Shown: positions 1 through 45,049 of the stretch, one piece after another
Layout: each line of letters starts with the position of its first letter
How positions within the stretch are numbered: the stretch's first letter is position 1
DNA from: Candidatus Peregrinibacteria bacterium
GTDB taxonomy: Bacteria; Patescibacteriota; Gracilibacteria; UBA1369; JACRIC01
Length of the DNA: 45,049 bases
Reading direction: 5' to 3'
NCBI GenBank assembly: GCA_016188705.1
Contig: JACPHH010000007.1
Span: 23,025 to 68,073 of the forward strand
Translations under genes and position numbers: made by a program
The notes under the pieces: model-generated
The model's database searches: none
What the model saw: only the letters and a program-made list of their open reading frames with translations
Told to the model about the DNA's origin: nothing

Positions 1-153
1 ATCGAGTATTGTTGAATAAATAATCGCGTGCTGCTCAACATAAAAATCATCTGGAGAGAGAAAATCCGCGACCTTAATAAGAGCATCTTTATCGATAAGA
101 AGAGCCCCTAATGTTGACTTTTCCGCGTCGAGACTGTGAGGAGGAATTTTCAT
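1..153 (-). CDS. dnaB: Replicative DNA helicase DnaB, N-terminal fragment (runs off the window)
   Basis: Read on the minus strand from the ATG at 153, the frame is open for 51 codons to the window edge. The peptide begins MKIPPHSLDAEKSTLGALLI and continues through an F-Y-x(3)-H-x-x-I-Y segment. This is the conserved start of the DnaB N-terminal domain, which packs the hexameric replicative helicase and contacts primase (family knowledge). Only the N-domain start is present; the RecA-like ATPase core lies outside the window. The PPHS-x-x-AE motif makes the family call strong for so short a piece. It is divergent from yraN, with a compound palindromic repeat between them. Confidence 0.85.
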   Translation of the reverse strand, partial: MKIPPHSLDAEKSTLGALLIDKDALIKVADFLSPDDFYVEQHAIIYSTILD

Positions 154-312
154 ATTGTAGCAAGAGACAAAAGAGGATAAATTAGTATGGGAACTCCCGA
201 AAACCCCATTTCTACTGCAATTTTACGAGAATTTCTATGGGATTCCAGTTTCACACAGAAAGTTCCGAAGGTCAATAAATCTAGGCAGTGTTTACATAAA
301 ATTTTTGCGATG

Positions 313-413
313 GTTGGACGAAAAGATGTCTGGATTCAAGGCGCGAGGAGCGCAGTGGAGCAGTGCTCCATAAGCGACGAGCAACAAAGAAGACGGACAT
401 CTTTCCGTCCAAC
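313..413. repeat. Inner hairpin unit 1 of the compound repeat
   Basis: The left arm begins GTTGGACGAAAAGATGTC at 313. The right arm, ending near 413, reads GACATCTTTCCGTCCAAC. The arms are complementary with one mismatch and enclose a GC-richer centre of about 65 bp. Confidence 0.75.
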
Positions 414-418
414 CCAAA

Positions 419-521
419 GGGAAGAGACATATTTTGTCCATTTCTGCGTCACTCCTTCTCGATGTACCTCTGGGTACACTCTCGTCGTCGTTCCTTGAAC
501 TGAACAAAATATGACTCTTCC
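419..521. repeat. Inner hairpin unit 2 of the compound repeat
   Basis: The left arm at 420-440 (GGAAGAGACATATTTTGTCC) is complementary, with two or three mismatches, to the right arm at 501-521 (GAACAAAATATGACTCTTCC). The centre contains the small palindrome GTACCTCTGGGTAC. Confidence 0.7.
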
Positions 522-584
522 ATCTGTAAAAATTTTATGTAAACACTGCCTAAAATATTCTCTCTCGCTAAATAAAAAATTACT

Positions 585-959
585 TTGAACCATACATTCT
601 CCGCAAAACAAATGCTTGGGAAAAAAGGCGAGCGTCTTGCGGCGCATTTTCTGCAAAGTCAGGGTTACGGAATACTCGAAAGTAATGTCCGTTTTCAACA
701 TAAGGAACTCGATCTCATTGCGGAAAAAAATGGAGAACTTATATTTATCGAAGTAAAAACGCGGAGAGGAACAAACTTTGGGCATGGAGAGGAAGCCGTT
801 TCACATAAAAAGCAAAAAAATGTGCTTTCCGTTGGCTTCGAATATGTTAAAAAACATCCCGCTTTAAAATTTTTAAAATGGCGATTTGATATTATCGCCA
901 TTGATATCGCCGCGGACGGGTCGGCAAGAGAAGTAGAACACATCAAGGATGTTTATTGA
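585..959 (+). CDS. yraN: YraN/UPF0102 family nuclease-like protein
   Basis: The 124-residue protein shows the UPF0102 pattern: G-x-x-GE-x-LA near residues 12-20, L-x-x-N-V-R, then E-x-D-L-I-A followed by I-x-VEVK-like FIEVKTRRG. The E/D and ExK residues match the PD-(D/E)xK nuclease fold of the family. Length is normal. The cellular role of the family is not firmly established. The start used is TTG at 585; ATG at 612 is in frame, but starting there would leave very little before the conserved GKKGE. It is followed after 72 bp by the PEGA-protein gene on the same strand. Confidence 0.85.
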   Translation: MNHTFSAKQMLGKKGERLAAHFLQSQGYGILESNVRFQHKELDLIAEKNGELIFIEVKTRRGTNFGHGEEAVSHKKQKNVLSVGFEYVKKHPALKFLKWRFDIIAIDIAADGSAREVEHIKDVY

Positions 960-1031
960 TGAGTAAGAAGATAAGTCAATCTTCGAGCAAGGCTCCTTTA
1001 TTCAAACAACAAAATTTATAGGTAAATTCCC

Positions 1032-2162
1032 ATGGTTTCACAAAAACAAAAAAATCTTCTTTTTCTCGGCTTGCTTTGTACCGGAATAGCAGCCATTACT
1101 TTATGGATGTTTGTCCTTAATAAAGGAACCATTGAAGTTCAGGCCGAACCGCCATATCGCGTTATTTTGGCAAAAGGTCCGGAAATATTGTGCGAAATTG
1201 ATCCATGCGTAATCAAAATATTTCCTCATGATTACACGTTAACCTTTGAAAAAAGCGGTTATTACCGCGAGACGAAGCAATTAAGTATTTCACGATGGCA
1301 GAAGACGTTTTTGAAAATAACGCCAACTTTTATTCCCATGCTCAAAAAACGTTCGGCGGCAGAAATAACATCGGAGAATGGCGATACTTGGATGACGCGC
1401 AAGGGCGAACCGAGGCTGCCTGAAAATAGCGCAGCTGCTCAGGGAAAAGCTAAAAATATTTTTTTCTATCTCGAACAAAAAAAATCAGACGCGGCTCAAT
1501 CACTCATTAAAATGGATCGGGAAAAGAAGATCGTTGAAACACTCGCGATATTTCCAAATACCATTTCATCAGCGAAACTTTTTCTTTCAAATGATGAAAA
1601 CGTGGTTGTCGTAGTGGATGCGACGGAAGAAATTCGGAAAATGTATGTCGTTGATATTGAGAAAAAAACGCGAAAACGGATTCTTGATCAAAAGGGCGTC
1701 GATTCGGTAAAAATCAGCCCTTCGTCGCGATTTATAATTTTTATGGCGGAAATGGAAGGAAAATACGCGGTCTATATATTTGACATGGAAAATGAAAATA
1801 AAGAAACATTAGCGCTGACGCCATCTGAACTCGAAAAATTTATTTGGATGCCTTCCGATACTTTTGTTGGAGCAACGGCGCGGAACATAAAGAAAAAAAC
1901 TGACTCAACGTATTTCAGTGTCGAGCGCGTGAAGGTTGAATTCGAAGAAAAAATCGAATTAAAATCGTTAAAAAATGACTCATCCAAAAATATTTCGGAA
2001 ATATTTATTGAATACTTTCCTTTGGAAAAAATATACAGAATCGTTTATGAGCCAAAAGCCGAAGAATCAATGAAAATAAAGAATATACGCTTGAGCGATG
2101 ATGAAAAAAATATATACTTTGAAAGCTTTGACGAGTTTTACGAATTACAATTGCAACCATGA
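1032..2162 (+). CDS. Membrane-anchored PEGA-domain protein with propeller-like C-terminal region
   Basis: The protein has 376 residues. Residues 8-28 form a single hydrophobic segment (LLFLGLLCTGIAAITLWMFV), so the rest is probably outside the membrane. Residues about 32-100 fit a PEGA domain: GTIEVQAEPPYRVILAKG, a CEIDPC pair, and the GYY-x-E tail. From about 150 on, short strand-rich segments (YFSVERVKV, IYFESFDEFYELQL) suggest a beta-propeller-like region, but no catalytic motif is seen. The function is unknown; PEGA proteins are often cell-surface proteins. The stop overlaps the dxr start by 4 bp (ATGA), so the two genes are probably co-translated. Confidence 0.7.
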   Translation: MVSQKQKNLLFLGLLCTGIAAITLWMFVLNKGTIEVQAEPPYRVILAKGPEILCEIDPCVIKIFPHDYTLTFEKSGYYRETKQLSISRWQKTFLKITPTFIPMLKKRSAAEITSENGDTWMTRKGEPRLPENSAAAQGKAKNIFFYLEQKKSDAAQSLIKMDREKKIVETLAIFPNTISSAKLFLSNDENVVVVVDATEEIRKMYVVDIEKKTRKRILDQKGVDSVKISPSSRFIIFMAEMEGKYAVYIFDMENENKETLALTPSELEKFIWMPSDTFVGATARNIKKKTDSTYFSVERVKVEFEEKIELKSLKNDSSKNISEIFIEYFPLEKIYRIVYEPKAEESMKIKNIRLSDDEKNIYFESFDEFYELQLQP

Positions 2163-3502
2163 TCCCCGTAACTATTCTCGGATCAACCGGCTCAATCGGC
2201 AGACAAACACTTGAAATACTTGAAAATAACAAACATTTTGAAGTGTATGGGTTAAGCTGTTACGCGAACACGCAACTTTTGGAAAAGCAAATACAAAAAT
2301 TTCATCCGAAAGTCGTGGCGGTTGGAGATGAAAAAATATCAGTTCGTTTTAAAAAAAAACTCAAAAATTCTTCAATAAAAGTGCTTTCAGGAATCAAAGG
2401 CATAACTGAATTAGCCGCTTACGCTGGGACTAAAAAGATAGTCATTGGAATGAGCGGAGAAGAAGCGCTTCATCCGCTTTTAGCCGCAATTAGGACAAAA
2501 AATGACATTATACTTGCCAATAAAGAAGTCGTGGTATGCCATGGAGCGAAGATACGGAAAGAAGTGTCAAAAACAGGCGCAAGGATTATTCCGGCTGATT
2601 CTGAGCTCTGCGCTATTTTTCAATGTCTGGAATATCGTTTGGAGCATCATTTGAAATATGAATTAAATCATCATCTGGAATATGGCGAGCAATATAATCT
2701 GAAACATGGGCTGGAACATGGTCAGGAATTTTATTTAAAACATCGGTGGAATAAAAAAAATGGAAAAGCTGATGAAAAATCAACATCGATAAAAAAATTG
2801 GACAACGAGCGGCGCGGCAATGTAGTAAGAATTACGGACGGACTTTTGGAGCAAGTGGAAGAGGCGATTCGGCAAGACTCTTTTTTCGGTGATTTGAGAA
2901 AAAATGGAAAATGTAAACAAGAAGGAATATGCATGTTTGATGCGTCGAGCATAGAACGAGTGGTTTTAACATGCTCAGGCGGACCATTTTTTAAAAAAAA
3001 ACGCAACGAACTTGAGCATGTCACTCTTGAAGAAGCGCTGAAACATCCCGTTTGGAGCATGGGAAAGAAAATTTCCATCGATTCGGCGACACTGGTGAAT
3101 AAAGGTCTCGAGGTGATCGAAACGCATTATCTTTTTGGCCTTCCCTACGAGTCAATTCAGGTTGTGATTCATCCGGAAAGCATCGTTCATGCGCTGGTGT
3201 ATTTTCATGATGGAGAAGTTCTTGCGGTAATCCATCAACCGGACATGAAAATACCTTTGGAGTACGCGCTTCTTTTTGGAGAAAATATCGAACCAAGGTA
3301 TCAAAAGAAAAAAAATATTCAGAATGGACCGCTCCATTTTTATTTTGTCGATCACGAGACTTTTCCGGCTCTAAAAAGTTCGTATGAAGCTGGAAATAAA
3401 GGACAGACAGAGGAAAAAAGGTATTATTTAGCCAATAAAAAACGACTCGAATATTTTTGCCGCGGCGAAATACATTTTAGAAAGCTTTTGAAGCGCCTTT
3501 AA
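2159..3502 (+). CDS. dxr: 1-deoxy-D-xylulose 5-phosphate reductoisomerase with a large internal insertion
   Basis: This is the second step of the MEP isoprenoid pathway: DXP to MEP with NADPH. Visible motifs are the NADPH loop GSTGSIGRQT (8-17), LANKEVVV (119-126), the metal-binding DSE (147-149), SGGPF (273-277), WSMGKKISIDSATLVNKG (299-316) and HPESIVHALV. The protein is odd in two ways. Residues about 156-265, between the DSE region and the SGGPF strand, hold roughly 80-100 extra residues, including a His/Leu/Glu-rich degenerate repeat at 157-195. The C-terminus stops at residue 447, soon after the region matching the family's NAANE/GEIxF segment, so the usual terminal helical domain of about 50 residues is missing. 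The catalytic residues seen are intact, so function is plausible but not certain. Confidence 0.88.
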   Translation: MIPVTILGSTGSIGRQTLEILENNKHFEVYGLSCYANTQLLEKQIQKFHPKVVAVGDEKISVRFKKKLKNSSIKVLSGIKGITELAAYAGTKKIVIGMSGEEALHPLLAAIRTKNDIILANKEVVVCHGAKIRKEVSKTGARIIPADSELCAIFQCLEYRLEHHLKYELNHHLEYGEQYNLKHGLEHGQEFYLKHRWNKKNGKADEKSTSIKKLDNERRGNVVRITDGLLEQVEEAIRQDSFFGDLRKNGKCKQEGICMFDASSIERVVLTCSGGPFFKKKRNELEHVTLEEALKHPVWSMGKKISIDSATLVNKGLEVIETHYLFGLPYESIQVVIHPESIVHALVYFHDGEVLAVIHQPDMKIPLEYALLFGENIEPRYQKKKNIQNGPLHFYFVDHETFPALKSSYEAGNKGQTEEKRYYLANKKRLEYFCRGEIHFRKLLKRL

Positions 3503-3507
3503 AAAAC

Positions 3508-3536
3508 TTGACTTTCATGGTATTTTTGCCTACTAT
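3508..3536 (+). promoter_or_regulatory. Candidate sigma-70-type promoter for infC-rpmI-rplT
   Basis: TTGACT at 3508-3513 and TACTAT at 3531-3536 are separated by 17 bp. They lie immediately after the dxr stop and about 30 bp before the proposed infC start. The -35 box matches at 5/6 and the -10 box at 4/6. Confidence 0.5.
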
Positions 3537-3566
3537 TTCCTTTGTCTTATCTTTAAACGTCACTGT

Positions 3567-4088
3567 ATTACGAAACGACTCCGAATTAATGCACAAATAC
3601 ATGCGCCGTTCATACGGCTCATTGACGAGAATCAGGAACAGCTCGGAGTGGTGCCTGTGGCCGAAGCTCTGAAATTGGCGCAGGAACGAGGATATGATCT
3701 TGCGGAAGTGGCTCCTAACGTTACGCCTCCTGTATGCAAATTGCTCGATTATGGCAAATATCAGTACAGGCAGAGCAAGATTGAACAGAAGCATCGTTCT
3801 AAACAGCATAAAGCGGAAATTAAAGGCATACGACTATCGCTTCGAACAGGAGAACACGATCTTCAAGTCAAGATAAATCACGCGGAGCGGTTTATCAAGG
3901 ATGGACATACCGTGAAAGTTGCGCTTATTTTCAGGGGACGGGAGCTGGCGCATCGAGATTTAGCCCGTGAAAAAATGTTCAAATTTTACGAAGCGCTCAA
4001 AGATAAAGTAAAGGTTGAAGAAGAGCCAAAGGTACAAGGACACAATATGTTCATGATCCTCCATCCCATCGCAGGAGGAAAACCATAA
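3567..4088 (+). CDS. infC: Translation initiation factor IF-3, probably with an AUU start
   Basis: IF-3 binds the 30S subunit and checks start codon and initiator tRNA. The full conserved N-domain is readable in frame upstream of any ATG/GTG: TKRLRINAQIHAPFIRLIDE, then GVVPVAEALKLAQERGYDL and PPVCKLLDYGKY. The C-domain shows EIKGIRLSLRTGEHDL and FRGRELAH. No ATG, GTG or TTG occurs in frame between 3498 and the RINAQI core. The ATT at 3567 gives an N-terminus of the same length as short IF-3 proteins (x-TKRLRINAQI versus MSKDFIINEQI). AUU starts are well known for infC and let IF-3 repress its own synthesis. A GTG start at 3648 would remove about half of the N-domain. The gene heads a classic infC-rpmI-rplT operon. 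Confidence 0.9.
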   Translation: MTKRLRINAQIHAPFIRLIDENQEQLGVVPVAEALKLAQERGYDLAEVAPNVTPPVCKLLDYGKYQYRQSKIEQKHRSKQHKAEIKGIRLSLRTGEHDLQVKINHAERFIKDGHTVKVALIFRGRELAHRDLAREKMFKFYEALKDKVKVEEEPKVQGHNMFMILHPIAGGKP

Positions 4089-4105
4089 AAGTAATAAAGA
4101 ATATC

Positions 4106-4294
4106 ATGCAAAAAACGCACAGCGGCACAAAAAAACGGGTTATTGTAAAAAAGAAGAAAATTTTTATGCAGAAATCGAGTAAAAACCATCTCCTTCGAAA
4201 TAAATCCAAACGTCAAAAAAATTCCTATAATAAAGGAATGCCGCTCGATAGTACCAATGTGAGTCGTATTAGAAAATTGCTTCCTAACTTATAA
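4106..4294 (+). CDS. rpmI: 50S ribosomal protein bL35
   Basis: A 62-residue, strongly basic protein beginning MQKTHSGTKKRV. It has the bL35 signature KTHSG-x-KKR, a central K-S-x-NHLLRNKSKRQKN segment, and a C-terminal V-x-R-I-RKLLPNL matching the family ending (VKRMLPYL). Length is normal. It lies 17 bp after infC and 3 bp before rplT, the conserved gene order. Confidence 0.95.
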   Translation: MQKTHSGTKKRVIVKKKKIFMQKSSKNHLLRNKSKRQKNSYNKGMPLDSTNVSRIRKLLPNL

Positions 4295-4297
4295 ATT

Positions 4298-4651
4298 ATG
4301 TCTCGCGTTAAAAGAGGAGTTACCGTAAGAAGACGTCATAAAAAAATGCTAGCTCTTGCCAAAGGCTATCGCGGCGGTCGCAGCAAAGTTTTTACGCTGG
4401 CCAAAAATGCCGTGATGAAAGCAGGCACGAACGCGTATCGCGATCGAAGACGAAAAAAAAGAGAATTTCGACGACTCTGGATTGTTCGTCTCAATGCCGC
4501 GGTTAAATTGGAAGGTTTAAATTACAGCAGGTTTATATATGGTCTTTCAAAGGCGGATGTACAGATTGATCGCAAAGTGCTTGCGGATTTGGCAGTGAAT
4601 AATGAAAAAGAATTCAAACAAATCGTCGAACTGGCAAAAAAAGCATTATAA
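4298..4651 (+). CDS. rplT: 50S ribosomal protein bL20
   Basis: A 117-residue basic protein with the canonical bL20 features: [27 protein letters not shown], the [17 protein letters not shown]-x-R block, and SRFIYGL followed by [10 protein letters not shown]. Length is exactly typical. bL20 is an early assembly protein binding 23S rRNA; in several bacteria it also represses its operon through the mRNA leader. It is the last gene of the infC operon. The 187 bp to the convergent SLH gene contain T-rich runs near 4785-4805 but no clear hairpin terminator. Confidence 0.97.
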
Positions 4652-4838
4652 AACCCGAGTAGTAAAAAAAGATCACATAGCGGTAAAAAATTTACAGCCA
4701 ATTTTGCAAATTGCAGGCTTAATGTACTTTTTTCTGTGGCTCAAAATGGGAAATAATGGAACTTTTCGCGTGGCTGAAAAGGGTTGTTTTTATCTTTTTT
4801 TAATTTTATGAATAAAAATATCCCTTATGCCAAAAATA

Positions 4839-7676
4839 CTAAGGAGTTAGCCTTTTAATTATTGTAAGGTTGCTTCCTTCGAGAGTTTGAGGAACAATAT
4901 CATATCCGTTTTCCACGATATTACCCTGGAATAAACGGGCTTGGATTTGCTCGCCAACGAGAGATTCGTCATAAGCAACATCAACAATAAGAAGGACGCG
5001 TTTTACAGATCCTTTTTTGAGAAACCAGGAACCCGAGAGAGCAAAGTTTTGGAGCTTATCATCTCCGTTCATGACAAGTTCGATTGGCCCCAAGAGAATA
5101 TTTTCCCATGTTTCAACGTCAACGAGACGAATATTGCTAAAATTTGTCGTTTTTTTGGCTTCATTAATGAGTCCGCCGGATTTGCCAAGAGAGGAAAGTG
5201 TAAAGTAAAGTTTTTTAACGGTAACGTCCGAATTCGCGGAAATTTGAAGATCGAGCAGAGGAACTTTAGTCGCGCCGTAACCCGCGTCATCGTCGGTATC
5301 GCCATATTCTTTTATCAGAGCTGAAGCATTATTGGTTGTAAGAGTGAGCGGATTGCCTGTAATACGGGTCGACGGATGAATGTCGGTAATATATGTCCCA
5401 TTTTCACGATTAACAATAGCTGTTTTACTAAGAGCTTGGAGAGTAACCGTAACATAACCAGGAGGATCAATAAAAGAAAAGATGGAGTTGTCGGCAATGT
5501 CCATCACAAAGGAGAAATGACGAATTTCCCCTGAATCGACTTTAAAACCATTTTTAAAAGTAAGACTCTGCGCAGTATCGCTTCCTGCGGGATTGAGCTC
5601 TTGTGGTCCCATAATCGTGGATATGCCTCCGTTTGCGCCTGGATAAAATTCAACAATTCGTATATTACTAAAATTCGGTGATAGAAATGACCCCTTGGAG
5701 TCTGAATTGAGTAAGCCTGCTTCATAACCGGAAACACTGATGTTTATTGTAAAAGTGAGTTCTTTTACTTCAATATTTTTTTCAGGGTTTATGGAAAAAT
5801 CAAAAAAACGTACATTTTGAACGCCTATTGGAACATTTGAAGCGCTTGGCCCTTCAAAAGAAATATTTACTTGAGAATCAGGATTTTGCGGACCACGTGG
5901 AAAGTCTCCTTCTCCCTGAATCACCACGGAATGACTGCCATTATTATCGTTATTATAGCCATCGGCATTGACGTTCACTCCAAAACCGTAAGTTTGACCC
6001 GTGGCATAGAGATCGTTTTCATCGGCAAGATAGACGTTAATGCTGTCTCCTGTTTTTGCCATGCGATGTATGTCCGCGAACACCGTAAAAAAGGGGTTGC
6101 TTCCTTGCTCGATTCGTAAGCCAAAAGGAATACTAAAGCGAACAAGGCCATAGGGCTTGGAAACAAGCGCGGCATGAGCAATCGGCGTCCCTGAAAAATC
6201 ATTGCCGGCATAGAGTCTGAAATTTGATAATCCGCGAAGAGGGTCAATGGTTCCTCCAATATGCAAAGCAATTTGATGAACAAAAACATTTTCAAAAGAC
6301 GGAGAAAGTTGAAATTCTGCAATTTTAGCATGGTTTGAGCCTGCGTAAACATTTGAAATCGTTCCATGCGCGGTAATATTTAAACTGCCTACGGTATCAG
6401 AGCCGATAGTATAGACCGGTCCATTGATGGCTCCGCGAGGCAAAATCAAATTGGTTTTGTCTTGGGTGGTAATCATGTCAGATCCGCCGAACATAAAATT
6501 CGATGCGTTTCCTGTTTTCGCAAGAGCGCTTATGGAGGCTTTTAACCGAAGAGTCGTAGTTTCTCCTGGAGCAAGAGGAATAAAAAGATTATCAAAACGC
6601 ACCATATGATTGGTTGGATTGCGAGTGGAACCAAAACTCGCGCGATGAGAGTCTCTAAAAAGGTAAAGTACTGAAAAATCGTCATCGCTTCCCTCACCGC
6701 TTCGATAAAATGATAAACTCGTAATAATGACATTTTTTTCTAAAGCGGTCAGATCAAATGTAAAAACCTCCGCGAATGCTCCTTTTGGCAGAGTAGTAAT
6801 TTGTGGAGTGGCGGGGTTTGGTCGTATAACAAGCTGTCTTTCCAAAGAATCAGAACGAAGAGGTCTTTTTAAAGAACCTGCCTTCAAGAAATGCTCTACG
6901 GATTGGCCTTCTGCGTTACGATCATCTTTTGGAACGTTTTTGGGTGTAATTATCGGTTTTGGAGGAAAAGTCTCATATTGAACTCCTGGAAAACTGTCGA
7001 TTTTTTCTTCACGAACTTTTATAAAACGATAAAGATTTTCCGCGATATTTGCGCGCTCCATGCCTTCAGCGGGATGAAAGGCGCTTCCGGTTTCTTCAAG
7101 AAGTCCTTTTTGTTTGGCAAAATGAACATATTTGGCATACCAAGCGGTTTCATCAATATCTTCATAGAGCGGTTCATCGATTGCTGTTTGAAGATCATTT
7201 TCGCCGACGCCTTGAGTTTCGATGAGCATTTTAAGAGATTCAACTTTATTCACTGCGCGGGAAGGATAAAAATAACCATCAGAATAGCCTTCAACCCAAC
7301 CGGCTTCTTTCGCGTAACATACATATTTTGCAAACCATTCATCTTTTACATCGGGAAAACAGTTAAGAAAAATACCAGAATCAGGAGAAATGCCCTGCCC
7401 TTCGAGAAGAATTTTCAGCTGTTCAGCTCGATTGATGGTTTTTTCAGGCTGAAAAGTGCCGTCTTGGTAGCCTTCGATTACCTCTCTTTCTTGTAAAAAT
7501 TCAATGGCTTGAAAGTTTTTATGCTCAGTATTTACGTCTGAAAATTCCTTTTGCGCGCGAACTTGAGAAAATACGACATTAGTTGACGCAAAAAGACCGA
7601 AAATAAGAACGCTTGCGAGAAAACGTGATGCCCAAAGCGTTCGCAACCGAATTTTATAATGAGCGGTAGTAAGCAT
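4839..7676 (-). CDS. Large secreted surface protein with three SLH domains
   Basis: The protein has 945 residues. A signal peptide is visible: basic segment HYKIRLRTLWASR, then hydrophobic FLASVLIFGLFAS. Three SLH domains follow at about 42-100, 105-165 and 170-220, with GYQDGTFQPEKTINRAE and GYSDGYFYPSRAVNKVE typical of the fold that binds cell-wall polymers. After a Pro-rich linker, residues about 285-945 look like four or more repeated beta-sandwich domains, each opening with a similar strand pair (NVIITSLSFYRSG, NIEVKELTFTINIS, DVTVKKLYFTLSS). It probably forms or decorates an S-layer-like surface. It is a single gene, convergent with rplT. The first 15 or so codons and the start codon lie in an arm of a dispersed repeat (see 7634-7690). 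Confidence 0.85.
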   Translation of the reverse strand: MLTTAHYKIRLRTLWASRFLASVLIFGLFASTNVVFSQVRAQKEFSDVNTEHKNFQAIEFLQEREVIEGYQDGTFQPEKTINRAEQLKILLEGQGISPDSGIFLNCFPDVKDEWFAKYVCYAKEAGWVEGYSDGYFYPSRAVNKVESLKMLIETQGVGENDLQTAIDEPLYEDIDETAWYAKYVHFAKQKGLLEETGSAFHPAEGMERANIAENLYRFIKVREEKIDSFPGVQYETFPPKPIITPKNVPKDDRNAEGQSVEHFLKAGSLKRPLRSDSLERQLVIRPNPATPQITTLPKGAFAEVFTFDLTALEKNVIITSLSFYRSGEGSDDDFSVLYLFRDSHRASFGSTRNPTNHMVRFDNLFIPLAPGETTTLRLKASISALAKTGNASNFMFGGSDMITTQDKTNLILPRGAINGPVYTIGSDTVGSLNITAHGTISNVYAGSNHAKIAEFQLSPSFENVFVHQIALHIGGTIDPLRGLSNFRLYAGNDFSGTPIAHAALVSKPYGLVRFSIPFGLRIEQGSNPFFTVFADIHRMAKTGDSINVYLADENDLYATGQTYGFGVNVNADGYNNDNNGSHSVVIQGEGDFPRGPQNPDSQVNISFEGPSASNVPIGVQNVRFFDFSINPEKNIEVKELTFTINISVSGYEAGLLNSDSKGSFLSPNFSNIRIVEFYPGANGGISTIMGPQELNPAGSDTAQSLTFKNGFKVDSGEIRHFSFVMDIADNSIFSFIDPPGYVTVTLQALSKTAIVNRENGTYITDIHPSTRITGNPLTLTTNNASALIKEYGDTDDDAGYGATKVPLLDLQISANSDVTVKKLYFTLSSLGKSGGLINEAKKTTNFSNIRLVDVETWENILLGPIELVMNGDDKLQNFALSGSWFLKKGSVKRVLLIVDVAYDESLVGEQIQARLFQGNIVENGYDIVPQTLEGSNLTIIKRLTP

Positions 7677-7690
7677 ATATATCAGGGTTT
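7634..7690. repeat. Half copy of the TTTA-type palindromic repeat, overlapping the SLH gene start
   Basis: This stretch matches the right arm of the complete element at 11374-11537. Both contain AAGCGTT/AGCGTTT, then CCGAATTTT, then GTAGTAAGCATAT and TATCAGGGTTT in the same order and spacing. The SLH start codon is the complement of the CAT in AGTAAGCAT, so codons 1 to about 15 derive from the repeat arm. Confidence 0.65.
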
Positions 7691-7809
7691 ATTAAAATAA
7701 AAAATATATTATTTTTTTCTACTTATTAGGTCGCGAAAGGTTACATATTTTAATATTTTTATAAAATGTATCCTTTTATCACGAGAGTTGAAGGGTATTT
7801 TCGCTGATT

Positions 7810-9045
7810 TCATTTTTTTATAACCTCAACCAATTCGATTTTTTTGCGTCCCATTTTTGTAACGACAAATTGGAAACCGTTAATGCTGAATTTTTCGCCA
7901 GTTGTAGGGAAACGTTTGAGTTTTTCCAAAATAAAAAAACTGAAAGGTTTATAGTCAGGAACTCCTTCAAATTCAAGGCCAACGGCTTCAAAAACATCAT
8001 GAATGGGCGTCTTGCCTTTAATGAGAAAAGTTTTTGCGTCAATTTTCGTGATAAGATCTTCTTCAACATCGTATTCATCTTCTATCTCGCCGACAATTTC
8101 TTCAAGTAGGTCTTCGAGGGTCGCCAAGCCCGCCACGGCGCCATGTTCATCAATCACAATCGCCATGTGAATATGTTTTTTCTGAAAATCTTTAAAAAGT
8201 TGATTGATTTTTCGGGTAGTCGGAACATCCAAAGCAGGAAGAAGTTCAAGACTTTCGAGTGTCGCGTTGAGATTTTTTTTTGCAAATTGGTTGAGCAGTT
8301 CTTTCACGGACAAAATACCAATAATAGTATCAATGTCTCCTTTATAAACAGGAATCCTTGAATGATGATGCTCGCGAAAATACTTTGCGGCTTCAAAAAC
8401 CGTCGCGTCAGCTTCAAGAGCTTTGATGTCCACGCGCGGTGTCATGACTTCAACGACTTGGATATCATTAAATTCCAAAATATTTTCAATGAGCTCTTTT
8501 TCCTGTTTTTCAAGAGACCCTTCTTCTGCGCCGAGAGAAATCATGGCTTTGAGCTCATCTTCGGTCATGGAAAAGCTTTTTTTATCGCCGGAAATTTTCA
8601 TAAGAAAGGTGACGAGCCGCTCGAGGAACCAGATAATCGGATAAAAAATAATTTCGAGAAAAAGAAGAAATCGCGCGATGAAAAGGGAAAATGAAGCATG
8701 ATATTTGTGGGCAAAGGTTTTTGGGGCGATTTCTCCAAAAACAAGAGTGAGAAATGTTACGAGACCAAACGCGATACCTGCGCCGCGATCCTCAAAGAGT
8801 TCGGTAAAAATAACCGTTGCGTATACTGAAGCAAGCGTGTTCACGACATTGCTTCCGACAAGAATGGTTATGAGAAATTTTTGAGGATGTTTTTTAAGAT
8901 TTCCAAGACTGAGAGCTCCACGTCTTTTTTTGGCTATAAGTTCACGAACTTTTGATGGAGAGACTGCGACCAGCGCCGTTTCCGCGGCAGAAAAAAAGGC
9001 CGAAAGAAAAATAAGAAAGGAAAAGAAAAAAATTTTAGTATTCAT
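7810..9045 (-). CDS. CNNM (DUF21)/CBS/CorC-HlyC family membrane protein
   Basis: The 411-residue protein has the standard hemolysin-C/CorC-like architecture. Residues 1 to about 160 form a CNNM (DUF21) membrane domain with several hydrophobic segments and the ETALVAVSPSKVRELI start motif. Residues about 190-310 are a pair of CBS domains (MTPRVDIKALEAD; H-x-A-IVIDEHGAVAGLATLEDLLEEIVGEI). Residues about 325-405 are a CorC_HlyC domain. The family is linked to magnesium or other divalent-cation export; a hemolysin role is not implied. Start MNTKIFFFSFLIF at 9045 gives a proper first membrane helix. It is transcribed away from argS; the 438-bp gap holds a palindromic repeat. Confidence 0.88.
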   Translation of the reverse strand: MNTKIFFFSFLIFLSAFFSAAETALVAVSPSKVRELIAKKRRGALSLGNLKKHPQKFLITILVGSNVVNTLASVYATVIFTELFEDRGAGIAFGLVTFLTLVFGEIAPKTFAHKYHASFSLFIARFLLFLEIIFYPIIWFLERLVTFLMKISGDKKSFSMTEDELKAMISLGAEEGSLEKQEKELIENILEFNDIQVVEVMTPRVDIKALEADATVFEAAKYFREHHHSRIPVYKGDIDTIIGILSVKELLNQFAKKNLNATLESLELLPALDVPTTRKINQLFKDFQKKHIHMAIVIDEHGAVAGLATLEDLLEEIVGEIEDEYDVEEDLITKIDAKTFLIKGKTPIHDVFEAVGLEFEGVPDYKPFSFFILEKLKRFPTTGEKFSINGFQFVVTKMGRKKIELVEVIKK

Positions 9046-9151
9046 GCATAAATCGCTTTTAAAAACGATTTAAATGTGGATTAAGAGACAAATATAAACA
9101 ATACTTATTATAACGAAAATGAAGATAAAGCACAAATGAGCGATCCTTTCT

Positions 9152-9270
9152 TGCCCACCGCTTTTTTGAAGCAATGGGGCGGGGACTCCCATTTGAGCGC
9201 ATAGCGAAGCGTAGCGAAAATGGAGTCCCCGCCCCATTGCTATCTGAATAAAAAGCAACGGCAGTCGGCA
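9152..9270. repeat. 120-bp palindromic element, copy 1
   Basis: Outer ends TGCCCACCGCTTTTTT (9152-9167) and ACGGCAGTCGGCA (9258-9270) are inverted copies of each other. The core is a strong hairpin: arms 9171-9194 and 9218-9240, about 23 bp with one bulge and rich in G/C, around a 23-nt loop containing AGCGAAGCGTAGCGA. Two further copies lie at 26272 and 38145. It sits between two divergent genes, so it is not a simple terminator here. The rest of 9046-9483 holds only AT-rich DNA and a repeat fragment near 9411. Confidence 0.88.
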
Positions 9271-9410
9271 AATACGGTGGTGAGTCATTGTCAACCGCTT
9301 TTTTTGCTGTGCCAAATTTATTTGTTTCAGGTTAAAATTCGTCGTATACTCGTTTATGTATTCGTTTATGGCATGAGGACGCAAGCCGCGAGACGCCATT
9401 AAGATACGTC

Positions 9411-9437
9411 CAAGGAGCTTTGAACATTGCCTAAAGT
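9411..9437. repeat. Fragment of the TTTA-type repeat core
   Basis: AAGGAGCTTTGAACATTGC here closely matches GAGGAGCTTTGAACATTTTGC inside the nested element near 32652. Its small size makes this a tentative remnant. Confidence 0.35.
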
Positions 9438-9483
9438 TAAGCGAAGGGGTCTGCAGTCACTACTTTAATGTTACGCGTCAACC

Positions 9484-11250
9484 ATGTATTTACCAGATAA
9501 ACATTTAGCTCCCATAAAAATTGCGGCATTGATGCAAAAAGCCGCCGCGAAAGCATTTCAAAAAAAAAATGTCGAAGGAAAAAATGTCAGCGCGAAAATT
9601 TCTGATGTGCGAATACAAATTCCTGAAGAAAATTTTGGTGATTATTCCACAAATATAGCCCTTATTTTAGGAAAAGAATTTGGTCAAAATCCAAGAGAAA
9701 TCGCTTCAGAAATTATAAAATCCATCCCCGAAAATGATATCATCTCGAAAACGGAAATCGCCGGCCCTGGATTTATCAATATTTTTGTAAAACCTTCATG
9801 GCTGATTTCAGAATTGAAAAGAATACTCAATCAAGGAGAAAATTATGGAAAAAGCGACTTCGGAAAAGGGAAAAAGGTTATTGTTGAATACTCTCAGCCG
9901 AATATCGCGAAACCTCTTGGAGTACATCATTTGCTTTCAACGATTATCGGCCAATCGCTTTATAATTGTTACAAAACGCTCGGCTACCATGTTTTGAGTA
10001 TAAATTATATTGGAGATTGGGGTACTCAATTCGGGAAACTTATTGTCGCTTACAAAAAATGGGGCGATAGAAGCATGGTTGAAAAAAATCCCATTGATGA
10101 ATTTCTCAAGCTATATGTCCGGTTTCATGAAGAGGCTGAAAAGGATTCTGCGCTTGAAGATGAGGCAAGAAAAACTTTTTTGAAATTGGAGCAGGGAGAT
10201 AAAGAGGCCTTGCAACTTTGGCAGTGGTGCGTTGAAGAAAGCATGAAGGAGGTGCAAAAAACCTATGATTTTTTAAGTGGTATTCATTTTGATCTCATCC
10301 AGGGAGAAAGCTTTTTTCGTGATAAAATGGACGACATTCTGGATGAAGGGAAGAAAAAAAAGATTTTTGTGCGAGGTGAAGGAGGATCGTTGATTGTCGA
10401 ATTTTCGGAAGAAAAATATCCGCCGTTTCTTGTTCAGAAATCAGACGGGGCGACGCTCTATTCCACTCGAGATTTCGCGGCGCTCAAATATAGAATACAG
10501 ACCTATGGCCCCGAAAAAATTCTCTATGTGGTTGATTCGGCGCAGTCGCTGTATTTTCAACAATTGTTTGAGGCGGCGAGGCGTTTTGAATGGGGCGGCG
10601 CGCAGGCCGTGCACGTGGCTTTTGGACGAATGAGATTTAAGGACATGAAAATGAGTACGCGAAAAGGAAATATTGTGCGTTTGGACGAGGTTTTAATGGA
10701 AGGAATTGAACGTGCTTATGCCATTGTGAATGAAAAAAATGCCGATCTGAATGAGGATGAAAAAAAAGCGATTGCGCAAAAAGTAGGAATCGGAGCGGTA
10801 AAATACAGTATTCTTTCGCAAAATCGAATGACCGATATTGTTTTTGATTGGGACAAAATGCTGGCGCTTGAAGGCAATAGCGCGCCCTATCTTCAATACA
10901 CCTATGCCAGGTATCGAAGTATTCTGCGAAAAGGGAAAGAAGCCGGCATAATCATTGACCATGATTTTCTTTTCAATGAACAATGGAAATACGAATTACT
11001 CTTGCTTCGAAAAATGGTAATTTTTTTGGAAACCATAAATCAAGCGGCGGCAATGTATAAACCCAATCTTCTCGCGACATATCTTTACGAATTGACCCAG
11101 GTTTGCAACAGTTTTTATACAAATTGTCCCGTATTACAAGCCGAAAATGAGTCTTTAAGAAATTTTCGACTCGCGCTCATAGAAGCCACGGCAACCATTC
11201 TGAAAAACGGACTTACTCTGCTTGGCATTGAAGCTCCAGAGCAAATGTAA
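9484..11250 (+). CDS. argS: Arginyl-tRNA synthetase
   Basis: It charges tRNA-Arg. The 588-residue protein has the ArgRS N-terminal additional domain (FGDYSTNIAL, GPGFINIF), the class I catalytic domain with VEYSQPNIAKP followed by the HIGH region, then GDWGTQFGKL, the catalytic KMSTRKGN (K at about 389), and a C-terminal DALR anticodon-binding domain (SAPYLQYTYARYRSI; VCNSFYTNCPV). The HIGH region reads GVHHL (146-150) where most ArgRS have HVGHL, so the positions of Gly and the first His are swapped. All else is standard, including length. The ATG at 9484 gives a natural N-terminus; no clear ribosome-binding site precedes it. Confidence 0.95.
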   Translation: MYLPDKHLAPIKIAALMQKAAAKAFQKKNVEGKNVSAKISDVRIQIPEENFGDYSTNIALILGKEFGQNPREIASEIIKSIPENDIISKTEIAGPGFINIFVKPSWLISELKRILNQGENYGKSDFGKGKKVIVEYSQPNIAKPLGVHHLLSTIIGQSLYNCYKTLGYHVLSINYIGDWGTQFGKLIVAYKKWGDRSMVEKNPIDEFLKLYVRFHEEAEKDSALEDEARKTFLKLEQGDKEALQLWQWCVEESMKEVQKTYDFLSGIHFDLIQGESFFRDKMDDILDEGKKKKIFVRGEGGSLIVEFSEEKYPPFLVQKSDGATLYSTRDFAALKYRIQTYGPEKILYVVDSAQSLYFQQLFEAARRFEWGGAQAVHVAFGRMRFKDMKMSTRKGNIVRLDEVLMEGIERAYAIVNEKNADLNEDEKKAIAQKVGIGAVKYSILSQNRMTDIVFDWDKMLALEGNSAPYLQYTYARYRSILRKGKEAGIIIDHDFLFNEQWKYELLLLRKMVIFLETINQAAAMYKPNLLATYLYELTQVCNSFYTNCPVLQAENESLRNFRLALIEATATILKNGLTLLGIEAPEQM

Positions 11251-11280
11251 AAATCTTTTTTTTCAGATATCCATTATCCC

Positions 11281-11314
11281 CCGCCCCATTGCTTCAGTAA
11301 AAGCGATAGGCAGG
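11281..11314. repeat. Fragment of the 120-bp palindromic element
   Basis: CCGCCCCATTGCTTCAGTAAAAGCGATAGGCA joins the right core arm of copy 1 (CCGCCCCATTGC) to an outer end. This is consistent with an internally deleted copy just after argS. Confidence 0.5.
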
Positions 11315-11369
11315 TGTCTTAAATAACGAGTTGACATTTTATTAAAATAAGTTTAAATTATACAACGAT

Positions 11370-11541
11370 TAAAGGAAACCCTGATAAATATGATTTCGTT
11401 ACGAAAATTGCAAAATTCGAGCGAAAACGCTGAATGACTGACGAAGCCGTATCAGAAAAAGATACGGTGAGGAGGTCTGAAGCGTTTGTAGCCGAATTTT
11501 GCAATTTGGAGTAGTAAGCATATTTATCAGGGTTTCCTAAA
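11370..11541. mobile_element. Complete MITE-like palindromic element with TAAA target duplication
   Basis: The element body is 11374-11537 (164 bp). Terminal inverted repeats are GGAAACCCTGATAAATATG and CATATTTATCAGGGTTTCC, which are perfect complements. They are flanked by the direct repeat TAAA (11370-11373 and 11538-11541). Further internal arms pair (AAATTGCAAAATTCG with CGAATTTTGCAATTT; AAACGCT with AGCGTTT), ending in the central stem CGTATC/GATACG. The whole element could fold into one long hairpin. There is no coding capacity. It occupies most of the argS to GNAT-like gene gap. Confidence 0.85.
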
Positions 11542-11553
11542 CTCATTTTAATA

Positions 11554-12438
11554 ATGAATACAATGGAAAAGACAGATGTGATGAGTGATTTTAAACAATT
11601 TTTTGATGAAATATCATCATTGGAAGGAATCCAAGTAACCCAAATGAGAGACGGAGAGGATGAGGATGCTGAAATATTACACATCAAGATCATAAATAAA
11701 CAAAAATGGAATGAAGCGCTCAGTACTCTCGTGCCATATTTTGGAAAAATGATTTTTGAAGAGTATGAAAGAAAATCTGTCGCTGAATTGACGGATAGCT
11801 CAGCTCTTAATCAAATTATTATAAGTTTTAAGAATGTTGACGACGTTTATGTTCTTAGAAAAAATAATCAAATAGTGGGTTTCACAAGTACTGAAGATAT
11901 CTTAAATGATGAAAAAAGGGTGGTGTTGACGAGAGATATAATGGTTAAAAAAGAAGAACGAGGGAACGGATATGGGAATAAACTCGCAAGGATGTTTTTT
12001 CATGAAAATCCATACGCGTCATTAGGATATTCAAAAACGCCGACTGCTATGAGCGCGAGAAGGAAAATGGCTGAACAATGCGGGTATTTTTTTTCTTGGG
12101 GAGGAATAGTAAAGGATGAATGCATGAAAGAAGTAGAATCTTTAAGAATAATTTTAAAAAAATATCTCGAAAATGAAGGTATTTTATCAAGGAGAGAAGC
12201 TCCTGAAGGTTTTGTATTTTTAACCAGTACTTCTGAAGGAACTACTGTTCTTCCGCCACTTTCTGAAGATGAAGTAAATTTTAGTAAAAATGATCCGCTC
12301 AGACCTCAATTTGAACTGCTTTTAAGACATCAAGAAAAAATAGAAAAGTTTGGCAGCGGAGAAAGCCTCGTCGGGTTATCTGTATGTGTACGAAAAACGC
12401 GCGAAACAATTTCAGCATGTCTCGAAGAACAAGGGTAG
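11554..12438 (+). CDS. GNAT-like acetyltransferase domain protein
   Basis: The protein has 294 residues. Residues about 97-175 resemble a GNAT fold: strand VYVLRKNNQIVGFTS, strand LTRDIMVKKE, then the acetyl-CoA loop RGNGYGNKLAR (136-146), close to the family Q/R-x-x-G-x-G/A pattern. The N-terminal 95 residues are acidic and unassigned. The C-terminal 120 residues show no motif I recognise. The substrate cannot be inferred. The start could also be one of the later Mets (residue 4 or 10). It stands alone between a mobile repeat and tRNA-Ser. Confidence 0.55.
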   Translation: MNTMEKTDVMSDFKQFFDEISSLEGIQVTQMRDGEDEDAEILHIKIINKQKWNEALSTLVPYFGKMIFEEYERKSVAELTDSSALNQIIISFKNVDDVYVLRKNNQIVGFTSTEDILNDEKRVVLTRDIMVKKEERGNGYGNKLARMFFHENPYASLGYSKTPTAMSARRKMAEQCGYFFSWGGIVKDECMKEVESLRIILKKYLENEGILSRREAPEGFVFLTSTSEGTTVLPPLSEDEVNFSKNDPLRPQFELLLRHQEKIEKFGSGESLVGLSVCVRKTRETISACLEEQG

Positions 12439-12606
12439 GATGAAATGGATTTTATGTGAACAGCTTCTTCAAATTAAGCAGAGTTCCCCGCCACTGAACG
12501 CAGTGAAGAGGCGTGTGGTATCTATGGTGATCGAAGTTTTTCAAACTAGACTTAGATAGAGATTTTCACTATATTTAAAAAGTAAAATCGCTCAAAGCGC
12601 AGGCGT

Positions 12607-12696
<90 letters not shown>

Positions 12697-12756
12697 AATT
12701 GAACATTCGCCGATTTCTGAAATTGTATATTCATTTACTGTTAATTACAGAAAAAA

Positions 12757-13332
12757 ATGAAAAAATATAAATGGATTATCATTTCAGTCATTGCGATATT
12801 GGCGATTACGGCAAGCATTGAGTTATCTATGGGCAGGTTGCCGTGGGGGCCGGATGGAAAAATTGGTTTGTGGGAAGGAAATATTTGGAGCAGCGAGCAA
12901 TCACAGCGATTTGCTGATCCCTATACCTTTTCTCACATGATTCATGGCATGCTGTTTTATGCTTTTTTGTGGCTCGTGGCAAAACGACTGCCTTTGAAAT
13001 ACCGATTGATAACAGCTTTTCTTTTGGAAGCCGGCTGGGAAATTCTTGAAAATTCCCCGCTGATTATCAACCGTTATCGCGAAGTGACTATTTCACTTGG
13101 TTATGTGGGAGACAGCGTGTTCAACTCGCTGAGTGATATTCTCATGGCGGGTTTTGGATTTTTTTTAGCGTATAAATTTCCGACTTGGCTGATTATTGTT
13201 TTAATTATTATAATGGAAGTAGGAACGCTTTTTTGGGTGCGTGATAATCTGACGCTCAACATTATCATGCTCATGTATCCGATTGACGCAATCAAAAATT
13301 GGCAATCGGTCGGCCATCTTTTGCCGCAGTAA
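12757..13332 (+). CDS. DUF2585 (UPF0314) family membrane protein
   Basis: The 191-residue protein matches the UPF0314 pattern closely: membrane helix 1 (WIIISVIAILAITASIELSMGR), then G-x-IWSSEQSQ-x-F-x-DPYTF-x-HMIHG, E-x-GWEILENSPLIINRYR, GYVGDSVFNSLSDIL, and the ending RDNLTLNIIMLMYPIDAIK-x-WQ. About four to five membrane segments are visible. The biochemical role of the family is unknown. It lies directly downstream of tRNA-Ser(UGA), with its own ATG 60 bp after the tRNA. Confidence 0.85.
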   Translation: MKKYKWIIISVIAILAITASIELSMGRLPWGPDGKIGLWEGNIWSSEQSQRFADPYTFSHMIHGMLFYAFLWLVAKRLPLKYRLITAFLLEAGWEILENSPLIINRYREVTISLGYVGDSVFNSLSDILMAGFGFFLAYKFPTWLIIVLIIIMEVGTLFWVRDNLTLNIIMLMYPIDAIKNWQSVGHLLPQ

Positions 13333-13380
13333 TTTTCTAAAAGCTGTTCACGTAAAATTTTGACGAAATAAATATTGTTA

Positions 13381-13454
13381 GGGAGTCTTTGAAAAACAGA
13401 TTTTCGTTATGAAATATGAGCTTGCGGGAGAAAATCTATTTTTCAGATTTTTTC
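13381..13454. repeat. Short deletion derivative of the TTTA-type palindromic repeat
   Basis: GGAGTCTTTGAAAAACAGA, then TTTTCGTTATGAAAT, aligns with the left end of the nested element at 32560 (GGAACCTCTGAAAAACGTA, TTCGTAACGAAAT). The right part (AAAATCTATTTTTCAGATTTT) is the inverted partner. The centre is missing. Confidence 0.5.
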
Positions 13455-13517
13455 TATGCTAATGTAAAAATAATAATTTCTTTTTCATAGTTTTTTTTGA
13501 TTTTTTAAAAGCGTTCT

Positions 13518-14810
13518 ATGTCGCAAAAAGTACTTATTGAGTACATTCAAAGTACTCTCAGAAAGGGTTTTTCAAGGCAGTCTGTAAAAAAAGCGTTGAG
13601 TTCCGCGGAATGGACAAATCAAGAAATAAATGATGCTTTTTTTCAGGCCGATGAAATGATGATGAAGGATTCAAAAATGACAAAAACACTCCCTCTGGCT
13701 CCGAAAAAATCCGGTTGGAATTTGGATTTAGGAACGCTTTCCGCGTCGCAAATTCTTCTGTATCTCGGGAGTATTATTATTGTGATTGCGGGTTTTATAT
13801 ACGTCGGAATACATTGGGAATATTGGGGTCCTATTGAAAGAATTTTAGCGATTTTGATTCCCATGCTGATTCTTTTTGCGGGCGGATCAAAGTTTTGGAT
13901 TGATAAAAAAAAGGAAAAAGCCGTCGTGACTTTATTTACAGGAGCAATTCTTTTTCCATTGTTTATGTCGGTAACGCTTACCGAGCTTAAAATTTTTGCG
14001 CCACAGGAAACTATCAATTTTAATCTTGCCATATCTCTTTCATCTCTGGTTTTTTATATTCTCTTGCATTTCATTTTTCCATTTTACGTTTGGTCATTTT
14101 TAACTTTAATCGCAGGGACTGCGAGCTATTATTTTACTTTGGATTTTTTCCATATCGATAAAATATACGGCAGTGAAATATGGGGATGGGCGTTTCTTGT
14201 CCTCGGATTGATCTATGTTTTCATGGGAATGTTTCAGGAAAAAAGAAAGAAAAAAGAAATGAGCACATTGATCTACCTTTTTGGTTTCATGATAAGTTTT
14301 TTTGCATTGTGGCGGCTCTCTCTAAACGCAGATCTCATAAAAGCGTTCATGCCGAATTCAAATGGTTATTTCCCTGATCAAGTTCATGTGGGTTGGTCGT
14401 TTGTCATTGTCGGTGGAATATATCTTTTGGCAAGCATGGCAATCGAAAAAATGGAAAAAAGAGGATGGAACATAATAGGAGCTTATGCGAAAATTTTAAG
14501 CACGGTAGGTATTTTTATGATATTGGGAGCAATTCTCTATTTAAGCTCGAATGGTAAAAAATTCTTCTACGAAACACTGCTTTTGATCGCGAGTCTTGGC
14601 GCTATTTTTGGAAGCATTCCGAAATCTGCTTCGCAATTTCTTTTTGCGGGAACCTTTTTTTTGATTATCTACATTTTCGATATTGGCGCGGAATATTTTA
14701 AAAATGACGTTGGCTGGCCCATAACACTTTTCGCCGCCGGACTTATTTCCATGGGCATAAGCTTCGCAATGGAAACTATTCGAAAAAAATATTTCAAAAA
14801 GGATGAATAG
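13518..14810 (+). CDS. Polytopic membrane protein, DUF2157-like
   Basis: The protein has 430 residues. Residues 1-50 form a soluble helical N-terminus (VLIEYIQSTLRKGFSRQSVK) resembling the short helical domain found before DUF2157-type membrane regions. From residue about 75, eleven or so hydrophobic segments follow, starting with ASQILLYLGSIIIVIAGFIY, a typical DUF2157 opening. No transport or catalytic motif is visible and the function is unknown. It lies alone; the preceding 185 bp carry a decayed repeat. Confidence 0.65.
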   Translation: MSQKVLIEYIQSTLRKGFSRQSVKKALSSAEWTNQEINDAFFQADEMMMKDSKMTKTLPLAPKKSGWNLDLGTLSASQILLYLGSIIIVIAGFIYVGIHWEYWGPIERILAILIPMLILFAGGSKFWIDKKKEKAVVTLFTGAILFPLFMSVTLTELKIFAPQETINFNLAISLSSLVFYILLHFIFPFYVWSFLTLIAGTASYYFTLDFFHIDKIYGSEIWGWAFLVLGLIYVFMGMFQEKRKKKEMSTLIYLFGFMISFFALWRLSLNADLIKAFMPNSNGYFPDQVHVGWSFVIVGGIYLLASMAIEKMEKRGWNIIGAYAKILSTVGIFMILGAILYLSSNGKKFFYETLLLIASLGAIFGSIPKSASQFLFAGTFFLIIYIFDIGAEYFKNDVGWPITLFAAGLISMGISFAMETIRKKYFKKDE

Positions 14811-14843
14811 TAGAAATGGGGCTTTGCGCGTTACATTGGCATT

Positions 14844-15161
14844 TTATTGAAAAATGATAAGTATCCCAAAGGGTAATTTGATATCAGGCAAAACTCTGGA
14901 GAGAGCTTTGATACGGACATCTGCTTGCTGACTTAGATAGTCAAATAAAATAATATTTATTTTGTCGTATTTAAGAGAAAGATTTACAAAATCTTTATCA
15001 TTACTTACAACAATCCTTTTTTCTTTTACCGCCAGTTGTAATACTTCATCGTCTGACATTTCAGGATCTACATCTTTCACGAGTTTAACATCATATTTTT
15101 GTTTTTTCAAAAAATTACTAACAGATTTCGGTATATTATGATCAACTAAAAATTTAAGCAT
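14844..15161 (-). CDS. DUF5615 PIN-like toxin candidate
   Basis: The 105-residue protein begins MLKFLVDHNIPKSVSNFLKK, the DUF5615 (Mut7-C-like PIN) opening with an acidic residue after the first strand. It continues with SDDEVLQLAVKEKRIVVSNDKDF, which supplies the second acidic pair on the predicted nuclease site. Such proteins are thought to be RNase toxins of the PIN superfamily. It overlaps the upstream DUF433 gene by 8 bp, the usual pairing for this two-gene module. Activity is inferred from the family. Confidence 0.8.
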   Translation of the reverse strand: MLKFLVDHNIPKSVSNFLKKQKYDVKLVKDVDPEMSDDEVLQLAVKEKRIVVSNDKDFVNLSLKYDKINIILFDYLSQQADVRIKALSRVLPDIKLPFGILIIFQ

Positions 15162-15399
15162 AAGCTTTATGAACAGAAGAAGATTTTAGAAAACGAGTTC
15201 GCGAAATTGATTGATGCGCAAACTCCATGCACGCTTTAATATCTTCTTCTGAAATATCAAATTCTTTTATAATTTTTTTATGGGACCAACCTTCTGCCAA
15301 ACAGGCGAGTATTTGCTCAACACTCACTCTCGTACCTTTAATACGAGGTTTTCCAAGAAGAATATTATTTGAAATAATTATACGCTTATTTTTATACAT
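15154..15399 (-). CDS. DUF433 antitoxin
   Basis: The 81-residue protein has the DUF433 core IISNNILLGKPRIKGTRVSVEQILACLAEGWS, a small winged/helix-turn-helix fold. The helix pair KIIKEFDISEEDIKACMEFA follows. Proteins of this family pair with DUF5615 toxins and probably bind both toxin and operator. It is the first gene of the module; start ATG at 15399 follows an AT-rich region (TTATTATAGCATTT on the minus strand) that may hold its promoter. The family call is strong; the antitoxin role is inferred. Confidence 0.82.
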   Translation of the reverse strand: MYKNKRIIISNNILLGKPRIKGTRVSVEQILACLAEGWSHKKIIKEFDISEEDIKACMEFAHQSISRTRFLKSSSVHKAYA

Positions 15400-15637
15400 A
15401 AATGCTATAATAAAAATAGAACCTTACAACATTTATTATACTTTATATAATGACAGAAATCCATATAAATCCGATGAATATTTTGTTTTTCAATTTAAAA
15501 TAAGAATTCCAAATTTATGGTTTTATTCATCACATTTGATACAAATTATATATTCAAAAAAAATATTTACATTTATTTTCACTAAAAAATTTTTCATATC
15601 CGATTTATTTGACAGAAGAAGAACGTATCAACACCTT

Positions 15638-16195
15638 ATGATCATGCGAAATATATTTTTCATCCATGGCGTGAATGGAAATTCACGGGAAAATTGGTTT
15701 CCGTGGCTGAAAGAAAAGCTCGAAGCGGAGGGAAATAGAATTTTTATTCCTCAGTTTCCAACTCCGAAAGGTCAAACATTGAAAAATTGGTTGAAAGCAT
15801 TCGAGCCGTATGAAAAATATTTGAACGAAAATTCTATTGTAATCGGCCACAGCTTGGGCGTTACATTTCTCTTAAATATTTTAGAAAAACATAAAGTCCG
15901 CGCCGCGTTTTTCGTGGCGGGATTTACGGGACATTTAGGAAAACAATTTGATGATGGCATAAAAACATTCGCCCAAAGAAAATTTAATTGGGATGCGATT
16001 CGAAGCAATGCAAAGCATTATGTAATTTTTCACTCGGATAATGATCCGTATGTGAAACTCAAAAAAGCCGAAGAACTTGCGAAAAACCTTGGTATAAAAA
16101 TATGTTTGATAAAGAACGCGGGACATTTTAACGAAGCTTCTGGGTATACGCGATTTGAAAAACTTTTTAAAAAAATAAAATATGGCTACCTTTGA
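15638..16195 (+). CDS. RBBP9/YdeN-type alpha/beta hydrolase
   Basis: From ATG 15638 (or 15644) the protein is about 185 residues. It shows FFIHGVNGNSRENWFPWLKEKL (oxyanion-region HG), IPQFPTPKGQTLKNWL, the nucleophile elbow GHSLG, HSDNDPYV (acid), and AGHFNEASG (catalytic His). This Ser-Asp-His arrangement is that of small RBBP9/YdeN-like serine hydrolases; substrates are generally unknown. The frame is open about 410 bp upstream, but that part overlaps the antitoxin gene on the other strand and is not protein-like, so the later start was chosen. The end overlaps csaA by 14 bp. Confidence 0.8.
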   Translation: MIMRNIFFIHGVNGNSRENWFPWLKEKLEAEGNRIFIPQFPTPKGQTLKNWLKAFEPYEKYLNENSIVIGHSLGVTFLLNILEKHKVRAAFFVAGFTGHLGKQFDDGIKTFAQRKFNWDAIRSNAKHYVIFHSDNDPYVKLKKAEELAKNLGIKICLIKNAGHFNEASGYTRFEKLFKKIKYGYL

Positions 16196-16514
16196 GGATT
16201 TTAAAAAATTGGATATACGGGTAGGGAAAATTATCGAAGTGGAAGATTTTCCAGAGGCAAGAAAACCCTCGTATAAGCTCAAAATAAACCTCGGCGAAGA
16301 AATTGGCATAAAAAAATCTTGCGCTCAACTTCCAAAAAATTATACAAAAACTGAACTGAAAAATAAGCTCGTGCTCTGCGTCGTAAATTTTTCGCCGAGA
16401 CAAATTGGTCCGGCAGTCTCAGAAGTTTTAACGCTTGGAGTGCCGGATGAAGTAGGCGAGTGCGTTCTTATTGAGCCGGAGAAAATTGTACCATTGGGAG
16501 GAAAATTGTATTAA
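16182..16514 (+). CDS. csaA: CsaA-like tRNA-binding-domain protein
   Basis: The 110-residue protein is a single OB-fold tRNA-binding domain: DFKKLDIRVGKIIEVEDFPEARKPSYKLKI at the start, GIKKSCAQL, LVLCVVNFSPRQIG and the ending SEVLTLGVPDE. This is the pattern of CsaA, a dimeric protein described as an export-related chaperone that can bind tRNA. Length is normal. The start overlaps the hydrolase gene, suggesting co-translation. Confidence 0.85.
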   Translation: MATFEDFKKLDIRVGKIIEVEDFPEARKPSYKLKINLGEEIGIKKSCAQLPKNYTKTELKNKLVLCVVNFSPRQIGPAVSEVLTLGVPDEVGECVLIEPEKIVPLGGKLY

Positions 16515-16547
16515 TATATTGATGTTTGTATCACTTAATTTTTATAT

Positions 16548-17012
16548 ATGGTATTAGAAAGTTATTTTAATGTTTTGGGTGTGTGGATTGCTCCTATTTT
16601 GGTTTCGGGCATTGCGGCAATGATACTCGGCGGACTTTGGTATTCGCCGCTTCTTTTTGGCAAATCGTGGATGAAAATGTTAGGAATGACGGAAAAAGAC
16701 ATGGGAAAAATGAAAAACGAAGCGGTAAAAGGTTACATCATTGGATTTGTTGCCGCATTAGTTATGGCTCATGTATTGGCTTTTGTGAGTTTAGTCTTTG
16801 TGAATTCCGGAGGAGTATATTCGAGAATGTTAGAAGAAATGGAAATAGGTTTTTTGCTGTGGTTGGGTTTCATTGCGCCGGTTATTTTGGGAGGATGGCT
16901 TTGGGAAGGCAAGCCATTCAAGCTTTTTCTTATCAACGCAGGCTATTATCTTATTTCCATGCTTATTATGTCGAGCATTTTTGCTGCATGGCCGTTGCCA
17001 CCACTCGATTAA
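16548..17012 (+). CDS. DUF1761 family membrane protein
   Basis: The 154-residue protein has four membrane segments. It opens with IAPILVSGIAAMILGGLWYSPLLFGKSWMKMLG, the DUF1761 hallmark (GxLWYSP-x-FG-x-W-x-x-x-x-G), followed by GYIIGFVAALVMAHVLAF and a final GWLWEGKPFKLFLINAGYYLISML. The family function is unknown. It is 33 bp after csaA on the same strand. Confidence 0.82.
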   Translation: MVLESYFNVLGVWIAPILVSGIAAMILGGLWYSPLLFGKSWMKMLGMTEKDMGKMKNEAVKGYIIGFVAALVMAHVLAFVSLVFVNSGGVYSRMLEEMEIGFLLWLGFIAPVILGGWLWEGKPFKLFLINAGYYLISMLIMSSIFAAWPLPPLD

Positions 17013-17036
17013 ACAACCTCGCTTCCATAATTGACT

Positions 17037-17100
17037 GCTTGCGGGCAGAAAAAATTGTACTTGCGAACCGCTTTTTTTGAGGCAAGGCGCAGGTACAAAA
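17037..17100. repeat. Decayed fragment related to the 120-bp palindromic element
   Basis: ACTGCTTGCGGGCAGAAAAA and AACCGCTTTTTTTGAGGCAA carry pieces of the outer ends (TGCCCaCCGCTTTTTT) of the three-copy element. The match is partial. Confidence 0.3.
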
Positions 17101-17103
17101 AAA

Positions 17104-17508
17104 TTACTTTAAAAATTGGACTATTTCTTTATGCGCAACAATGCCGATGGCTCCAATCGCGATAAAGAGAACCCCAAAAACTATGGGCAGGTCGATTTTT
17201 TCTTTTGAAAACAAAATATTAAAAAGAAGCAGCGCGAGCGGACCGGAGGCAATCCAAAGAGATGCAAGAATGAGAAATTGTTTATATTCGCGAAACCCGA
17301 GATGAAAACCAATGGTAAAAAGAACATTGATAAGAATGAGAATCCAAATATATTTGACTTGAGTGACAAAAGAACGAACCAAAAAAGAATCATATTCAAA
17401 TCCAAAAATATTCCCCTTAGACGAGAGTTTCCCTGTGAAAAAGCCGTACCAAGCAATGATGAATTGCGCAACGAAAAAAATGATGGGAATAAGAATTTTT
17501 TGGAACAT
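17104..17508 (-). CDS. Small four-helix membrane protein, function unknown
   Basis: From ATG 17508 the protein has 134 residues and four hydrophobic segments (ILIPIIFFVAQFIIAWYGFF, YIWILILINVLFTIGFHLGF, FLILASLWIASGPLALLLFN, LPIVFGVLFIAIGAIGIVAH). The size and spacing resemble half-size drug/metabolite transporter-like proteins, but no family motif is certain. The frame is open further upstream to a TTG at 17583. That extension would be encoded by a remnant of the palindromic repeat, so the internal ATG is preferred. It is convergent with the DUF1761 gene. Confidence 0.55.
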   Translation of the reverse strand: MFQKILIPIIFFVAQFIIAWYGFFTGKLSSKGNIFGFEYDSFLVRSFVTQVKYIWILILINVLFTIGFHLGFREYKQFLILASLWIASGPLALLLFNILFSKEKIDLPIVFGVLFIAIGAIGIVAHKEIVQFLK

Positions 17509-17547
17509 GGTGAAAAATAAAATGTATAACACTATAATTAAGTATCT

Positions 17548-17583
17548 GCCCGCTGCCATTGCTTCAAAAAAATCGGTGGGCAA
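17548..17583. repeat. Internally deleted copy of the 120-bp palindromic element
   Basis: CTGCCCGCTGCCATTGCTTC, then AAAAAAATCGGTGGGCA: the two outer ends plus a scrap of core arm, with the central hairpin lost. Confidence 0.5.
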
Positions 17584-17734
17584 AGACTATGATAAGGGCT
17601 GATAGAAAAAAATGCTACGGCATAATGAAAAAATTATAAAATATTCACAAAGAACCAAAGAGATGATACAGTGCATCACTGAAGAGTTCTGTGTTTAATG
17701 TTTGAATAGAGTGCTTTAGAACTTGGTATCTGCA

Positions 17735-17824
17735 GGAGAGGTGGGTGAGTGGTTGAAACCGCCGCTCTCGAAAAGCGGTATCCCATTTATGGGATCGAGG
17801 GTTCGAATCCCTCCCTCTCCGCCA
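17735..17824 (+). tRNA. tRNA-Ser (anticodon CGA), CCA encoded
   Basis: Acceptor stem GGAGAGG (17735-17741) pairs with CCTCTCC (17814-17820); discriminator G at 17821, genomic CCA 17822-17824. The anticodon stem CCGCT/AGCGG has loop CTCGAAA with CGA at 17769-17771. Long variable arm ATCCCATTTATGGGAT and T-arm GGGTTCGAATCCC. It is the left neighbour of the restriction-modification island; no copy of its 3' end is seen at the far end of the island. Confidence 0.97.
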
Positions 17825-17927
17825 ATTATTTGTCAGCGAGATGATTGAGAATTTATTTGCAATTTTTCTACTGCAATGCTCAAATTTTGGCTGCAAACGA
17901 CTTATAGCTTCTTAGTGAAATAAAATT

Positions 17928-20000
17928 ATGAAAAATATTTTAAACATTATCAAAGATTCAAATTACAGTTTTTCGCTGTTTAATCAGTCGCTTGTTAATG
18001 AGTTAGAACAGAACATAACAATCAGAGACGGCAAGCCATATGTAGTTTGCGCTATTCGCGATAAAGAAATAATCTTGAAACCAGAGGAAGTTGTTCGTCA
18101 ATTGTATGCGATGAAATTATTGAAAGAATACGGCTATCCAAAACAAAGAATCAAGTTTGAACACTCAATCCATTTTGGCAGAGAAGTAAAGTCTGCCGAC
18201 ATCGTTATTTTTGATAAAGATCGTCCGATGGTTGAATATATCATCGTTGAAATCAAAAAGCCGAAACTCCAAGATGGGAAAAATCAGCTCCGCTCTTACA
18301 CAAACGCCACAGGCGCGCCGATTGCCGTTTGGACCAACGGAGGACAAATTTCCCATTATAACCGCAAAGATCCGAATTATTTTGAGGACATCACTGACAT
18401 TCCTAAAGTTGAACAAACGCTTGAAGATATTTTAAAAGAAAGATTTACGCTCAAAGACTTAATCATCAAAGACAAAATTCCGAACGAGGGAAAATCATTG
18501 AAAACCATTATTCAGGAAATGGAAGATGAAGTTTTGGCCAATGCTGGAGTAGATGTTTTTGAAGAAGTTTTTAAACTGATTTTTACGAAACTTTATGATG
18601 AATTACAGAGTAAAAAAGATAAAATGCGCATTGAAATTTGGTTTGAGGATACATTCCATGAAGAAGACAGGAGTAATTATGAATTAGTAAAAGGTTCTTT
18701 ATCATCTATGGATGATTCCAGTTTTCGTATTCTTGAATTTCGCAATACGGGTCAATCGGAAGGAGAACTGAAAAAGAAAATCCAAAAACTTTTTGACGAA
18801 GCTAAATCTAAATGGCCAGGTGTTTTTGATGAAGTGAGTCAAATCGGGCTTAGCCCCTCTCATCTTTCCGTCAGCGTTTCCAGTTTACAAGATATAAAAC
18901 TATTCAATTCCAATCTACAAATTGTTGATGAAGCATTTGAATATTTAATCAGCAAATCGGCCAAAGGCGAAAAAGGCCAATATTTCACGCCACGCCATGT
19001 GATTGATATGTGCGTCAAAATGCTTAATCCAAAAGCGGGCGAATATATGATAGACACCGCCGCAGGCTCTTGCGGATTTACCGTGCACACGATTTTTCAA
19101 ATTACAGGTCATCTCTTTCAAAACATGAATATTTCAGAAGAAGAAAAAGAGAATGTGCTTAAAGTTTTCGGCATTGATTTTGATGAAAAAGTCGTGCGCG
19201 TGGCTCGGACTTTAAACTTGATTGCAGGAGATGGAAACACTAATGTTTTGCACCTCAACAATCTTGATTATGACCGCTGGAATGAAACGATACAAAATCG
19301 TGATTGGCTGGCAGTGTATGGAGCAGGATTAAAACGGCTTGAAGCGTTGCAAAAAAATAAAAGTTCGTATAAGGAATTTAATTTTGATATTCTTATGGCC
19401 AACCCGCCGTTTGCCGGAGATATCAAAGAATCCCGTATCATCCACAAATACGATCTTGGCTATAACGACAAAAACAAACCAAAATCAAAAGTCGGACGTG
19501 ACATTTTGTTTATTGAAAGAAATTTAAATTTTTTGAAGCCGGGTGGAAGAATGGCGATTGTTTTACCGCAAGGCCGTTTTAACAATACATCGGATAAAAA
19601 TATTCGCGAGTATATTGCCGAAAAGGGGCGAATTTTAGCGGTCGTTGGGTTGAATGTAAATACTTTCAAACCGCATACGGGAACTAAAACGAGCGTCTTG
19701 TTTGTCCAAAAATGGAACGAAGACCCAAAACTTGGTCCACTATGTCCCAAAACAAAAGACTACCCGATTTTTTTTGCGGTTTCGGAAAAATCCGGCAAAG
19801 ACAATTCCGGCGAGTATGTATTCGTGAAAAACGGTAATGGTTCAACTTCGCTCACCACGGGCGGCCAGCCAAAGCTGGACAAAAACGGCCATTTGATAAT
19901 CAATCATGATTTGCATAACCACAACGGCGAATTACCCGACGGCGTGGCGGAAAAATTTATTGAATGGGCAAAAGGTGAGAAATTAAGTTTTTGGAAATAG
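17928..20000 (+). CDS. Restriction nuclease-N6-adenine methylase fusion (BcgI-A-like)
   Basis: The protein has 690 residues. Residues about 35-145 form an HsdR-N-like PD-(D/E)xK nuclease domain: ADIVIF (D91), then VEIKKPK (E108, K110) and Q120-L-R-S-Y124, the QxxxY motif of HsdR-type nucleases. A helical HsdM-N-like part spans about 200-340. An N6-adenine methylase follows: GQYFTPRHV (350-358), DTAAGSCGF (376-384, motif I) and NPPF (492-495, motif IV). A nuclease fused to the methylase, plus a separate specificity subunit and no translocase, is the layout of BcgI-type type IIB enzymes (cut both sides of the site); type I is less likely. Its last codons are repeated at 21192 and 22292. Confidence 0.85.
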   Translation: MKNILNIIKDSNYSFSLFNQSLVNELEQNITIRDGKPYVVCAIRDKEIILKPEEVVRQLYAMKLLKEYGYPKQRIKFEHSIHFGREVKSADIVIFDKDRPMVEYIIVEIKKPKLQDGKNQLRSYTNATGAPIAVWTNGGQISHYNRKDPNYFEDITDIPKVEQTLEDILKERFTLKDLIIKDKIPNEGKSLKTIIQEMEDEVLANAGVDVFEEVFKLIFTKLYDELQSKKDKMRIEIWFEDTFHEEDRSNYELVKGSLSSMDDSSFRILEFRNTGQSEGELKKKIQKLFDEAKSKWPGVFDEVSQIGLSPSHLSVSVSSLQDIKLFNSNLQIVDEAFEYLISKSAKGEKGQYFTPRHVIDMCVKMLNPKAGEYMIDTAAGSCGFTVHTIFQITGHLFQNMNISEEEKENVLKVFGIDFDEKVVRVARTLNLIAGDGNTNVLHLNNLDYDRWNETIQNRDWLAVYGAGLKRLEALQKNKSSYKEFNFDILMANPPFAGDIKESRIIHKYDLGYNDKNKPKSKVGRDILFIERNLNFLKPGGRMAIVLPQGRFNNTSDKNIREYIAEKGRILAVVGLNVNTFKPHTGTKTSVLFVQKWNEDPKLGPLCPKTKDYPIFFAVSEKSGKDNSGEYVFVKNGNGSTSLTTGGQPKLDKNGHLIINHDLHNHNGELPDGVAEKFIEWAKGEKLSFWK

Positions 20001-20020
20001 TTTTTTAATAATTTAATAAT

Positions 20021-21103
20021 ATGACAAATAGCTACACTCCAAAAAATTTACCAATCCAAAATCTTAAATGGGAATCATTTGTTCATTTTATTGGCAAAGC
20101 AAACGCGGGCATCGCTCGGTTTGATGGTTTATTGCAGACAATCCCTAATCCGTCCGTGCTTTTGAGTCCGTTGACCACCAATGAGGCGGTTTTGTCCTCT
20201 CGTATTGAAGGAACGCAGGCAACCTTGAAAGAAGTTTTAGAATTTGAAGCAAACCCGAAAAAGGAAACAAAAAAATATGAGGATATTCAGGAAGTTATTA
20301 ATTACCGAAGAGCGTTAAAAGAAACGATAGATGAGATGGAAAAATATTCGCTTTCCATACGAGTTATTAAAAAAGCTCATGAGATTTTGTTACAAGGAGT
20401 AAGAGGTGAAAATAAAGATCGTGGAAATTTTAGGCGACAGCAAGTATTTATTGGTAAACCCGGCGCAATTATTGAGCAAGCAACTTATATTCCACCATCG
20501 GCCGATAAAATAAACGATTTGGCATCTAATCTGGAAAAATATATCCACAGCGAAGACAAAGATTTACTCGTTCAATTAGCCATTATTCACGCGCAATTTG
20601 AAATGATTCACCCCTTTATGGATGGCAATGGTAGAGTCGGTAGAATGATAATGCCATTATTTTTGTATTTCAAAAAAGCCATTTCCTACCCGTCATTTTA
20701 TTTAAGTGAGTATTTAGAATCTCACCGAGACGAGTATTACAAAGCGTTATTGGATATTTCCAAAAATGATAATTGGGATGGTTGGATAACCTTTTTCTTG
20801 CAAGCTATTATTGAACAGTCAAAAGTAAATATCGTCAAAGCCAAAAAAATTATTACTCTTTATGAACACAAAAAACAAAGAATAACCGAACTTACCAAAT
20901 CACAATTTGGTATTAAAATTCTTGACGCGCTTTTTGTAATGCCGATTTTTCAAAGCCAAGATTTTATTAAAATTTCCAAAATACCGAAAGCAAGTGCATT
21001 TAGATATATTGGAATACTTGAGAAAAATGGCGTTTTGTCTTCAAACAGAAAGAGGAAAAATAAGCTTTATTTTTTCAATAAATTATTAGATATAGTTAAA
21101 TAG
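20021..21103 (+). CDS. Fic-domain protein with inhibitory helix (class II) and C-terminal winged helix
   Basis: Fic proteins usually transfer AMP from ATP to target proteins. The 360-residue protein has an N-terminal Fic_N region with SSRIEG (59-64), fitting the self-inhibitory (S/T)xxxE(G/N) helix. The Fic core has the complete active-site loop HPFMDGNGRVGR (197-208). Residues about 300-350 look like a winged helix (QDFIKISKIPKASAFRYIGIL). Members of this class often self-regulate, and some bind their own promoter. It starts 20 bp after the methylase gene. Two palindromes that could be operators follow its stop (21112-21178). Confidence 0.9.
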   Translation: MTNSYTPKNLPIQNLKWESFVHFIGKANAGIARFDGLLQTIPNPSVLLSPLTTNEAVLSSRIEGTQATLKEVLEFEANPKKETKKYEDIQEVINYRRALKETIDEMEKYSLSIRVIKKAHEILLQGVRGENKDRGNFRRQQVFIGKPGAIIEQATYIPPSADKINDLASNLEKYIHSEDKDLLVQLAIIHAQFEMIHPFMDGNGRVGRMIMPLFLYFKKAISYPSFYLSEYLESHRDEYYKALLDISKNDNWDGWITFFLQAIIEQSKVNIVKAKKIITLYEHKKQRITELTKSQFGIKILDALFVMPIFQSQDFIKISKIPKASAFRYIGILEKNGVLSSNRKRKNKLYFFNKLLDIVK

Positions 21104-21111
21104 TGCCAGCC

Positions 21112-21178
21112 GTGAGACTATATAAATTTATAGTCTCACAAAAGATAATATATGAGACTATTGGGAATAATAGTATCA
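21112..21178. promoter_or_regulatory. Two related palindromes after the fic gene
   Basis: GTGAGACTATA/TATAGTCTCAC (21112-21139) is a perfect 11-bp inverted repeat with a 6-nt centre. TGAGACTATT/AATAGTATCA (21153-21178) is a related 10-bp inverted repeat with one mismatch. Both share TGAGACTAT. They may be operator sites for a winged-helix protein, or an RNA hairpin; the T-tract of an intrinsic terminator is absent. Confidence 0.45.
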
Positions 21179-21191
21179 CCGATGAGATTAA

Positions 21192-21238
21192 GCCACGACG
21201 GCGAATTGCCAGACGGCGTGGCGGAAAAATTTATTGAA
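21192..21238 (+). pseudogene. Repeated 3' end of the methylase gene (copy 2)
   Basis: CACGACGGCGAATTGCCAGA, then CGGCGTGGCGGAAAAATTTATTGAA, reproduces the end of the nuclease-methylase gene (19920-19964) with few changes. It encodes GELPDGVAEKFIE in an otherwise non-coding stretch. It breaks off at the GAA of FIE. Confidence 0.85.
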
Positions 21239-21269
21239 AGATTTTATTTTCATTGGTCAAAAATAACTC

Positions 21270-21308
21270 ATGCAATATTTCATTATAAATTATGAAGAAA
21301 GAGAATAA
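21270..21308 (+). pseudogene. Remnant of a specificity-subunit gene start
   Basis: ATG at 21270 opens a 12-codon frame, MQYFIINYEERE. It matches the start of the intact specificity gene at 23035 (MQYSVVNYK) at protein level and in DNA (ATGCAATAT, AAATTAT). It directly follows a copy of the methylase tail, as expected for an old methylase-specificity junction. The RhuM-Fic gene starts inside it at 21292. Confidence 0.65.
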
Positions 21309-22290
21309 ACAAATTGCGATTTATCAGGCATCAAACGGAGCAGTGGAGGTGCGTCTTGATGTGAATCAGGAAACGATTTTTTTGCCTCAGCAACAGGTAG
21401 GCGATCTTTTTAATGTGCAAAAAGCGGCTATTTCCAAACACGCTAAAAATATTTTTGACATCGGTGAATTGGACAAGAAGTCAACTGTTTCCATTTTGGA
21501 AACAGTTCAAACCGAAGGAAAAAGAAAAATCGTCAGAAAAATTGAATACTATAATCTTGATTTGATTCTCTCTATCGGCTATAGAGTAAATTCGGCAAAT
21601 GCCACCAAATTCCGACAGTGGGCGACAAAAACTCTGCGTCAACATATTATGGCGGGCTATACCATAAACGAAAAACAGCTTCTGGAAGCTAAAAACAAAT
21701 TCCACGAACTTGCCGAAGCGGTTTTATTTTTGCAAAAGCAATCCAAAAAAGAACTTCTGCGAGGGCAAGAAACGGAAATTTTAAACCTGCTCGCGGATTA
21801 TTCCAAAACACTTTCGTTGCTTGAACAATACGACAAAGGTAAGCTGGAAGAAGAAAAGGGAAAGAAAACAAAGTTTGTTTTACGGTACGATGATTGCGTA
21901 AAAATTATTGCTGAACTTAAAAAAGAACTGATAGCCAAAAAAGAAGCGAGCGATTTGTTCGGACAAGAACGAGATGGAAGTTTTGAGGGAATTATCAAGG
22001 GGTTGTATCAAACATTTGGAAAGAAAGAACTTTACCAGACCATTGAGGACAAGGCGTCGCATATACTCTATTTGATAATCAAAGACCATCCGTTTTCCGA
22101 TGGAAACAAGCGTTCGGCCGCGTTTTTGTTTGTGTATTTTTTGGACAAATCCGATTATCTTTTCAAGAAATCCGGCGAACGGAAAATCAATGACAATGCT
22201 TTGACCGCGCTGGCTTTGCTTATCGCCGAGAGCGACCCGAAGGATAAGGAAGTAATGATAAAAATTATAAAAAATTTACTCGAGGAATAA
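21292..22290 (+). CDS. RhuM-Fic/Doc fusion protein
   Basis: The protein has 332 residues. Residues about 1-125 form a RhuM (virulence protein) domain: IAIYQASNGAVEVRLDVNQE, LPQQQVGDLFNVQKAAISKH, and YYNLDLILSIGYRVNSANATKFRQWA. A helical linker follows, then a Fic/Doc domain with HPFSDGNKRSAAF (266-278); the Lys in GNKR is as in Doc-type proteins. RhuM proteins, including fusions with Fic/Doc, are frequent between type I restriction genes, but their role is not settled; a toxin or regulatory function is likely. The start lies within a remnant of a specificity gene, and the stop is directly followed by another methylase-tail copy. Confidence 0.85.
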   Translation: MKKENKQIAIYQASNGAVEVRLDVNQETIFLPQQQVGDLFNVQKAAISKHAKNIFDIGELDKKSTVSILETVQTEGKRKIVRKIEYYNLDLILSIGYRVNSANATKFRQWATKTLRQHIMAGYTINEKQLLEAKNKFHELAEAVLFLQKQSKKELLRGQETEILNLLADYSKTLSLLEQYDKGKLEEEKGKKTKFVLRYDDCVKIIAELKKELIAKKEASDLFGQERDGSFEGIIKGLYQTFGKKELYQTIEDKASHILYLIIKDHPFSDGNKRSAAFLFVYFLDKSDYLFKKSGERKINDNALTALALLIAESDPKDKEVMIKIIKNLLEE

Positions 22291-22291
22291 T

Positions 22292-22345
22292 ATGAAAGCG
22301 AAAAAATTTATTAAATGGGCAAAAGGCGAGAAATTAAGTTTTTGA
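22292..22345 (+). pseudogene. Repeated 3' end of the methylase gene (copy 3)
   Basis: A 17-codon frame MKAKKFIKWAKGEKLSF then TGA starts 1 bp after the RhuM-Fic stop. The methylase ends VAEKFIEWAKGEKLSFWK. The DNA is nearly identical over AAATTTATT, then ATGGGCAAAAGG, then GAGAAATTAAGTTTTTG. It could be translated as a tiny peptide, but it is best read as a duplicated gene end. Confidence 0.8.
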
Positions 22346-22366
22346 AAATAAGTAATATACCATATT

Positions 22367-23053
22367 ATGGATGAAGAACAAAAATGGCAGAATGAACAAT
22401 ATATATTCTTTAAGCAAGAATGGATTTCCAAATGGAGTGATTTATTTCCTCAAAAAGATGATTTAAAGGAAGAAATTTTAAAATTACAATATGATAATTT
22501 TTACTGTGTTAATAATGCATTTGGCAAATTAGATAAAGCACTCTCAATATGTGATTTTTTATATCAACTGACAAAATCGAAACCGCCTCAAGATACAGAA
22601 AAAATAATAATCACTACTCTTGTTTCCTGCGCCGAGGCTGTTTACAGAATCAATAAGCCTGATGAATTAGTGAATGAAAATTTAGTAAAAGGATTTTTCA
22701 ACCCCGTTAAAGAACAACTTAATTATAAAATTCGTGGACATGTTGGTGAAATGCTGTATCAAAAAGTATTTGAACCGGCAGAAATTCTGTATTTGGTAAG
22801 AAACGACTACATTCATAATGGTAATTTTACAGGAAGATTTTTCAGGAGACCGACATCAAAAACTTATTTTTATAATTCAGGTTGTTTTTATTTTTCAACA
22901 AAAGAAAGCAAAACCAATTTCATTTTGGCAAATTCTGAATGTTCCTTAACTTATAAAGATTTTTTAAATATATTTTTAGAGGCATTTATTAAAAATATAG
23001 AAAAATATTTAGCTAAAAAAGCTAAAACCTCACCATGCAATATTCAGTTGTAA
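22367..23053 (+). CDS. HEPN-like protein in the restriction-modification island
   Basis: The 228-residue, mostly helical protein has no full-length family I recognise. R145-NDYI-H150 within LVRNDYIHNG fits the HEPN RNase motif R-x4-6-H, placed at a helix as expected. The preceding helices (FGKLDKALSICDFLYQLTK; TLVSCAEAVYRI) suit a HEPN helical bundle. HEPN domains occur in defence RNases and in the anticodon nucleases RloC and PrrC, which sit beside restriction systems. Nuclease activity here is an inference from one motif. The 3' end overlaps the specificity gene by 19 bp, so the two are probably co-translated. Confidence 0.6.
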   Translation: MDEEQKWQNEQYIFFKQEWISKWSDLFPQKDDLKEEILKLQYDNFYCVNNAFGKLDKALSICDFLYQLTKSKPPQDTEKIIITTLVSCAEAVYRINKPDELVNENLVKGFFNPVKEQLNYKIRGHVGEMLYQKVFEPAEILYLVRNDYIHNGNFTGRFFRRPTSKTYFYNSGCFYFSTKESKTNFILANSECSLTYKDFLNIFLEAFIKNIEKYLAKKAKTSPCNIQL

Positions 23054-24462
23054 ATTATAAAACAGTAAAAGAAGATCCTATTTTTAGGCTTGATGCTGAT
23101 TTTTATCGTGTTGACTATTTAAATTATCTACAGCAAGTTTATAAACATGAAGAATATTTTCTCAAAAAAATATTACATCCTACTGAAATAATAAGAGTTT
23201 ATGAAGAAAGGGGAATACAGATATTATTAGCCCAAAATGTAAGAAATAATGAGTTAGATTTCTCAAATGTTGTTTTTATGAGTGAATCGGCAAAAGAAAA
23301 TTTAAAAAGAAATAAATTACAATATGATGATGTTATTTTAACTCGTTCTGGTGCAAATTTTGGTCAATCCGCCTCTTATAAGGTGGATGATGAAATTTAT
23401 GCTTGTGCCGATGTTTTGGTTATTAAAAACTCAAAAGAAATAAAGGGTGGCTATCTTTCAACATTTCTAAATACCAAGCAGGGCAGAGCATTACTTGACA
23501 GAGGCTCTTATGGGATGGCACAACCTCATATAGCGCCTTCTTATCTTTATAATTTACCAATTTCTAGATTTGATACCAATTTTGAAAATAAAATTGACAC
23601 TTTGGTTAATGAATCGGGAAAATACAAGTCCAATTCTTCATGCCTCTACTCTCAAGCCGAACAATTACTCCTTTCCGAACTTGAGCTTTTGGATTGGAAG
23701 CCAAAGCATGAACTTGCTTTTGTAAAAAACTTTTCCGACACCAAACAATCAGATCGTTTTGACGCGGAGTATTTTCAGCCGAAATATGAGGAAATAATTT
23801 CTGCGGTGAAAAAATACAAAGGCGGGTTTGATATTTTAGAAAACTTATCAAAACTTGTGGGGCACCCCTCAAATCCACCATACGAAACAGAGAATACGGA
23901 AAATAAGACATTTATAATTACTCAAAAACATCTCGCAAGTTATTTTCCAGTAGATAATTTCTGGAAAGATGAAGAAGCTCTTTTCACAACCGACGAATTT
24001 ATTGAAAAAAATAAAAAATTTATTCTTCAGGAAAATGATCTTATTCTTTATTCAGTTGGTGCATATATTGGAAAAACAAATCTTTACAATGCTGATATAA
24101 AAGCAACAATTGGTAGTTTCTTAACTCTTATCCGTCCAAAGATTGACAAAATAAATCCGTTTTATTTATTGGTTTTTCTCAATTCAAAAATCGGACAAGA
24201 ACTTACTCGCAGGAATTCAAGAGGATTGGCCCAACAATACATTTATCCTTACGATACAAAACAGGTGATCATTCCAATTTTAGAAATTAACAAACAAAAA
24301 GAAATTGAAAAAATAATTTCAGGTGGTCAAAAGTCGCATAATTTATCCAAATCCCTGCTTGAAATCGCCAAGCGCGGCGTGGAAATGGCGATAGAAAAAG
24401 ACGAACAGGAAGGAGAAAAATGGATTAAAAATAATTTAAAAGAATTGGAAAAAAAAATATAA
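23035..24462 (+). CDS. Restriction-modification specificity subunit (HsdS-like)
   Basis: The 475-residue protein has two target-recognition modules. Module 1 has IQILLAQNVRNNE-, DDVILTRSGANFGQSA- and GGYLSTFLNTKQGRALLDRGS-type segments. Module 2 starts after about residue 230: FIITQKHLASYF, ENDLILYSVGAYIGKTN, YLLVFLNSKIGQELTRRNS and RGLAQQYIYPYDTKQVIIPIL. Each is followed by a helical spacer (KIDTLVNESGKY; EIEKIISGGQKSHNLSKSLLEIA). Two modules imply a bipartite DNA site. It pairs with the nuclease-methylase at 17928, separated from it by two Fic-type genes and the HEPN-like gene. Confidence 0.88.
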   Translation: MQYSVVNYKTVKEDPIFRLDADFYRVDYLNYLQQVYKHEEYFLKKILHPTEIIRVYEERGIQILLAQNVRNNELDFSNVVFMSESAKENLKRNKLQYDDVILTRSGANFGQSASYKVDDEIYACADVLVIKNSKEIKGGYLSTFLNTKQGRALLDRGSYGMAQPHIAPSYLYNLPISRFDTNFENKIDTLVNESGKYKSNSSCLYSQAEQLLLSELELLDWKPKHELAFVKNFSDTKQSDRFDAEYFQPKYEEIISAVKKYKGGFDILENLSKLVGHPSNPPYETENTENKTFIITQKHLASYFPVDNFWKDEEALFTTDEFIEKNKKFILQENDLILYSVGAYIGKTNLYNADIKATIGSFLTLIRPKIDKINPFYLLVFLNSKIGQELTRRNSRGLAQQYIYPYDTKQVIIPILEINKQKEIEKIISGGQKSHNLSKSLLEIAKRGVEMAIEKDEQEGEKWIKNNLKELEKKI

Positions 24463-24466
24463 AAAA

Positions 24467-24598
24467 ATGTGCCGCGAAATAGAAAAACTACCAAAACCAT
24501 TCTCTTCTCGGAAAATCGGAACAGTGGTACCATGGCTGCGTTACGGAACATTTTTCAAAATAGTTTTTTTCAAAGATTTAATGAAAGGCTTATGGTAA
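24467..24598 (+). CDS. Possible 43-residue small protein, unrecognised
   Basis: ATG at 24467 opens a frame starting [20 protein letters not shown] and ending KGLW, overlapping the gpmA start by 7 bp. The translational overlap and amino-acid mix (P, W, R, few low-complexity runs) look gene-like, but there is no family match and the length is short. It may also be the remnant end of a lost gene at the island's right border. Confidence 0.25.
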
Positions 24599-25335
24599 AA
24601 TTCGTACTTTTGAGACATGGTGAAAGCCTCTGGAATAAAGAAAAAAAATTCACGGGTTGGACAGATATAGATCTCACGGAAAAGGGCATTGAAGAGGCAA
24701 AAATAGCAGGAAGGATGTTGAAAAAAGAAGGCATTCGATTCGACATCGCTTACACTTCATTTCTCAAACGAGCCATTCGCACGCTCAATTTCGCGCTTGA
24801 AGAAATGGATCAGCTTTGGATACCGGTTCTAAAAACATGGAGACTCAATGAAAGACACTACGGCGCGCTTCAGGGCGTAAGCAAGATTGAAATGACCGAA
24901 AAGCATGGGGAAGAACAAGTAAAAATATGGAGACGAAGCTATGATGTGCGGCCTCCGGCGCTCACGAAAGATGATGAACGATATGAGGGGAATGACCCGA
25001 GGTACGCGGATCTCAAGGAAAATGAGATACCGATGACCGAAAGTCTTAAGGACAGCGTCGCGCGATTTATGCCCTACTACAAAGAAGAAATATTTCCACA
25101 AGTGAAAAAACAAAAAACGATCTTGATTGCCGCGCATGGAAACAGTTTAAGAGCATTGGTAAAACATCTCGACAACATTGGAGACAATGAAATCGCTCAT
25201 GTAAATATTCCAACGGGCATACCACTAATCTACGAACTTGATGAACATGGAATCGCTCTCAAAAAATATTACCTTGGAGATCAAAAAGAGGTACAAAAAG
25301 CCATTCAAAATGTCGCGGCGCAGTGCAAATCATGA
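24592..25335 (+). CDS. gpmA: 2,3-bisphosphoglycerate-dependent phosphoglycerate mutase
   Basis: Glycolytic interconversion of 3- and 2-phosphoglycerate. From ATG 24592 the protein has 247 residues, the usual GpmA length. It begins [17 protein letters not shown] (phospho-His in RHG, residue 9), then [36 protein letters not shown], the RRSYDVRPP block and the second catalytic His in [15 protein letters not shown]. The frame is open 123 bp upstream to a GTG, but that extension is not part of the family; AAAGG about 6 bp before ATG 24592 may be a ribosome-binding site. Confidence 0.95.
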
Positions 25336-25388
25336 GTAAGGCATTCATATTCTGATAGCTCCTCAAACATAATATGTAAAAAATTCCT

Positions 25389-26261
25389 TTGAAAAAAATA
25401 GTATTTTCCGACATTGATGGCACTCTCGCGCATTATCCTAAGCATTTCGAAGATTTTGCGGAAATTATCGAAAGAGATGAGTCGACGCGTACCGCCATAT
25501 ATCGCGATAAAAATTCAGGAGAAGAACGTCTGTGCAATATACTGCCGTCATCAACGGGTTTGGGTGATGCCTATATTTCAAAAAAAACCATCGAACTTAT
25601 TGACGAATTTCGACGCGAAGGCATGCTTTTCGCGCTGGTGAGCGGCATGAGGAAATCCACCTACAAAATGAGGATTCCGCTGCTTCCTGAAGCCGATTTT
25701 GGCATTGTCGAAAATGGCGGAATAATCTACGAAAAAAATGAACTCGACCGAAAATGGCCAATGCGTTTTCTGCATGTAACGGGGCCGATCGAAACGGAAA
25801 AAGCGCCCGAGGAAAGGGAAGGACTTCTCTGGGATTTGTATAGAAAACTGAAAAAAAAAGGTTTTGATGTCGACGCGAGAGATTATTCAGCCTGCGTTCG
25901 AGTCAGTCTGAAAAATGCAGAAGAAAACAATCTTTTAAAAAATATATGTATTGATCTTCCTCGTGATATCTCAGCGGCAAGAAATTTGGGAAAAGTGGAT
26001 TTTTATCCTCAAAATTCGGGAAAAGGAAACGCCGTACGTTACATCATGGAAAAAGAACATATAAAAAAAGAAGAAAGTATTGCGCTTTTTGATGATGACA
26101 ACGACTTGCCTATGGCAGAAGCCGTGGGAACAGCAATGCTTCCTGGCATATCACATGAATCCGTCCATTTAGCCTTGAAAAAGCATCCCGATTGGATTAT
26201 TTCAAAAAATAAAGGAATTCTCGGCACTGAAGAAATTTTAAAAATTGTAAGCGAATTGTAA
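25389..26261 (+). CDS. HAD-superfamily (Cof-type) phosphatase
   Basis: The 290-residue protein has HAD motif I DIDGT (8-12, nucleophile D8 and D10), motif II VSGM, a type IIB cap region (about 95-195), the motif III Lys in LGKVDFYPQNSGKGNAV, and motif IV FDDDNDLPM. The motif order and cap position fit Cof/sucrose-phosphatase-like sugar-phosphate phosphatases. The substrate is not inferable. Translation appears to start at TTG (25389), directly in front of KKIVFSDID. It is followed 11 bp later by a palindromic element. Confidence 0.82.
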   Translation: MKKIVFSDIDGTLAHYPKHFEDFAEIIERDESTRTAIYRDKNSGEERLCNILPSSTGLGDAYISKKTIELIDEFRREGMLFALVSGMRKSTYKMRIPLLPEADFGIVENGGIIYEKNELDRKWPMRFLHVTGPIETEKAPEEREGLLWDLYRKLKKKGFDVDARDYSACVRVSLKNAEENNLLKNICIDLPRDISAARNLGKVDFYPQNSGKGNAVRYIMEKEHIKKEESIALFDDDNDLPMAEAVGTAMLPGISHESVHLALKKHPDWIISKNKGILGTEEILKIVSEL

Positions 26262-26271
26262 AAAAGGTAAC

Positions 26272-26390
26272 TGCTCATCGCTGTTGCTTTTTATTCAGAT
26301 AAAAGAGGGCGAGGACTCCCATTTGAGCGCATAGCGAAGCGTAGCGAAAATGGAGTCCCCGCCCTCTTTTTTAAAAAAAAGCGGTGGGCA
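26272..26390. repeat. 120-bp palindromic element, copy 2
   Basis: Outer ends TGCTCATCGCTGTTGC and GCGGTGGGCA form an inverted repeat. The core hairpin AGAGGGCGAGGACTCCCATT pairs with AATGGAGTCCCCGCCCTCT, and the loop matches copy 1. The flanking halves are in the opposite order to copy 1. The stem ends CCCTCTTTTTT, so after the HAD gene it could also act as an intrinsic terminator. Confidence 0.88.
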
Positions 26391-26406
26391 AATACAAAAA
26401 AAGAAA

Positions 26407-26435
26407 TTTACTGTCGAAGGAAGCTATGCTATACT
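26407..26435 (+). promoter_or_regulatory. Candidate promoter for xfp-ndh
   Basis: TTTACT (26407-26412), 17-bp spacer, TATACT (26430-26435). A start site near 26442 would leave a leader of only about a dozen bases before ATG 26455, with no Shine-Dalgarno site. Confidence 0.5.
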
Positions 26436-26454
26436 TATATGATAAAAAATAGCT

Positions 26455-28902
26455 ATGCTTTCGCAAAAACAAGCACTTCAATCAATCAAAAAATACCTCC
26501 GTCTGGCTGACTACCTTGGAGTGGCCCAACTTTATTTAAAAGACAATTTTCTCTTAAGAGAAAGCCTGAAACCTGAACACATCAAGGATCGGGTACTCGG
26601 TCACTGGGGTACGGTTCCTGGACTCAATCTCATCTACGCGAATCTCAATTATCTCGTAAAAAAGCATGACACTGAAGTGCTCATGATTGCCGGACCTGGT
26701 CATGGAGCTCCGGCGATTCTGGCGAACCTTTTTCTCGAAGGCACACTTCACGAATTTTACAAGCCGCGTTTTGAAGTGAATGCCAAAGGCATGGGTGAAA
26801 TCATCAAAGATTTTAGCTGGCCGCATACAAAATTTCCGAGCCACGTAACGCCGGCAGTTCCTGGTTCGATTCTTGAGGGGGGAGAGCTCGGCTACAGCCT
26901 TTCGACCGCGTTTGGAGCGGCATTTGATAATCCGAACCTCATTGTCGCGGTGGCGGTTGGAGATGGCGAATCGGAAACAGGCCCGCTTGCTACGGCTTGG
27001 CACAGTAATAAATTTCTCAATCCAAAAACATCAGGAGCCGTTCTTCCGATTGTTCACATTAACGGCTACAAAATATCCAACCCTACGATTTACGGAACCA
27101 TGAGCGATGAAGAGCTGACGCGCCTTTTTTTAGGATATGGATATGAACCCATGATCGTGAATGAACCGAATCTTGAGAAAAAGATGATGGAGACGATGGA
27201 AAAAGCTTACATGAGTATTAAAAAAATACAAAAAATGGCACGAAGCGGAAAAAATATAATGAAACCGCGTTTTCCAGTTATTTTGCTCCGTTCTCCTAAG
27301 GGCTGGAAAGGCATTCATGCGTTTGCCGGCCATCTTATAGAAGGATCATTTCACGCTCACGGCGTGCCCATTGAAGATCCGAAAAAAAATCCAAAAGCGC
27401 TGAAGGCTATTGAAAATTGGCTCAGAAGTTATCATATCGAAGAACTTATAAATGAGAACGGAAAGCCAAAAAAAGACATTATGGAATGTGTGCCGATGGG
27501 CGCGTTGCGTATCGGAATGAATAAACATGCCATTGGAGGAACTCTTCTCAAGGAGCTGAAACTCCCTGACCTTAAAAAATATGCAGTAAAACTCAATCAA
27601 GGAATTTTAAGAAAAACGAATAACGAAAAAATGAGAAAAAAAACGTTGAACGACGGCGAAGGAGTATCAGAATATTCGGAAAAGAGAGGGAGAGTTTTTG
27701 CAAGCAGCATGGAGCAAGGAGCCGAAATATTGAAAAGTATTTTCACGCTCAATCCTGAAAATTTTAGAATCATGTGCCCTGACGAAATTGAGTCGAATAA
27801 ACTTGGAAAAATATTCGAAGCCACAAAAAGAGGCTACATGTGGCCAATAAAAAAAACAGACGAAAATATCGCGCCCGAAGGAAGAGTTATGGAAATGCTG
27901 AGCGAGCACACGCTTCAAGGTTGGCTTCAGGGCTATGTTCTCACGGGACGTCATGGTATTTTTGTGAGTTATGAGGCGTTTACAACGATCATTACAAGCA
28001 TGGTTGATCAGTACGCCAAGTTTTTAAAGCAGAGTTTTCACGTAAATTGGCGCAAGCCTTTGGCAAGCGCGGTATATCTTCTTTCGAGCGTGGGATGGAG
28101 GCAGGAGCACAACGGATATTCGCACCAAAATCCTGGTTTCATAAGTAATATTTTGCAAAAACACGGTGAATTTTGCCAACTGTATTTTCCGCCCGACGCG
28201 AATAGTCTTCTCATGGCGTTTGAAGAAACCCTCAAAAGACGAGACGCCATTTGTGTTATTGTGGCGGAAAAGCGAAAACTTCCACAGTGGTTGACTCTTG
28301 AGGAAGCGCGGGAGCAAGCAAAAAAAGGCATTGGCATTTGGGAATGGGCTACGGGAAAAGAAGCAAGTAAAAATCCCGATGTAGTCCTCGCTTCAGCCGG
28401 TGATAATATGACTGAAGAAGCCATGTCCGCGGTGAAAATTTGTCATGAGCTCGTGCCGGAAATTAAAATCCGTTACGTAAACATTTCCGAGCTCACATCG
28501 CTCTGCGTCGGCGATTTTTGTCCCAGAAAAACATCCTGTACCACCGAAAGAGAGATGCATCAATATTTTACAAAAGATAAACCTGTGGTTTTCGCATACC
28601 ACGGATATAAAAATGATATCGAACATATTCTTTGGGATTATGGAACTTCGCGTCGTTTTAGCATTCATGGCTACGAAGAAAAAGGCTCAACGACAACGCC
28701 TTTCGACCTTAAAATTCTCAACGGAGTAAGCTGTTATCACCTCGCCCTCGACATCATTGAGCAAGCGGCGAAAACGAAAAAAATATCCATCAAAAAAAGA
28801 GACGCTCTCAAAAAAAGCATCTTGCGAAAAATTGAAGAACATCATCAGTATATTTGCAAGCACGGCGATGACCCTGAAGAAATAAAAAACACTCGATGGT
28901 AA
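26455..28902 (+). CDS. xfp: Xylulose-5-P/fructose-6-P phosphoketolase
   Basis: A thiamine-diphosphate enzyme splitting xylulose 5-P or fructose 6-P with phosphate to acetyl-P plus glyceraldehyde 3-P or erythrose 4-P. The 815-residue protein has the XFP hallmarks: LGHWGT, IAGPGHGAP (78-86), LEGGELGYSLSTAFGA, the ThDP/metal motif GDGESETGPLATAW (169-182), HINGYKI, FVSYEAF and QEHNGYSHQNPGF. Length is typical. Acetyl-phosphate could feed acetate kinase for ATP; no such gene is in the window. The stop overlaps the start of the NADH dehydrogenase gene by 7 bp. Confidence 0.97.
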   Translation: MLSQKQALQSIKKYLRLADYLGVAQLYLKDNFLLRESLKPEHIKDRVLGHWGTVPGLNLIYANLNYLVKKHDTEVLMIAGPGHGAPAILANLFLEGTLHEFYKPRFEVNAKGMGEIIKDFSWPHTKFPSHVTPAVPGSILEGGELGYSLSTAFGAAFDNPNLIVAVAVGDGESETGPLATAWHSNKFLNPKTSGAVLPIVHINGYKISNPTIYGTMSDEELTRLFLGYGYEPMIVNEPNLEKKMMETMEKAYMSIKKIQKMARSGKNIMKPRFPVILLRSPKGWKGIHAFAGHLIEGSFHAHGVPIEDPKKNPKALKAIENWLRSYHIEELINENGKPKKDIMECVPMGALRIGMNKHAIGGTLLKELKLPDLKKYAVKLNQGILRKTNNEKMRKKTLNDGEGVSEYSEKRGRVFASSMEQGAEILKSIFTLNPENFRIMCPDEIESNKLGKIFEATKRGYMWPIKKTDENIAPEGRVMEMLSEHTLQGWLQGYVLTGRHGIFVSYEAFTTIITSMVDQYAKFLKQSFHVNWRKPLASAVYLLSSVGWRQEHNGYSHQNPGFISNILQKHGEFCQLYFPPDANSLLMAFEETLKRRDAICVIVAEKRKLPQWLTLEEAREQAKKGIGIWEWATGKEASKNPDVVLASAGDNMTEEAMSAVKICHELVPEIKIRYVNISELTSLCVGDFCPRKTSCTTEREMHQYFTKDKPVVFAYHGYKNDIEHILWDYGTSRRFSIHGYEEKGSTTTPFDLKILNGVSCYHLALDIIEQAAKTKKISIKKRDALKKSILRKIEEHHQYICKHGDDPEEIKNTRW

Positions 28903-30275
28903 AAAATATCGTCATTTTGGGAGCGGGATTTGCTGGCATTCGAGTCGCGCGGGAACTTTCCAAAAAAATCCATGACAAACAATATGCCATTGTGCTTGTC
29001 GACAAAGCGGATATTCACATGTATACGCCGGATTTGTATGAGGTGGCTTCTTCATTTCATAAACGCATAACGAAAACTTGTTTGACGCGCCTTCGGAGTA
29101 CCGTTGCCATTCCCGTCAGAAAAATTATTGCCAAAAGACCCATTGTTTTCATTCATGATGAAGTTGTGGACATTGATCCGAAAAATCATCAGGTGAAACT
29201 AAAAAAAGAAGGGAAAATAAACTATGAAATACTCGTAGTGGCTCTTGGGAGCGTAACGAATTATTGTGGCATACAGGGAATGGAAAAAAACTCATTCTCC
29301 ATGAAGAACGTGAAAGATGCCCTCAAAATCAATTGTGAATTGGATCAATTGGTACAAAAACACCAGAAAGAGAAAAAAAAATTAGTGATAACAATTGGAG
29401 GAGGTGGAGCTTGCGGCGTCGAGACCGCGGCGGAATTGGTGGGCTCATTGCGAAAACTCGAAAAAAAGTATAATTATCCTCGGGAAAAACTTATAATACG
29501 GCTTATTGAAGGTTCGGACGTACTTGCGGGACTCAAAGAAAAGGGAACGCGCTGTATAAAAAAGAGATTTCAGAATTTAGGAATGGAAGTCTTTATGAAT
29601 ACGAAGATTCTAAAGGTAAACAAAAAAAATATTGTAGGAACTTTCGTAAAACTTCATTGCGACGGGAAAATGAGTCATTTTTTCGAGATGCAAAACCGAG
29701 CCGGCAAAGGCGTATCAGATAACAATACTTCGAGAAGGTTCGGCAAAACAGTTCGGGAAAAAGGTCATTTTTTCGAACTTCCTGTATGTTCAATGAATTA
29801 TGATATGCTTATCTGGACAGGCGGTGTCATGGTGAATCCGCTCATTCAGAAAATTTTTGGTGAAAAAAATCTGAAAGGCGCGATACAAACAAATACATTT
29901 TTACAATCCGTACGATTTCCTTCGGTTTTTGCCGCAGGCGATAATGCGTATGTGGAAAATTCGTTTCATACAGGAAATCGTTTGCCGATGCTGGCTCAAA
30001 TCGCTTTGCATGAGGGAACGGCTATCGCGAAAAATATTATTCGGCGCATTCATGGAAAATCACTTTTGCCTTACATGCCAAAGGAAGCAATATGTCTTAT
30101 TCCAATCGGCGGTAAAGATGCTCTTTTTTCTTTTAAAAAACATGTGTTTACCGGCGCGTTTTTTTGGTGGCTGAGACGGCTCGTTTCGTTAAAATATTAT
30201 CTCGAAATTCTTCCGCTCAAATATGCTTTCCATATGTGGGTGCGGGGCGCTGAAATTTTTACAGAAAACGATTAA
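28896..30275 (+). CDS. Type II NADH dehydrogenase-like FAD oxidoreductase
   Basis: The protein has 459 residues. The FAD-binding fold opens with IVILGAGFAGIRVARELS (5-22). A second dinucleotide fold has ITIGGGGACGVETAAELVG, followed by the FAD motif FAAGDNAY. The C-terminus carries an amphipathic/hydrophobic stretch (FFWWLRRLVSLKYYLEILPLKYAFHMWV) expected for peripheral membrane attachment. Such enzymes oxidise NADH with quinone or another acceptor without pumping protons. Translational coupling to xfp suggests a joint role in redox balance of carbohydrate breakdown (inference). A region of about 80 residues in the middle (NIVGTFVKLHCDGK to FFELPVCSM) is longer than in many relatives. Confidence 0.87.
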   Translation: MVKNIVILGAGFAGIRVARELSKKIHDKQYAIVLVDKADIHMYTPDLYEVASSFHKRITKTCLTRLRSTVAIPVRKIIAKRPIVFIHDEVVDIDPKNHQVKLKKEGKINYEILVVALGSVTNYCGIQGMEKNSFSMKNVKDALKINCELDQLVQKHQKEKKKLVITIGGGGACGVETAAELVGSLRKLEKKYNYPREKLIIRLIEGSDVLAGLKEKGTRCIKKRFQNLGMEVFMNTKILKVNKKNIVGTFVKLHCDGKMSHFFEMQNRAGKGVSDNNTSRRFGKTVREKGHFFELPVCSMNYDMLIWTGGVMVNPLIQKIFGEKNLKGAIQTNTFLQSVRFPSVFAAGDNAYVENSFHTGNRLPMLAQIALHEGTAIAKNIIRRIHGKSLLPYMPKEAICLIPIGGKDALFSFKKHVFTGAFFWWLRRLVSLKYYLEILPLKYAFHMWVRGAEIFTEND

Positions 30276-30294
30276 GAATTTATCCATGAATAGG

Positions 30295-30391
30295 AATTCG
30301 TCACGAAATCTGCAAATTTTGAGCGAAAACATTGAAATTCGCGATGAAAACATCTCAGAAAATGGATTCGCGGTTTCTATGAAAGAATTCC
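30295..30391. repeat. Palindromic repeat copy overlapping the ureohydrolase 3' end
   Basis: Ends GGAATTC and GAATTCC are inverted. The interior ACGAAATCTGCAAATTTTGA, then GCGAAAAC and CATCTCAGAAAA, follows the order of the TTTA-type elements (CGAAATTTTACCATTTCGAG, CGTATCAGATAAA). It lies between convergent genes, and its right arm encodes the last ureohydrolase codons (RGILS). Confidence 0.5.
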
Positions 30392-31459
30392 GCGGGATTT
30401 TGCCATAAATCCGCAAAGTTTATACAGAATCCGCGCGCCGACATTGCCATCCCAATCATCATTATTTTGTGAGACTTCGCAGAGATCAAAGCCAATAATC
30501 ACCTTCCCGCTTTCCGCGAGAAGCGAAAGAAGGTAGAGCGATTCCTCAAACTGAAGCCCGCCCGGAACAGGAGTGCCTGTATGAGGGCAAAGAGCATGAA
30601 CAAAAACATCGATATCAAAGCTGACATGCACATATTTCGGTAAGCGTCGGATAATATCTTCGCAAATTTTTTTCCATGTTTTTCCTTCATACAGGGATTT
30701 TTTCATGTCCAAATTTGTAAAAACATCCACGCGGTTTTTATTTTTTTTCACAATGCGTAATTCTTCTTCGCAAAAATCGCGAATTCCCACTTGCGCCAAT
30801 TTCTGCACTTGTCGAAGTTTTAAGGTGTTATACATAATGGAGGCATGCGAAAATTCAAAACCTTCGTAGGCTTTTCGCAAATCCATGTGCGCGTCGAAAT
30901 GAAGGATGCCAAAATCGTTATAGCGTTCACTGAGAGCTTGATAAAATCCGAGCGGAACACTGTGTTCTCCGCCCAAAACCCCAACAAGTTTTTTTTGATT
31001 GAGAAGGTTTTTCGTTTGAGAATATACCCACTCATTCATTTCTTTGCACGCCTGATTCAACGTGTCTAAAGTGGTTTGAATGGGTCGATTTTTGCTTACG
31101 TCTCCGCCTTTTTCAAGAAAGCGGATATATTGAGCGGTTTTTTTACGAAGCAGATCATTTTTTTTCGTCAAATCCGATGAAATTTTTTTCATAAAAATGC
31201 CTTTTTTCCACAGATCGGGAAATTCGGGATCATAAAAATCAATTTGAGGAGATGCCTTGAAAATGGCTTCCGGCCCGCGAGCCGTCCCGATACCGTAACT
31301 TGCTGTCACTTCCCAAGGAACGGGCAAAATAACAATGTCAGCTTCTTCTTCGCTAAAAGGGAGTCCATAGATATTCATGCCGATTTTTCCGATTTCGTTC
31401 GGATTAAAATGGCGTATTTTTTCAGATTTTGAATGAGAAATTTTTTGAGGAAGAGTCAT
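30377..31459 (-). CDS. Ureohydrolase (agmatinase/arginase family)
   Basis: Hydrolyses a guanidino compound, releasing urea, at a binuclear Mn centre. The 360-residue protein keeps every metal ligand motif: GGEHS (H166), FDAHMD (D189, H191, D193) and SFDIDVF (D282, D284), plus the conserved GTPVPGGL. The third block reads DIDVFVHALCPHTGTP where the family has DIDxLDPAFAPGTGTP; the DP pair is replaced. An extra segment of about 60 residues (80-145) precedes GGEHS. Substrate (agmatine, arginine or other) cannot be decided by eye. The start may be M1 or M28. Convergent with ndh. Confidence 0.85.
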   Translation of the reverse strand: MTLPQKISHSKSEKIRHFNPNEIGKIGMNIYGLPFSEEEADIVILPVPWEVTASYGIGTARGPEAIFKASPQIDFYDPEFPDLWKKGIFMKKISSDLTKKNDLLRKKTAQYIRFLEKGGDVSKNRPIQTTLDTLNQACKEMNEWVYSQTKNLLNQKKLVGVLGGEHSVPLGFYQALSERYNDFGILHFDAHMDLRKAYEGFEFSHASIMYNTLKLRQVQKLAQVGIRDFCEEELRIVKKNKNRVDVFTNLDMKKSLYEGKTWKKICEDIIRRLPKYVHVSFDIDVFVHALCPHTGTPVPGGLQFEESLYLLSLLAESGKVIIGFDLCEVSQNNDDWDGNVGARILYKLCGFMAKSRGILS

Positions 31460-31532
31460 GCGCGAAATAAAAAAAATGGGAAAAATTATTATTTACAACC
31501 AACCATTTGAAAAAATAGTCGAATTTTACTAT

Positions 31533-31563
31533 ATGCGGTAATTAAGTATATGTATCAGAATTT
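31533..31563. repeat. Decayed end of a TTTA-type repeat
   Basis: GCGGTAATTAAGTATATGTA, then TCAGAATTT, resembles GCGGTAGTAAGCATATATAT, then CAGGGTTT, at the SLH gene start. Only one arm is seen. Confidence 0.35.
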
Positions 31564-31568
31564 TTTTA

Positions 31569-32258
31569 TTACTCTCCTGAATAATCCACAACCATAACGG
31601 TTTTCATGGTGATAGTACGAAGAGGACGATCTTGAGGAGAAACCGGCATGGCGGCAATCGCTTCCACAACTTTCAAACCTTCAAAAACCTGTCCAAATAC
31701 GCTGTGTTTGCCATCGAGCCAATGAGTGCCTTCTTTATTTTGAACGATAAAAAATTGGCTTCCTGTTGTATTTGGCTCATTCGTTTTGGCCATGGAAAGC
31801 GCTCCATAGACGTGAGAAAGCTGCGGATCAAATTCTTCGGCAATGGTCGTGCCAGGACCTTTATAGCTGTATCCTCCGGTTCCATCGCCTTTGGGATCTC
31901 CGCCCTGAATCATAAAATCTTTAATAACGCGGTGAAACGTAAGATTGTTATAAAATCCTTGATTGGCCAATGTTTCAAAATTTTTCACGGTTTCGGACAC
32001 ATTCAAAGGAAAAAGTTTTATTTTGATCGTTCCAAAATCCGTCACGAAAACCGCGATTTTGTCGCCTTTTTTAGGGCAGGAAGTTTGAAAAATTGAATCA
32101 TCGCAGGTGATATCGTTCGTTTCTTTTTGAATGACGGGTTCCGTCGGAGTCGGTACATTCTTGGTAGTGTTGGAGTTTTGACTACAGCCATTAAAGAGAA
32201 ATAAGAGTGACATAAAAATGATAAAAAAAGTGAATCGAAAATTGTGTGAAGTATGCAT
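31569..32258 (-). CDS. Cyclophilin-type peptidyl-prolyl isomerase lipoprotein
   Basis: The 229-residue protein starts with a lipoprotein signal: MHTSHNFRFTFFIIFMSLLF, then LFNGC (lipobox Cys at about 25). After a Thr/Pro/Asn linker, the bacterial cyclophilin domain covers about 68-226: GTIKIKLFPLNVSETVKNFE, FYNNLTFHRVIKDFMIQGGD (catalytic R in FHRV), GALSMAKT, SGSQFFIV-like GSQFFIVQN and HSVFGQVFEGLKVV. It probably assists folding of surface or secreted proteins outside the membrane, anchored by lipid. Single gene. Confidence 0.92.
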   Translation of the reverse strand: MHTSHNFRFTFFIIFMSLLFLFNGCSQNSNTTKNVPTPTEPVIQKETNDITCDDSIFQTSCPKKGDKIAVFVTDFGTIKIKLFPLNVSETVKNFETLANQGFYNNLTFHRVIKDFMIQGGDPKGDGTGGYSYKGPGTTIAEEFDPQLSHVYGALSMAKTNEPNTTGSQFFIVQNKEGTHWLDGKHSVFGQVFEGLKVVEAIAAMPVSPQDRPLRTITMKTVMVVDYSGE

Positions 32259-32499
32259 ATTTATATATTTTTAAAGACATTTTCAATATAGAGAAAAAAA
32301 GTTCTCAAATCAATTGTACTTGAGATCATACGTTTTTCCCTTTGAAAAAATATGCTGGCAGGAGGGAGTTCGGAGCGAGTACCGCAGGCTGGTTTTCAAA
32401 AAGAGGCAGAGTCCCGGCGCCACTGAACGAAGAGTAACAGTTCTTAAGTACGAGTAATGCTCTTTGAAGAATAATGAAAGAGCATTACAATGAGAGTGC

Positions 32500-32740
32500 T
32501 TTAAGAAAATCCTGATAAATATGCTTACTACTCTATTTTTCATGACGAAATCATATTTAGGAACCTCTGAAAAACGTAACTTCGTAACGAAATTTTACCA
32601 TTTCGAGCGAAAAATGTGAAAAGCGACGAAGGCGTATCAGATAAAATACGTTGAGGAGCTTTGAACATTTTGCAGCCGACATGGTAAAATTGCAGTAGAT
32701 GGTACGTTTTTCAGAGGTTCCTTTATCAGGGCTTCCTAAA
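32500..32740. mobile_element. Shortened TTTA-type palindromic element carrying a nested insertion
   Basis: Outer element: left end GAAAATCCTGATAAATATG at 32505, then GCTTACTACTCTATTTTTCA, TGACGAAATCATATTTA, and after the nested element TCAGGGCTTCC ending at 32736. Without the insertion it is about 67 bp and reads as an internally deleted, inverted form of the 11374-11537 element. The rest of the 32259-32747 gap is AT-rich flank plus a GC-richer stretch (32350-32450) with no gene seen. Confidence 0.8.
32560..32721. mobile_element. Nested palindromic element with TTTA target duplication
   Basis: 162 bp, with termini GGAACCTCTGAAAAACGTA and TACGTTTTTCAGAGGTTCC as perfect inverted repeats. They are flanked by TTTA at 32556-32559 and 32722-32725. 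The core shares TTCGAGCGAAAA, GACGAAGGCGTATCAG and TGAGGAGCTTTGAA with the 11374-11537 element, but the terminal sequences differ. No coding capacity. Confidence 0.87.
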
Positions 32741-32747
32741 ATTAACC

Positions 32748-33680
32748 ATGCTTTATAATTGGCACATTATCGGTCATGCGAAAACGCTCGAAGCGCTTGA
32801 AAGTGAGTTGCGAAACAAAAATATCAGTCACGCCTATCTTTTCGCGGGTCCTGAAGAAATTGGAAAATATGCCGTTGCTCAAACATTCGCGGGAATTCTG
32901 CAGTGTCAAAATAATTTTTGCCATACCTGCCCGACGTGTATTCAGGTCAAAAAAGGCCATCACTACGACACCATTGAAATGCTCGACGACGGAACATCCA
33001 TAAAAATTGAAACTATCCGCGAAGTCATTGCGAAACTCCATTTAAGCGCGCAGAGCGTTTATAAAATTCTTCTGCTCCAAAATATTGAACGGCTGACTGC
33101 GGAAGCCGCGAATTGTCTCTTGAAAACATTGGAAGAACCGCCTCCAAAAACCCTTTTTCTGCTCACGACGAGCAATCTTCGAGTCGTGAAAAGCACAATC
33201 CTTTCGAGAGTGAGGATTCATTCATTTCGACTCGTTTCAAAAAATATTCTTTATAATGAATTGCGGAAGCGTTACGGAGAAGTGCCGGAAAAAACACTTT
33301 TGAAAATCATTTCTTTCGCATTGGGAAAGCCTGGCAAAGCGCTTAAGCTCATTAATGATTCTGAGCTTTTGCAATGGTATGAAAATACGTATAATGATAT
33401 CGAAATTTTTTTAAAAACTCCAAATATAACAAAACAATTTTCTTATATAGACAGGCTTATAAAAGACGAAAAACAGACAATGCTTTTTTTGGATATAGCG
33501 CTTCACTTTCTGAGAAATCTCATGTTGAAGGGCATGGAAAAACCTGAAGTACTCGAGACGTTTCAGAAAAGCATTCCTTTTCTTGCTGATTTGATACGGG
33601 AGGCGCAAAAAACAAAAGAACTTATTGGAAAAAATGTAAATATGAAACTCGCGTGTGAAAATTTTATGCTCAAATTCTAG
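32748..33680 (+). CDS. holB: DNA polymerase III delta-prime subunit
   Basis: A clamp-loader subunit. The 310-residue protein begins WHIIGHAKTLEALESEL and SHAYLFAGP. The Walker-A site is degenerate (GPEEIGKYA, 34-42, lacking GK-T/S), as expected for the non-hydrolysing delta-prime. A zinc site is visible at C53, C58, C61 and C64 (CQNNFCHTCPTC). KILLLQNIERLTAEAANCLLKTLEEPP and LLTTSNLRVVKSTILSRVRI are the sensor regions of the family. It is followed by ricT, the conserved holB-yaaT order of Firmicutes and others. The start is 12 bp after a mobile element. Confidence 0.9.
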   Translation: MLYNWHIIGHAKTLEALESELRNKNISHAYLFAGPEEIGKYAVAQTFAGILQCQNNFCHTCPTCIQVKKGHHYDTIEMLDDGTSIKIETIREVIAKLHLSAQSVYKILLLQNIERLTAEAANCLLKTLEEPPPKTLFLLTTSNLRVVKSTILSRVRIHSFRLVSKNILYNELRKRYGEVPEKTLLKIISFALGKPGKALKLINDSELLQWYENTYNDIEIFLKTPNITKQFSYIDRLIKDEKQTMLFLDIALHFLRNLMLKGMEKPEVLETFQKSIPFLADLIREAQKTKELIGKNVNMKLACENFMLKF

Positions 33681-33689
33681 CCCTATATA

Positions 33690-33775
33690 TGGCATCGTAA
33701 CTTCATGCTCGATCTTCACGATTTTCGCTCAAAAATTTACAATCTCGTTACGAAAGCGATTTTTGCGGGAATTCC
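33690..33775. repeat. Truncated palindromic repeat between holB and ricT
   Basis: On the minus strand it reads GGAATTCCCGCAAAAATCGC, TTTCGTAACGAGATTGTAAA, then TTTTTGAGCGAAAATCGTGA. This is parallel to the copy at 30295 and to the cores at 11374 and 32560. Confidence 0.5.
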
Positions 33776-33815
33776 TAAATATTTATGTTGCTCTGTATAA
33801 CCCTAACTTTCATTC

Positions 33816-34667
33816 ATGGAAACGACCGGTATAAAAAGTTCTTACTATTATAAGGTGATTGAAATTCCAACATTGCCTGAGCATGCCTACGACGTGGACG
33901 ATATGGTTATTTTTCTCGATGAAGAAAAACAGGAAGAAATAGGGCAAATTGTCTTTATTCAAAAAAAAACGCTTCATCTGGAAAATATTATTCCGGGAGG
34001 CGGCATACTGCGGAAAGCAACACCGCATGATCTGCAAAAATATGAGGCGAATCAAGCGCGCAATGAAGAGGCGTTCAAACTGTGTCAGCAAAAAATTGAA
34101 AAATATATGCTGAATATGCAAATGATAAAAACCAATTATTCTTTTAACGGTTCAAGAATTAATTTCGTTTTTACCGCGGACGCGCGGGTTGATTTTCGTG
34201 AACTCGTAAAAGACCTGGCATTCCATTTAAAAAAACAAATTCATTTGCAGCAGATTGGGCCAAGGGATCGCGCGAAACGCGTTGTAGGTTTTGGGAAATG
34301 CGGCCAACAGACATGCTGCACGCGCTACCTTACGAAATTTGAAAGCATCACGATGGATATGGTTCGCGAGCAGAATTTGGAAAACAGAGGCTCTGACAAG
34401 CTTTCGGGTCTCTGTGGAAAACTCCTTTGCTGTTTAAAATATGAAGTGGAAGAATATCAACGCTTAAGAAGAGAATTGCCGCCTGTTGGAAGTATCGTTC
34501 GTTCATCCGAAGGCCAGGGACGGATCATAAATATAGATGTAATCAATCAAAAAGCGAGAATAGAAATTCCTGGAGCGGGCTCAAAATTTATTAAAATCAG
34601 TGATATAATGGAGGTGATTGAAAGGCCAAAACAGAATGAAATGCTCAAACGTGAAGTAACAACATAA
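33816..34667 (+). CDS. ricT: PSP1-domain protein RicT (YaaT)
   Basis: The 283-residue protein has the PSP1 signature: FTADARVDFRELVKDLA, RVVGFGKCGQQTCCTRYL, MVREQNLENRGSDKLSGLCG and KLLCCLKYE. The two cysteine clusters (CGQQTCC and CGKLLCC) are the residues that in Bacillus RicT help bind Fe-S clusters in the RicA-RicF-RicT complex, which works with RNase Y in mRNA maturation. RNase Y is also encoded in this window (39204). RicA/RicF are not seen. It is in an operon-like series holB-ricT-TPR gene. Confidence 0.9.
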   Translation: METTGIKSSYYYKVIEIPTLPEHAYDVDDMVIFLDEEKQEEIGQIVFIQKKTLHLENIIPGGGILRKATPHDLQKYEANQARNEEAFKLCQQKIEKYMLNMQMIKTNYSFNGSRINFVFTADARVDFRELVKDLAFHLKKQIHLQQIGPRDRAKRVVGFGKCGQQTCCTRYLTKFESITMDMVREQNLENRGSDKLSGLCGKLLCCLKYEVEEYQRLRRELPPVGSIVRSSEGQGRIINIDVINQKARIEIPGAGSKFIKISDIMEVIERPKQNEMLKREVTT

Positions 34668-34679
34668 AAAAATCATGCC

Positions 34680-35585
34680 ATGAAAATGCCATATATAAAA
34701 TTATCAAATCCTCTAGTTTCATTTCATTTTGAAATGAAGCAAATACGAAAAGGAGTGGATATCGCGTATATTTTTTTCATAGTCCTTTTTTTTATTGAAC
34801 AGATTTTTTTCAGAAAATTTACCATTTTCATATTTTTTTCATCACTTATTTTACTTGGAGGTATAGTATTTCACCGCTTTCTTTTGATGAAAAAAGGCTT
34901 TATCTTGCAGGAAGAACTTATACATGAGGACGAAAAGAAAAAAGAAGATGCCGTGGCCGTGGAAAGCGGCGAAAATAAACGGCATTTTAAAATGTTATGG
35001 GGAAGAAAACGAATGCAGGCTGAAACGCAGGAAGCGCTGACGCTTTTAAGAAAGGCCGACATGCTGCTGAGGGCGGGAAACGCCATCATGGAAGCCAAAA
35101 AATTACTCATTCGCGCGCTGGCATTTGCTCCGGAAAGCATAGAAGCCAATTTGAAACTTGGAATGATGTATCTCGAGCAGAACGAGGCGAATAAAGCGGA
35201 AGCCATATTCCGAAAACTTATAGCCATTAAAGAATCGGCAATCGCTTTAAACGCATTGGCTACGAGCCTCATGAATCAGGAAAAATACGAAGAGGCCATG
35301 GTGTATTTTGAAAAAGCTCTTCAATTGGAGCCAAAAAACGCTGAATCTACGGCAAATATGGCACATGCTTGCTGGAAACTCGGGAAGAAAGACGAGGCTA
35401 TGCGATACCTTTTGAAGGCTTCGGAACTTGATCCGCGAAATGCAAGTTATTTGGAAACGCTCATTGAATATCATCAAGGCCGAGGAGACTTGCAAACAGA
35501 ACAGCAACTTTTGAAAAAAATGCTTTTTCTGCGGCCGCATGACGAAGCCATAAAAGAAAAACTCCGTTCTTTTCAGATGGAGTGA
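34680..35585 (+). CDS. Membrane-anchored TPR protein
   Basis: The protein has 301 residues. Two adjacent hydrophobic segments (about 27-43 and 46-66; IAYIFFIVLFFIEQIFF, FIFFSSLILLGGIVFH) anchor it. A charged linker follows, then TPR repeats from about 115 to 290: ALTLLRKADMLLRAGNAIME, EANLKLGMMYLEQNEANKAE, ALATSLMNQEKYEEAMVYFE, STANMAHACWKLGKKDEAMR. TPRs mediate protein-protein contacts; partner unknown. It starts 12 bp after ricT. Confidence 0.8.
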   Translation: MKMPYIKLSNPLVSFHFEMKQIRKGVDIAYIFFIVLFFIEQIFFRKFTIFIFFSSLILLGGIVFHRFLLMKKGFILQEELIHEDEKKKEDAVAVESGENKRHFKMLWGRKRMQAETQEALTLLRKADMLLRAGNAIMEAKKLLIRALAFAPESIEANLKLGMMYLEQNEANKAEAIFRKLIAIKESAIALNALATSLMNQEKYEEAMVYFEKALQLEPKNAESTANMAHACWKLGKKDEAMRYLLKASELDPRNASYLETLIEYHQGRGDLQTEQQLLKKMLFLRPHDEAIKEKLRSFQME

Positions 35586-35644
35586 TATACAATACGAAGT
35601 AAATGGGCGTGATATCGAGGGATGTTTCAGGGAACTTCGATTCA

Positions 35645-37561
35645 CTAGGATTTTTTTTCCGTTTCATCGCCGACGAGGTATTTATTCGGCCATGCTTTAT
35701 AGCGGCTAAAAAATGTATCTTTTGGCAGTGGAACGCCATTTTGTATCACGGTGCGATACCATGTGGCATCAAATCCTTCATGCGCGGAATCAACCTTTTT
35801 TTTCTCTCCCGGAGCAAGCGTGTCAGTAGTAACAACAATATCGGGCGGCGCCGGCACTTTATTGGCGATAGAGGGACCATCTAAAATAACCTCGCGGTGA
35901 TCCGAAGTGCCGTAAAATTTAAAATAGGCATTAGTCCCTTCGGTATAAGTTTGAATGAGAATATGAGCGCCGGTGTCATTTTTAAATTTAAGATCCGCGT
36001 AAGGAGGGTAAATGGTCGCGTCCAAGCCAAAACCAAGAGGTCGGGCATAATAAGAAACCGCGTAAGAATGGGCTTTGCGCTGCGTAATGGGGAGTCCTCC
36101 AAAAAGAGCCGCGCGAAAAGCCGTTGATGACACTTGGCAAAGACCGCCGCCGTATTCAGGAATGGTATTTCCCTCCCGAATCACAAGCTCCTTTTTGTAA
36201 CCAGTTGTTTCATCTACTTCGCCAAGATTTTTATTAAAAGAAAATTCTTCATCCGGAGCCACAAGCACGCCGTTAAATTTAGAAATACCAACTTTAATAT
36301 TGTGAATTCTGTTGACGGGAGAGCCTTCAAAACTTGAATAGCCCGTGGCAATCAGCTCTTGTATGCCGAAATTTTTAAGATCATCGGAAGCGTTTACTGA
36401 AGCCAAAATTTCCTTCACGGGAAGTTCAATTTGAGAAAGATCGTGATTGATCGCGTATTCAAAAGACCGAACGAGTAAATCTTTTTGCAAAATTCTCCCA
36501 TTTTGAGCGGTTCCATCAAAAGAAATTTTTCCATCGTTATTTTGAATAGTCACGTCTTTGGGGTCAATATCAAAATGTTTGCCGATAAGAGCTTCCATTT
36601 TTGGAAGAAACGTTTCCGCGGGCAGAGAAAGAACGGCGACAGCTTCAACTGAAACGGTATTATTGGGTGAAACGCGCGACACTTCATAAGAAGCAAAAAC
36701 TGATGCTTCGTTAGGGATAATGGTTGATGCTTTATTAGAGGAAATGCCTGACACTTCATCAAAAGAACGATCATAAAAATCTAAAGGTATGCGAGCGCCT
36801 CCGATGTTCGCGTACTCTCGGAAAGAAATGGCAAGAACATCGAGATAATCTTTGAGTGCAAAATTCCACTCTGAACGTTCATAAACGATTCGGATGCGGG
36901 TTTTGAGTTTTTTTGAAAGAGCGGGAAGAAATGATTTCGCGTCATCATCGTTTATATGTGGCAAAGTTATTGTTGTCGCGAGCGTGAGTGCGGGTTTTGA
37001 TCCTGAAAGAAAGATCGATTCAATATCTCGAAGCATTTTTGCTCGATCAAAAGTCGTCCCTGGATGAGATGGTTCAATGGTAAGGTTATATTTTCTATCA
37101 AAAACAATTTTTGCATTCTGAGCCGAACGATAAAAAGTCGGAAAACTTTTACCTAATCTATCGGAAAAAATAGACCAGTCAATCGATTTTAATGGAGAGA
37201 ATACATGAGTGGATGCCGAATTTTTGAGGATGGAAAAAGGATTATTGCGGGTACTCATTACAGGAATTTCATCAAGAAGTTCTGGCGGGGTAAAGAGCGT
37301 AATACCGAGATCAGAAAGCGAAAAAGAGTGAGATGTCCCCTCATACGAAATAGTAAGAGAGGTAGTTTCGTAGCGATTCAGAAGAGTGGATATTTGCGCT
37401 TGCGCTTCTTCCGTGGAGAGATAGCTAAGATCATATTCGGAAAGAGAAGTGTTTGGAAAAATACGGTTATTAAAATAATATTGGGCATACGCAAGGGAAG
37501 CTTCGAGGCCAATAACGAGAACAAGGATGACAATCGTAATCCTAAAAAACAATTTTTTCAT
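35645..37561 (-). CDS. VanW-family cell-wall protein with PG_binding_4-type domains
   Basis: The protein has 638 residues. The N-terminal hydrophobic segment FFRITIVILVLVIGLEASLA is a signal/anchor. Two repeated domains (about 30-170 and 200-390; NTSLSEYDLSYLSTEEAQAQ-, SVEAVAVLSLPAETF-like) resemble the PG_binding_4 domains of YoaR-type proteins. The VanW domain (about 415-560) shows FSFNKNLGEVDETTGYKKEL, GGGLCQVSSTAFRAAL and AHSYAVSYY. Its exact chemistry is unknown, but these proteins act at the cell envelope. Between 265 and 300 a Ser/Asn-rich low-complexity stretch interrupts the second repeated domain. Confidence 0.83.
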   Translation of the reverse strand: MKKLFFRITIVILVLVIGLEASLAYAQYYFNNRIFPNTSLSEYDLSYLSTEEAQAQISTLLNRYETTSLTISYEGTSHSFSLSDLGITLFTPPELLDEIPVMSTRNNPFSILKNSASTHVFSPLKSIDWSIFSDRLGKSFPTFYRSAQNAKIVFDRKYNLTIEPSHPGTTFDRAKMLRDIESIFLSGSKPALTLATTITLPHINDDDAKSFLPALSKKLKTRIRIVYERSEWNFALKDYLDVLAISFREYANIGGARIPLDFYDRSFDEVSGISSNKASTIIPNEASVFASYEVSRVSPNNTVSVEAVAVLSLPAETFLPKMEALIGKHFDIDPKDVTIQNNDGKISFDGTAQNGRILQKDLLVRSFEYAINHDLSQIELPVKEILASVNASDDLKNFGIQELIATGYSSFEGSPVNRIHNIKVGISKFNGVLVAPDEEFSFNKNLGEVDETTGYKKELVIREGNTIPEYGGGLCQVSSTAFRAALFGGLPITQRKAHSYAVSYYARPLGFGLDATIYPPYADLKFKNDTGAHILIQTYTEGTNAYFKFYGTSDHREVILDGPSIANKVPAPPDIVVTTDTLAPGEKKKVDSAHEGFDATWYRTVIQNGVPLPKDTFFSRYKAWPNKYLVGDETEKKS

Positions 37562-37611
37562 GATAATTTTAAAAATACATCTTTAATGATACAAAAAAAA
37601 TAGAAATGAAA

Positions 37612-37672
37612 ACATTTAAAAAACGTGGTTTCAATACGAAATTAGCAAGAGTAGGCACGTTTTTCAAGAGTT
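37612..37672. repeat. Short deletion derivative of a TTTA-type element
   Basis: AAAAAACGTGGTTTCAATAC, then GAAATTAGCAAGAGTAGGCA, then CGTTTTTCAAGAGTTCC. The right half closely follows the end of the nested element at 32560 (AATTGCAGTAGATGGTACGT, then TTTTCAGAGGTTCC). Confidence 0.5.
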
Positions 37673-37689
37673 CCATTATAGAAATTTTT

Positions 37690-38082
37690 TTACGACTCTA
37701 TTTCATCAAATTCATCAATATTTTCATGGGGAATGCGGCGAAGTTCTTCACGGGAAACCTTCCAATCATTTTTCATGCCGTGAACTTTTTTGCGAAAAAA
37801 ACCAAAAAATGATCGGCTGAAAGTTGGAGAATCAATTCGACCGCTTTGAGCAGTGGTATGAGTTTCTTTCGATGCGTTCGGTTCCTGAACTATCTTTTTT
37901 CCAAAGGCATACGCCTCTTTCCCCTTTTCTTTGAGAAGTTCGCGCGTCTCTTTTCCTTTTTTCGGAGCCATGGTCATGCCAATAACCGAACCAACCGCTC
38001 CGCCGACAATAATTCCCATAAAAATTTTATCCAAAAATCGAAAAAGTCCTTTCTTTTGATTTTGAGGAGGCATAAAGAACAA
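37690..38082 (-). CDS. YtxH-domain small membrane protein
   Basis: The protein has 130 residues. A Gly-rich membrane segment, MGIIVGGAVGSVIGMTMAPK, is directly followed by KKGKETRELLKEKGKEA, the YtxH/gas-vesicle-like hallmark (GxxxG-x(n)-LLxAP-x-G-x-E-x-R). The rest is charged and probably disordered. The role of the family is not firmly known; it is often stress-related. The start may be M1 or M4. Confidence 0.75.
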   Translation of the reverse strand: MFFMPPQNQKKGLFRFLDKIFMGIIVGGAVGSVIGMTMAPKKGKETRELLKEKGKEAYAFGKKIVQEPNASKETHTTAQSGRIDSPTFSRSFFGFFRKKVHGMKNDWKVSREELRRIPHENIDEFDEIES

Positions 38083-38144
38083 ATAATTTATACATCCTCA
38101 ATTGTAATGTGTAGAAAAAAAAGGTCAAGTCTAATTGTAGTAAC

Positions 38145-38262
38145 TGCGCACCGTTTTTTTTGAAAAAGAGGGCGGGGACTACCATTTGAGCGCATAGCGA
38201 AGCGTAGCGAAAATGGAGTCCCCGCCCTCTTTTATCTGAATAAAAAGTAACAGCGGTGGGCA
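38145..38262. repeat. 120-bp palindromic element, copy 3
   Basis: Outer ends (TAACTG)CGCACCG and CGGTGGGCAGTTA are inverted and slightly longer than in the other copies. The core hairpin AGAGGGCGGGGACTACCATT pairs with AATGGAGTCCCCGCCCTCT around the same loop. It lies just past the end of the thioredoxin-reductase-like gene. Confidence 0.88.
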
Positions 38263-38266
38263 GTTA

Positions 38267-39214
38267 CTAATTGTACTGGACATACACTTTTACTCCGCGA
38301 TTTTTTTTAATAATAGCCATGGCGGCGGCGCAACCCTGACCAACGCTGATGGCGGCTTGTGGATCAGCTCCCGTGCAATTTCCAGCGGCGTAAATATTTG
38401 GAATATTCGTTTCTCCTTTGTCGTTTACGACGATATAATTTCCATTCAAAATCAGGCCGAGTTTTTGCGCGAAACTGATGGCGCCGGCCGTGCCGATCGC
38501 CATAAAAACACCGGCATATCCTTCATCGACGGTCCCGTCTTCGTAGAGTATTTTTTCAAATTTTTCCGAACCTACTTTAGTCGGATCGCTCCAAAATTCT
38601 TTTATTTTTGGCGTTTTTTTTAAAATAACGGGCGAATCCGACAGATGGTTTCGCATCGAATCTGAGAAGAAAAACTCTTTCCCATGGCTTAAAATAGTCA
38701 CGTCTTTCGAATAAGTAAGGAGACTCATGGCTTCTTCCGCGGCATAATTTCCGTGTCCTATAACCGCGATTTTTTTATCGCGAAAAAAGAAACCGTCACA
38801 AGTCACGCAATGAGAAATCCCTTTTCCGATAAGTTTTTCTTCATTTTTTATGCCGGAAATCGCATAACTCGTTCCGGTGCAAAGAATAAGATTTTTGGCG
38901 GCATAAACTTCTTTTTCGCAGTCAGTAATCGTAAAAGTCCCGTCAGCATTGATAATAATGGAAGTGATTTCTCTCGGAATAATACGCGTATCGAAACGCT
39001 CGGCCTGTTTTATCCCTTGTTCCATAATGAAGGGTCCGGAAATATCTTTTTCAAAGCCAAAATAATTACTGATAGTGTGGGCTTTGTAGAGATGGCTGTT
39101 TTCGACGATGCCAAAAACGAGCGTCGACATTCTGGCGCGACCCGTATAAATGGCGGCGGAAAGGCCCGCCGGTCCGACTCCGATAATAATGACATCATAA
39201 TTTTTATTTTGCAT
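38267..39214 (-). CDS. trxB: Thioredoxin-reductase-like FAD/NAD(P) oxidoreductase
   Basis: From ATG 39214 the protein has 315 residues: FAD fold YDVIIIGVGPAGLSAAIYTG, the redox pair C-VT-C-D followed by GFFFRDKKIAVIGHGNYAAE (second dinucleotide fold), and the C-terminal GNCTGADPQAAISVGQG FAD motif. Length and layout match low-molecular-weight thioredoxin reductase. The NADP site lacks the usual HRR pair, so the donor may differ and a ferredoxin- or NADH-linked relative cannot be excluded. The frame is open 10 codons further, but that lies inside the rny coding end; ATG 39214 overlaps rny by 11 bp. Confidence 0.85.
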   Translation of the reverse strand: MQNKNYDVIIIGVGPAGLSAAIYTGRARMSTLVFGIVENSHLYKAHTISNYFGFEKDISGPFIMEQGIKQAERFDTRIIPREITSIIINADGTFTITDCEKEVYAAKNLILCTGTSYAISGIKNEEKLIGKGISHCVTCDGFFFRDKKIAVIGHGNYAAEEAMSLLTYSKDVTILSHGKEFFFSDSMRNHLSDSPVILKKTPKIKEFWSDPTKVGSEKFEKILYEDGTVDEGYAGVFMAIGTAGAISFAQKLGLILNGNYIVVNDKGETNIPNIYAAGNCTGADPQAAISVGQGCAAAMAIIKKNRGVKVYVQYN

Positions 39215-40733
39215 AGTCGATCGATCGGGTTTTACGGATAACATTCACCTTGATTTTGCCGGGATAGGTGAGGTCTGATTCGATTTTATGAGCAACATCT
39301 TTCGCGAGTTTACGAACTCCTTCATCTTGAATTTGTTCCGGATCGACAATAACGCGTATTTCACGACCTGCTGAAATCGCGAAGGTTTTTTGTACTCCAG
39401 CAAAGGACATAGCCGTTTCTTCGAGAGCGGAGAGGCGTTCAAGGTATTTTTGCAGTGACTCTTGTCGCGCCCCGGGTCTTCCCGCTGAAATCGCGTCAGC
39501 AGCTTTCACGATCATGGAAGGAATGGTATTGGCCGGAACCTTATCATGGTGAGCATAGGCGGCGTAAACAATTTCCGGACTGAATCCATATTTTTCCAGA
39601 ATTTGCTTGGAAAGATCGTCGTGAGCGCCTTCAACTTCATAATCGATTGCTTTTCCAATGTCATGAAAAAAGGCTGCCAGACGGCATGTTTCAACATCAG
39701 CGCCAAGTTCATAAGCAAGAGTGGTCGCGAGAGCCGCGACTTCGTAGGAGTGTTTGAGAATATTTTGTCCATAACTTGTGCGGAAATTAAGTCTTCCGAT
39801 AATGCGGAGCAAGTCCTGCGGCGTATCTTTTAATTTGAGCGTTTTTGCCACGTGTCTGCCAGTTTCAAGAATATTCTCATCCGTTTCCTTTTCAGAATCT
39901 TCGAGGGCTTTTTTCATCGATTCTTGCGTGATAATGGAACGTTTTTTCACAAGTTTTTCTAAAGCGCTGGTCGCGATATGGCGTTTGATAAGATTGTACG
40001 CCGATACATGAATGGTTTTTGGCAGATCGTTAAAAATGACATCCACTTCGGAAATTTCTTCAAAATATTGGATAAGTGATCCATCTTTTCCGAGCAAATA
40101 TCCTTTGACCTCGTCACGGGGCACGGTAACGGTTGAAGTTTTCTGTTCGACGGAGGTGGGAGCGGAATATTTTTGAATCGCTTCGAGGAGAATTTCCTTG
40201 GCGCGTCGTTTTGCCATATCTTTTGTAGCTTCTTCCACCTTCGCGATTCTTTTTTCTTTTTCCGCTAAAATATCCTGACGATAGGTTTCCATGAGCAATT
40301 CTTTGGCATCATTTTTTCCCATGCCGCTCAGTTCAACGAGTTTGTCATTGGCCTTATTTTTTTGATCGGAAAGAAGTGTTTTAAGCTGGGCAATAAGGTT
40401 TTGTTCATTATTCAGGAGTGCGTGAAGTTCTTGGCATCTAAGTTCGCGTTTTTTAAAAAAACCTTCCTTGGTGCTCATAAGAGTTTCCATGCGTTCAAGC
40501 TGTTGACGAAAATGTTCATTTTCCTCATGAGCTCGTTTTTTTACGTCATTCGTGCGATTTTTGGCTTGAACGAGAATTTCCTGAGCCTCTTTTTGAGCTG
40601 CCAGAATTTTTTCCTCTTGTTCTTTTTTGACTGCGCGAACATTCACCGGCGCCTTATAGCCAACGAACGCCACGCCAACCATGGTCAGCGCCAAAACACC
40701 GAATGCCAGAAAAAGTTGAGAAAGGCTTAACAT
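39204..40733 (-). CDS. rny: Ribonuclease Y
   Basis: A membrane-bound endoribonuclease that starts mRNA decay. The protein has 509 residues: an N-terminal membrane helix (LFLAFGVLALTMVGVAFVGY), a long charged coiled coil (about 30-190), a KH domain (about 200-262, with GKDG at 215-218), then an HD domain with H328 and the metal-binding HD pair in FFHDIGKA (357-362) and AAYAHHDKV. Length is typical. It is followed by the trxB-like gene with an 11-bp overlap. RicT, which modulates RNase Y in Bacillus, is encoded at 33816. Confidence 0.93.
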   Translation of the reverse strand: MLSLSQLFLAFGVLALTMVGVAFVGYKAPVNVRAVKKEQEEKILAAQKEAQEILVQAKNRTNDVKKRAHEENEHFRQQLERMETLMSTKEGFFKKRELRCQELHALLNNEQNLIAQLKTLLSDQKNKANDKLVELSGMGKNDAKELLMETYRQDILAEKEKRIAKVEEATKDMAKRRAKEILLEAIQKYSAPTSVEQKTSTVTVPRDEVKGYLLGKDGSLIQYFEEISEVDVIFNDLPKTIHVSAYNLIKRHIATSALEKLVKKRSIITQESMKKALEDSEKETDENILETGRHVAKTLKLKDTPQDLLRIIGRLNFRTSYGQNILKHSYEVAALATTLAYELGADVETCRLAAFFHDIGKAIDYEVEGAHDDLSKQILEKYGFSPEIVYAAYAHHDKVPANTIPSMIVKAADAISAGRPGARQESLQKYLERLSALEETAMSFAGVQKTFAISAGREIRVIVDPEQIQDEGVRKLAKDVAHKIESDLTYPGKIKVNVIRKTRSIDYAK

Positions 40734-40808
40734 AAAATATCAAGAAAAACACACATCTATCCTAGCATAGGAGATGGAGGAAAATATATTTGAAAATAAA
40801 AAATAAAT

Positions 40809-40837
40809 TTGACAGACAAGGAATAAAATGATATTAT
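40809..40837 (+). promoter_or_regulatory. Strong sigma-70-type promoter of the repeat-protein gene
   Basis: A perfect TTGACA (40809-40814), 17-bp spacer, TATTAT (40832-40837). It is the best promoter match in the window, about 70 bp before ATG 40908. Confidence 0.7.
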
Positions 40838-40907
40838 TAAACAATACATTTTTGCTCGCTTATAAAAATATTATTTTCCTTAATAAAATTTTTTAATAAA
40901 AACACAC

Positions 40908-43589
40908 ATGACTTTTCTCACTTTTAGAAAGAAAAATAGGTTTTTCGATGAAACGGCACGATTTGTATTTTTTGCGCTGCCTGCTACTCTGCCTGATGCT
41001 CCGAAGGCCGAAAGCGAAGCATTTAAAGATACAGTTTCGCTCGATTATACGGGATTGGAAGGAAAAGTCATTATTGATAATACAAAGGGATTGGGTACTT
41101 TAAGTGACGCCGTTTTAAAAATTATCAATGAAAGTCTTAAAAATTTGAAAAGAGCTCCAGCGGGATCACCTCAGTCAGCACAGTATAGCGCCATCAGAAG
41201 GGAAAAACTTACCTACATGAATGCGATCACGAGTCGCCTCTTAACGGCAGCGAGCAGTAAAGTGATAAATGGCGATAAGGTCGATATGAAGGATAATAAA
41301 ATTACGATTTCTCACCAAAATAAGGACAGAACTTGGAGTTCGTATGAAGTTGATTTAAATCAAGCTCCAAATAAAATTGCAGAGGAAGCTGTAAAGACTT
41401 CGACTCTCGACAGGTCGCGGCAGAGCATGGAGATGCTTCGAAAAGAGATTGATAAAGAAAATGAAAAATTATTGGGGATGTTTCCAAGAGACGTACAAAA
41501 GGGACTCGAATATATTCGTATTTTCAAAACGGGCAGTATACAAACTATCATGGAAGCCTTGGGAATGGATGGCTCACAGACTGCTCGTGAACAATACTGG
41601 AAAAATGAAATGAGAAAAAGCGAACAATATGCAATGTCGGAAAAGCAAAACACGGAGATGATTGGACACTTAAAAAAGGCCGTATTTGCAAAATTAGGAC
41701 TCACCCCTGCAAAAGTACTTGATCTCGCAAAAGATGAAATAAAGATCAGTTTTACGACAGTGAAGGGCAATCTTAAGGATCGGTTTGGGACAAGAAATGA
41801 ACCTCTCCCTGCTAGCCGAGCGGTTCTTGATAATGAACAAATTATTAAAAAAACCATCGAATTCATCGACAAAAGCGGACTTCCTGCAGGCGATATCGCT
41901 AGCCTTAAAACCGAACTTACTCAAGCGGTTGATGCGGCGCTCAATGACGTTATGAGTGGATCTAAAATCCCTGCACTGGATACGCGATTTGGCGCGTATA
42001 TTCTTCACACTGATCCTCTTGAAGCTGATGCTAATGCATTAAAAGCACAACTCGCGCTCATTACCGACCCAGCTTTAATAAGGTCTCTTGAGGGAAAGAT
42101 TGATGCCGTACTTGATAAACATCGCATCAGAATAGCGGAAAAATACAGGGACGATGCCAAAACTGCCATAACTGCCGCGCCAAACGATGCAAAATCGCTG
42201 GCTGATTATGAAGCCATGCCAGAGGTTCACGAAGCGTTGAATGCTATTTTAAAAATCGACAATAGAAAAACTGTGGAAAGGAATGCTCTTCAAGATGAAA
42301 TTATGAATGCTATCGCTGATAAGATGGTAATAGTGGCAAGCAATAAGGTAGCAGCCGCGAAAATTGTCGTTGGAGCAGTAACCGATATTCAAGATTTTAA
42401 TACTTATAATTTAGAACCAGAAGTGGCTGATGCGTTGAATGCTATTGATTATCTTGATGGCATGGGAAGAGATTCAGATAAAAATAGGTTATCGGGCGAA
42501 CTTATTGAGGCTATTGATCAAAAAATGATTGATATAGCCGCAGATGCCGTAAACACTGCGAAGCCTGTAATAAATAGAGTAACGACGATTCAAAATTTTC
42601 CTACATATCAATTGATGCCAGCAGTAGCGGATGCGTTGAAAGCAATCAATTTTATTGACGCTAGAAAGGCGACAGAGAAAGACGCTCTTTTAAATCATCT
42701 TAGCGATACAATAGATAATCACATGATAAATGACATAGCCCAGTCGAAAGTTAATACAGCCATAGTATCAGGCGGACCAATAGATAGAGTAATTGTGGTG
42801 CAAGACAAGTTTGCCTATTTAGCAATAACAGAGGTAACAGAGGCGAATAATGCAATCAATGTCGTCCGAACACCAGAAAAAGATGCCGACAGGGATAGAT
42901 TAAAAGCTCAACTTGAATCGGCGATCGACAATCAAATGGTAAAAGTAGCGAAAAACGCTGTTACTGACGCCATTAATACTGAAATAAATAGTATAAATGA
43001 TGTACAAGATTTCGCTTATTACACAACGCTTCCAAAGCATGCGAATGCTTCAACTGCCATAAACTTTATAGATTCGACAACACGAAGTTCCGACAAGGTA
43101 AGCGAAGCAACAAGGCTTCAAACCGCCGTAGATAACAATATGGAAGCAGTAGCAACTGACAAAGTCGCTGCCATCATGCCAACAATAGCTACGATAACCG
43201 ATTTCAAACAGCTTGTAACGGCTTATGAAGCGCTTTCTGATGTCATAACGGCGAAAGGCGCTATTAGCAAATTAGATTCAATTCGAAAAGCCACAGAAAA
43301 AACAAGTCTCACTGGAGTTCTAGATGCTGCAATCGACGATCAAATGGCATTAAATATAAAGAATTATCTGGCCCCATCGTCAACTTTTATGAGGGAATTA
43401 GCGGTTTTAGAGGCAGCTGGCACACTTCCTGGAGACGGACGCGCTCCTGTTGGAAACACCGTCAATACCTATAAAGCAAGCGTTTCTGAACTTACAGAGG
43501 TTGATACAGCAATAAGGGCTTTAAGAAGATCTACTGATCAAGCATTTTTGACTACTACCTTTGATACATTAATTGAGAATTATATTTAA
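40908..43589 (+). CDS. Large helical repeat protein, function unknown
   Basis: The protein has 893 residues and belongs to no family I recognise. A weak signal-like start (KKNRFFDETARFVFFALPA) is possible. Residues 40-310 are charged and mostly helical. From about 397 to 886 a unit of about 66-71 residues is repeated at least seven times, each starting near a D-x-x-M/I motif: 397, 470, 537, 603, 674, 742 and 810. The unit pattern is D-x-x-M-x-x-x-A, then A-x-x-x-I-x-x-I-x-D-x-x-x-F-x-x-Y, then A-x-x-AI-x-x-ID, R-x-x-x-E-K-x-x-L, ending in AI. It has a clear promoter and stands alone, 3 bp from the convergent ATPase gene. Confidence 0.75.
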   Translation: MTFLTFRKKNRFFDETARFVFFALPATLPDAPKAESEAFKDTVSLDYTGLEGKVIIDNTKGLGTLSDAVLKIINESLKNLKRAPAGSPQSAQYSAIRREKLTYMNAITSRLLTAASSKVINGDKVDMKDNKITISHQNKDRTWSSYEVDLNQAPNKIAEEAVKTSTLDRSRQSMEMLRKEIDKENEKLLGMFPRDVQKGLEYIRIFKTGSIQTIMEALGMDGSQTAREQYWKNEMRKSEQYAMSEKQNTEMIGHLKKAVFAKLGLTPAKVLDLAKDEIKISFTTVKGNLKDRFGTRNEPLPASRAVLDNEQIIKKTIEFIDKSGLPAGDIASLKTELTQAVDAALNDVMSGSKIPALDTRFGAYILHTDPLEADANALKAQLALITDPALIRSLEGKIDAVLDKHRIRIAEKYRDDAKTAITAAPNDAKSLADYEAMPEVHEALNAILKIDNRKTVERNALQDEIMNAIADKMVIVASNKVAAAKIVVGAVTDIQDFNTYNLEPEVADALNAIDYLDGMGRDSDKNRLSGELIEAIDQKMIDIAADAVNTAKPVINRVTTIQNFPTYQLMPAVADALKAINFIDARKATEKDALLNHLSDTIDNHMINDIAQSKVNTAIVSGGPIDRVIVVQDKFAYLAITEVTEANNAINVVRTPEKDADRDRLKAQLESAIDNQMVKVAKNAVTDAINTEINSINDVQDFAYYTTLPKHANASTAINFIDSTTRSSDKVSEATRLQTAVDNNMEAVATDKVAAIMPTIATITDFKQLVTAYEALSDVITAKGAISKLDSIRKATEKTSLTGVLDAAIDDQMALNIKNYLAPSSTFMRELAVLEAAGTLPGDGRAPVGNTVNTYKASVSELTEVDTAIRALRRSTDQAFLTTTFDTLIENYI

Positions 43590-43592
43590 ACC

Positions 43593-44735
43593 TCATATTG
43601 CAGCGTTGCAGAATTCCAAAAAATTGTCGCGGTTAATGAGCGCGAGACTGCTGCGAGAGTATGCTTGTAAAAAATCTTGATGCTTTTTAAATTTGGAATC
43701 TTTCCATTTGATCTCATATCCGTGCGTTTCTCCGTTATATTCTTCAATATAGTCGATTTCTTTTTGATCGTAAGTGCGCCAATAGTAGAGATTTCGAAAA
43801 AGCTGATGCGCTCGAAGAGATTTGACTCGCTCGGCGATGCAAAAATTTTCCCAAAGTGATCCGACATCCGAACGGATTTCCATGTCGTTAAAATTTTGAA
43901 TGAGCGCGTTTCGAATGCCGCAATCAAAAAAATATATTTTTCGTTTTTTGCCGACTTCTTTCCTCAAATTTCTGCTGAGAGGGCCAAGTCGAAAAATAAC
44001 AAATGTTTGTTCGAGGAGAAAAATATATTTTTCTACGATTGATTTTCCAACTCCAAGCCTTGTGGCAATTTCGTTGTAAGACACTTCGTTTCCGACTTGA
44101 AACGCTAAAAGTTGGAGAAGTTTGAGTACAAATTCGGAATGTTTTTGACCTTCAAAAGCTAAAATATCTTTAAAAAGATAATCATGCGTTATTTCTTCAA
44201 GTTTTTTTTGTCTGTCTGGACCGGCGCTCGTGACAATTTCCGGATACAAGCCGAATTTTAAAATATCGTCTAAAAGCGTGAAAAGCTCATGTTGTTTGTA
44301 CTGTTGGCAGAGTTCTTCGAGCGTGAGCGGAGGCAAAAAGTACTCCCATTTTCGACCTGTAAGAGGCTCGGTAATTTCATTGGATAAATCAAAACTCGAT
44401 GACCCGGTAGCAATGATTTGAAGCTCGGGATAATTATCTATTAAAATTTTTAAATTAATGCCAATATTTTTAATTCTCTGCGCCTCATCTATAATAATGA
44501 GCTCAGCGTCGCCTACATATTTTTTAAGTTTCAGCGCGTCTTGAGTTGTAAGATTCTGCTGTACGCTGAGATTATCGCCAATCAGAAAGAGCGTTTTTTT
44601 TGAGCGTTCATACTTTTGAGCTATTGCCTGAACAAGGGTCGTTTTTCCAACTCTTCTTGGCCCGTAGAGGACAATTATCTTGCCTAAAAAGAGTTTTTTT
44701 TCAATTTTAGCTGTAATAAGGCGTTGAAAATACAT
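43593..44735 (-). CDS. AAA_14/DUF4143 family ATPase
   Basis: The 380-residue protein has Walker A GPRRVGKTT (25-33), Walker B LIIIDEAQ (79-86), and TGSSSFDLSNEITEPLTGRK as sensor region. The C-terminal DUF4143 part contains EVSYNEIATRLGVGKSIVEKY and YWRTYDQKEIDYIEE (a DUF4143 nuclease-like D-x(n)-E-x-D-Y pattern). These proteins are common in bacteria and archaea and of unknown role; a mobile or toxin-like nature has been proposed. Codons and layout look intact. Confidence 0.88.
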   Translation of the reverse strand: MYFQRLITAKIEKKLFLGKIIVLYGPRRVGKTTLVQAIAQKYERSKKTLFLIGDNLSVQQNLTTQDALKLKKYVGDAELIIIDEAQRIKNIGINLKILIDNYPELQIIATGSSSFDLSNEITEPLTGRKWEYFLPPLTLEELCQQYKQHELFTLLDDILKFGLYPEIVTSAGPDRQKKLEEITHDYLFKDILAFEGQKHSEFVLKLLQLLAFQVGNEVSYNEIATRLGVGKSIVEKYIFLLEQTFVIFRLGPLSRNLRKEVGKKRKIYFFDCGIRNALIQNFNDMEIRSDVGSLWENFCIAERVKSLRAHQLFRNLYYWRTYDQKEIDYIEEYNGETHGYEIKWKDSKFKKHQDFLQAYSRSSLALINRDNFLEFCNAAI

Positions 44736-44805
44736 AATTTAATATTAATAAGGATTTTCTAATTCCTATTTTATACCAAATACGGATTTTTTACAACCTT
44801 TTTTA

Positions 44806-45049
44806 TCACCCTTTGTCGTTTTCGAGAAATCCGCCGGCTTGGTGGGACCAGAGACGATGATAAAGACCCTTTTTTAAGAGAAGCTCTTTATGAGTGTCAT
44901 CTTCGACAATAGTTCCATTCTTGAGCACAATAATCCGATCCATTTCCAAAATCGTAGAAAGACGATGAGCAATCACAATCGTAGTGCGATTTTTCATAAG
45001 TGTCTTCAAGGCATCCTGAATTTTTTTCTCCGCAATGGAATCGAGGGCG
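44806..45049 (-). CDS. ABC exporter, C-terminal end of the ATPase domain (runs off the window)
   Basis: The minus-strand frame is open from the window edge to the stop at 44806. It reads ALDSIAEKKIQDAL, then NRTTIVIAHRLSTILEMDRI and IVLKNGTIVEDDTHKELL. The D-loop (ALD), the H-loop His in IAHRLST and the GxIVE-x-x-H-x-E-L ending identify an exporter-type (ABCB/MsbA-like) nucleotide-binding domain. The membrane part is outside the window; the substrate is unknown. Confidence 0.88.
   Translation of the reverse strand, partial: ALDSIAEKKIQDALKTLMKNRTTIVIAHRLSTILEMDRIIVLKNGTIVEDDTHKELLLKKGLYHRLWSHQAGGFLENDKG

Follow-up and report, generated by a model that had tools for sequence, protein, structure and literature searches.

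Repeated methylase-gene ends point to stepwise addition of defence genes to a restriction–modification locus

Restriction–modification (R-M) loci that pair a fused nuclease–methylase gene (M) with a specificity gene (S) seem to gain their extra genes singly and to keep a readable record of this growth. We analysed 45,049 nt of DNA from a Candidatus Peregrinibacteria bacterium (contig JACPHH010000007.1, positions 23,025–68,073, forward strand; hereafter the window), in which three cargo genes lie between M and S and part of the M 3' end is found again ahead of the second and third. The original prediction held that cargo genes had been added one by one, each event leaving an M-tail scar, and relatives with empty, one-cargo and multi-cargo M-S intervals strongly support this.

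An R-M locus with three cargo genes

The M gene of the window (17928–20000, plus strand) encodes a fused nuclease (HSDR_N_2; PF13588, residues 52–159) and N6 adenine methylase (PF02384, residues 332–599), as seen with both Pfam and PADLOC. The PADLOC model MTase_I matches it at 946 bits, and PADLOC files M under type I methyltransferases; the best solved relative is RM.BsaXI. No helicase domain was matched in M by Pfam, and a domain search of the locus (17928–24462) yielded no separate HsdR gene. The specificity subunit is encoded by S (23035–24462, plus strand; PADLOC Specificity_I, 1.6e-33). Nuclease and methylase in one protein together with a separate specificity subunit, an arrangement known here from sequence, is that of type IIB (BcgI/BsaXI-like) R-M.

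The gene order is M, SoFic-like Fic, RhuM-Fic, 228-aa gene, S. Cargo 1, fic (20021–21103, plus strand), encodes a SoFic-like Fic protein (Pfam Fic_N and Fic; PADLOC SoFic, 3e-115) with the motifs HPFMDGNGR and SSRIEG. Cargo 2 (21292–22290, plus strand) is a RhuM-Fic fusion (Pfam Virulence_RhuM and Fic; PADLOC PDC-S23, 7e-121) carrying HPFSDGNKR. By the PADLOC PDC models, then, a candidate defence gene lies inside the R-M operon of the window. Only two cargo genes had been counted originally; the third, encoding a 228-aa protein (22367–23053, plus strand), was overlooked. It falls into no Pfam or PADLOC family, and its 3' end overlaps the start of S by 19 nt. The string RNDYIH in this protein fits the RxxxxH signature of HEPN RNases, and we consider it a candidate HEPN RNase. 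The one relative found (L145 in genome G174; 35% identity) adjoins genes that, judged by sequence, resemble type III R-M.

Ends of M recur ahead of cargo genes 2 and 3

The intact 3' end of M (19919–20000, plus strand), which lies directly upstream of fic, served as the reference copy. Tail copy 2 (21193–21238, plus strand) is identical to 19919–19964 at 43/46 positions (93%; HMM E = 1.8e-4), and tail copy 3 (22298–22350, plus strand) matches 19947–19999 at 49/53 positions (92%; HMM E = 6.6e-4). Alignment scores for the two copies were 40 and 45, whereas none of 1000 dinucleotide-preserving shuffles scored above 20, and the M tail sequence occurs at three places only across the whole 1.37-Mb genome. 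The two copies cover different halves of the M tail, with 18 nt in common: the first half survives in copy 2 (SHDGELPDGVAEKFIE), the second in copy 3 (AKKFIKWAKGEKLSF, followed by TGA where M has TGG). Homology of the M end with both downstream intervals is therefore well above the shuffled level, and the objection that the copies might be unrelated fails. The claim of recurrence holds for both copies at the level of alignment, but the 17-residue string GVAEKFIEWAKGEKLSF never recurs whole. Nor is the tail best described as repeated after each cargo gene, as had been proposed; it is more accurate to say that an M end precedes each one. Chance similarity is ruled out by the shuffles, the genome search and a profile scan (described below), and an assembly artefact is unlikely, as the pattern is seen in eight independent assemblies.

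Behind copy 2 lies what had been read as a fragment of the S-gene start (MQYFIINYE; 21270–21296, plus strand), with the RhuM-Fic gene beginning inside it. The fragment is 82% identical over 28 nt to 23034–23061, a weak pairwise match (score 20, versus a shuffle maximum of 22). An S-start profile built from 36 other loci, however, scores 21270–21296 at 15.2; once true and likely S starts are set aside, no more than about 2 positions in 2.5 million score that high, and for this reason we accept it as the remnant of an S start. RhuM-Fic does begin within it (ATG at 21292). The spacer between copy 2 and this remnant showed no significant similarity to a decayed M tail. S-start remnants were seen only in the window and, arguably, in locus L067, where ACTATGCAA, the usual S start, sits between cargo and tail.

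Tail copies in related loci

Scanning species genomes, we obtained 80 loci from Patescibacteria, Nitrospirae, Elusimicrobia, Deltaproteobacteria, Poribacteria and other phyla; besides these, we considered G344 and G328 (M 89% identical, same order). Extending the census through other classes added little. Viral contigs yielded eight M genes and plasmids four records, with no further tail copies among the viral loci. M directly abuts S in about 40 loci, the commonest gap being 3 nt, while one cargo gene is present in about 32 and two or three in five, one of which (L050) ends at a contig end inside its second cargo gene. Cargo includes RhuM, RhuM-Fic, Bro-N, YhcG/DUF1016 nuclease, NYN, AriA-like ATPase, DUF6119, pAgo-like and PD-T7-4 genes. 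Many of the cargo proteins tested match PADLOC models of defence or candidate defence genes (PDC-S23, PDC-S05, PDC-S13, PDC-S02, SoFic, PD-T7-4), and several match none.

To locate tails, we ran a profile of the M C-terminus (last 60 residues) in six frames over about 80 loci. With two exceptions, the top matches other than each locus's own M were plus-strand tail copies in the M-S interval, which makes up 1.8% of the searched sequence; the exceptions are L096, which has a second full M, and L048, where a tail lies ahead of a RhuM-Fic gene upstream of M. Tails lie between successive cargo genes in all five multi-cargo loci (the window, with two copies, and L039, L050, L056 and L067), compared to 2 of 32 single-cargo loci (L070 and L072), where the tail stands directly before S (Fisher P = 4.8e-5). 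From this contrast comes the rule that an M end stands ahead of each added gene. None of the loci with M directly next to S has a tail copy between the two in the profile scan. In all, seven related loci from several phyla bear scars. Random M fragments are ruled out as a source, since only the M C-terminus recurs in the intervals; the sole other M match there, in L088, is weak (29% identity).

The comparison of M-S intervals called for at the outset thus turned up empty sites (L048 and L053 among them), one-cargo loci without a scar and multi-cargo loci with scars. Locus L038, in G344, has a RhuM-Fic gene (82.5% identical to that of the window) as its sole cargo; the gene directly adjoins both M and S, and no scar accompanies it. 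This is the one-cargo form expected under stepwise growth.

Three further arrangements were observed in these loci. In L048, the stretch 3358–4419 upstream of the empty M-S holds a foreign M tail that is truncated and, behind it, a RhuM-Fic gene broken into two reading frames. In L049 (1259–1720), a Fic-domain gene lies upstream of M and is followed by the S-start-like AACCATGCAATATTCA, as if the cargo gene had moved together with the beginning of S. L096 (5927–11085) contains two M-like genes in tandem, the first of which (945 aa) apparently has a specificity-like C-terminal region fused on.

How the locus may have grown

The joints vary. Depending on the locus, copies begin some 10 to 45 codons short of the M stop, yet nearly all extend to that stop, and the next start codon follows 2–22 nt on, usually 2–4 nt as at M-S. 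In L072 the joint lies inside the 3' end of the cargo gene, with the tail supplying the cargo stop codon, and the homologue in L061 ends differently. The differing copy starts and the comparison of L072 with L061 thus reveal a variable, non-homologous right-hand joint of the insert. It had been suggested that growth occurred by crossover between methylase/specificity junctions. This is right only in part. At the joints, the 3' end of a cargo gene runs into the M tail at differing points. Because these joints are variable and mostly lack an S fragment, homology-anchored illegitimate joining fits better than crossover at M/S junctions.

We consider it probable that cargo goes in behind M, with homology in M as the anchor and the old M tail as the place where the right-hand side is joined illegitimately. 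The M-S junction would then be where single defence genes enter time and again. An incoming fragment consisting of an M 3' end and a cargo gene would pair with the resident M, which would remain intact; the non-homologous right end of the insert would be joined illegitimately within the old M tail, at a site that varies from case to case, and that tail and all behind it would be pushed downstream. Repeated events would give the order M, newest cargo, tail, older cargo, tail, oldest cargo, S. In the window, the 228-aa gene would have entered first, RhuM-Fic next and fic last, with the youngest gene nearest M.

Sequence markers in the tails bear on where they came from. The Lys codon AAA is found in both window copies and in the window M, compared to AAG in seven other M genes matched by motif search, and because this private codon is shared, the window copies probably come from the resident M lineage. 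Over its first 59 nt, the L067 copy has the GTA and AAC codons of the M in its own locus and differs from that M at 2 sites, versus 5 for L049; in the last 31 nt, it differs at 11 sites from its own M end versus 3 from that of L049. The simplest reading is that L067 kept its resident tail, now displaced, and that its M end as it stands today came in along with the cargo. The L048 copy, and possibly the L070 copy, resembles other M alleles more than the M of its own locus, indicating that tails are imported too. Sliding identity of whole M genes was highly mosaic and showed no clean donor breakpoint beyond the last codons.

An identical gene order would arise if a donor segment (M tail, cargo and S), truncated in the M tail, had replaced the resident S region; here the illegitimate joint would lie behind the resident cargo, and the homologous crossover would have taken place within S or past it. 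In a variant of this, a deletion joins two tandem R-M loci. Such replacement could be favoured by selection for a new S specificity, and it would account for the truncated foreign tail before RhuM-Fic outside M-S in L048 and for ACTATGCAA ahead of the tail in L067, a locus also readable as two parental loci fused. Gene order alone fits insertion and two-locus fusion equally. The markers favour insertion: in the window copies, and in the L067 copy over its 5' half, the markers are shared with the resident M only, and the foreign-looking part in L067 is its own M end. We regard S-side replacement as unlikely on these grounds. Still, the foreign tail before cargo in L048, together with the possible fusion in L067, means that the illegitimate joint may be on either side. 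Scars are also missing from most single-cargo loci, from which it follows that other, clean insertion routes exist and are commoner.

A site-specific cassette system resembling an integron, with the M tail as attachment site, would explain why many unrelated cargo genes are found at one site behind a fixed anchor. Like integron cassette arrays, M-S loci would show serial capture behind a fixed point, with the newest gene first. Pfam searches, however, found no recombinase among the genes of the locus; the locus has no integrase and no fixed joint, given the spread of copy starts, and single-cargo loci lack a site on the right. We deem a system of this kind highly implausible.

The data show the copies and their positions, their association with multi-cargo loci, the empty and one-cargo relatives, the resident markers and the foreign-looking M end of L067. 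How recombination proceeded, in which order events took place and the coupling considered below are inferences, and the ordering argument was made after seeing the data. Neither cargo 1 nor cargo 3 has a relative directly behind an M in the set, and hence the order of entry is one that we infer.

A possible translational role for the tails

Each window copy lies in a short ORF. That with copy 2 (21182–21295, plus strand) has a stop codon overlapping the RhuM-Fic start as ATGA (21292–21295). That with copy 3 (22292–22345, plus strand; MKAKKFIKWAKGEKLSF, then a stop) begins two bases past the RhuM-Fic stop and has GAGGA just before it. Of the nine copies, seven (7/9) sit in a short ORF that has an in-frame ATG of its own, where the same DNA gives a null of 0.176 (P = 1.4e-4, by a test chosen post hoc; the L039 ATG was counted at 7251, inside the profile-aligned stretch). 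In L067 and L072, the start of the tail ORF overlaps the preceding stop. Differences from the nearest M tail number 21 synonymous to 13 non-synonymous, far above expectation without constraint, although such an excess is also expected if the copies derive from other functional alleles.

These features suggest that the scars may also act as translational-coupling relays, those tails that keep translation running being the ones retained. As the next gene starts only a few bases past the M stop, a tail that is still translatable could preserve coupling to the downstream gene, and this would account for the retention of tails. The original account of the tails as a scar record is sound but missed this potential role. 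A tentative possibility is that tails are kept as translated relays coupling the captured genes and S to M, making the operon an expression platform that takes in defence genes at a single point and still maintains S expression. This would predict why kilobases of cargo can separate M and S without loss of S. Coupling is not universal or required, as the L050 copy is frameshifted and the L070 copy lacks an ATG.

A stronger version would have M tails copied mainly as ribosome-loading or coupling elements, that is, as regulatory parts rather than scars. The in-frame ATGs, the ATGA overlap, the GAGGA before 22292, the short distance from tail stop to next start (like that at M-S) and the synonymous excess are all in line with it. 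However, most single-cargo loci have no tail before S, the 5' ends of the copies are ragged, as joints would give, and an origin from functional alleles predicts the synonymous excess equally. We find this version improbable.

Relation to known systems

Homology-facilitated illegitimate recombination has been proposed for T6SS effector-immunity arrays of Vibrio cholerae (Kirchberger et al. 2017, PMC5361080) and, as cited there, for C-terminal displacement at Rhs loci (Jackson et al. 2009, via PMC5361080). As in those arrays, M-S loci would have an upstream anchor, an illegitimate, non-homologous end, displaced old 3' material and the newest unit first. Unlike in those arrays, the M anchor stays whole, the displaced piece is the last 10–45 codons of M, and each insert is a single defence gene, unrelated to the others, between M and S. 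The embedding of defence genes in R-M loci and in other defence loci has been described by Payne et al. 2024 (10.1101/2024.01.29.577857), as cited in PMC12988326 and PMC12137116. Like the embedded candidates in those accounts, M-S cargo matches PDC families; the citing papers describe embedding but neither M-tail scars nor an insertion order. In the literature covered, with subscription papers and preprints outside that coverage, we found no report of methylase-tail scars or of such a growth order. The displacement array is thus known as a kind, and its occurrence in a defence locus with methylase-tail scars is the new part. The stepwise arrival of defence genes in islands and other systems is seldom visible; here, scars give a probable order and mark the joints. 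The tail scar also provides a sequence signature for finding captured genes, including those without a family such as the 228-aa ORF.

Genes upstream of the locus

A tRNA-Ser (CGA) gene lies at 17735–17824, 103 nt upstream of M, and M has a tRNA gene a short way upstream in L067 (tRNA-Pro) and in L050 (tRNA-Thr) as well, a hint that R-M modules of this kind settle behind tRNA genes. Most scar loci have no upstream tRNA at M. Site-specific insertion linked to tRNA genes is ruled out for the cargo by this, by the absence of a recombinase among the genes of the locus and by the lack of a fixed core. About 2.5 kb upstream of the R-M locus, on the minus strand, a DUF433/DUF5615 (PIN-like) pair at 14844–15399 is likely a toxin–antitoxin module.

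Follow-up and report, generated by a model that had tools for sequence, protein, structure and literature searches.

A MITE nested within a second MITE in a Candidatus Peregrinibacteria genome, and the conserved, probably strand-specific hairpin core of its family

The window analysed here, a 45,049-nt stretch of Candidatus Peregrinibacteria DNA (assembly GCA_016188705.1, contig JACPHH010000007.1), contains a 162-bp palindromic element, termed element B, at 32560-32721. The 19-bp arms of B, GGAACCTCTGAAAAACGTA and TACGTTTTTCAGAGGTTCC, are perfectly complementary (19/19), and TTTA stands on both sides, at 32556-32559 and 32722-32725; the coordinates and arms given for B in the first-pass annotation are exact. 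The locus reads CATATTTA, followed by GGAACCTCTGAAAAACGTA...TACGTTTTTCAGAGGTTCC (32560-32721) and then TTTATCAGGG, the outer parts belonging to a second palindromic element, termed A. Only three other perfect 19-bp inverted repeats no more than 300 bp apart occur in the window (282/534, 9170/9223 and 11373/11520), and the last of these is a full-length A element. The features of the nested locus and of the window's full-length A element are as follows.

32505-32559, minus strand: interrupted, internally deleted A element, left part
32556-32559, no strand assigned: left TTTA target-site duplication
32560-32721, plus strand: element B, a 162-bp MITE whose plus strand has the GAGCGAAA half of the core (from sequence, genome copies and flanks)
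32560-32578, plus strand: left terminal inverted repeat GGAACCTCTGAAAAACGTA
32585-32592, plus strand: internal loop X1, left strand TAACGAAA
32605-32612, plus strand: internal loop X2, left strand GAGCGAAA
32617-32620, plus strand: putative tandem G.A site TGAA (partner TGA at 32662-32664), the pairing type being read from sequence
32623-32632, plus strand: internal loop Y, left strand GCGACGAAGG
32653-32659, plus strand: internal loop Y, right strand GAGGAGC
32670-32677, plus strand: internal loop X2, right strand TTGCAGCC
32690-32698, plus strand: internal loop X1, right strand TTGCAGTAG
32703-32721, minus strand: right terminal inverted repeat, perfect complement of the left
32722-32725, no strand assigned: right TTTA target-site duplication
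32726-32736, minus strand: interrupted A element, right end TCAGGGCTTCC
11374-11537, plus strand: full-length A element of the same window, 164 bp, with a TAAA duplication

Deletion of B together with one TTTA leaves CATATTTATCAGGG, which matches intact A copies of the same genome, and the restored flanks align with intact A elements over their ends. The A copy split by B is an internally deleted form of about 66 bp (32505-32559 plus 32726-32736) with its middle missing; the loss of its core preceded the insertion of B or was independent of it.

A genome-wide search with B returned 78 matching pieces, and B end sequences at up to two mismatches were found 158 times in the whole genome, compared with 0 for a reversed control pattern. 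In the retrieved loci 25 B-end pairs were scored, L021 being left out as a false pairing of two neighbouring ends. Identical 4-bp flanks were present at 19 of the 24 full-length B copies, with a three-of-four match at the other five, while shuffled flank pairs gave a mean of 2.6 identical pairs and a maximum of 10. For the 19 full-length A copies the corresponding numbers were 13 and six (shuffled mean near 3, maximum 8). The duplicated sequences include TTTA/TAAA, TTAG/CTAA, ATAA, TTGA and TCAA. The genome also holds many truncated B copies, and minis of 63-75 bp, shortened by internal deletion, are frequent; some of these (63-66 bp) have identical flanks. A second clean insertion of B into A, with an ATAA duplication, was found at L004, and a third, rearranged case at L018/L053. 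In the nearest genome (same family, other genus) no elements lie beside the holB homologue, but the upstream region is not syntenic.

With duplications at nearly every copy, uninterrupted A copies in the genome and at least two B-in-A events, the earlier reading of the locus as the product of transposition into a second palindrome is borne out. The flanks are AT-rich, and the TTTA match might on that ground be put down to chance, the two palindromes merely adjoining; the flanks of the other B copies refute this, the restored A site has the sequence of other A copies, and we give the idea practically no weight. A and B are MITEs: B is short, non-coding and multi-copy, with 19-bp terminal repeats and target-site duplications. 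The ends of A (GGAAACCCTGATAAATATG) are unlike those of B (GGAACCTCTGAAAAACGTA).

That A and B share a core and differ in their ends had also been noticed from the window, and this holds far beyond its two elements. The core, of about 120 nt, recurs across the class in MITEs with unrelated ends. A BLAST search of relatives with B detected the element interior in 13 of 59 genomes, frequently between other ends, and a class-level covariance model built from 31 cores matched 22 of the 353 class genomes searched. Other ends found around the core are GGACATGCTGAAAAAC, GGTAACTCTGGGGAATATG, GAGATCTCTACAAAAG, GAGGGTATTTAAAAAG and CGGTCCCTCTTTGAGG. Two loop strands were combined into a search pattern, TTTGAGCGAAA(45-75)TTGCAGCCAAA, for which about one chance match was estimated in the collection; it identified at least 118 stretches. 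The matches listed include many Patescibacteria lineages, Bacteroidota (Chitinophagaceae, Pedobacter), Rickettsiaceae and other Alphaproteobacteria; most are again inverted-repeat elements of about 160 bp, but a few look like chance. With a wider model, the core was found in 47 of 380 sampled Patescibacteria genomes (12%), reaching 24 copies in genome G665 and 19 in G483. The viral contigs, phages and plasmids gave no match to the pattern or sequences tried, no Rfam 15 covariance model reached its gathering score over the elements, and a literature search found no paper describing the core.

In the first-pass annotation both families were attributed to the same, unseen transposase. "Unseen" stands, as no DDE_Tnp_1 gene (the one Pfam family searched for) was found in the 35 contigs of the window's genome, and tblastn with two IS5 transposases against the retrieved loci and contig ends of this genome gave no credible match. 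Since a contig ends within one B copy and the assembly is 94.65% complete, the transposase may have been lost in assembly. DDE_Tnp_1 proteins are present in 30 of 241 relatives. A 1176-bp element in a genome of the same class, TTAA-GGAACCTCTGAAAAAC...GTTTCTCAGAGGTTCC-TTAA (L105), has ends identical to those of B over 16 bp and contains a degraded IS5-family transposase (ORF a 197-aa fragment; NF033581, E 1.4e-61), and two loci of order relatives (L101, L102) carry close variants of the B-type end with intact IS5-family genes (E about 1e-100). An IS5-family transposase between B-type ends is present in relatives and was not found in the window's genome; by these shared ends, an IS5-family enzyme is the best candidate for moving B.

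A similar pairing was seen in a Pedobacter genome (G353), where an IS5-type element (L320:1445-2392; ends GAGCTTGTCTAAAGTTT, flanks AGA/AGA), its transposase reading frame interrupted between frames, has the same 17-bp end, GAGCTTGTCTAAAGTTT, as a core-bearing MITE (L192, flanks GAT/GAT). The core thus appears to travel with more than one IS5 subgroup, with 4-bp duplications in the window's lineage and 3-bp duplications in Bacteroidota. Among 10 MITE-rich Patescibacteria genomes other than that of the window, 5 gave PF01609 matches, none with matching ends; G665, G483, G570, G584 and G463, all rich in MITEs, yielded no DDE_Tnp_1 gene. The 4-bp target of the IS5 group is YTAR, to which TTAG, CTAA and TTAA conform; TAAG does not, nor do TTTA, TAAA and ATAA, which make up many of the duplications here. 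Because A and B differ in their ends, cores in other genomes have still other ends, and duplications are of 3 bp in Bacteroidota, a number of related IS5-type transposases is, for the family as a whole, likelier than a single one, though A and B themselves may share an enzyme.

Imperfect palindromes with bulges, and one GTAG in the core, are also features that might suggest REP-like palindromes moved by a Y1 (RAYT) transposase. REPs are palindromes of 20-40 bp (PMC3733652), compared with 162 bp for B, and the target duplications, the 19-bp terminal repeats and the ends held in common with IS5-family elements all speak against such an origin, which we consider very improbable; B was rejected as a REP on its length, terminal repeats and duplications.

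The core is predicted to fold into a long hairpin. Standard pairs fill 97% of pair cells in the class set, and double changes occur in 25 of its 35 pairs; across phyla the values are 91% and, for double compensatory changes, 20 of 26. The covariation score was reached by none of 500 shuffles, and sliding the partner by one column halved the pairing. The RNA fold has a z of -11.7, and the DNA fold is also stable (z -10.2). While the stems covary, the purine-rich internal loops are fixed across phyla, their strands sometimes exchanged. In the rows found by pattern, the columns of TTTGAGCGAAA and TTGCAGCCAAA are conserved by construction; these motifs are nearly invariant also in the class set, which was chosen without that pattern. 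Loop X consists of GCGAAA opposite TTTGNAG, with N variable, and probably forms tandem sheared G.A pairs with one bulged base, judging from the sequence. In loop Y, GACGAA stands opposite GAGGA, and the two strands are exchanged in many genomes; in Bacteroidota a second loop X is exchanged. In B and in one Bacteroidota element alike, GAGCGAAA lies 45-46 nt from the element end. Two loci (L147 in G027, L149 in G130) have the outer loops only, with an unrelated apical hairpin, and the fold looks modular.

Among isolated transition mismatches in the stems, G.T outnumbers A.C by 72 to 18 overall, by 71 to 16 in the set selected solely with a sequence pattern, and by 19 to 4 after clustering at 62% identity. 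Strand-blind upkeep of the arms would give equal numbers of the two, so the G.T excess supports folding of the GAGCGAAA strand and points to one defined strand that folds, as RNA or as single-stranded DNA. G.T is better tolerated than A.C in DNA as well, and the bias does not therefore separate the two. Relative to genes, 27 copies are sense and 47 antisense, a weak antisense bias; the lack of a sense bias counts against a transcript read through from host genes, which would predict one. No replication strand bias was detected along two long contigs, in G665 (p 0.73) or G483 (p 0.37).

These observations bear on whether the core has a function at all. If it had none, and complementarity were kept by template switching or conversion between the arms, the elements would be ordinary decaying MITEs; the stems are indeed long and near perfect, and the common 63-75 bp minis attest to hairpin-mediated rearrangement. 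Arm correction would, however, erase the mismatched loops, yet their sequence is the same across phyla, and would act on both strands alike, which does not fit an excess of G.T over A.C that persists after clustering. A functionless core is disfavoured, and we think it unlikely. A stronger competitor is use of the fold as single-stranded DNA in replication or transposition rather than as RNA. Folding on one strand, the stability of the DNA fold and the absence of a sense bias to genes would suit it, as would the tandem sheared G.A pairs, which form in DNA also; the 3-4 bp duplications at insertions, as in double-strand DDE events, and the absence of strand bias on the long contigs of G665 and G483 do not. 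Use as single-stranded DNA is a real possibility, though short of an even chance, and we lean somewhat towards a fold that acts as RNA, for which a protein-binding hairpin is our best guess.

We therefore propose the following account, which as a whole we consider probable. B would be a non-autonomous transposon (MITE) with ends of the IS5-family type, moved in trans by an IS5-family DDE transposase into a shortened A element, with duplication of TTTA. A and B would both belong to one old superfamily of MITEs of about 160 bp, each member of which has the same core of about 120 nt, forming a long hairpin with fixed purine-rich internal loops on one defined strand, and the terminal repeats would have come to fit different IS5-type transposases, through divergence or through exchange. 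The fold may act by binding a protein. A bolder and more tentative reading, which we favour less than not, is that the core is a mobile structured RNA of a new and widespread class, a hairpin module of about 120 nt with interchangeable sheared-G.A loops, carried across phyla on MITEs of several IS5-type lineages that swap ends, and kept in its fold because the RNA is needed for spread or for a host function.

Several described elements resemble A and B in part. The bacterial MITEs RUP, NEMIS, ERIC and Nezha (listed in PMC3733652) are, like B, short, non-coding and multi-copy, with inverted terminal repeats and a strong hairpin, and the target duplications of A and B are as in MITEs generally. 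Each of the four is reported from one genus or lineage, whereas the core of A and B has covarying stems and fixed internal loops and occurs with different ends in three phyla. QMITE1 of Coxiella (PMC5896051) is also a MITE with a long palindromic fold and 2-3 nt repeats, and is a source of small RNAs; by its description it is set apart, being 300-400 bp long and confined to a single species, its authors having found no orthologues. MITECca01 of Cardinium (PMC9769881) is a Bacteroidota MITE with ends like those of a resident insertion sequence (ISCca4), but it is about 240 bp long, lineage-specific and of the IS982 family, and no shared structured core is reported in the portion of that source available to us. 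IS5-family insertion sequences (NCBIfam NF033581, NF033580) have ends in common with the core MITEs, GGAACCTCTGAAAAAC or GAGCTTGTCTAAAGTTT, and 3-4 bp duplications; the IS5-family elements examined are without the core, whereas the core MITEs are without a transposase.

MITEs are usually regarded as passive remnants of an insertion sequence, short-lived and specific to one lineage. The elements described here run counter to this view, in that the interior is conserved across phyla, on one strand only, and the ends change. This gives a testable case in which the non-coding interior of a mobile element would serve a function, and it comes from Patescibacteria, a group whose mobile DNA is little known. 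If the fold is RNA, transposition would be the means by which the genomic copies of a structured RNA class spread.

Further repeats were also noted. Truncated pieces of the same core family lie at 7635-7696, 30297-30341 and 33710-33754 of the window. In the B copies L019:1501-1716, L020:1501-1716 and L022:1501-1717, a palindrome of 54 bp (TTTCGGGGTCCCC...) is inserted at the apex of the hairpin, which makes it another nested element. A GC-rich hairpin, repeat E (GGGCGGGGACTCC...ATTTGAGCGCATAGCGAAGCGTAGCGAAAT...GGAGTCCCCGCCC), occurs in the window at 9170-9241, 26299-26364 and 38164-38233; at L025 and L027-L030 a core whose ends are of a third type (AGGAACTCACACAAAAC), without target duplication, invariably lies inside repeat E. 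A further MITE-like unit spans 282-552 of the window and has perfect inverted ends of 25 bp, TAGGCAGTGTTTACATAAAATTTTT; related ends flank copies L003, L020 and L050. Just upstream of the nested locus, at 32340-32420, lies an unrelated dispersed repeat (GCTGGCAGGAGGGAGTTCGGAGCGAGT...GGCTGGTTTTCAAAAAGAGGC) that is also present at L083, L090, L094 and L291.
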